Source: Actinomycetota bacterium (GTDB lineage Bacteria; Actinomycetota; Acidimicrobiia; Acidimicrobiales; Ilumatobacteraceae). From it: DNA of 40,270 nucleotides. The stretch spans positions 1-40,270 of the forward strand of contig JAQCDG010000004.1 of NCBI GenBank assembly GCA_027731085.1, read 5' to 3'. The translations under genes and the position numbers were made by a program. The notes under the pieces are model-generated. The model was not told where the DNA came from. It made no database searches and saw nothing but the letters and a program-made list of their open reading frames with translations. Shown piece by piece: positions 1 to 40,270 of the stretch (position 1 is the first letter of the stretch; each line of letters begins with the position of its first letter).

Positions 1-729
<729 letters not shown>

Positions 730-1581
730 TCAGCGAGAAATGTCACGATGCGTAACACGAGGGTTGTGAGCATTCTCAATCAACCATCTTTTGAACTGCT
801 CAGCAATTACGACCGAACGGTGTCGGCCACCAGTACAACCAATGGCCACTGTCAGGTAACTCTTGCCCTCGGCTTTGTATGCCGGCAACAAAAGCGTCAA
901 CATCTGCGTCAGTTGCTCAAGAAACTTTTGCGATAGATCTTGAGACATCACGAATTCGTGTACGGGTTCGTCGAGCCCAGACAAGGGTCGCAAATTCTCG
1001 TCCCAGTGCGGATTAGGCAAAAACCTGACATCAAACACCAAATCAACATCCAGTGGTAGCCCGTGCTTATAGCCAAATGACACGACCGAGACCTGCATCG
1101 CATCAAGCACACCATCTTCGTTGAACAGTTCACCGAGTTGCGACTTCAATTGATGAATCGTCAAAATTGTTGTGTCAATCACGAGATCTGCTTCGGCTTT
1201 TACTGGCTCGAGAAGTGAACGCTCTTTGGTGATTGCTTCTTCAACTCCAGACTTTCCTTCAGCGAGTGGATGTTTGCGTCGGGTCGCACCATAGCGCTTG
1301 ACCAATTCAGAGTTCGTCGCGTCCAAAAACAACATTCGTACTCGGTGACCCGATGTTCGTAACCGTTTCAAAACCTCAATCACACCAATTTGAGCAGTTG
1401 GTGTGCCGACAACGAGGGCAAGTTTCGCCAGTGACTCTCCGACGGCGGCAATCTCGACGACTTTGTCGATCAACTCAGTTGGCATGTTGTCAACGACGAA
1501 CCAACCCAAGTCTTCGAGATCATCGGCGGCCTGAGAACGCCCGGCGCCAGAAAGACCTGCGATCAACAAGATGTCAGCCAT
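730..1581 (-). CDS. rapZ: RNase adapter protein RapZ (YvcJ family P-loop protein)
   Basis: 283 aa; Walker A GLSGAGRSQAADDLEDLGWFVVDNMP and C-terminal IGCTGGRHRSVVIAE motifs. Confidence 0.95.
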   Translation of the reverse strand: MADILLIAGLSGAGRSQAADDLEDLGWFVVDNMPTELIDKVVEIAAVGESLAKLALVVGTPTAQIGVIEVLKRLRTSGHRVRMLFLDATNSELVKRYGATRRKHPLAEGKSGVEEAITKERSLLEPVKAEADLVIDTTILTIHQLKSQLGELFNEDGVLDAMQVSVVSFGYKHGLPLDVDLVFDVRFLPNPHWDENLRPLSGLDEPVHEFVMSQDLSQKFLEQLTQMLTLLLPAYKAEGKSYLTVAIGCTGGRHRSVVIAEQFKRWLIENAHNPRVTHRDISR

Positions 1582-1596
1582 CTCTAATAAGGCTAT

Positions 1597-3474
1597 CTAC
1601 GGCGTGTTGTCTGGCGATGAATGAAAGTGCTCAAAGATGGCATCCGCCGTGCGTTTGGGCAACCACTTAAGTTCGGCAAGTGCTTCGCGAGTCGCAGTCT
1701 TAACTTGTTTGACGCCACCCAAAGCATCAAGCAATTTCTTCGCACGAGTTGGGCCCAACCCTGAAATGCCGTCTAGTTCGCTCTTTGTCATTCGCTTGCC
1801 GCGTAGTTCGCGATGGAATCGATTGGCGAATCGATGAGCCTCATCGCGGATAACTTGCAACATAAATAATGCGTCACTACCCCGCGGCACTTCAACTGGC
1901 TGGTCGTTGCCCGGTATAAAAACTTCTTCGAGCCTCTTGGCCAGAGCGGCGACTGGTATTTCATGCTCTAGACCCAACTCGCGTACGACTTGTTCGGCGA
2001 CGCCAAGTTGGCCCTTGCCACCGTCTACCAATAACAGTTGCGGCGCATAAGAAAACTTGCCAGGTCGATCACCACGCTCATTAACAGGCTGGTCTCGCTC
2101 CTTTATATACGCAGTAAGTCTGCGTGTTAACACCTCACGCATCGCCGCATAGTCGTCGTTGCCCTGACCGCTCTTGATTTTGAATCTTCGATATTCGCGC
2201 TTCAATGGCAAGCCATCTTCAAGCACAACCATTGAACCGACGTAGTCGGTGCCTTGCAGGTGGGCCATGTCGTAACACTCAATGCGCAACGGCGCCTCGG
2301 GTAAACCCAAAAGATCTTGCAACTCACTCAACGCGCGCGAACGAGCCGTGTGATCTGCCGCTCGACGAAGTCTGTGGCGATTGAGTTCTTGGGTTGCATT
2401 TTGCGTCACCAGTTCGTGCAATTCGCGCTTATCGCCTCGATATGGCACTCGAACTTCGACTTTAGAATTTTTAGATTGACTCAGCCACTGCTCAAGCACC
2501 TCGTTGCGTTCTGGCTCACACGGCAAGACAACAATTTTTGGTATACCCAATATCGGTGACTCATCATAAAGTCGCTCGACGACAAGCGCTGCGAGTCCGG
2601 CACTCGTAACATCTTCGACTTTGTCGACGATAAAACCTTTTCGTCCAACGACTCGTCCCTTTCGGACATAAAAAACTTGCACCGACGCTTCGAACTCGTC
2701 CTCGGCTATGCCAATTACGTCAAGATCTTCGTCCCTCTCACCGACCATTTGCTGTCGCTCCAAGGCCAGTTTGATCGCCTCAAGATGGTCACGGTGTTTC
2801 GCAGCGCGCTCGAATTCTTGGGCCTGCGAACTCTCTGCCATTTGTTTTTCAAGCCGAGTTACAACAACTTCACTTTCGCCATCCATAACTTGCAAAAAGT
2901 CATGCACCAATTCTGAGTACTTTGAGGCATCAACTGAACCAACACATGGCCCAGAACATTTTTCGATGTGAAAAAGTAGACAAGGTCGACCAAGTCGCTC
3001 GTGTTGTTTAAATGTCGCTGCCGAACAAGTTCTAATTGGAAATGTCTTCAGCAGTAGGTCAAGTGTCTCGTGAATCGCCCAACTATGTGGGTACGGCCCG
3101 AAATATCGAGTTCCTTTTCGCTTTCGGCCTCGCATCACCATCGCCCGCGGCCACTGCTCGTCAATCGTCACCGCCAAAAATGGATAACTCTTGTCGTCGC
3201 GTAGTCGAATGTTGAACCTCGGCGAGTAACGATTAATTAAACTGTGCTCAAGAATCAGCGCTTCTATTTCGTTGCGAACCTCGATCCATTCGACACTGTG
3301 AGCAGCAGAAACCATGTTGCTTGTTCGTGGATGCAAACTTTCAGCCTTGGCGAAATAGCTGTTGACTCGTGCGCGCAGGTTGTTGGCTTTGCCGACATAG
3401 ATAACTCGCCCACTAGCATCTTTGAATTGGTACGACCCTGGTGTTTCAGGTATTACCCCAGAAGGTTTTTGCAC
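1597..3474 (-). CDS. uvrC: Excinuclease ABC subunit C
   Basis: 625 aa; N-terminal GIY-YIG domain (PGSYQFKDASGRVIYVGKANNLRARVNSYF), UVR motif, RNase H-like IECYDMAHLQGTDYVGSMVV, HhH C-terminus. Confidence 0.97.
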   Translation of the reverse strand: MQKPSGVIPETPGSYQFKDASGRVIYVGKANNLRARVNSYFAKAESLHPRTSNMVSAAHSVEWIEVRNEIEALILEHSLINRYSPRFNIRLRDDKSYPFLAVTIDEQWPRAMVMRGRKRKGTRYFGPYPHSWAIHETLDLLLKTFPIRTCSAATFKQHERLGRPCLLFHIEKCSGPCVGSVDASKYSELVHDFLQVMDGESEVVVTRLEKQMAESSQAQEFERAAKHRDHLEAIKLALERQQMVGERDEDLDVIGIAEDEFEASVQVFYVRKGRVVGRKGFIVDKVEDVTSAGLAALVVERLYDESPILGIPKIVVLPCEPERNEVLEQWLSQSKNSKVEVRVPYRGDKRELHELVTQNATQELNRHRLRRAADHTARSRALSELQDLLGLPEAPLRIECYDMAHLQGTDYVGSMVVLEDGLPLKREYRRFKIKSGQGNDDYAAMREVLTRRLTAYIKERDQPVNERGDRPGKFSYAPQLLLVDGGKGQLGVAEQVVRELGLEHEIPVAALAKRLEEVFIPGNDQPVEVPRGSDALFMLQVIRDEAHRFANRFHRELRGKRMTKSELDGISGLGPTRAKKLLDALGGVKQVKTATREALAELKWLPKRTADAIFEHFHSSPDNTP

Positions 3475-3483
3475 AATCGCAAT

Positions 3484-6369
3484 CTATTTCTTTTTAGTTT
3501 GCACGGTCTTCACGGTTTTCACGGGGCTCGCAGATTTAGTGTCTTTTAGTATCTGTGCAAGATATTTACCAGTGTGCGAGCCTGCAACTTTGGCTACGGC
3601 TTCTGGCGAACCTTCGGCAACGATTAATCCTCCACCGCTTCCACCTTCTGGCCCCAGATCGATCACCCAGTCGGCAGACTTGATCACATCTAAATTGTGC
3701 TCAATCACCAATACGGTGTTTCCGGAGTCGACGAGTCTCGCTAAGACGATCAACAAGCGCCGCACATCTTCGAAATGCAGTCCTGTTGTCGGCTCGTCGA
3801 GCAAATAAATTGTGCGACCGGTGCTTCGTTTAGAAAGTTCGCTTGCGAGCTTTACTCGCTGTGCTTCGCCGCCTGACAGAGTGGGTGCCGACTGCCCAAG
3901 TCGAACATATGCCAGACCTACATCGACGAATGTCTGCATATGGCGGGCTATGCGCGGCTGATTTGCGAAATACTCAACTGCATCGCCGATTGGCATGTCC
4001 AAGATATCGGCGATGTTTTTACCTTTGAATGTGATGTCGAGCGTGTCGCGGTTGTAGCGGGCGCCTTTGCAAACCTCACACGGCACATAGACATCAGGCA
4101 AGAAGTGCATCTCGATCTTGATTGTTCCGTCACCTGAGCACGCTTCGCACCTGCCGCCGGTCACATTAAAACTGAATCGTCCTGGTTGATAGCCCCGAAC
4201 CTTGGCCTCAGGTGTCGATGCAAAAAGTTTGCGAATGTCATCGAACACACCCGTATAAGTTGCTGGGTTTGAGCGTGGCGTTCTGCCAATCGGCGATTGG
4301 TCCATGTCGATGACTTTGTCGAGATTCATCACACCGTCAACGCCTGTGTGTCGACCAGGTGCATCTTTAGATTTATAGATTTTTTGCATCAGCGACGGCA
4401 ATAAAATATCGCGTATCAGAGTGCTTTTACCACTGCCCGAAACGCCGGTCACGGCTACAAAACATCCGAGCGGAATTTTCACATTCAGATTTTTCAAATT
4501 ATGTTCGCGAGCGCCACGAATTGTCAGGAAATCTTTGCCGGGTTGCCGTCGCATCGCCGGCGTCGCAACACTGCGCTGACCTGAAAGGTATTGTCCCGTC
4601 ATTGAGTTCTTGACCTTGAGCACACCTTTGACCGGCCCGCTGTAGATAACTTGCCCGCCATGCTCGCCAGCGCCCGGACCAATATCAACCAGCCAGTCAC
4701 TCGACCGAATCGTGTCCTCGTCGTGTTCAACGACGATCACGGTGTTGCCGAGATCGCGCAACCGTTGCAGGGTTTCGATCAATCGATGGTTGTCGCGCTG
4801 ATGTAAACCAATGCTCGGCTCATCGAGCACATATAGCGTGCCAACCAATCCCGAACCGATCTGACTGGCCAGACGAATGCGTTGTGCTTCACCACCTGCC
4901 AAAGTTGCCGCGGCACGTGAAAGAGTCAAATAGTCAAGACCCACATCTAACAAAAAGCCGAGTCGCGCATTGATTTCTTTGGTGATTCGCTCAGCGATCA
5001 TCGAGTCACGGTCCGATAGCTGTAAACCAGCGAGAAACTTTGCCGACTCGCCAATCGAAAGATTGCAGACTTCAGAAATGTGTCTGCCCTCAACCAAGAC
5101 GGCCAGTGACTCGGGCTTGAGTCGTGCACCTTTACAAGATGGGCATGGAACTTCGCGCATATAACTCTCGAACTGCTCGCGTGCGTTATCGCTCTCGGCA
5201 CTTTCGTGACGACGCTTGATCCACGGAATAACGCCCTCATACGATGTGCTGTATTCGCGAGTGCGACCGTAACGATTGCGATACTTGACCATCATGTTGT
5301 CGTCCACGCCGTTCATCACGATCTTTTGCGCCTTAGGCGATAGTTTCGACCATTTTTTGTCAAGATCAATTTCAAATCGGTCGGCTACTGCTTCGAGCAT
5401 TCGAGTGAAGTACTGAGTGTGAGCCGAACGCCACGGCGCAATTGCACCCTCGTTGATGCTCAGGTTCGGGTCTGGCACCACAAGCTCAACATCAACTTCA
5501 TATTTCGTACCGAGACCAAGACAATTATCACACGCACCAAAGGGTGAGTTGAAAGAAAAATTCCTAGGGGCTAGTTCTTCGTAACTCGTGCCACATTTTG
5601 GGCAGGCCAAGTGTTGACTAAAAGTAATTGGCTCGCCACCATCGACAATTTCGATCTCAGCAACACCATTGGCCAAGCGCAATGCAGTTTCGAGTGAATC
5701 GGTTAATCGACGGGTGATTCCATCACGACGCACGAGACGATCAACGACGATATCAATCTGATGCTGCTCATATTTCGCCAATCGTGTTTTCTTTTTTAAG
5801 AATTCGCTGATCTCTACAACTTCGCCGTCAACTCGAGCACGCGAGAAGCCTTGAGAGGCAAGTTCTTGCAGCAACGTGTCATACTCGCCTTTTCTACCTC
5901 GCACCACGGGCGCCAGGATCTGAAACCGAGTGCCTTCTTCGAACTTCATGATTCGATCCACGATTTGTTGTGGCGTCTGGCGTGATAACCGAGTCATGTC
6001 GCGCGAACAATGTTGAACACCGATACGGGCATACAACAGACGCAAATAGTCGTAGACCTCGGTGATCGTGCCGACCGTCGATCTCGGGTTGCGCGATGAT
6101 GACTTTTGGTCAATCGAGATCGCCGGTGACAAACCGTCAATTAAATCGACATCTGGTTTGTCCATTTGTCCCAAAAACTGACGGGCATATGAACTGAGAG
6201 ATTCGACATAACGTCTTTGACCTTCGGCATAAATGGTGTCAAATGCAAGACTCGATTTACCCGAACCCGACAAACCTGTCAGCACGATCAACTTGTCGCG
6301 TGGCAGTTCGACATTGATGTTCTTGAGATTGTGCTCACGAGCACCACGGACAACTATCTGATTTGCCAT
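3484..6369 (-). CDS. uvrA: Excinuclease ABC subunit A
   Basis: About 961 aa; two ABC ATPase cassettes, zinc-finger CxxC motifs, [39 protein letters not shown] track begins one codon earlier (GTG at 6372); ATG at 6369 preferred. Confidence 0.97.
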
Positions 6370-6389
6370 CACAGGCAGGCTACAAAGTG

Positions 6390-8414
6390 TTAGTGGGCAT
6401 CCCGTAATTCGCGCTTGAGTTCTTTTACTTCGTCCCTGAGACGTGCGGCATATTCAAACCGCAATTCTTCGGCCGCCATATTCATCTCTTCTTCGAGGGT
6501 CATAATCAATCGGGCTAACTCGCTCTCAGGCAATGCCCGCAGCTCGCGAACAACCTTGTCTCGTTCGCGGTCTTTGCGCTTGCCTTTGCCCGGCATCGGC
6601 GCGGTATTGCTCGGACGCAGCACTGAAAGAATGTCGCCAATCGCTTTGCGCACAGTCTGCGGGTTGATGCCATGCTTCGTGTTGTACGCAACCTGCAACT
6701 CTCGGCGACGGGCAGTTTCTGAAATTGCAAACTCCATTGCGGCAGTCCGATTATCGGCGTACATAATCACTTGACCGTCGACATTTCGCGCCGCACGACC
6801 GATCATCTGCACGAGAGAAGTCTGGCTGCGCAGAAAACCCTGCTTGTCGGCGTCCAAGATCGCCACGAGCGAAACCTCTGGCAAGTCAAGACCTTCACGC
6901 AACAGGTTGATGCCAACCAATACATCGAATTCACCCAATCGCAATGCGCGTAAAATCTCAATGCGCTCAATCGTGTCGATATTCGAATGCAGATATCGAA
7001 CCCGCAGACCTTGCTCAATTAGATATTCAGAAAGATCTTCCGACATTTTTTTGGTCAAAGTCGTGACCAGCGTTCTGTCGCCTTGCGCTGTTTTGATCTT
7101 GATCATTTCGATCAGGTCGTCTATCTGGCCCTTGGTCGAACGAACGATTACCTCGGGGTCGATTAATCCAGTTGGTCGAACAATCTGCTCGACAACCTGA
7201 TCACTTAATTCAATTTCAAACTTTGCTGGCGTTGCCGAGAGAAAAATACACTGATTTAGACGCTCCATTGTTTCTTCGAATCGCAGTGGACGATTGTCTA
7301 TCGCCGAGGGTAAGCGAAAGCCGTGCTCGACCAAAGTTTGTTTTCGACTTCTGTCGCCGGCGAATTGCCCGTGTAGTTGGGGCACGGCCACATGGCTCTC
7401 GTCAATTACCAACAAATAATCTTTTGGAAAATAGTCAAGTAGCGTAAACGGAGGTTCGCCCGGTTGACGCCCGTCAATATGCATCGAATAGTTTTCAATG
7501 CCGTTGCAATAGCCAACTTCTTTCATCATCTCAAGGTCGAACATCGTGCGCATCCGAATTCGTTGTGCTTCGAGCAATTTGTTCTGAGTTTCAAAAACGC
7601 TCAATTGCGATGCCAATTCTTTTTCGATGCCCAGCATCGCCACTCGCATGCGTTCTTCACCGGCTACATAATGAGTCGCCGGAAAGATAACGATCTCGGT
7701 CAAGTCACGCAGTGTCTCGCCGGTGAGTGGGTCGACGACAGAAATGCGTTCGACTGTGTCGCCGAACATTTCTAGACGTGTGACAGTTTCTTCATACGCT
7801 GGATGAACTTCAATCGTGTCACCGCGCACCCGAAAATTGCCGCGACCGAGCGTCATGTCGTTGCGGTCATATTGCAGATCAACCAGCCTCGCCAAAATGC
7901 TCCGCTGGTCGTAGTCAACCCCCGTATGCAACTCGAGCAGATTGCCCCGATATTCACCAGGGTCACCCATGCCGTAGATACAACTGACCGAGGCAACAAC
8001 AATCGTGTCGCGCCTCGTTAGAAGCGCCGCAGTCGCAGAGTGTCGAAGTCGATCAATTTCATCGTTGATCGAAGAATCTTTCTCAATGAATGTGTCGCTC
8101 GAGGCAATATAGGCCTCTGGCTGGTAATAGTCGTAGTAACTGACGAAATATTCGACACGGTTATTCGGAAAGAACTCGCGCATTTCTTGGGCCAACTGCG
8201 CTGCGAGCGATTTGTTTGGGGCCAAAATTAGCGTCGGACGCTGAACTTGTTCGATTGTCCAGGCGATCGTCGCCGATTTTCCAGAACCGGTGATGCCCAA
8301 TAAAGTTTGAAACCGATCGCCTCGCTTCACACCTGCAGCAAGCTTGGCGATCGCCTCAGGCTGATCACCCGCTGGTTTAAACGGAGACTCAACGACAAAT
8401 TTGCGTTCGGTCAT
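6390..8414 (-). CDS. uvrB: Excinuclease ABC subunit B
   Basis: Helicase motifs [39 protein letters not shown]-type beta-hairpin, C-terminal UVR. ORF track start 8438, but ATG at 8414 ([12 protein letters not shown]) forms an ATGA overlap with the coaE stop. Confidence 0.97.
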
Positions 8415-9004
8415 TTCAGAGAAATTATCCACGACCACGCGAGATCAACATTTTTTATCAATTGATCGCGATCGCCCGAATTATCGATGACATGACCGGC
8501 GATTGCGAGTCGTTGTTCGCGAGTCGCCTGTTTCGCCACGCGTGCACGAGCATCTTCTGCCTTCATATTTCGTTGTTCGATAAGTCGTTTGATCGCAATT
8601 TCTACATCGAGGTCAACTACGAGCACACCATCCAGACCTTCGCGCGGATTTTCGACAAGAAGTGGAATATCAAGCACGACTACTTTGGTCGTGCCACGGA
8701 AGCCTTCAACTCGCTCACTCATAACCCGCTGCACAATCGGGTGAACGAGTTCGTTAAGAGTCTTGAGCAACGTCGCATCACTGAATACTTTGGTTGCTAC
8801 CGCCGCTCGATCTAATGTCTTGTCTGGCGCAACGACCTCGTTGCCAAAAATCTCAACCATTTTGGTGTAGACCTCGGCGCCAGGTCGTTGTAATTCGCGC
8901 ACGATTTGGTCAGCATCGATTAATTCGGCGCCACGGGCTATCAAGAGTCGAGCAACCTCAGATTTGCCAGAGCCAATGCCACCAGTGAGTCCAATGAGAA
9001 TCAT
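8411..9004 (-). CDS. coaE: Dephospho-CoA kinase
   Basis: [22 protein letters not shown]-loop; start placed at internal ATG 9004 because the first 46 codons of the 243-aa ORF overlap rpsA and are not family-like. Confidence 0.94.
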
Positions 9005-9038
9005 CAGATACTCACCGTATCTAAAACTGGGTTTTTTA

Positions 9039-10340
9039 TCAGCCTGCGCTTGGTTCTTCTGTGGCCTTTGGTTCTTCTGCAGGTGCAGCGTTTGGATCAA
9101 AGAATTCGGCCCATGCTGTCTCTCGAGTTGAATCGTCACCACTCACCCAGTTGCCCTGCTCATCTGTTTGAAACTGACCACGATATTCTTCGGCCAACTC
9201 GCCACCCTCAGCAGCTTGCTTGATCGACAGGCTGATGCGTCGACGTGCAAGGTCGAGATCGATGATCTTGACCCAAAGCTCTTCGCCTGGGGTAACAACT
9301 TGCTCTGGGGCCTCAACATGATGAGTTGACATCTCAGAAATGTGAACCAAACCTTCGATGCCATCGCCAACTTGCACGAAACCGCCGAACGGTACAAGTT
9401 TTGTAACTCGACCATAAACCAACTGGCCAACCTGATGGCTTGATGCGAACTCTTGCCATGGGTCTTGCTGCGTCGCCTTGAGTGAAAGCGAAATGCGATC
9501 GCGTTCACGATCGATCTCAAGGACTTTCACCGAAACTTCATCGCCAATTTTTACAACAGCACCTGGGTTATCGACATGCTTCCACGAGAGTTCAGAAACG
9601 TGAATCAAACCGTCCATGCCACCAAGATCTACGAACGCACCGAATGCGACAACACTCGAGATACGACCGGTGCGTACTTCGCCAACTGCGATATTCTCAA
9701 GAAAATCGGTCTGAGTGCCTTTTTGACTGACTTCAAGCAATGCACGTCGTGACAACACAACGTTGTTGCGCTGCCGATCAAGTTCGAGAATCTTGGCGGT
9801 GATGCGCTGCCCGAGATACGGTGCGAGATCGCGCACGCGGCGCAACTCAACCAGTGACGCAGGCAGGAAACCGCGCAAGCCAATGTCAACGATGAGCCCA
9901 CCCTTGACGGCTTCAATAACGAGGCCTTCGACAGTGCCATCTGCGTTTTTGATCGCCTCGATGTCGCCCCACGCACGCTCATATTGTGCGCGCTTCTTTG
10001 AAAGCAACAAGCGGCCTTCTTTGTCTTCGAGAGTAAGAATCAAAGTTTCGATCTTTTCACCCAACTTCACGATTGTGTTTGGATCTGCGTCATGGCGCAT
10101 CGAAAGTTCGCGGTTTAAAATTACGCCTTCAGTTTTGTAGCCAATCTCGACAAGCACTTCGTCGCGAGTGATCCGCACAACTGTGCCGCTGACAAGCTTG
10201 CCTTCTTTGAGTTCAACCATCGTTTCGTTGATTGAATCTACGAACGAGACATCTCGTTCAGTAACTTTGCGCGGGGTGTAATTGCCTTCTGCGTCGAATG
10301 TTCCCATTTCAGGGCTCGACATCAATTGAGTTGTTGACAC
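9039..10340 (-). CDS. rpsA: 30S ribosomal protein S1
   Basis: 433 aa; four S1 RNA-binding repeats (e.g. GEVRTGRISSVVAFGAFVDLGGMDGLIHVSELS). Confidence 0.97.
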   Translation of the reverse strand: MSTTQLMSSPEMGTFDAEGNYTPRKVTERDVSFVDSINETMVELKEGKLVSGTVVRITRDEVLVEIGYKTEGVILNRELSMRHDADPNTIVKLGEKIETLILTLEDKEGRLLLSKKRAQYERAWGDIEAIKNADGTVEGLVIEAVKGGLIVDIGLRGFLPASLVELRRVRDLAPYLGQRITAKILELDRQRNNVVLSRRALLEVSQKGTQTDFLENIAVGEVRTGRISSVVAFGAFVDLGGMDGLIHVSELSWKHVDNPGAVVKIGDEVSVKVLEIDRERDRISLSLKATQQDPWQEFASSHQVGQLVYGRVTKLVPFGGFVQVGDGIEGLVHISEMSTHHVEAPEQVVTPGEELWVKIIDLDLARRRISLSIKQAAEGGELAEEYRGQFQTDEQGNWVSGDDSTRETAWAEFFDPNAAPAEEPKATEEPSAG

Positions 10341-10418
10341 TGTTATTGCTTTCGGTGGATAGGAGATGTGGATAGGACAGTTAAGCCTACCTGCGACGGC
10401 ACTTTACGGGGCGTGGAA

Positions 10419-13121
10419 TCAGGCTTTTGCCGATGCCCAACTATCGCCCCACGCCAGATTGACCTCAAGAGGCACGGCGAGTTTGGCGGCATCTCGCATC
10501 GAGTCACGCACTAGTGCCTCGACATTGTCGTGTTCGGCGCTGACAGCCTCAACTATCACCTCGTCATGCACTTGTAAAACCAACCGAGATTCAAAGCCTC
10601 CGCTCTCAAGTGTCTGATCAAGACTCACAATTGCGACCTTGAAAATGTCGGCAGCCAAACCTTGAATGCCCGAGTTCATGGCTTGGCGCTCGCCAATCTG
10701 ACGAATTCTGAAATTTGGATTTTGCAGTTCGGGGATCAATCGTCGGCGACCAAACAATGTTTCTGTGTAGCCGCGTTTTCTAGCTTCTTCGATTGTCTCG
10801 TCCATATATTTCTTCACTCTCGGGAAAGCCGCAAAGTATGCCTCAAGTATTTCGCTCGCCTCACTCACGCCGATCGCAAGGCGTTGCGCCAAACCGTATG
10901 CCTCCATGCCATAGGCGAGCCCGTATGAAATCATTTTTGCTTTTGATCTTTGCTCGCTCGTCACCTTGTCGGTAGCGACACCGAAAACATTCGCCGCAGT
11001 CATATTGTGAATGTCGACATTTTTGTTAAACGCCTCAATCAACCCAGGATCATTGGCCAGATGCGCAATGCATCGCAATTCGATCTGGTTGTAATCGGCC
11101 ACCAAGAATTGGCAATTCTTACGCGGCACAAATGCTGTGCGAAAAACCTTTCCTTGTTCACTGCGCACCGGAATATTGTGCAGGTTTGGTTGATCACTGC
11201 TCAAACGACCTGTACGCGCAACAGTCTGATTAAAGGTTGCATGAATGCGACTATCACTTTCAACGACGCTAAGCAAACCCTCGCCGTACGTCGAACGCAA
11301 TTTCTCAACTTCGCGATACTCAAGCAGCGGTTCAATAAATTCTGGCCACTCGTCTTTGAGTTTCTCTAAAGTTGCGGCGTCGGTGCTTGGTCCTGTTTTG
11401 TTCTTCTTGCCTGGTGTTAATTTCTTATCTTCGTAGAGAATCTTTCGCAGTTGCAACGGCGAGTTCAGATTGAACTCTTGTTTGGCGACGCTATGCAATT
11501 GTTTAGTCAGCGCGAGACATTCGGCGGTCAGACGCTTGTTGATTTCGCTGAGTTCCTTTTTGTCGACGGCAACACCGAGAAACTCCATTCGGGCCAAGAC
11601 TCTCACCAGCGGTTGTTCAATATCTGAATATAGTTTCATCAATTTTTGACTCGCGAGTGCTGCTGTTAAGGCTTGCGATACCAATGAAACACCGAGGGCC
11701 TCGACCGCCGCAACACTGCTGGCCACACTCGCAGCGTCGGGTGTATCAAAGTTAAGTTGACCGTCTTGCATCTTCGAATCTGTTGTCGCAAATTCGACAT
11801 CCAGGTAACGCGACACAACTTGTCTGATTTCATATCGAGACTCAGACGGGTCAAGCAGATATGCAGCGATCGCCGTATCAAGAACCATCTCTTTGAGGTC
11901 GATGCCGAGACCCAAGCAACTGCGCATCAGTGGTTTGACATTGTGTCCACGAAATTTGAAGCCACCGTTGAGAAAAGTCTTCACTTCAGTGGACACGAGG
12001 ATCTTTGCAGAAATCCAAAAGACTTTTGACTTCTTCAAATCATCAACGACTGCAAGACCAAGAAGTTCAGTTCGGCCTGGGTCACCCAACCATGCCGCAG
12101 CCACATCGACTACGTCATGCTTTTGCAGCGCAGCAACCGCATCTTTGATGGTTTCACAATTCTCGATTACTGCAGAAATCGACGAAGTTGCGCCACCATC
12201 TTGCTTGGCGCCACTCTCGGTCAGTTCCGCTGGCGCTAAATCAATGCCAGCGAAATGTTTCGTCGCCTCGGTGAACCGACTGAACATTGTCTTGAATTCA
12301 AAAAGTGCGAAAACTTCTTTGACAGCATTTGCGTTTGGCTTGGGTGATAGCGCGTGCAGATCGATCGTCATGGGCGCATCGCGTCGCAACACCATCAGTT
12401 TTGCGTTGCGCAAAACTCTCCCACGACTCTCAATCAGCGCCTGTTTAAGCTTTGGTGTCTGCTCATCTGCATGATCAAATACCGCTTCGATGTTTTGATA
12501 CTTGTTTATCAATTTTGCAGCGGTTTTTTCACCAACACCTGGCACGCCATCCAAATTGTCGCTCGGGTCGCCGCGCAATGCCGCATAATCGGCATATTGT
12601 TTCGGCGTAACACCAGTGCGCTCTAAAATGCCCGCCTCGTCGTAAAGCGCATAATCACTGACGCCGCGCTTGTTGTACAGAACGCGAATGTGCGGATCAC
12701 TGACTAATTGATAGTTGTCGCGGTCACCGGTGACAATTATCAGATCGTCGCCCATATCCAATGCTTTTTCGGCGATCGTCGCGATCAAGTCGTCGCCTTC
12801 GAAACCAGCCGCGTCAATTGCAGTAACGCCCATTTTCGACAGCATCTCGCGAATTAGATCCAGCTGTTGATACAAAATATCGGGCTGCGCCTCGCGTTGC
12901 GCTTTATATTCGGGTGCCGCTTCGTGGCGAAAAGTCGGTTCTTTACGATCGAATACGACCACAACACCATCGGGCTTGTGATCGCGCATCAACGTCAACA
13001 ACATTGACGTGAATCCGTAAATCGCGTTCGTCACCTGACCATTCGCGGTAACCATGTCGGTCGGCAATGCAAAAAACGCCCGATACGCCAGTGAGTTGCC
13101 ATCCAGCGCCATCAACTTCAT
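10419..13121 (-). CDS. polA: DNA polymerase I
   Basis: 900 aa; N-terminal 5'-3' exonuclease domain and family A polymerase motifs (DYNQIELRCIAHLANDPGLIEAF, QVHDEVIVE). Confidence 0.97.
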   Translation of the reverse strand: MKLMALDGNSLAYRAFFALPTDMVTANGQVTNAIYGFTSMLLTLMRDHKPDGVVVVFDRKEPTFRHEAAPEYKAQREAQPDILYQQLDLIREMLSKMGVTAIDAAGFEGDDLIATIAEKALDMGDDLIIVTGDRDNYQLVSDPHIRVLYNKRGVSDYALYDEAGILERTGVTPKQYADYAALRGDPSDNLDGVPGVGEKTAAKLINKYQNIEAVFDHADEQTPKLKQALIESRGRVLRNAKLMVLRRDAPMTIDLHALSPKPNANAVKEVFALFEFKTMFSRFTEATKHFAGIDLAPAELTESGAKQDGGATSSISAVIENCETIKDAVAALQKHDVVDVAAAWLGDPGRTELLGLAVVDDLKKSKVFWISAKILVSTEVKTFLNGGFKFRGHNVKPLMRSCLGLGIDLKEMVLDTAIAAYLLDPSESRYEIRQVVSRYLDVEFATTDSKMQDGQLNFDTPDAASVASSVAAVEALGVSLVSQALTAALASQKLMKLYSDIEQPLVRVLARMEFLGVAVDKKELSEINKRLTAECLALTKQLHSVAKQEFNLNSPLQLRKILYEDKKLTPGKKNKTGPSTDAATLEKLKDEWPEFIEPLLEYREVEKLRSTYGEGLLSVVESDSRIHATFNQTVARTGRLSSDQPNLHNIPVRSEQGKVFRTAFVPRKNCQFLVADYNQIELRCIAHLANDPGLIEAFNKNVDIHNMTAANVFGVATDKVTSEQRSKAKMISYGLAYGMEAYGLAQRLAIGVSEASEILEAYFAAFPRVKKYMDETIEEARKRGYTETLFGRRRLIPELQNPNFRIRQIGERQAMNSGIQGLAADIFKVAIVSLDQTLESGGFESRLVLQVHDEVIVEAVSAEHDNVEALVRDSMRDAAKLAVPLEVNLAWGDSWASAKA

Positions 13122-13177
13122 ATCTAGAAACTAGTCGTCACGCCGTCATGGCGAACGACGCACTTTGCGCTTGTCAA

Positions 13178-13753
13178 TTACGGATGTAACTTGCCGGCGA
13201 TGATTTGCTCGGCGATCTCGCCCATCTTCTTGCGCTCTGACATCGCCATGCTCTGGATGTATGTGTACGAATCAGCCTCGGACATTTTGTACTTATCAAT
13301 CAACAAACCTTTGGCTCGGTCAACCAACTTGCGAATCTCGAGTTGTGCACCAAGCGCCGCCACTTCGCCACTTAGTGAGCGCAATTCAGCAAACCTTGCA
13401 ATCGCAAGTTCGATCGCCGGCACCAAGTCGGTTTTTTGAAACGGCTTGACCAAATATGCAAGCGCTCCTGCATCTCGAGCCTGCTCAATGATCTCGCGCT
13501 GACTGAAAGCAGTCAACATCACGACTGGGCAGATTTTTTCGTCAGAAACGATCTTGGCCGCCTCGAGCCCAGACATGCCGGGCATCTTGATGTCGAAGAT
13601 CGCAACATCTGGTTTAGTCTCACGAACAAGTTCAACGGCCTTATCTCCACGACCAACATCACCCACAACTTCGTAACCCTCTTCTTGAAGACTCTCGCGC
13701 AGGTCTAAGCGAATGATCGCTTCATCTTCAGCCAAGACAATTCGAGTCGCCAT
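13178..13753 (-). CDS. Response regulator with ANTAR RNA-binding output domain (PdtaR-like)
   Basis: 191 aa; receiver domain (VLAEDEAIIRLDLRE, DVAIFDIKMPGMSG, K at LVKPF) followed by ANTAR helix bundle (RAKGLLIDKYKMSEADSYTYIQSMAMSERKKMGEIAEQII). Sits upstream of polA. Confidence 0.93.
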   Translation of the reverse strand: MATRIVLAEDEAIIRLDLRESLQEEGYEVVGDVGRGDKAVELVRETKPDVAIFDIKMPGMSGLEAAKIVSDEKICPVVMLTAFSQREIIEQARDAGALAYLVKPFQKTDLVPAIELAIARFAELRSLSGEVAALGAQLEIRKLVDRAKGLLIDKYKMSEADSYTYIQSMAMSERKKMGEIAEQIIAGKLHP

Positions 13754-13767
13754 AAAATTTACAACGC

Positions 13768-14067
13768 TCAGCTTCGCAATTTGTCTAACAACTGGTCTTG
13801 TTGTAGCTCGTTTTCGGCAATTGATGAGAGCAGATGTTGGTGATACTTCTGAATAGTTTCAAGATTTCGTTGTGCTTCATGGTGTTCAAGTGCCGCGTCA
13901 GCAGTTTCGGCGACCATCGCTCGCATTTCCTTATCTTGTGCTTCACTTTCAACGAATGCAAGTTGCTCTGAGGTGATGCGCAGTTCATCGCGCAACTCGC
14001 GCATCGTCTGCGTGCCACGACGCAAGCGCCGCTCTACAAAACGATTGTTCAAATTTTGTGTTGTCAT
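13768..14067 (-). CDS. Small helical/coiled-coil hypothetical protein
   Basis: Start assigned to MTTQNLNNRFVERRLRRG at 14067; the upstream part of the 136-aa ORF is tRNA-Leu read as protein. Remaining 99 aa is Glu/Gln-rich and predicted helical by composition. Confidence 0.6.
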   Translation of the reverse strand: MTTQNLNNRFVERRLRRGTQTMRELRDELRITSEQLAFVESEAQDKEMRAMVAETADAALEHHEAQRNLETIQKYHQHLLSSIAENELQQDQLLDKLRS

Positions 14068-14071
14068 TGAG

Positions 14072-14154
14072 TGCCCGAGGCGGGAGTCGAACCCGCACGC
14101 CCTTTCAGACAACGGATTTTGAGTCCGTCGCGTCTGCCATTCCGCCACTCGGGC
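14072..14154 (-). tRNA. tRNA-Leu (anticodon CAA)
   Basis: Reverse strand GCCCGAGTGGCGGAATGGCAGACGCGACGGACTCAAAATCCGTTGTCTGAAAGGGCGTGCGGGTTCGACTCCCGCCTCGGGCA: 7-bp acceptor, ACGGA/TCCGT anticodon stem with CTCAAAA loop, long variable arm, GCGGG-TTCGACT-CCCGC T arm; no encoded CCA. Confidence 0.95.
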
Positions 14155-14264
14155 TTGCCCGCTAAGCGTATCTACCAATCTCTTGCACCCACACGGTGCA
14201 GCAACTGCACGATGACTCTCGTTTCTTCTACGATGTAGTCAACACGAAAGGCACCTCTCAAACG

Positions 14265-15440
14265 ATGCTTGCATTCACCTTTCCTGGTCAAGGCTCTCAG
14301 CGACCAGGCATGGGCAAACCTTGGGTCGACCACGAAAGTTGGGAACTGGTCACTGAGGCGTCTGAAATCGCAAATCGTGATGTCGCCGATCTGCTACTCA
14401 ACTCTGATGCTGAGACTCTTAAAGACACTCGCAATGCCCAGTTGTCAACATTTGTTTTAAGCCTGATGGTGCTCGACGCAGTTGAACGACTCGGCTTCGA
14501 ACCAAGCCTCTGTGCTGGTCATTCGCTAGGTGAATACACCGCACTCACCGCCAACGGTGCGCTCGGTTTCGAAGATGGCATTCGTCTTGTTGTCGAGCGA
14601 GCCGCTGCGATGCACGAGGCTGGCGAGAAAACACCCGGTGTGATGTCGGCAGTGCTCGGCCTTGATGATGATCAAGTTGAAACTGCGTGTCGTCGCGCCG
14701 ATAGCGATGTTTGGGTTGCAAATTTCAATGCACCTGGTCAAGTTGTGATTGCCGGCACTTCGGCAGGCGTTCAATTGGCATCTGAACACGCCAAAGAACT
14801 CGGTGCTAAGCGTGTGATGGCACTACCTGTTTCGGGCGCGTTTCATACTCCACTAATGGCGCCCGCACGCGAGAGACTTCGTGAAGCAATCGCTTCGTCA
14901 AAACCGCGCGATTCAGATGTGCCGATCGTTTCCAATGTCGATGCCAAGGCGCACGACCAAGGAAATGAGTGGACAACGCTTTTGTCGGCGCAACTGTCTA
15001 GCCCCGTGCGTTGGAAGCAATGTCTACAGACGATGTCAGAAAGTGGGATAAACAACTTCGTCGAACTCGGACCAGGTGGTGTGCTCACAGGCATGGCCAA
15101 GCGCACAATCGAATCGGCGCGAACTCTAAGCATCAGCACACCAGATGAACTCAACAAACTGATCGAATGGATTGGTGGGTCGTCGTTACCCGCACAACAA
15201 CTTCATGAAGGTGAGCATCTTTTTGCGGTTGAACGCATGGTTGTCAGCCCTGGGGCGGGTGTATTCGTGCCAAACAAATCAATCGCGAATGGTACGCGCA
15301 TTAGCGTGGGTGATGTGCTCGGTATGGTTGGCCAACAAGAAGTGCGCTCTTTTTTTGACGGCGTTTTACAAAACTACATCAGCGTTGAAGGCGAGCGATT
15401 GACAGCACATCAACCAATCGCCTGGCTGCGAACAATATGA
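14265..15440 (+). CDS. fabD: Malonyl-CoA:ACP transacylase with C-terminal biotinyl/lipoyl-like (barrel-sandwich hybrid) domain
   Basis: MLAFTFPGQGSQRPGMG, GHSLGEYTAL, SGAFHTPLM are FabD motifs; about 75 C-terminal residues (VSPGAGVFVP...GTRISVGDVLGMV...VRSFFDGVLQNYISVEGERLTAHQPIAWL) resemble a barrel-sandwich hybrid. ORF opens at 14196 but family start is ATG 14265. Confidence 0.92.
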   Translation: MLAFTFPGQGSQRPGMGKPWVDHESWELVTEASEIANRDVADLLLNSDAETLKDTRNAQLSTFVLSLMVLDAVERLGFEPSLCAGHSLGEYTALTANGALGFEDGIRLVVERAAAMHEAGEKTPGVMSAVLGLDDDQVETACRRADSDVWVANFNAPGQVVIAGTSAGVQLASEHAKELGAKRVMALPVSGAFHTPLMAPARERLREAIASSKPRDSDVPIVSNVDAKAHDQGNEWTTLLSAQLSSPVRWKQCLQTMSESGINNFVELGPGGVLTGMAKRTIESARTLSISTPDELNKLIEWIGGSSLPAQQLHEGEHLFAVERMVVSPGAGVFVPNKSIANGTRISVGDVLGMVGQQEVRSFFDGVLQNYISVEGERLTAHQPIAWLRTI

Positions 15441-15453
15441 CCGTGACTTTTTC

Positions 15454-16404
15454 ATGCCGATAATTCCGAGTGGCGCAATCGGCGCAAAAATTATTGGCTG
15501 GGGCACTTCGTTGCCGCAAAAAGTCGTCACCAACGACGAATTGTCAAAAACAATGGACACCTCAGATGAATGGATTCGTGAACGCACTGGCATCGAGCGT
15601 CGACATATTGGCGGCACGACTGCAAGTTTGTCGATCGAGTCAGGACGAAAAGCAATCGAAATGTCGGGCATAGATCCGTTGTCTATTGACGCGCTAGTTC
15701 TATCGACGACGACACCCGACAGAACGGTGCCAGCAACAAGTGCCACCGTGCAACACGGTCTTAGTCTGCGATGCGGCGCATTTGACGTCAACGCAGCATG
15801 TTCGGGCTTTGTGTATGCACTCATCACCGGTCACGGCCTCGTAGCGATGGGTATGAAGCGCATTTTAGTTATCGGTACCGACACACTTTCACGCATTACC
15901 GATTGGACAGATCGCAACACTGCGATCTTGTTTGCTGACGGTTCTGGCGCCGCGGTCATCGAAGCCAGTAGCGGTCCTGGTCAATTACTCGGCTGGGACT
16001 TTGACGCTGATGGTTCACTTGAAGATCTTCTTTATGCGGAAATCGGCGGCACTCTGCACATGGAAGGTAAAGAAGTGTTTCGTCGTGCCGTGCGCATCAT
16101 GGTCGAATCTGCCGAAAAATCAATCAAAGCAGCAGGTCTCACAACAAATGAAATTGATTTGGTTGTCCCTCATCAGGCGAACCTTCGCATCATCGAGGCT
16201 GCTTGCAAACGACTCGACATTCCGATGAGCAGAACTTCGGTCGTGTTGAACGAGACAGGCAATACATCATCGGCATCAATTCCGTTAGCCCTATTCGATG
16301 CAGTTGACCGGGGTCGCGTTAAGTCTGGTGACAATGTTTTGCTCGTTGGTTTTGGCGCCGGAATGACAGCCGCGAGCGCCGTCATAAAATGGAATCAATC
16401 ATGA
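15454..16404 (+). CDS. fabH: Beta-ketoacyl-ACP synthase III
   Basis: 316 aa; DEWIRERTGIERRHI, VNAACSGFVYAL (Cys), PHQANLRIIEA (His), NETGNTSSASIP (Asn). Confidence 0.96.
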   Translation: MPIIPSGAIGAKIIGWGTSLPQKVVTNDELSKTMDTSDEWIRERTGIERRHIGGTTASLSIESGRKAIEMSGIDPLSIDALVLSTTTPDRTVPATSATVQHGLSLRCGAFDVNAACSGFVYALITGHGLVAMGMKRILVIGTDTLSRITDWTDRNTAILFADGSGAAVIEASSGPGQLLGWDFDADGSLEDLLYAEIGGTLHMEGKEVFRRAVRIMVESAEKSIKAAGLTTNEIDLVVPHQANLRIIEAACKRLDIPMSRTSVVLNETGNTSSASIPLALFDAVDRGRVKSGDNVLLVGFGAGMTAASAVIKWNQS

Positions 16405-17105
16405 GTCGAGTCGTCTTGATAACCGGGGGTGCCAAAGGCATCGGTCTTGCCTGCGCTCAACATTTTGCGAAACTCGGCGACAAGGTCGCGATTACATACA
16501 ACAGCACAAAACCGACCGACGATTTTTTCGCCGTTAAGTGCGACGTCACATCTCAAACCGAAGTCGATGCGGCATTTGCTGCAGTCGAAGAAAAACTCGG
16601 ACCCGTGCAAGTGCTCGTCTCAAACGCAGGTATCACCAAAGATCAGTTGCTTTTGCGCATGAGCGAAACCGATTTTTCGACGGTCATCGACGCCAACCTC
16701 ACTGGCGCATATCGAGTTTGCAAACGCGCAACACAGAGCATGCTCCGCGCGCGTTCGGGTCGCATCATTTTGATGTCCTCAGTAGTCGGTCTACTCGGTT
16801 CGGCTGGTCAAGCCAACTACGCGGCATCGAAAGCCGGGCTTGTAGGTTTCGCACGATCATTGGCTCGCGAACTTGGCTCGCGAACAATCACCGTTAATGT
16901 CGTTGCGCCTGGGCCTGTAGAAACTGACATGACGGCGGCACTTACTCAAGAACAACGTGACAACATGCTCAACGCCGTGCCACTCGGTCGAATGGCGACG
17001 TCGCAAGAGATCGCCTCGGTTGTCGCATTTCTCGCCTCGCAAGATGCTGGCTATATAACTGGTGCAGTTATTCCAGTCGATGGCGGTCTCGGCATGGGAC
17101 ACTAG
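16401..17105 (+). CDS. fabG: 3-oxoacyl-ACP reductase (SDR family)
   Basis: VVLITGGAKGIGLACAQ Rossmann motif, VSNAGITKDQLLLRM, YAASKAG catalytic motif. ATGA overlap with fabH stop; ORF track start 16389. Confidence 0.94.
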   Translation: MSRVVLITGGAKGIGLACAQHFAKLGDKVAITYNSTKPTDDFFAVKCDVTSQTEVDAAFAAVEEKLGPVQVLVSNAGITKDQLLLRMSETDFSTVIDANLTGAYRVCKRATQSMLRARSGRIILMSSVVGLLGSAGQANYAASKAGLVGFARSLARELGSRTITVNVVAPGPVETDMTAALTQEQRDNMLNAVPLGRMATSQEIASVVAFLASQDAGYITGAVIPVDGGLGMGH

Positions 17106-17114
17106 ACTTATCAC

Positions 17115-17354
17115 ATGGACCAACAACTTTTTGATCGTTTTAAAAAATGCGCGGTAGATGTTTTGGCTGTTGATGCCGCCAAGATCACAATGGAAGCCAG
17201 CTTCAAGGATGATCTCGGCTCAGACAGTCTCGACTTGGTCGAATTCGTAATGGCACTTGAAGAAGAGTTCGGCATCACTGTGCCTGAAAGCGATCTTGAA
17301 GGTGTCGACACTGTCGGCAAGGCCTTCAACCTCGTAACCGCAAAAGTTTCTTGA
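17115..17354 (+). CDS. acpP: Acyl carrier protein
   Basis: 79 aa; phosphopantetheine site DDLGSDSLDLVEFVMALEEEF. Confidence 0.96.
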   Translation: MDQQLFDRFKKCAVDVLAVDAAKITMEASFKDDLGSDSLDLVEFVMALEEEFGITVPESDLEGVDTVGKAFNLVTAKVS

Positions 17355-17376
17355 TTTCTAACCTGCTCTAACTTTC

Positions 17377-18564
17377 ATGCAGGGTGCAGGTCATCGAGTT
17401 GCAATCACTGGATACGGTGTCGTTGCGCCATGCGGTATTGGTAAGCAAAACTTCTGGCAAGGGCTTCTTGGCGGCGGCATTTCAGGCAGCCATACAGTAG
17501 AAATCGAAAACTGGGATCCCTCGCCATATTTTGCCGGACCGAAAGAGGTGCGCCGTTCTGACCGTTGCGAACAATACGCATTGGCCGCCGCATCAGAAGC
17601 CATAGCACAATCAGGATCACTGCCCTACGAGGCGACTCGCATTGGCACGATCTTTGGCACCGGCATCGGTGGCTTGCGCACTCTCGAAGAACAAGTAATC
17701 GTGCGATTCGAAAAAGGCGAACGCCGCGTCTCGCCGTTCTTGGTGCCAATGATGATGTCGAATGCATCGGGTGCAGCAATTTCGATGCGTTATGGTTTCC
17801 AAGGTCCTGCTGAAACTATCTGCACTGCATGCGCCGCAGCGACACACGCTCTTGGTTATGCCGCCCGACTCGTGGCTTGGGGTCAATGTGATGCGGTTAT
17901 CTCTGGTGGCGCCGAATCTGCCGCAACTATCACAGCAGTTGCTGGTTTTGTCAATATGACGGCATTGTCAACGACAAAAGTAAGCAAACCATTCGATGCA
18001 ACGCGCGACGGTTTCATTTTCGGCGAAGGTGCCGCGGTTTTCGTTCTCGAACGACTAGATCTAGCACTTGCCCGTAACGCAAAAATCTACGGAGAAATCT
18101 TGGGCGCTGGCAGTAACGCCGATGCACACCATATAACTGCGCCATCGCCAGGCGGTGTGGGTGCAATCGCTTGCATGAAACTTGCACTCGATGACGCTGG
18201 TCTTTCGCCGAGCGACATCAAACAAGTAAATGCTCACGGCACATCGACACCTCTTAATGACGCTGCCGAGGCAAGTGCAGTCGCGGCAGTATTTGGTGCA
18301 ACAAAACCACCGATGACTTCAATCAAGGGTGTGACTGGTCACCCACTTGGCGCCGCAGGTGCTCTTGAGGCGGCTGCAGTTTTACTTTCATTCGAACACA
18401 AGTTGATTCCCCCGACTGCAAACACGACGGCTGTTGATCCTGAAATGTCGGGCGTTGATATCGTCACTGGCAAAGCGCGTGCTTGGCAACCGGGGCCAAC
18501 GATTTCAAATAACTTTGGCTTCGGTGGTCACAACGGCTCGATAATTATCGCGCCATACGCTTAA
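17377..18564 (+). CDS. fabF: Beta-ketoacyl-ACP synthase II
   Basis: 395 aa; VAITGYGVVAPCGIG, ETICTACAAATHAL (Cys), NAHGTSTPLNDAAE and GHPLGAAGALEA (His). Confidence 0.96.
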   Translation: MQGAGHRVAITGYGVVAPCGIGKQNFWQGLLGGGISGSHTVEIENWDPSPYFAGPKEVRRSDRCEQYALAAASEAIAQSGSLPYEATRIGTIFGTGIGGLRTLEEQVIVRFEKGERRVSPFLVPMMMSNASGAAISMRYGFQGPAETICTACAAATHALGYAARLVAWGQCDAVISGGAESAATITAVAGFVNMTALSTTKVSKPFDATRDGFIFGEGAAVFVLERLDLALARNAKIYGEILGAGSNADAHHITAPSPGGVGAIACMKLALDDAGLSPSDIKQVNAHGTSTPLNDAAEASAVAAVFGATKPPMTSIKGVTGHPLGAAGALEAAAVLLSFEHKLIPPTANTTAVDPEMSGVDIVTGKARAWQPGPTISNNFGFGGHNGSIIIAPYA

Positions 18565-18569
18565 GCGCT

Positions 18570-18655
18570 GCAACACACGTCGATGCCTACGCATCGCAGC
18601 AACACACGTCGATGCTCACGCTCCGAAGCGAAGCTTCTTTGCTTACGCATCGACG
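18570..18655. repeat. 17-bp direct repeat (GCAACACACGTCGATGC x2) with two nested/adjacent hairpins between convergent fabF and fabZ
   Basis: Copies at 18570-18586 and 18599-18615; hairpin CGATGC-CTAC-GCATCG at 18581-18596 and long stem CGTCGATGC (18607-18615) / GCATCGACG (18647-18655). Confidence 0.8.
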
Positions 18656-19071
18656 ATGACAAACAGCAATTCGCATTCGCAGGCAATTTCACCGTTGACT
18701 TTGGCGATGCCGGTGCCTTTGCCTGCTCGTGCCGACATGCGACCGAGTTGCACCGACATCTCAAGCACATCGCCTGGCGAAACCTGACGACGAAAACGGG
18801 CACCATCTAGACCGCCAAAAAGTGGCAACTTGCCCTTGAATTTTTCATCGCTCAAGATCGCGCATACCCCAACCTGGGCGATCGCCTCACACATCAAAAC
18901 ACCTGGCAATGTTGGCCGACCCGGAAAGTGACCGACAAAGAAATTCTCATCGCCCGTTAAGTGCCAAAGACCCGTAGCGCTTTGCCCCGGCACTAATGCG
19001 ACGAGTTCGTCAACGAATAAAAACGGGTCACGATGCGGAATCAATTCGCTGGGCTTGGGCAACGAACTCAC
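18643..19071 (-). CDS. fabZ: 3-hydroxyacyl-ACP dehydratase (FabZ family)
   Basis: 142 aa; LIPHRDPFLFVDEL, ENFFVGHFPGRPTLPGVLMCEAIAQ. Confidence 0.92.
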   Translation of the reverse strand: MSSLPKPSELIPHRDPFLFVDELVALVPGQSATGLWHLTGDENFFVGHFPGRPTLPGVLMCEAIAQVGVCAILSDEKFKGKLPLFGGLDGARFRRQVSPGDVLEMSVQLGRMSARAGKGTGIAKVNGEIACECELLFVIVDA

Positions 19072-19520
19072 TTCTTAAGTGCCTCAAGCAAATTTGTTGG
19101 CGTATCTTTCGGCGAAACTTTATACCAAGCCTGCAATATCTTGCCTTTCTCGTCAATCAAGAAAGCCGAGCGCTCGATGCCCATATATTCGCGACCATAC
19201 ATCGATTTTTTCTTCCAAACTTTGTAAGACTTGGCAACTTTATGCTCGGTATCCGCAAGCAATGTGAAACCCAGCCCATATTTTTTGTCGAACTTCAATT
19301 GCTTGACTGGCTCATCTGGGCTGATGCCAATGATCAACGTCTTGCCAATTTTTTTACGGATATCGCGCAATAAGCACGACTGCACCGTGCACCCTGGAGT
19401 GTCTGCTTTTGGATAGAAATAAACAAGCACCTTGCTTTTTGCAAAGTCTTTCAGCGAGGTCTTTTCGCCCTTTTGATCAAGAAGTGAGATTGCGGGCGCT
19501 TTGGCACCTATTTTTAACAT
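19068..19520 (-). CDS. bcp: Thioredoxin-dependent peroxiredoxin (BCP/PrxQ family)
   Basis: 150 aa; FYPKADTPGCTVQSCLLRD peroxidatic Cys motif. Confidence 0.9.
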   Translation of the reverse strand: MLKIGAKAPAISLLDQKGEKTSLKDFAKSKVLVYFYPKADTPGCTVQSCLLRDIRKKIGKTLIIGISPDEPVKQLKFDKKYGLGFTLLADTEHKVAKSYKVWKKKSMYGREYMGIERSAFLIDEKGKILQAWYKVSPKDTPTNLLEALKK

Positions 19521-19529
19521 GGCAACAAT

Positions 19530-20339
19530 TTAGCGTTTTGACGCAACCGGGCTATCAATCGCTGCACGAACCTCGGCAACATAGTTGGCAACAGAGTCGG
19601 CACCATCTTCGAGCAGGCGACGAACGACCGACGCGCCTTGAATCACTCCATCGGCAACAGAACACGCCTGTTTGGCTTGTTCAGCATTCGAAACGCCGAC
19701 ACCAACCAAGACTGGCATGTCGGTAATTTTCTTCAATCGCGTGGCCATTGCTACCGCGGTGGTTGCGAGTTCTGTCCTCTCGCCCGTAACGCCCAGCAAA
19801 CCGACTGCATACACAAAACCACGCGCGCGATCGATAACTCGTGGCAGTCGCTCATCGGGCGCGGTCGGCGCCGCCAACATCACCGTTTCTATCAGCGCTT
19901 TATCTGCCGCAACAGCCCACTGCGCCGATTCTTCGAGCGGAAGATCAGGCACGATTGCCGCAACTACCCCAGATTCTCGAAGCGAGTTCGCAAATCGATC
20001 ATGACCCGCTCGAAATACGGTGTTGTAATAACACATGACTATTAACGGCACATCAACGTCGACACTGCGCAGTTCGTGCAAAATCGAAGTCGGAGTCGCA
20101 CCATCACGAAGCGCCTTCTCTGAAGCCATCTGAATTATCGGTCCATCCATCACCGGATCAGAAAATGGAATACCTACCTCAATCGCATCTGCGCCATTGG
20201 CTGCCGCTCCGCGAATCGCGTCTAACCAACCAGCTAGTCCACCCGTTATATAAGGAACAAGAATCTTGCGACCAAGTCTTCGAGACTCGCGCAACCGCAC
20301 CTCAAGTGCGCCCGGGTTATGCATTGCAATCTTCATCAC
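19530..20339 (-). CDS. trpA: Tryptophan synthase alpha chain
   Basis: GADAIEVGIPFSDPVMDGPIIQMASEKAL; VYAVGLLGVTGER. Confidence 0.96.
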   Translation of the reverse strand: MMKIAMHNPGALEVRLRESRRLGRKILVPYITGGLAGWLDAIRGAAANGADAIEVGIPFSDPVMDGPIIQMASEKALRDGATPTSILHELRSVDVDVPLIVMCYYNTVFRAGHDRFANSLRESGVVAAIVPDLPLEESAQWAVAADKALIETVMLAAPTAPDERLPRVIDRARGFVYAVGLLGVTGERTELATTAVAMATRLKKITDMPVLVGVGVSNAEQAKQACSVADGVIQGASVVRRLLEDGADSVANYVAEVRAAIDSPVASKR

Positions 20340-20348
20340 GCTGTGCGC

Positions 20349-21539
20349 TTAATTTAATTCGTCGCTGAGAATTGTCATCATCTGGGCAACATCTTTGTCG
20401 CCGCGACCTGACAGATTCATCAAAACTGTCTGACCTTGAATCTTTGGCGCCTCTTTGGCGATCCATGCAACAGCATGCGCACATTCAAGTGCAGGAATAA
20501 TGCCTTCGGAACGTGCCAGCAATTTGAAACCTTCGATAACTTCTTGGTCATTCACGCTCGGGTATTCGGCGCGCCCGACAGATGCAAGATACGAATGCTC
20601 TGGTCCTACTCCTGGATAATCGAGACCCGCACTGATCGAGTGCGCTTCTTGCACTTGACCATATTCATCTTGCATCAGATAACTCTTCATGCCGTGCACG
20701 ACACCGGGCGTACCTCTACCAACTGCTGCGCCACCCGCAGGCTCGACACCGACTAATCGTGTTTTAGCATCGACGAAGCCAGAAAAAATACCCATCGCGT
20801 TCGAGCCGCCACCTACACATGCAACCACGACATCTGGGTCAGAACCGTCGCACATTTCTCGAAATTGTTTGCGCGCTTCTTTGCCAATCACACTTTGAAA
20901 TTGACGAACCATAAATGGATACGGATGTGGCCCCATGACAGAACCGATGCAGTAGTAACTAGTTTCGACACTCGCCACCCAATCGCGCATCGCTTCATTG
21001 ACGGCATCTTTAAGAGTGCGACTGCCAGAATTTGCAGCCTCAACCGTCGCCCCCAGAAGTTTCATTCGAAACACATTCAAAGACTGACGCTCAACATCAA
21101 CAGCGCCCATGTAAACCTTGCATTCAAGACCAAGTAGCGCCGCCGCTGTCGCAGATGCAACACCATGCTGACCCGCGCCAGTCTCGGCGATAATTCGCTT
21201 CTTGCCCATTCGTTTAGCAAGCAGTGCTTGACCCAGCACGCTATTAATTTTATGCGAGCCAGTGTGATTGAGATCTTCGCGTTTCAGAATCAATCGAATG
21301 CCGAGCTGCGCACCAAGATTGTGGCACTCGGTCAAAATTGACGGACGACCCGCATATTCGCGCAACAGATCATCAAGTTCGGTTCTGAAAATCGAATCGT
21401 TCCAGGCTTCGTTGAACGCCCGCTCGAGTTCTTCACAGGCCGGCACCAAAGTCTCAGGCACAAATCGACCGCCAAATTCACCAAACCGACCGTCGGCGCC
21501 TGGCGTCAACAACTCGCTCGGTACAGGTTTGGCGTTCAT
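20349..21539 (-). CDS. trpB: Tryptophan synthase beta chain
   Basis: 396 aa; [40 protein letters not shown] (PLP Lys), [12 protein letters not shown]. Confidence 0.98.
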
Positions 21540-21566
21540 GCAGACTAAATGTATCCCAAGAGACTG

Positions 21567-22241
21567 CTACTGAGCATCCCAATTAAAGGGCTGGTTAGCG
21601 CCTTTTTTATTCTCGCTTTTGTCGACCAGTTCTAAGTCTTCAAATGCCGCACGGGCATTTTCGATAAAACGTTTCAACTTAATCGGATCTTTATATCCGT
21701 GGCTTTTCTCAACCCCCGAAGAAACATCCACGCCCCACGGTGCCACCTGATTAATCGCAGTCGCAACATTCTCGGCTGTCAGGCCACCCGCCAAAAGAAC
21801 TCGAACAGTCTTGGGTATTTCACTAAGCAAATCATGATCATAAGTCGAACCAGAACCTGGTAGTGGTGAGTCAACCAAAATAAGGTTCGTCAAATAATCG
21901 TCTGCATTTTTTGCTTCGACCGAACCCGCGACGACTGCCTTAACAACCCATTTGATATCGATCATCACTTCGGCAACATTGGCCGCCGATTCATGACCAT
22001 GAAGTTGCGCGCCGAACAAACCAGCCTCACGCACCGTGTCAATGACACGTTGCGGATGTTCGTCGCGAAAAACACCGACGGTCAAAACACTCTGTGGCAG
22101 GCGTCGCACGATTTCTTTAACACGTTGAGGCGCAACTTGTCGTGGTGACGGAGCAAAGATGAAGCCGAGCGCTTCAGCACCGAGGGCAACCGCCAGCAAT
22201 GCATCTTGCTCGTTGGTGATGCCGCAAATTTTGATAAACAT
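21567..22241 (-). CDS. trpF: Phosphoribosylanthranilate isomerase
   Basis: 224 aa; FIKICGITNEQDALLAVALGAEALGFIFAPSPRQV; LLAGGLTAENV; GVDVSSGVE. Start overlaps trpC stop by 1 nt (TGATG). Confidence 0.95.
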   Translation of the reverse strand: MFIKICGITNEQDALLAVALGAEALGFIFAPSPRQVAPQRVKEIVRRLPQSVLTVGVFRDEHPQRVIDTVREAGLFGAQLHGHESAANVAEVMIDIKWVVKAVVAGSVEAKNADDYLTNLILVDSPLPGSGSTYDHDLLSEIPKTVRVLLAGGLTAENVATAINQVAPWGVDVSSGVEKSHGYKDPIKLKRFIENARAAFEDLELVDKSENKKGANQPFNWDAQ

Positions 22242-23023
22242 CAGACCCGCAAATCGCTGAGGGTCGTGGCGATGTTGTCAGCAGTCACGAGTGACTCGCC
22301 CACCAAAATGGCGTGATATCCGGCGTCGCGCAATTGCTGTGCATCTTTTCGGGTCTTCACACCAGACTCGGCAATTCGCAACACGCTTGCTGGCATTTTC
22401 TTCGCCATTCGCACTGCGCGTTGTTGATCGACTTCAAAAGTCTTCAGGTCGCGTTGATTTACACCTACAATTGATGCGCCAATTTCTAACGCAAGCTCAA
22501 GTTCTGCTTCGTCGTGCACCTCGACCAAGACATCTAGGTTAAGTTCTTGGGCAAAACTATGAAAATGCTCGAGCTCGGCTTTGTCGAGAGCAGCAACAAT
22601 CAACAACACACAGTCGGCATTCATGATTTTTGCGTCACAAATGTCGTGCAAAGAAACGGTGAAGTCTTTGCGTAGCACCGGCAAATTCGTCGCGTTGCGG
22701 GCCGAATGTAAATCTTGGATTGAGCCGCCAAAAAACTCTGAGTCGGTCAACACCGATATGCAACTCGCGCCTGCTTGTTGGTATTGCCGTGCGATGAGCT
22801 CGGGCTGCAAATCATGGCTTAGTGCGCCACGCGATGGTGACCGACGCTTAATTTCGGCAATCACCGCCAAGTGCTGTTGAGAATCTTCGCTTAACTGCTT
22901 GGCGAAACCTCGTGACTCACCATTCTTTTTAGTCTTTTGAGCGACAACTATTAAATCTGTGAGTGATCTTGTGTCGCGCGACGCAACTTCGCGATGTTGA
23001 GCGAGAATCTTGTCGAGATACAA
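22241..23023 (-). CDS. trpC: Indole-3-glycerol phosphate synthase
   Basis: 260 aa; VIAEIKRRSPSRG, SVLTDSEFFGGS, LRKDFTV, IVGVNQRDLKTFEVD. Confidence 0.97.
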   Translation of the reverse strand: MYLDKILAQHREVASRDTRSLTDLIVVAQKTKKNGESRGFAKQLSEDSQQHLAVIAEIKRRSPSRGALSHDLQPELIARQYQQAGASCISVLTDSEFFGGSIQDLHSARNATNLPVLRKDFTVSLHDICDAKIMNADCVLLIVAALDKAELEHFHSFAQELNLDVLVEVHDEAELELALEIGASIVGVNQRDLKTFEVDQQRAVRMAKKMPASVLRIAESGVKTRKDAQQLRDAGYHAILVGESLVTADNIATTLSDLRV

Positions 23024-23026
23024 GAA

Positions 23027-23332
23027 TTAAAGTCCCTTGCCGCCAATCGGCGTCAAAAACGAAAATTCAGGCGCGCCATCGACAAATGGAGCAAGAGTCT
23101 TCGACCAAGACGCAAATGCTTCAGAACCCATGTGCAGATTCGCCGCATCTTGATCGGCATAAAGTTCATAGAACCAGACCGTGTTCGACTCAACGGCATC
23201 GTGATGAAACACATAGAACCGCGTGCCAGCCTCACTCTTGGCTGTTTCGATGCCGGGCTTGACAGCCTCGGTCATCGCCTCGCGTTGGCCCTCTTTAATT
23301 TTCAGTTTTACTACTACTGCTACTTGCGACAT
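23027..23332 (-). CDS. Antibiotic biosynthesis monooxygenase (ABM)-domain protein, putative quinol monooxygenase
   Basis: 101 aa; VVVKLKIKEGQREAMTEAVKP ... FYVFHHDAVESNTVWFYELYADQDAANLHMGSEAF ABM-type dimeric ferredoxin-like fold pattern; Shine-Dalgarno AAGGAG upstream. Confidence 0.8.
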   Translation of the reverse strand: MSQVAVVVKLKIKEGQREAMTEAVKPGIETAKSEAGTRFYVFHHDAVESNTVWFYELYADQDAANLHMGSEAFASWSKTLAPFVDGAPEFSFLTPIGGKGL

Positions 23333-23382
23333 TATTTCTCCTTTGATGTTAATTACGAGACTAATTCGTCACGGGTCGACTT

Positions 23383-24690
23383 TTAATAGCCGAGCCTTTG
23401 AGACAGTTCTGCCAACAGAACATCGATCTTTACTCGGCTCTGTGCTGTTGTATCGCGCTCACGAATAGTCACCGAGTCATCGTCAAGCGAATCAAAATCA
23501 ACCGTTACACAATATGGCGTGCCAATTTCGTCTTGGCGGCGATATCGGCGTCCAATCGCCTGTGTTTCATCGAAGTCACACATATATTTTGCGCCAAGCA
23601 TCTTGTGAATCTTTTTGGCCAAAGGCATCAGAGTGTCTTTTTTAGAAAGCGGCAATACGGCAATTTGAAACGGCGCCAAACGCGGATGAAGGCGCAACAC
23701 CGTGCGTGGCTCGTCATTAATGACATCTTCGTCGTAAGCCGCAAGTAAAAAAGCCGCCATCGTTCGATTTGCCCCGGCTGCTGGTTCGACAACATACGGC
23801 ACATATCTCTCGTTTGTCGCTTGATCAAAATATTCGAGTTTTTGTCGTGAGTGTTCGGCGTGCTGTTTTAAGTCATAGTCAGTGCGTTGCGCAATGCCTT
23901 CGAGTTCGCCCCAACCCCACGGAAACAGAAACTCAATATCGCTCGTGCCAGCCGAATAATGTGATAATTCATCTTTGGCGTGCTCACGAATACGCAACAT
24001 TTCTGCCGGAATGCCATAGTCGACGTACCACTGCAATCTTGACTTGCACCAATAGTCGTACCATTGTGCACTCTCGCTCGGCGGCACGAAAAACTCGAGT
24101 TCCATTTGCTCGAATTCTCGGGTACGAAAAATAAAATTTCCGGGGGTAATTTCGTTTCTAAAACTTTTTCCTACTTGGGCGATGCCGAAAGGCGGTTTCT
24201 TGCGACTCGTCTGCAGCACATTGGCAAAATTGACGAACATGCCCTGCGCAGTTTCTGGCCGGAGATAAACCGTTGCTCCTTCACCTTCGACTGGTCCAGC
24301 GTGAGTCTTAAACATCAAATTGAAGGCGCGCGCATCGGTGAACTCGCAACCTTTTTTTGATTGCGGACAATCGCGGTCTTCAATCTGATCTTGTCGAAAG
24401 CGACGCTTGCAAACAGTGCAATCAACTAGTGGATCGCTGAAATTGCTTAAATGGCCACTTGCTTCAAACACTTGTGGAGCGCCAAGAATTGCGGCATCAA
24501 TCAAAACGACATCGTCGCGCTGCTGCACTATCGTGCGAACCCACGCTTCTTTTACATTGCGCAACATCAACGAACCCAACGGACCGTAATCGTAAGATGA
24601 CCTGAATCCGCCATAAATCTCACCACTCGGATATACGAAACCGCGGCGCTTACAAAGGTTGACGACCTGATCTAAATCTTTCGCTGGCAC
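23383..24690 (-). CDS. glyS: Glycyl-tRNA synthetase (alpha2 type)
   Basis: 435 aa from GTG; CKRRGFVYPSGEIYGGFRSSYDYGPLG, TVYLRPETAQGMFVNF, GKSFRNEITPGNFIFRTREFEQMELEFF. Confidence 0.97.
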   Translation of the reverse strand: MPAKDLDQVVNLCKRRGFVYPSGEIYGGFRSSYDYGPLGSLMLRNVKEAWVRTIVQQRDDVVLIDAAILGAPQVFEASGHLSNFSDPLVDCTVCKRRFRQDQIEDRDCPQSKKGCEFTDARAFNLMFKTHAGPVEGEGATVYLRPETAQGMFVNFANVLQTSRKKPPFGIAQVGKSFRNEITPGNFIFRTREFEQMELEFFVPPSESAQWYDYWCKSRLQWYVDYGIPAEMLRIREHAKDELSHYSAGTSDIEFLFPWGWGELEGIAQRTDYDLKQHAEHSRQKLEYFDQATNERYVPYVVEPAAGANRTMAAFLLAAYDEDVINDEPRTVLRLHPRLAPFQIAVLPLSKKDTLMPLAKKIHKMLGAKYMCDFDETQAIGRRYRRQDEIGTPYCVTVDFDSLDDDSVTIRERDTTAQSRVKIDVLLAELSQRLGY

Positions 24691-24739
24691 CCATTCAGAC
24701 TATTACAAATCAGCCCGAATTCAGGGCCAGCTATTGCAA

Positions 24740-25465
24740 TTAGGACTCAGGTCGTTCGAAAACCGCGACCGATTTAAGGCGACGCTCGAGATGATGCTCC
24801 ATACATTTCGTCGCAAGGTCAGACACCTCGCGAGTTGCCGCACTCTCTGGCAAAGATAGAGCCAGATTCAATTGTCCACCGACAATATTTTGAATTATCT
24901 TGATCGCGTCGTTTGAGATAGTCGCGCCACTACGACAATTTTGACACTGCCCGCCACCACGAAACAGGTCAAAAGCAACAATTTGTTCACCTGGTGCACC
25001 ACAACCGACACAACTTTCAATGTGTGCACCAACACCTTCGACGACGAGCAGTTTAAAATAAAACGCGGCCAGAACTAATGCCGAGTCGTTTTCTGAAAGC
25101 CATTGCAACGCCCCAACCAACATTTTGTAAAGGTGCGGTGTCGGCTCGCCCTCCATACCGAGTTGGTCAACCGCCTCAAGCATCGCCAGACCGCGTGTCA
25201 GACGATCTAAATCGCTGTAAAGACCTCTTGCGCTGGTAACCAATTCAACCTGATTCACCGTGTCTAAGTCTTTTCCCTTGTTTAGCAATACATCAATATG
25301 GCTGAGAGGCTCTAGCCGAGCACCAAACCGCGACGACATTTTTCGCACACCATTTGCGACCGCGCGAACCTTTCCGTGTTGTTCGCTCATCATCACGATT
25401 ATTCGATCAGCCTCGCGCAAATCATATGTTCGCAAGACAATCGCCTTGTCGCGATACAAACTCAC
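24740..25465 (-). CDS. recO: DNA repair protein RecO
   Basis: 241 aa; MSLYRDKAIVLRTYDLREADRIIVMMSEQHGKVRAVANGVRK; CxxC pair CVGCG...CQNC. Confidence 0.94.
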   Translation of the reverse strand: MSLYRDKAIVLRTYDLREADRIIVMMSEQHGKVRAVANGVRKMSSRFGARLEPLSHIDVLLNKGKDLDTVNQVELVTSARGLYSDLDRLTRGLAMLEAVDQLGMEGEPTPHLYKMLVGALQWLSENDSALVLAAFYFKLLVVEGVGAHIESCVGCGAPGEQIVAFDLFRGGGQCQNCRSGATISNDAIKIIQNIVGGQLNLALSLPESAATREVSDLATKCMEHHLERRLKSVAVFERPES

Positions 25466-26055
25466 GAGTCAACACCACCAAAACGACGATCGCGACGCTG
25501 AAAGTCTCCGATTGCCATTTGAATGTGTTCAACATCGCACTGCAGCCACGGAACATTCAAGAATACGAGTTCACTATAGGCAAGTTCCCACATCAACGAT
25601 TCAGGCACCTGAGTTGGCACGCCCAACACCAAAACTAAATCAGGCTCGCCAGATGCGGGTGTGAGAAGAGTTGCCGCAAGTTTTTCTTCATCAATTGCTT
25701 GGCTGCTACTCAGCTGAGCGACAGCATTGACAAATCTCTCTTGACCGTCTGCGCAAGTGTCGACCACCACAATCAGTCCATGTTCGGCGATCACAGAAAC
25801 TCTGTCACCAGAACGCTGACCCCCGAAAACCGAGACAATCGAGTTACAGATCGCTGTGCGTTCGATTGCGCTTGCATTTCCTGAATATGGATAAATAGAA
25901 AGCCACCTAACACCAACTCCGCCGACCGAACGCACCAACGCATCGATCTGAACTTTCCATTGCTCAGGTGTTGTTTTCAGCCATTCGAAGATGGTTCCGG
26001 CACACACCAAGACATGGGCCAATTCACCATTCAGATCGTGCGTCGCTTTAGCCAT
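25462..26055 (-). CDS. Divergent undecaprenyl diphosphate synthase-like protein lacking catalytic motifs (putative non-catalytic cis-prenyltransferase subunit)
   Basis: 197 aa; C-terminal PDLVLVLGVPTQVPESLMWELAYSELVFLNVPWLQCDVEHIQMAIGDFQRRDRRFGG aligns by eye with the UppS C-terminus; motif I equivalent is HVLVCAGTIFEW (catalytic Asp absent). ATGA overlap with recO. Confidence 0.75.
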   Translation of the reverse strand: MAKATHDLNGELAHVLVCAGTIFEWLKTTPEQWKVQIDALVRSVGGVGVRWLSIYPYSGNASAIERTAICNSIVSVFGGQRSGDRVSVIAEHGLIVVVDTCADGQERFVNAVAQLSSSQAIDEEKLAATLLTPASGEPDLVLVLGVPTQVPESLMWELAYSELVFLNVPWLQCDVEHIQMAIGDFQRRDRRFGGVDS

Positions 26056-26117
26056 CGTGACATTCTCTCACTTCTAAACGACTTAACTCGCCAATCAGAG
26101 TTGTTAGCGTTGAACAA

Positions 26118-26786
26118 ATGAATTCGAAACCACTTCACGTTGCCTGCATCATGGACGGCAATGGAAGATGGGCTCGCAAGCGAGGGTTGCCCCGCACAGC
26201 GGGCCACACCGCGGGCGAAGAGTCACTCGCCGATGTAGTTCGCGTTGCTTCAAAACGCGAAGTTGCATACTTGACGGTGTTTGGCTTTTCTACTGAAAAC
26301 TGGGTGCGCCCGCGGGCAGAAGTTCGTCATATTCTCGGCCTACACAAGAAACTTTTCGGACGAATTTCTGAATTGAACGAAAACAATGTTCGCGTCAATT
26401 GGATCGGCCGACCTTTCGACGAGCCGGGTTCGCGCACACCGCTTTATGTGCAACGAGCAATTCGAAAAGCCATCGAAGATACTCGAAACAACACTGGCAT
26501 GGTTCTAACCGTTGCATTTGACTATGGCTCGCGAAGTGAACTGACTCGTGCCGCCAAACACCTTGTTGCATCAAGTGACGATCTCACACCAGCGAACTTG
26601 CAGCGACATCTTTACGACGCGTCGTTGCCACCCGTTGATGTTCTCGTTCGAACCTCGGGCGAATCTCGAATTTCAAATTTCTTGCTCTGGCAAATAAAAG
26701 CCGCAAAAATTTATTTCACCGAGCGGCCATGGCCAGATTTTGACTCTGTTGATCTTGATGCCGCTATCGCGTTGGCAAAGAATTAG
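26118..26786 (+). CDS. uppS: Isoprenyl transferase / undecaprenyl diphosphate synthase family (catalytic motifs intact, C-terminal RxG absent)
   Basis: 222 aa; HVACIMDGNGRWARKRGLPRTAGH, VAYLTVFGFSTENW, FDYGSRSEL, DVLVRTSGESRISNFLLWQ; ends ...DLDAAIALAKN without the usual RRFGG. Confidence 0.95.
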   Translation: MNSKPLHVACIMDGNGRWARKRGLPRTAGHTAGEESLADVVRVASKREVAYLTVFGFSTENWVRPRAEVRHILGLHKKLFGRISELNENNVRVNWIGRPFDEPGSRTPLYVQRAIRKAIEDTRNNTGMVLTVAFDYGSRSELTRAAKHLVASSDDLTPANLQRHLYDASLPPVDVLVRTSGESRISNFLLWQIKAAKIYFTERPWPDFDSVDLDAAIALAKN

Positions 26787-26819
26787 TCGATCAAACACGA
26801 CGATCCGCGAGACTTCATA

Positions 26820-28727
26820 GTGCCACCGAACATCGCCGACCAAGAAATTCTCGATGCTTTGCGGCGTGTCACCAATGAATTGGCTAATGCTGAAGAACGA
26901 CAAGGTCAAGACGAGATGGCTATTTTGGTCGGTCGTGCTCTGCGCAAAAACCGACATCTGATCGTGCAAGCAGGTACGGGCACGGGCAAAACGCTCGGGT
27001 ATCTGGTGCCTGCAATTGTGTCGGGTCGACGCATCGTCGTTTCAACGGTGACGAAGGCTTTGCAAGATCAACTTTCACAAAGCGATCTTCCATTGTTGGC
27101 TAAAGCCTTGAATCCGACCCTTGATCACGAATTGACGTGGACGGTTCTCAAGGGTCGCAGCAACTATTTATGTCGGCAGCGAATCGCCGAACTCGCCGAT
27201 CGCACTCAATCGCGACTCGAACTCGACGACCTCTCGGTGCGTACGAAATCAGACGTCAAGAAGCTCTGCGAATGGGCAGAGTCGACACAGACGGGAGACG
27301 AGGGCGAACTTGATTGGCAACCGCAACGCAATGCTTGGTCGATGGTCAGCGTCACCAGCGAAGAGTGTCCTGGGGCATCTCGATGTCCGCATGGTGAAAG
27401 TTGTTTTTCAGAACGCGCACGAAACGAAAGCCAAACGGCTGACATCGTGATCGTCAACGGCTGGTTATATGCATTAGACATCGTCACCGAGGGCACGATT
27501 ATCGGCGAGCACGATGTAGTTATTTTTGATGAGGCACATGAGCTTGAAGATGTCGTTACCGATTCTGCGGGGCTAGCCCTTTCGCCAAGTCGTATCACGA
27601 CTATTGGTTCGGCGATGAGGTCAATTATCCGCGACGACGCAATGTCGGGTGGTTTTGCCAAAAGTGCAGCACGACTGCGCGATGCGATCGTGCCGTTCAT
27701 CAACAAGCGAGTGTCATTGCCTCTTGACAACGAGTCTCGCGAGACTCTCGTCGAAGTTCGGGGTCGCGCAAATGAGGCTCTCGACTCGTTGCGTACCATC
27801 GCCACAAAGGATGAGTCGGCCAAACAACGCAAACTGCGCGCACAATCTCTTTGCACTCGTTTCATCGAAGACCTCGATTTGGCTCTGACAGATCGCAGTG
27901 GATACGTCGCCTATGTCGCTGGCACGCCTGACCGATGCTCACTTGAAATGCGCCCATTAAATGTGGGTGCAGCGCTGCATGAATCTGTTTGGTCTCAGCG
28001 CACTGCAATTTTGACCAGCGCGACAATACCCACAAATCTGCCTGAGCGACTTGGTCTTGTGCCCGAGAGTTTTGACGCATGCCATGTGGCAAGTCCGTTT
28101 GACTACGAAAATAACTCGCTGCTGTATTGTGCTTCGCACTTGCCTGATCCGGCGCAGGGTGCGCGCGACAAGGCGGTGCATCGCGAAATCGAAGAGTTGA
28201 TCAATGCGGCAGGTGGTCGAACTCTCGCTCTATTTACGAGTTACGCACGATTGAATAGCGCTTACAACGACCTTGAAGACAAGCTTGAATTCAAAATTCT
28301 CAAACAAGACGATCTGCCAAAAATGGAGCTATTGCGCAAGTTCGCCGAAAGCGAAGCTACATGCTTGTTCGCCACACAAAGTTTCTTCCAGGGCGTCGAC
28401 GTGCCGGGTCAAACGCTAAGTCTCGTGATCATCGACCGCCTACCGTTTCCGGTGCCGACAGATCCGCTGATGAGCGCACGTCGCGATGCATTTGGTAAGT
28501 CGGCATTCACCGCAATCGATATTCCGATTGCCGCGACAAAGTTGGCACAAGCAGCAGGTCGACTAATTCGAACACAAACCGATCTCGGTGTGGTCGCCGT
28601 GCTCGACCCTCGACTCGTGACGAAGGGTTATGGCAAGTCAATAATCGAAATGTTGCCCCCAATGGAGTTCACCAACAAACTCGCAAGAGCCAAAGAATTT
28701 TTGGCTTACGCCGTCAAAAGTCGATAA
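26820..28727 (+). CDS. dinG: ATP-dependent helicase, DinG/XPD-like
   Basis: 635 aa from GTG; VQAGTGTGKTLGYLVPAI, Cys cluster (CRQR...CPGASRCPHGESC), VVIFDEAHELEDV, Q/R motifs QAAGRLIRTQTDLGVVAVLDPRL. Confidence 0.9.
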   Translation: MPPNIADQEILDALRRVTNELANAEERQGQDEMAILVGRALRKNRHLIVQAGTGTGKTLGYLVPAIVSGRRIVVSTVTKALQDQLSQSDLPLLAKALNPTLDHELTWTVLKGRSNYLCRQRIAELADRTQSRLELDDLSVRTKSDVKKLCEWAESTQTGDEGELDWQPQRNAWSMVSVTSEECPGASRCPHGESCFSERARNESQTADIVIVNGWLYALDIVTEGTIIGEHDVVIFDEAHELEDVVTDSAGLALSPSRITTIGSAMRSIIRDDAMSGGFAKSAARLRDAIVPFINKRVSLPLDNESRETLVEVRGRANEALDSLRTIATKDESAKQRKLRAQSLCTRFIEDLDLALTDRSGYVAYVAGTPDRCSLEMRPLNVGAALHESVWSQRTAILTSATIPTNLPERLGLVPESFDACHVASPFDYENNSLLYCASHLPDPAQGARDKAVHREIEELINAAGGRTLALFTSYARLNSAYNDLEDKLEFKILKQDDLPKMELLRKFAESEATCLFATQSFFQGVDVPGQTLSLVIIDRLPFPVPTDPLMSARRDAFGKSAFTAIDIPIAATKLAQAAGRLIRTQTDLGVVAVLDPRLVTKGYGKSIIEMLPPMEFTNKLARAKEFLAYAVKSR

Positions 28728-29395
28728 CCCATACCGCGCACTGTCACAACTATTTTTGGGTCGTCTGGTACGTCTTCGATCTTCAATCGCAGACGTCTAA
28801 TGTGGGCATCGACCAATCGACTATCTCCAAGATATTCATAACCCCAGACAAGTTCAAGCAATTGATCACGCGATAGCACCTTGTTCGCGTTCTCCATGAA
28901 AACATGTAGCAGGCGATACTCGGTTTTGGTCAACGGAAGTTCAACATTATTTTTCAGAACGATTCCTTGATCACTGCGCATCTCGACATCATGTACCGAG
29001 AAGCGATCAAGAGTTGCGAAATTCGCCGACAATAAAGTTGTTCTTCGCAAGGCCGCTCGGATTCGCGCGGCAAGTTCTTTGGCCACAACTGGTTTTGTCA
29101 CATAATCGTCGGCCCCTGCTTCAAGCCCAGCCACCAGGTCGTGAGTGTCGGTCTGGGCCGTCACCATGATTATCGGCACGAGACTCTTACTTCGTAGTTC
29201 GCGACAGACATCAAAACCTGACATGTCTGGCAATCGCAAGTCGAGCAACACCAGATCTACTGTCTCGACCGAAAAGGTTTTCAAACCAGAAGTTCCGTCC
29301 GCAGCCTCGAGAACTTTGTAACCTTCGTCCTCGAGAGCGAGTCGCAATGCCGCCCGAATGTCGCGGTCATCTTCGATAAATAGCAAAGTCTGCAT
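28706..29395 (-). CDS. OmpR/PhoB-family response regulator (MtrA-like)
   Basis: 229 aa; LLFIEDDRDIRAAL, DLVLLDLRLPDMSG, VTKPV; winged-helix EYRLLHVFMENANKVLSRDQLLELVWGYEYLGDSRLVDAHIRRLRLKIE. Confidence 0.94.
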   Translation of the reverse strand: MQTLLFIEDDRDIRAALRLALEDEGYKVLEAADGTSGLKTFSVETVDLVLLDLRLPDMSGFDVCRELRSKSLVPIIMVTAQTDTHDLVAGLEAGADDYVTKPVVAKELAARIRAALRRTTLLSANFATLDRFSVHDVEMRSDQGIVLKNNVELPLTKTEYRLLHVFMENANKVLSRDQLLELVWGYEYLGDSRLVDAHIRRLRLKIEDVPDDPKIVVTVRGMGYRLLTA

Positions 29396-29490
29396 AGTGC
29401 TCTATTCTGCCCCGAACTTCAATTTTGTTACCAGAAAGTCACAGTTTTATCGGGGTTCCGTCAAATGGGCCAAGCAGTATTTGGGTGTCA

Positions 29491-29530
29491 CACCGGCGGA
29501 AGTCTTGCTCCCCCTTGACTCCCGCCGGTG
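29491..29530. promoter_or_regulatory. Long inverted repeat / hairpin between divergent response regulator and histidine kinase genes
   Basis: CACCGGCGG-a-AGTC-TTGCTCCCCCTT-GACT-c-CCGCCGGTG: 13 paired positions plus one mismatch, 12-nt loop. Confidence 0.7.
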
Positions 29531-29562
29531 GGGGTTGGCAAAAATCCCGCAATGCTTGAAGC

Positions 29563-31020
29563 GTGCAAGCCCAATCTACGCCATCTGAGTCGGGTCAAAA
29601 TTCTCTATTAACTCGGCTGGTCAAATTAACAACAAATTTCCGTGGTCTGCGCGGACGCATCGTTTTATATTTCAGTCTCAGCGCTTTCGCTGCAGCAGTT
29701 TCTTTGAGCATCGTCACCTATGCATCGACACGTGCATACTTGCTCGACCAAAGATCTGAATTTGCAACTAGTCAAGCTATTAACAACGCACAGTTGCTGC
29801 GCACACTCGTTGCTGTGAATCCGCAAGATGCCGGCGACATCGTCACCAATATTCGCACCGAGAGTGGGGGCTACGCGGTGCTTCACCTGGCGAACGAAGA
29901 ATCGTTTTTTGCCCAAGAACCGTTGCGCTTTACTCAGTCGAACTTGCCCAACGAACTCTTGACCAAAACTCTTGGCGGCCAAAGCGCACGTCAGAGGTTT
30001 GACTTCAACGGTGAACCGTATGAAGCACTCGGAATTTCGATTGCGGCGATATCTGCTAATTACTTTGAAGCGTTTCCACTCACTGATGTTGAACGCACAT
30101 TGAACACAATCCGCACGACACTCATATTCGGCATCATTTTAATTACGATCGCCGGGGGCATTTTCGGTTTTTCAAGCAGCAGCAGTGTGCTGCGACCTCT
30201 TCGTCGAGTTGCATCAGTTGCGACAGATATCGCGTCAGGCGGGCTTGATGTGCGCTTGGAAGATGAGCGTGATCCAGAACTCTCGAGACTTGCAAGTTCA
30301 TTCAACAACATGGTCGATGCTGTTCAAACCCGAATTCAACGTGAAACACGATTTGCCAGCGATGTGAGTCATGAACTTCGCTCGCCAATCACCGCGCTTG
30401 CTGCAGCAGTCGGGGTGATGCAAAGTCGCCGCGATGACCTTAATGATCGCAACAAACAAGCATTCGACATCATCGCCAGTCAGGTTCATCGCTTTGATCG
30501 CACCGTTCTTGATTTGCTCGAACTATCACGTCTCGACGCAGGCGCGGGTAAAACTCAAGAAGAAATCGTGAATCTTGCCGATCTTGTAAAGCGTGTTGCG
30601 CAACGCCACGGTTTTAGTGAAGTCGCATTTACGACAACGCTCAATAACGATGACGAGACCATCCTCGACAAGCGACGAATCGAACGGATTGTTTTGAACC
30701 TGCTCGAAAACGCCCGCGACCATGCTGGTGGCGCGACTCTAGTTTCGGTGATCGGTGATGAGACTCAATTACAGATCGCAGTTGATGACGCTGGTGCAGG
30801 TGTCGCTCAAAGCGAACGCGAAAGAATTTTCGAACGCTTTGCTCGAGGCACGGCTTCTCGCAACAGCACTGGTAGTGGGCTCGGGCTCGCAATCGTGCAA
30901 GAGCACGCGCGAGCTCTAGGCGGACATGCGTGGGTCGAGACAAATAGCAACGGTGGCGCGAGGTTCATCGTCTCAATCTCACGAAATAATCCAACTGATT
31001 CGGCCAAGTCGACGCTATGA
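29563..31020 (+). CDS. Sensor histidine kinase with HAMP domain (MtrB-like)
   Basis: 485 aa from GTG; N-terminal TM segment, HAMP (LRPLRRVASVATDIASGGLDVRL), H-box FASDVSHELRSPITAL, N box NLLENARDHA, G box GSGLGLAIVQEHARALGG. Confidence 0.93.
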   Translation: MQAQSTPSESGQNSLLTRLVKLTTNFRGLRGRIVLYFSLSAFAAAVSLSIVTYASTRAYLLDQRSEFATSQAINNAQLLRTLVAVNPQDAGDIVTNIRTESGGYAVLHLANEESFFAQEPLRFTQSNLPNELLTKTLGGQSARQRFDFNGEPYEALGISIAAISANYFEAFPLTDVERTLNTIRTTLIFGIILITIAGGIFGFSSSSSVLRPLRRVASVATDIASGGLDVRLEDERDPELSRLASSFNNMVDAVQTRIQRETRFASDVSHELRSPITALAAAVGVMQSRRDDLNDRNKQAFDIIASQVHRFDRTVLDLLELSRLDAGAGKTQEEIVNLADLVKRVAQRHGFSEVAFTTTLNNDDETILDKRRIERIVLNLLENARDHAGGATLVSVIGDETQLQIAVDDAGAGVAQSERERIFERFARGTASRNSTGSGLGLAIVQEHARALGGHAWVETNSNGGARFIVSISRNNPTDSAKSTL

Positions 31021-31649
31021 AACGATCCGTATTCACTGTCTTGTTGCTAGTTGTCAGCAGTTGCGGCGTGCCAAGCACGGGCAACGTGATCGGGCTTGCA
31101 GAATCTGAATTGCCGCCAGAACTTAGCGAACAAACAACAACAACAACAACTTCAACCACCACGACAGTCGTCGCTGACGAAGCTCCTCAAGACAGGACAG
31201 CTTCACTAACAGAGGTTCTGTCTGAGCCGGTTGAGCTCTATTACATAAGCGCAAATCGACTCGTCGTTACAACATTGACGATTGCGAGCCCTGCAACAAC
31301 TTCGCAAGTTTTAGCCGCACTGATTTCTGGACCTCCATCTGGAGACAATGGTGTTGGTCTGCGCAGTGCGTTGCCAGTTGAACTAAACGCGGAGATTCAA
31401 ATATCCAAGGGCATCGCGCAAATAGACACGAGTTCTCAATTCTTGAGCGACCTTTCGCCAATCGATCAGCGCTTGGCGATCGCTCAGATTGTTTTGACTT
31501 TCACCCGTCGCCCGGGCGTCGGTCAAGTAATTTTCACTGTCGACGGACAGAGCGTCGCCGTACCGCGCGGCCGAGGTGATCTTGCTAAACCTGGCACCGC
31601 AGTTAGTTTCGACGACTACTCGTCCCTAATTGTGACAGTCGCCGGCTAA
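31017..31649 (+). CDS. GerMN-domain lipoprotein (LpqB/GerM-like)
   Basis: 210 aa; signal peptide and lipobox VLLLVVSSC, Thr-rich linker, then VELYYISANRLVVTT...VLAALISGP...LPVELNAEIQISKGIAQIDTSSQF typical of GerMN. ATGA overlap with the kinase gene. Confidence 0.82.
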   Translation: MKRSVFTVLLLVVSSCGVPSTGNVIGLAESELPPELSEQTTTTTTSTTTTVVADEAPQDRTASLTEVLSEPVELYYISANRLVVTTLTIASPATTSQVLAALISGPPSGDNGVGLRSALPVELNAEIQISKGIAQIDTSSQFLSDLSPIDQRLAIAQIVLTFTRRPGVGQVIFTVDGQSVAVPRGRGDLAKPGTAVSFDDYSSLIVTVAG

Positions 31650-31658
31650 TCGCTATAT

Positions 31659-32498
31659 CTAGTATCCGAGACGCTCGACACGGTCGGCGCGATGTTGCCA
31701 GTCTTTGTCGACAACTACGAAAAGTTCAAGAAACGCACCCTCTGGCATCTGCTTGCGAACTTCAATGCCAACCGACTTGAGCACACTGCCTGATTTGCCG
31801 ATCACCATGCCTTTTTGGCTTTCGCGCTCGACAACGATTTCACAACGCACTCGAGGCCACTCCCATTCGGTGACGCGCGTGGCAATCGAATATGGCAACT
31901 CATCACGGGTGACGGCCAACAATTGTTCGCGCACAAGTTCTGCGACCCATTGCGCCTGCGGTGTTTCAGTCGTCATCTCAGGTGGATACATAGCCACACC
32001 GGTTGGCGCGCGCTTGACAAGTTCGGCGATCAATTGCTCGACACCCTCGCCGGTCTTGGCTGAGACCGGAAAATACTCTGACGCACCCAAAGAAGAAATT
32101 GCATCCAACTGCGCAAGCAACTTTGAATTAGAGACGGCATCAATTTTGTTGATCACAACTATTGCGTTTCGAACATCTAGTTGTTCACTCACCCATTTAT
32201 CGCCGGCGCCAAATGATTGTGTCGCATCAATCAACAGACACACAATGTCAACGTCACGCATCGACTCGAGAGCCGTGGCATTGACACGCTCGCCTAATGC
32301 CGTCGTCGCCTTGTGCAAACCGGGTGTATCCACAAAGACAAGTTGAGCGTCGTCAATATTGAGGATGCCTCGCACACGCGTTCGCGTCGTCTGTGGCTTG
32401 TTAGAAACGATGCTGACCTTTTTGCCGATCAGCGCATTGAGCAGAGTCGACTTACCGACATTTGGTCGACCAACCAAAGAAATAAAGGCACTACGCAC
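31659..32498 (-). CDS. era: GTPase Era
   Basis: 279 aa; SLVGRPNVGKSTLLNALIG, DTPGLHK, NKID, KH domain EIVVERESQKGMVIGKSGSVLKSVG. Confidence 0.97.
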   Translation of the reverse strand: MRSAFISLVGRPNVGKSTLLNALIGKKVSIVSNKPQTTRTRVRGILNIDDAQLVFVDTPGLHKATTALGERVNATALESMRDVDIVCLLIDATQSFGAGDKWVSEQLDVRNAIVVINKIDAVSNSKLLAQLDAISSLGASEYFPVSAKTGEGVEQLIAELVKRAPTGVAMYPPEMTTETPQAQWVAELVREQLLAVTRDELPYSIATRVTEWEWPRVRCEIVVERESQKGMVIGKSGSVLKSVGIEVRKQMPEGAFLELFVVVDKDWQHRADRVERLGY

Positions 32499-32546
32499 GA
32501 AAGAAGGCTACCGAGATGAGATGCATTGATCTGCCACAATTGACTA

Positions 32547-32987
32547 ATGCTAAATATTGACTGGCGTAAATGGTTCGACCGAATGCAACCCCAAACTCTG
32601 CAGATTGCCGCGATGTTGCTCTACTTGAATGGCTTTTTTGCTTTAATTAGCGTCATTGATACGACCGACTATCTGGGATATCTTCGCAATCGCTTCGCTT
32701 TCGGCGTGGTCGTTGGCTTGATAGTCGTCGCGTTGCACGCACTTTCGGGTTTGTTGATGGCCAATGACCGCAAACTTGGCTACAAGTTCGCAATCGTCGC
32801 CGCGTTTTCACCGTTCGTTTTGCGCTTCTGGGCGTATACCGACCTAGAAAACACGAGCGGCGTGAGCACCTCGGTATATCGCAAACTTAGCGGTGGCAGC
32901 ACCCTGAGTTTGATCTTCGAAATTGCATTGTGCGCGCTCGTCTTGCATCCGCAAAGTCGCAGCCATCAAAAGATCTGGTATCACTAG
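32547..32987 (+). CDS. Hypothetical multi-pass membrane protein
   Basis: 146 aa; about four hydrophobic segments; no family recognised. Confidence 0.65.
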   Translation: MLNIDWRKWFDRMQPQTLQIAAMLLYLNGFFALISVIDTTDYLGYLRNRFAFGVVVGLIVVALHALSGLLMANDRKLGYKFAIVAAFSPFVLRFWAYTDLENTSGVSTSVYRKLSGGSTLSLIFEIALCALVLHPQSRSHQKIWYH

Positions 32988-33029
32988 GTCAGTTCGTCGC
33001 GCCGACCGACAGCCTGTCAAACTGGAAGC

Positions 33030-33488
33030 ATGGCAAAACTAATCATCAAAAGTATCGACGAATTGAAGAGTCATGTCGGCAAACATCTGGGCTACTCCGA
33101 CTATTTGACGATCACCCAAGAGCAAGTGAATTTGTTCGCCGATGCGACTGGAGATCACCAGTGGATTCACATTGATGTTGAGCGTGCAAAGGCCGGCCCG
33201 TTCGGTGGTCCAATTGCTCACGGATATCTCACACTTTCACTCGGACCAGTTTTCTTGCCACAAATCTTTGGCGTCGAAGGTGTGGCAATGGGCGTCAACT
33301 ATGGCGCGAACAAGGTTCGCTTCATGTCGCCGGTACCAGTGGGTTCAAAACTTCGCGCAGGCGTCAAACTTGTGAGCGTCGACGACGTAACAGGCGGTGT
33401 GCAGGTGACGCTCGAAACCACATTTGAAGTTGAAAGCGCGAAGAAACCATCATGTGTGGCCGAGGTTCTCTTCCGTTACTACTTGTAG
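33030..33488 (+). CDS. MaoC family hot-dog dehydratase (enoyl-CoA hydratase-like)
   Basis: 152 aa; FADATGDHQWIHIDVERAKAGPFGGPIAHGYLTLSL hydratase-2 motif. Confidence 0.92.
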   Translation: MAKLIIKSIDELKSHVGKHLGYSDYLTITQEQVNLFADATGDHQWIHIDVERAKAGPFGGPIAHGYLTLSLGPVFLPQIFGVEGVAMGVNYGANKVRFMSPVPVGSKLRAGVKLVSVDDVTGGVQVTLETTFEVESAKKPSCVAEVLFRYYL

Positions 33489-33498
33489 CTTCGAAAAT

Positions 33499-34467
33499 TT
33501 ACCTGAAGTTTTTCATTACTTCTGCGAATAATTCAACAGTTTCAGTACTCGGATAATCAGCACACCACGGAATAAACCCGCTACAGCCGAGATCAATATA
33601 TTTCTGAACTTTCTCGGTTACCTGTTCGACAGTGCCAACGAGATTGTTTTTCTGCCAATCGTCAAACGGGTCGGCACGCAGGCTCAACGAGCCAGCGGCC
33701 TTGATCTCTTTCTCGGTGCGTCGAATGAAGATATCTGGCGACCAAGTCTTTCGAATCTCTGATTCGTCGCGACCCACGGCTGCACAGTGACCTTTAAGAA
33801 TCTCTCGTTTGCGGGCAAATTCTTCGGGACTGCCGCCAAAGTTTGAATAATCGGCATAACGCGCCACGACTCGCAGAGTTAACTGCTCGCCGCCACCGCC
33901 AATCCAAATTGGTGGGTGCGGCTTTTGCAATGGCTTCGGGTCACAGTTGCCGCGCACCAAGTTGTAGTACTTGCCGGCATAATTTGTTTCTTCTTGTGTC
34001 CACATTGATCGCACGATCTCGACGCACTCTCGCAACATCGCAATTCGAACTTTCGGTTCGGGAAAGTCGTAGCCGTATCCGCGACACTCGTTTTCATACC
34101 AGCCCGCACCAATGCCCCAATCGAGGCGGCCGCCAGAAATTACATCAAGCGTCGAAGTTATCTTCGCCAACAAACTTGGCTCGCGATAAAGATTGCAACC
34201 AACCATTTGGCCTAGCCTTATTTTTGTAGTGCGTTGGCTTATCGCTGCCATCATCGTCCAACATTCAAAAACTGTTTCGTGTGCGGGTCGGGGCACATTG
34301 TGAAAGTGGTCGTAAACCCAAATCGAGTCGTAGCCGAGTTTTTCTGCCAACTGCGCAATCTCGACGGCCTTGTTCCATTTGGCGACCGGGTCAGCGATCG
34401 TTACTAATTCCATCTTCCAACCCTGCGGAATAAAAACGCCAAATACCGTGTGCTGCTTGGTTGTCAT
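33499..34467 (-). CDS. LLM class F420-dependent oxidoreductase
   Basis: 322 aa; luciferase-like TIM barrel: YDSIWVYDHFHNVPRP, RLGQMVGCNLYREPSLLAKITSTLDVISGGRLDWGIGAGWYENE. Confidence 0.92.
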   Translation of the reverse strand: MTTKQHTVFGVFIPQGWKMELVTIADPVAKWNKAVEIAQLAEKLGYDSIWVYDHFHNVPRPAHETVFECWTMMAAISQRTTKIRLGQMVGCNLYREPSLLAKITSTLDVISGGRLDWGIGAGWYENECRGYGYDFPEPKVRIAMLRECVEIVRSMWTQEETNYAGKYYNLVRGNCDPKPLQKPHPPIWIGGGGEQLTLRVVARYADYSNFGGSPEEFARKREILKGHCAAVGRDESEIRKTWSPDIFIRRTEKEIKAAGSLSLRADPFDDWQKNNLVGTVEQVTEKVQKYIDLGCSGFIPWCADYPSTETVELFAEVMKNFR

Positions 34468-35684
34468 AGTGGCAGATCTCCGGTCGCAGACTTCGTCGAG
34501 CCGTGGTCTTTATATGCGGCGATTGTGCGCTGCGCGATGCGCATCTGGTGAATTTCATCGGCGCCGTCTGCAAAGCGACTCCATCGGGCTTGTTGCAACA
34601 TGTGCGCTAGTGGCGTATCGGTCGAATAGCCGAGTGCACCGTGCACTTGAATTGCGCGGTCGATGATTCTCCACAAACTATTGGCGACGAAATGTTTCGC
34701 CATCGAAACCTCAGAAGTAAAACTCTGACCGTTTTCGATTTTGTATGCTGCGTGCAACACCATAAGTTTGCACTGGTAGAGCTCCATCGCCGAGTCGGCG
34801 ATCAGCCATTGAATGCCTTGTTTTTCCGCAAGTATCGAGCCGTGTGAATATCGCTTCAATGCGCGATCAACCATCATGTCGAGTGCGATTTCAGCTTGAC
34901 CAATCCACCGCATGCAGTGTGCAAGTCGAGCAGGGCCGAGTCGGTATTGCCCGAGTAAGTGACCTTGCCCTCGCCCACCCAACATATTTTTTGCTGGCAC
35001 GCGCAGATCTTGCAACAAAATTTCACAGTGATTGTGACCACCCGACATTGTTTCGACATCGCGAACGATGTTGAAACCTTCACTTGGTATGTCAACAATG
35101 AAACAAGAGTTCGCCGCTTGTGGCAGATCGGGGTTATCTTCTGTGCGCGCAACCAAGAGCGCGAACTGCGCCCCGCGTGCGCCAGAGATGAACCACTTGT
35201 GGCCGTTGATCACCCATTCGTCACCGTCTTGATAAGCCTGAGTTTTGATCAGCGTCGGGTCACTGCCAGCAACCTCGGGCTCTGTCATCGCGAAACAACT
35301 GCGTGCAGTGCCCTCACATAACGGACGCAGGTATTTTTCTTTCTGTTCGTCTGTTGCCCAATGCAAAAGCGTGTGTTGATTGCCTTCGTCTGGTGCCTGA
35401 GCGTTAAGCACGAACGGACCAATACTGACTTTCGCAGCTTCAGCCGAAACCGCCGCCATCGCAGTTGGACCAAGACCCATACCTCCCCACTCGGCGGGCA
35501 TATGAGGTAGCCACAGATTCCAATGGTCTCGTGCTCGGCCACGCAACTTCACAATCGTGCGCACCACTTGACTGCGATCTTTTTGATCTATCGCGTCCCA
35601 CTGCGGGCGCACTTCGCTATCCATGAATTCGCGAACTTTCATGCGAACAGATTCAACTTCTGGTGAAAATGAAAAATCGATCAC
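34464..35684 (-). CDS. Acyl-CoA dehydrogenase family protein
   Basis: 406 aa; CFAMTEPEVAGSDPT, WVINGHKWFISGA, QVHGALGYSTDTPLAHMLQQARWSRFADGADEIHQ. 4-nt overlap with the downstream LLM gene. Confidence 0.94.
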   Translation of the reverse strand: MIDFSFSPEVESVRMKVREFMDSEVRPQWDAIDQKDRSQVVRTIVKLRGRARDHWNLWLPHMPAEWGGMGLGPTAMAAVSAEAAKVSIGPFVLNAQAPDEGNQHTLLHWATDEQKEKYLRPLCEGTARSCFAMTEPEVAGSDPTLIKTQAYQDGDEWVINGHKWFISGARGAQFALLVARTEDNPDLPQAANSCFIVDIPSEGFNIVRDVETMSGGHNHCEILLQDLRVPAKNMLGGRGQGHLLGQYRLGPARLAHCMRWIGQAEIALDMMVDRALKRYSHGSILAEKQGIQWLIADSAMELYQCKLMVLHAAYKIENGQSFTSEVSMAKHFVANSLWRIIDRAIQVHGALGYSTDTPLAHMLQQARWSRFADGADEIHQMRIAQRTIAAYKDHGSTKSATGDLPL

Positions 35685-35773
35685 GGCAAATGTCTCCCTT
35701 GTTAGTTTGTCAGACTTGTGTCACAAAAACATTACTAGCGTGACCAATACTGCGACCCCGTAGCCTGAAACGC

Positions 35774-36493
35774 GTGGCAAGAAGAGCACGAACGCGCAAC
35801 AAGTGGGATCGTCAAGATCTGCCCAAGGGTGCCGAAAAAGTTGAGGCGGTGCGTGAGATGTTCGACGCGATCGCCCCCAGATACGACTTTGTCAATCGCC
35901 TGATGACTTTTAGATTGGATACTCGCTGGCGCAAGAAGACAATTGCCGCGCTCAATTTACCCAAGGGCTCGCGTGTGCTTGACCTCGCAAGTGGCACGGG
36001 CGACCTGTGCATCGAGCTTCGAAAAAATAGCTATGAGCCAATTTCTATGGACTTGTCGTTTGGCATGTTGAGTGCCGACCGCAGCGGCGCACCGCGAACA
36101 CAGGTCGACATTTTGAAACTACCTATACCCAATATGTGCGTCGACGGCATAACTTGCGGCTTTGCGTTGCGCAATCTCGAGAACTTACAGTTGTTTTTTG
36201 TCGAACTGGCAAGAGTGACGCGTCATGGCGGTCGCATCGCATTGCTTGATGTCAGTGTGCCGACAAATAGATTCGTGCGATTCGGAAACCAAATCTATTT
36301 TGGTCGAATCGTGCCAATTATTGGTGGTCTGTTTTCAGATCGTGCCGCCTATAAATATTTGCCGCGCAGTGTCGCTTATCTACCGTCAGCCGAAGAACTG
36401 ATAGCAATGTTGAGGCAATCAGGTTTTGCTGATGCACAACACAAACAACTCTCAGGTGGCCTAACCCAATTGATCGTCGCCACACGAAACTAA
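35774..36493 (+). CDS. menG: Demethylmenaquinone methyltransferase (UbiE/MenG)
   Basis: 239 aa from GTG; VREMFDAIAPRYDFVNRLMTFRLDTRWRKKTI, VLDLASGTGDLCIEL, GGLFSDRAAYKYLPRSVAYLPSAEEL. Confidence 0.93.
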   Translation: MARRARTRNKWDRQDLPKGAEKVEAVREMFDAIAPRYDFVNRLMTFRLDTRWRKKTIAALNLPKGSRVLDLASGTGDLCIELRKNSYEPISMDLSFGMLSADRSGAPRTQVDILKLPIPNMCVDGITCGFALRNLENLQLFFVELARVTRHGGRIALLDVSVPTNRFVRFGNQIYFGRIVPIIGGLFSDRAAYKYLPRSVAYLPSAEELIAMLRQSGFADAQHKQLSGGLTQLIVATRN

Positions 36494-37684
36494 ATGCGTT
36501 CGACAACCCGATTACTTTCAGCGGTCAGTGACCAGCAGATTGACCTCAACGATTTCGCTGGAGACGACGGCTTTTTATTCGTGCGCGATGGTGTCGGCCT
36601 CGCCGGGCGGGGTGTCGCCAAGCGAATTGGTCGCGACGAAGTCGCAACCGAGCTTGCTGCAATCGACAACGACAACCAAAGCGGCATCAAAGGTGCGGGG
36701 CCGATCGCAATTGGTTGTATTCCTTTTATAAGTAGCGATCCGCACAGCTTTGTAATTCCCAAAGTTGTGATTGGCAAGACAGCCACGGGTCAACAATGGG
36801 TGACGACTATCGATGACGCATCATTTGAATTCAAAAAACCAAAACAGACAACAGTCGTGGCTTCGTTCGCAGTAAACCAAGGCATTGCCATATCGCACTA
36901 TCTAGACGCGGTTCGTTCAACAGCCCAGGCTGTTCGCGAACGAAAAATTGACAAGGCCGTTATCGCCCGCGATATCTTCGTGACCAGCGATCAACAGTTT
37001 GACATTTGCGCAATCTTGCAACGTTTAAAACTTTCGTTTGGGTCAAGTTATCGATATTCAGTAGACGGCTTTCTAGGTGCTTCGCCCGAATTGCTTGTTG
37101 CAGTCAGCGGCAACAACGTTTCAAGTCATCCGCTTGCCGGCACTGCATCTCGCACAGGCAACCCAGACATTGACCAAAAAATTGCCCAAGATCTGATCGC
37201 CAGTACAAAGAATCAATTAGAACATCGCATCGTCATCAACATGGTTCACGAGACGTTGTTGCCGTGGTGTTCGTTTCTTGATTGGCAACCCGAGCCGTCG
37301 ATTGTTTCGGTTGCCAACGTGCAACATCTCGGCACTGAAATATCTGGGCAGTTGAGCGAGCCACGCCCGAGTGTTCTCGATCTCGCTTACGCACTTTCAC
37401 CTACTCCAGCCCTTGGCGGCGCACCAAAGCAAGCCGCGCTTGAACAAATCGCCATGGTCGAAGGAATAGATCGGGGTCGCTATGGTGGCGCGGTCGGATA
37501 TCTCAATCAAAATGGCGATGGTATTTTTGCAGTTTCAATTCGCTGTGCTGAATTCGATACGCAGCGTAAAACTGCCCGACTATTTGCGGGTGGAGGCATC
37601 GTTGGTGATAGTGAGCCGATGAGCGAACTAGCCGAGACGCAAGCCAAATTTCAAGCGATGCTGGCAGCACTCATTCGACCATAA
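36494..37684 (+). CDS. menF: Isochorismate synthase (MenF/EntC family)
   Basis: 396 aa; chorismate-binding motifs KAVIARDIFV, SPELLVAVSGNNVSSHPLAGTASR, GGAPKQAALEQIAMVEGIDRGRYGGAVGYLNQNGDGIFAVSIRCAEF; ATG directly follows menG stop. Confidence 0.92.
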   Translation: MRSTTRLLSAVSDQQIDLNDFAGDDGFLFVRDGVGLAGRGVAKRIGRDEVATELAAIDNDNQSGIKGAGPIAIGCIPFISSDPHSFVIPKVVIGKTATGQQWVTTIDDASFEFKKPKQTTVVASFAVNQGIAISHYLDAVRSTAQAVRERKIDKAVIARDIFVTSDQQFDICAILQRLKLSFGSSYRYSVDGFLGASPELLVAVSGNNVSSHPLAGTASRTGNPDIDQKIAQDLIASTKNQLEHRIVINMVHETLLPWCSFLDWQPEPSIVSVANVQHLGTEISGQLSEPRPSVLDLAYALSPTPALGGAPKQAALEQIAMVEGIDRGRYGGAVGYLNQNGDGIFAVSIRCAEFDTQRKTARLFAGGGIVGDSEPMSELAETQAKFQAMLAALIRP

Positions 37685-37727
37685 ACGCCAACCGCCGTAA
37701 ATGGCGACGCCACGCCGTCGGCACAAT

Positions 37728-39425
37728 TTAACGCAGACTCGAAGCCACCATTTGATTGATTCGGTCGTGCACTTTGACATTTTCATTACGATCGGTGACT
37801 ACCCTTGCCAGCCACGGGCCGCGCTGTGACAGAACTTCGCCGAGTTCTGAGAGATTTTCGATCTCGTGACCAATGATTTGGTGCGCACGCGCCAACAAAT
37901 TGATGTCTACTTGGTGGGGTGTGCCGAAAATCTTTTCGAATATCGCACGATCAAGTGCCTGGGCTTGAGGTAAAAATGAGAAAATACCGCCACCATTGTT
38001 GTCGATAACGACGATTCGCAAATCGATGCTTCGGTTCGCAAGATTAAGCATTCCGTTTGAATCATGCAGCAGCGCGATGTCGCCGATCAGCAAAGTAGTC
38101 GGCTGTCCCGTCGCCAATGCCACTCCGACCGCAGTTGAGACGACGCCGTCTATGCCATTAGCCCCGCGATTGGCATGAACACGCAAACCGATTCGTGGTG
38201 CACCAAACCACTCGATGTCGCGAATCGGCATCGAACTCGAAACAACTAAATGTGATGACTCTGGCAACAATGAATACACCGCACGAGCGACCCCTGGTTC
38301 GGTCAACCCAGGTTCGTCGGCAAGTGCCATATTGATTGCTCTTTGTGATGAATCTTCGGCCACTGTCCAAAGATCGAGCCAAGAATGATCGCGCCCTGAA
38401 TGATCGCTAGTCAAATTCGCAACTAACTCGGCGCACAACTCATCTATCTCAGTAACAAGATGCATTGAGCACTTCGAATCTGGGTCGGTGAGACTAGGTG
38501 TTGTCGTAACGACAATCTGTTTGGCACCTGAATTGGTTAACCAAGTATTCACAACTTTCGACGCAGGCAGTGTGCCAAAGCGCAACACGACATCTGGTTG
38601 CAAATTCTTTGCGGTTTTCTCGTCACGCAATATTGCATCGGCCGCGGCGATAACACAGATGTTTGGTACGCGTGTGTTACTGCGAGGGTCGGCCAGCACG
38701 GGCCAACCCAAAGTTGCTGCGAGACGCAGCACAGAATCTGCTTGATATAACTCGGGGCCTGCGACAATCAGACCTTTATCGCGATTCAACGCACTAATCA
38801 GTTTGCGTATCTTCCGCTTAGACAATTGGCCAACCTCGGTGGCGATAACAGATGATCGCTCGTGGCGCGGTGGCAGTGTCATTGCCGAACCCATTAGCGG
38901 CTCACGAAATCTCAAGTTCAGGTGAACTGGCCCTCTGATTTGCTTGAGACTCGTCGCAAAAAGATCGTGTGCAAGACGGCGCCACGTGTGACTCTCTGAA
39001 TCATCAGCAACTTCGGCATTCACAAACTTGCGAACTGCGACACCATAAAGATTTTGCTGGTCGATCGTCTGCGGTGCGCCAACACCCTGCAACTCGGCTG
39101 GTCGATCTGCTGTGCAAATCAGTATTGGCACCTCGCTATGGTGCGCTTCGACGATTGCCGAGTGAAATTCAACTGCCGCCGTGCCAGAAGAGCAAACCAA
39201 AATTGCAGGTACTCCAGTTGCTTTGGCGATGCCAAGCGCAGCGAACGCGGCACTTCGTTCGTCATGAAAAATGTGCATCGAAATTTCGCTTCTATTGGCG
39301 ATCGCCAGGGCGATGGGCGTCGATCGTGAACCCGGCGAAACAACGGCGTGTTGTACACCACAAATAAGCCACTCATCCACCAAAGTGGCACAGAAAGTTG
39401 CTGTGGTCGCCGCCGAAGAAGCCAT
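37728..39425 (-). CDS. menD: SEPHCHC synthase (MenD)
   Basis: 565 aa ThDP enzyme; VVSPGSRSTPIALAI, DERSAAFAALGIAKATG, VLICTADRPAELQGVGAPQTIDQQNLYG, NRGANGIDGVVSTAVG. Confidence 0.95.
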   Translation of the reverse strand: MASSAATTATFCATLVDEWLICGVQHAVVSPGSRSTPIALAIANRSEISMHIFHDERSAAFAALGIAKATGVPAILVCSSGTAAVEFHSAIVEAHHSEVPILICTADRPAELQGVGAPQTIDQQNLYGVAVRKFVNAEVADDSESHTWRRLAHDLFATSLKQIRGPVHLNLRFREPLMGSAMTLPPRHERSSVIATEVGQLSKRKIRKLISALNRDKGLIVAGPELYQADSVLRLAATLGWPVLADPRSNTRVPNICVIAAADAILRDEKTAKNLQPDVVLRFGTLPASKVVNTWLTNSGAKQIVVTTTPSLTDPDSKCSMHLVTEIDELCAELVANLTSDHSGRDHSWLDLWTVAEDSSQRAINMALADEPGLTEPGVARAVYSLLPESSHLVVSSSMPIRDIEWFGAPRIGLRVHANRGANGIDGVVSTAVGVALATGQPTTLLIGDIALLHDSNGMLNLANRSIDLRIVVIDNNGGGIFSFLPQAQALDRAIFEKIFGTPHQVDINLLARAHQIIGHEIENLSELGEVLSQRGPWLARVVTDRNENVKVHDRINQMVASSLR

Positions 39426-39454
39426 GCCTCTATCGTGGCAGCAATGAGTTCAAA

Positions 39455-40255
39455 ATGTTTGGGGTGTGTGGCAAACCGCACAAAATCAATCTGGATGAGC
39501 AGAAACTGATGCTTGCCAGCCAACAATTTGGCAACGGACCACGAGTTGTTTTCGTGCATGGCTTCACCCAGACCCGAGAGACATGGCAAGACCTGACTTC
39601 TGATCTTGTAGACCAATTCGAGGTCGTCGCTATTGATGCTCCTAACCATGGTGAGTCTTGCGATATCTCACTCAATTTAGAGTCAGGTGCAAGAGCGATC
39701 GGCGAAGTCGGGGGCGCCGCGGCTTATGTCGGCTACTCACTGGGTGGCAGATTCTGTCTAACCCTCGCTCTTGCTGAGCCACAAAAAGTTTCACGACTCG
39801 TGTTGATAAGCACGACCGCCGGCATCGAAGACAAAGATTTGCGACTGGCGCGCATACAAAGTGACGAAGAAATTGCCAAACGAATCGAACAAATTGGTGT
39901 CCCTAAATTTATCGACGAATGGCTGGCTCAACCACTTTTCGGAGGCCTCACTATCGACACAGACCAAAGATCAATGCGACTCAAAAATACGGCAATTGGT
40001 TTGAGTTCGAGTTTGCGACTTTGCGGGGCAGGTCGACAGCAACCTACATGGTCGAGACTAAAAGATCTGTCAATGCCGATTCTTGTTGTCGCAGGTGCGA
40101 ATGACGAGAAATATCGATTACTTGCCGAGAGGTTGGTCGCAGAAATCGGCAGTAATGCAACTCTGGCGATAATCAATGATTCGGGACACACACCGCATCT
40201 TGAACAGCCTGAGAAATTTTCGAATGTTGTGAGAGGCTTCTTGTCGACCGAGTAA
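39455..40255 (+). CDS. menH: Alpha/beta hydrolase, MenH-like (SHCHC synthase)
   Basis: VVFVHGFTQTRETWQDL, GYSLGGRFCLTLAL, SGHTPHLEQPEKF; start uncertain (ORF opens at 39398 inside menD; ATG at 39455 or 39509 more likely). Confidence 0.82.
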   Translation: MFGVCGKPHKINLDEQKLMLASQQFGNGPRVVFVHGFTQTRETWQDLTSDLVDQFEVVAIDAPNHGESCDISLNLESGARAIGEVGGAAAYVGYSLGGRFCLTLALAEPQKVSRLVLISTTAGIEDKDLRLARIQSDEEIAKRIEQIGVPKFIDEWLAQPLFGGLTIDTDQRSMRLKNTAIGLSSSLRLCGAGRQQPTWSRLKDLSMPILVVAGANDEKYRLLAERLVAEIGSNATLAIINDSGHTPHLEQPEKFSNVVRGFLSTE

Positions 40256-40270
40256 GTAATTAACTATTTA

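Follow-up and report, generated by a model that had tools for sequence, protein, structure and literature searches.

Gene layout of the locus

The window, by which we mean the whole stretch of 40,270 nucleotides that was analysed, carries two divergently orientated genes similar to undecaprenyl diphosphate synthase (UppS) between recO and a helicase gene. Residues are given below by position numbers which we take to be those of E. coli UppS. The features of the locus are as follows:

24740 to 25465, minus strand: recO, with a 4-bp overlap with the stop of the partner gene
25462 to 26055, minus strand: putative non-catalytic partner, 197 aa, UppS fold, from a C-terminal PF01255 match and the predicted fold; D26, N28, R30, R39, H43, W75, R194 and S202 lost; retains the WELAYSE interface segment and the RRFGG tail
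26056 to 26117, no strand: divergent intergenic region, 62 bp, presumed to be a shared regulatory region
26118 to 26786, plus strand: putative catalytic subunit, UppS-like, 222 aa, PF01255 match with all cis-acting active-site residues; C-terminal RxG tail absent, Y211 and E213 lost, family-specific PFDE insertion present
26820 to 28727, plus strand: YoaA/DinG-family helicase, 3' of the catalytic gene, a flanking marker conserved in the family

The positions of both ORFs, their divergent orientation and the 62-bp gap agree with a preliminary description of this DNA, and its account of the motifs in both proteins proved accurate when checked against the sequence. A promoter scan of the 62-bp spacer found no sigma-70 consensus. 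The HMM search proposed in that description matched both proteins to the Prenyltransf family (PF01255), the catalytic protein at E 2.9e-67 over profile positions 1-209 of 219 only, and the partner at E 6.5e-12 over positions 125-219 only, which is the C-terminal half. The source genome is a MAG of 160 contigs (1.53 Mb, 87% complete, 6.5% contamination) and had no PF01255 match beyond these two.

Distribution in Ilumatobacteraceae and beyond

The family sampled was Ilumatobacteraceae (Acidimicrobiia), which takes in freshwater acIV bins and Ilumatobacter sp. Of the 151 family genomes, nearly all matched PF01255 exactly twice, with one strong hit that stops at about position 208-209 of the profile and one weak hit to its C-terminal part. 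In genomes of about 55 further families of the order, as well as in the wider class, the main match runs from 1 to 219. A strong match was seen at 108 family loci. Of these, 104 have no RxG tail, and 95 of the 104 carry the partner at the locus as well, invariably on the other strand; wherever recO was seen at tail-less loci it shared the strand of the partner. The tail was present at the remaining four family loci, none of which had a partner. Outside the family, the tail occurred in 76 of 77 loci and the partner in 0/77. A scan of 397 genomes across the phylum confined the partner to Ilumatobacteraceae (E <= 2.2e-54), the next matches (1.7e-29) being ordinary UppS, with most of the top ones from the same order or class.

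Thirteen family loci had no adjacent partner, four of them (G011, G023, G057, G110) with a complete UppS and no partner and nine of them tail-less. A genome-wide profile search recovered the partner elsewhere in the genome for G138 (two loci), G106, G117, G101, G087, G073 and G015, and the G148 locus lies at a contig edge. Catalytic gene and partner are 2-10 kb apart or on separate contigs in a few genomes. Two further genomes hold incomplete genes: G131, outside the 108 loci, where a contig edge leaves just the beginning of the partner, and G121, which has the catalytic gene only as a fragment. Every tail-less catalytic gene examined had a partner in the same genome except where the contig ends. 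The preliminary description had named relatives with one gene and not the other as a refuting observation, and neither gene was found singly among relatives, barring incomplete MAGs with contig ends, one fragment and one broken copy.

Three genomes in this set deserve separate mention. At locus L324 of G101 (G101:C96:12500-26000) the catalytic gene and partner are both kept on either side of a stretch of about 9.4 kb that resembles a sugar-transport/catabolism gene cluster. G138 (L007, L132) has the catalytic gene twice and also two partner matches, spread over different contigs, and is most likely a mixed MAG. In G100 (L326, G100:C8:1-4000) an in-frame TAG breaks the partner, which is either a sequencing error or a real break in this one MAG.

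The single-contig closed genomes G012 (4.83 Mb), G019 and G038 encode exactly the pair and no complete UppS, together with PF00953 (MraY-type) enzymes, which would need the product. The preliminary description had named a second complete UppS in the genome as an observation that would count against a two-subunit enzyme; this was ruled out for the source genome and the three closed genomes. It had also called the pair unusual, which did not hold: with tail-less genes at 104 sampled loci, the pair is a normal, fixed family-level trait of Ilumatobacteraceae.

Partition of conserved residues between the two proteins

The E. coli-numbered positions were scored in a single alignment of three sets (104 catalytic proteins, 96 partners and 66 ordinary proteins). 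Nine residues (D26, N28, R30, R39, H43, S71, W75, R194, S202) were present in 104/104 catalytic and 66/66 ordinary proteins; E73 was likewise invariant in these two sets and R200 conserved. The partners have mostly or wholly lost the nine, with D26 replaced by G and S202 by P in 95/96 each, R194 replaced by V or I, and R39 and W75 deleted. A minority retain the ordinary residue at S71 (24), E73 (6) or R200 (43). The opposite pattern was found at the C-terminal end. Y211 was seen in 0/104 catalytic proteins (mostly G) and E213 in 11/104, versus 96/96 partners and 66/66 ordinary proteins for both, while the RxG tail was present in 0/104 catalytic proteins versus 95/96 partners and 66/66 ordinary proteins.

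The complementary loss of motifs put forward in the preliminary description is therefore borne out by alignment column, with the cis residues on one side and Y211, E213 and RxG on the other. Moreover, the Y211/E213 segment is a second complementary swap beyond those noted there, reading AAK in the catalytic protein and an invariant YSE in the partner. Across 27 aligned partner sequences, the invariant columns were G20, W25, W33, G104, D139, W156, E157, Y160, E162, V164, R188 and R190-G194. The RxG arginine of M. tuberculosis DPPS (Arg292*) acts from the counter-subunit (PMC6450523), and in the human enzyme the NgBR tail crosses the interface and helps to build both DHDDS substrate sites (PMC7573591). 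Because the RxG arginine and the NgBR tail act across the interface in these enzymes, the column pattern indicates that the trans-acting RxG tail has been transferred entirely to the partner. The pattern of loss makes Y211 and E213 candidates for trans-acting residues as well; a literature search on the role of E213 found nothing.

Catalytic subunits also carry a four-residue insertion, P-F-D-E, after the conserved GR that follows the third-substrate strand, its F being present in 104/104, and an invariant W at a position where ordinary UppS has F. The insertion and the W change could mark a new interface.

Predicted folds and selection

The AlphaFold2 models of both proteins are confident and have the cis-prenyltransferase fold. 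The partner model (pLDDT 90.3, pTM 0.87) had E. coli UppS as its best PDB match (4.9e-8), and the catalytic model (pLDDT 87.1, pTM 0.86) matched UPPS 4q9m best (3.4e-23, TM 0.85). By profile, the partner matched UppS at 4.5e-22 versus 2.5e-6 for human NUS1. Taken with the PF01255 and PDB matches, this establishes the degenerate protein as a significant cis-prenyltransferase homologue, as the preliminary description supposed. The partner begins with about 13 residues without structure that lead into the first strand, and neither its sequence nor its model has a hydrophobic helix or membrane anchor ahead of that strand. Purifying selection acts on both genes, dN/dS between close pairs being 0.03-0.19 in the partner and 0.03-0.11 in the catalytic gene.

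History of the locus

The single uppS of related families is commonly a same-strand neighbour of recO, and the partner therefore occupies the ancestral uppS position. The catalytic proteins group as a single, long-branched clade (SH-aLRT 100). G011 has a complete uppS between yoaA and recO, and in the three genomes of genus g23 (G023, G057, G042) yoaA abuts recO, both genes of the pair being absent together. Two of the three, G023 and G057, encode a complete UppS of another clade elsewhere. In a glyS tree G011 and g23 are nested within Ilumatobacteraceae, which would mean that the pair was lost jointly and secondarily; the alternative in which they branch early was not rejected by an AU test on glyS (p 0.14). 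These lineages may thus reflect either secondary loss or branching before the split.

A distinct clade of full-length cis-prenyltransferases was observed in g23, G110 and families f2 and f16 (loci L004, L005, L006 and L229-L231; genomes G023, G057, G110, G151, G241 and G165), with a RTSSEYRLSNFFPWH-type motif in f1 members. The distinct-clade enzyme is apparently the sole UppS of G023 and G057.

A probable obligate heteromer and its alternatives

The pair has every sequence-level hallmark of a heteromeric cis-prenyltransferase: a PF01255 subunit with the Asp and substrate-binding residues intact (all nine in 104/104) and RxG absent (104/104), and a catalytically dead homologous second subunit that bears the RxG tail. 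As a supporting feature, the source genome and the three closed genomes have no complete homodimeric enzyme. Catalytic residues and RxG do not occur in one polypeptide, as they do in homodimeric UppS, and the partner has neither the closest similarity to NUS1 nor the N-terminal membrane anchor of the NgBR/Nus1 subfamily. Taken together, these data make it very likely that the pair forms a single undecaprenyl (polyprenyl) diphosphate synthase, an obligate heteromer with one half from each gene. Binding of FPP, IPP and Mg2+ and the chemistry itself would fall to the plus-strand protein. The minus-strand protein, which has the same fold and no active site, would pair with it through the UppS dimer interface and, at the active site of the catalytic subunit, insert its RRFGG tail and place the Y211/E213 segment. 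The tail would be inserted as it is between the monomers of a UppS homodimer and as NgBR does for DHDDS. Activity would depend on the complex, and its product would presumably be a C55-type carrier lipid. A counterpoint is that 11 of the 104 catalytic proteins retain glutamate at E213. The arrangement most likely goes back to one ancestral event in Ilumatobacteraceae, in which the recO-adjacent uppS copy would have lost catalysis and a second, divergent copy, gained by duplication or transfer, would have lost the trans-acting residues. Since everything descends from an apparent single origin, the co-occurrence of the two genes counts as one evolutionary event and not as many.

Loss of RxG need not end activity: M. 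mazei MM_0014 is an active homodimer without it (PMC8131916), and DHDDS by itself is weakly active (PMC7573591). The tail-less protein might be a self-sufficient, RxG-independent homodimer beside a separate regulator or adaptor, and the genes are indeed divergent rather than in a single operon. A regulator or adaptor, however, would not need the interface segment and the RRFGG tail, yet these are invariant in the 27 aligned sequences; the catalytic protein is without Y211 and E213 too, no other UppS is there for the essential function, and the two genes are present together and absent together. We consider such a homodimer quite improbable. A heteromer that makes mainly a product other than C55, differing in chain length in either direction or serving another pathway, is a variant compatible with the preferred explanation and somewhat less improbable, though still unlikely. 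Eukaryotic heteromers make long chains (PMC7573591), and the alpha-3 region is altered in the catalytic subunit, which also has the four-residue insertion; but the archaeal heteromer of M. mazei makes C45-50 (PMC8131916), and the pair is the sole cis-prenyltransferase of closed genomes that also encode MraY-type enzymes, so it must supply at least the cell-wall carrier.

Decay of an ancestral recO-adjacent uppS into a pseudogene would account for the position and the lost catalytic motifs of the partner. It is very hard to reconcile with a gene that is open in nearly all sampled family genomes, has a dN/dS of 0.03-0.19, keeps the RRFGG tail in 95/96 cases and has a confidently predicted fold. 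Chance, a frameshift and a pseudogene were ruled out by the family-wide recurrence of the truncated/degenerate pair, by the tail counts (0/104 versus 95/96) and by dN/dS. The fragmented, partly contaminated source MAG (160 contigs, 6.5%) might suggest an assembly or binning artefact, but the arrangement recurs in the three single-contig genomes and in some 100 further assemblies, leaving this a negligible prospect.

Significance

A literature search, mostly of papers available without subscription, found heteromeric cis-prenyltransferases described for eukaryotes and for an archaeon but no bacterial one; an earlier bacterial report may exist. The broader reading, which we hold to be likely, is that a bacterial cis-prenyltransferase has split independently of eukaryotes and archaea, serves as the sole UppS of most of the family, and has its residues divided into cis and trans sets. 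The family apparently makes an essential cell-wall lipid carrier with two proteins, an active-site half and a tail-supplying half. If so, an essential enzyme and antibiotic target would have reached a two-subunit form independently, and the pair would offer a soluble, anchor-free natural model for disease mutations in DHDDS/NgBR and for the question of why heteromers evolve. Some 95 naturally occurring pairs of sequences would separate the cis- from the trans-acting residues of the enzyme family, with Y211 and E213 as candidate trans positions.

Comparison with known systems

A close parallel in design is the eukaryotic DHDDS/NgBR (Rer2/Nus1, CPT/CPTL), in which RxG is likewise missing from the catalytic subunit and comes from a catalytically dead one with the same fold (PMC7573591). 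The bacterial partner, in contrast, lacks both a membrane anchor and an N-terminal extension, the bacterial catalytic subunit simply ends where DHDDS has a C-terminal helix-turn-helix, and the bacterial genes are neighbours. The partner is also far closer to UppS than to NUS1 (4.5e-22 versus 2.5e-6), which marks it as derived from UppS and convergent on NUS1, not as an orthologue of NUS1; the arrangement probably arose independently.

Archaeal heteromers are a later addition to the known examples (PMC8131916). Like the present pair, M. mazei MM_0618/MM_1083 is a prokaryotic two-gene cis-prenyltransferase for a glycosyl carrier lipid (PMC8131916), although it belongs to another domain with another cell envelope, and the two are likened here by description and not by sequence. 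MM_0014 shares the absence of RxG with the catalytic protein but is a partnerless homodimer in crystals with a TLGG C-terminus (PMC8131916). Homodimeric UppS, as in E. coli UppS and M. tuberculosis Rv2361c, has the same fold, motifs and cross-interface RxG (PMC6450523), and its gene, like that of the partner, commonly neighbours recO in related families. There the cis and trans residues are contained in one gene, whereas here they are divided between two.
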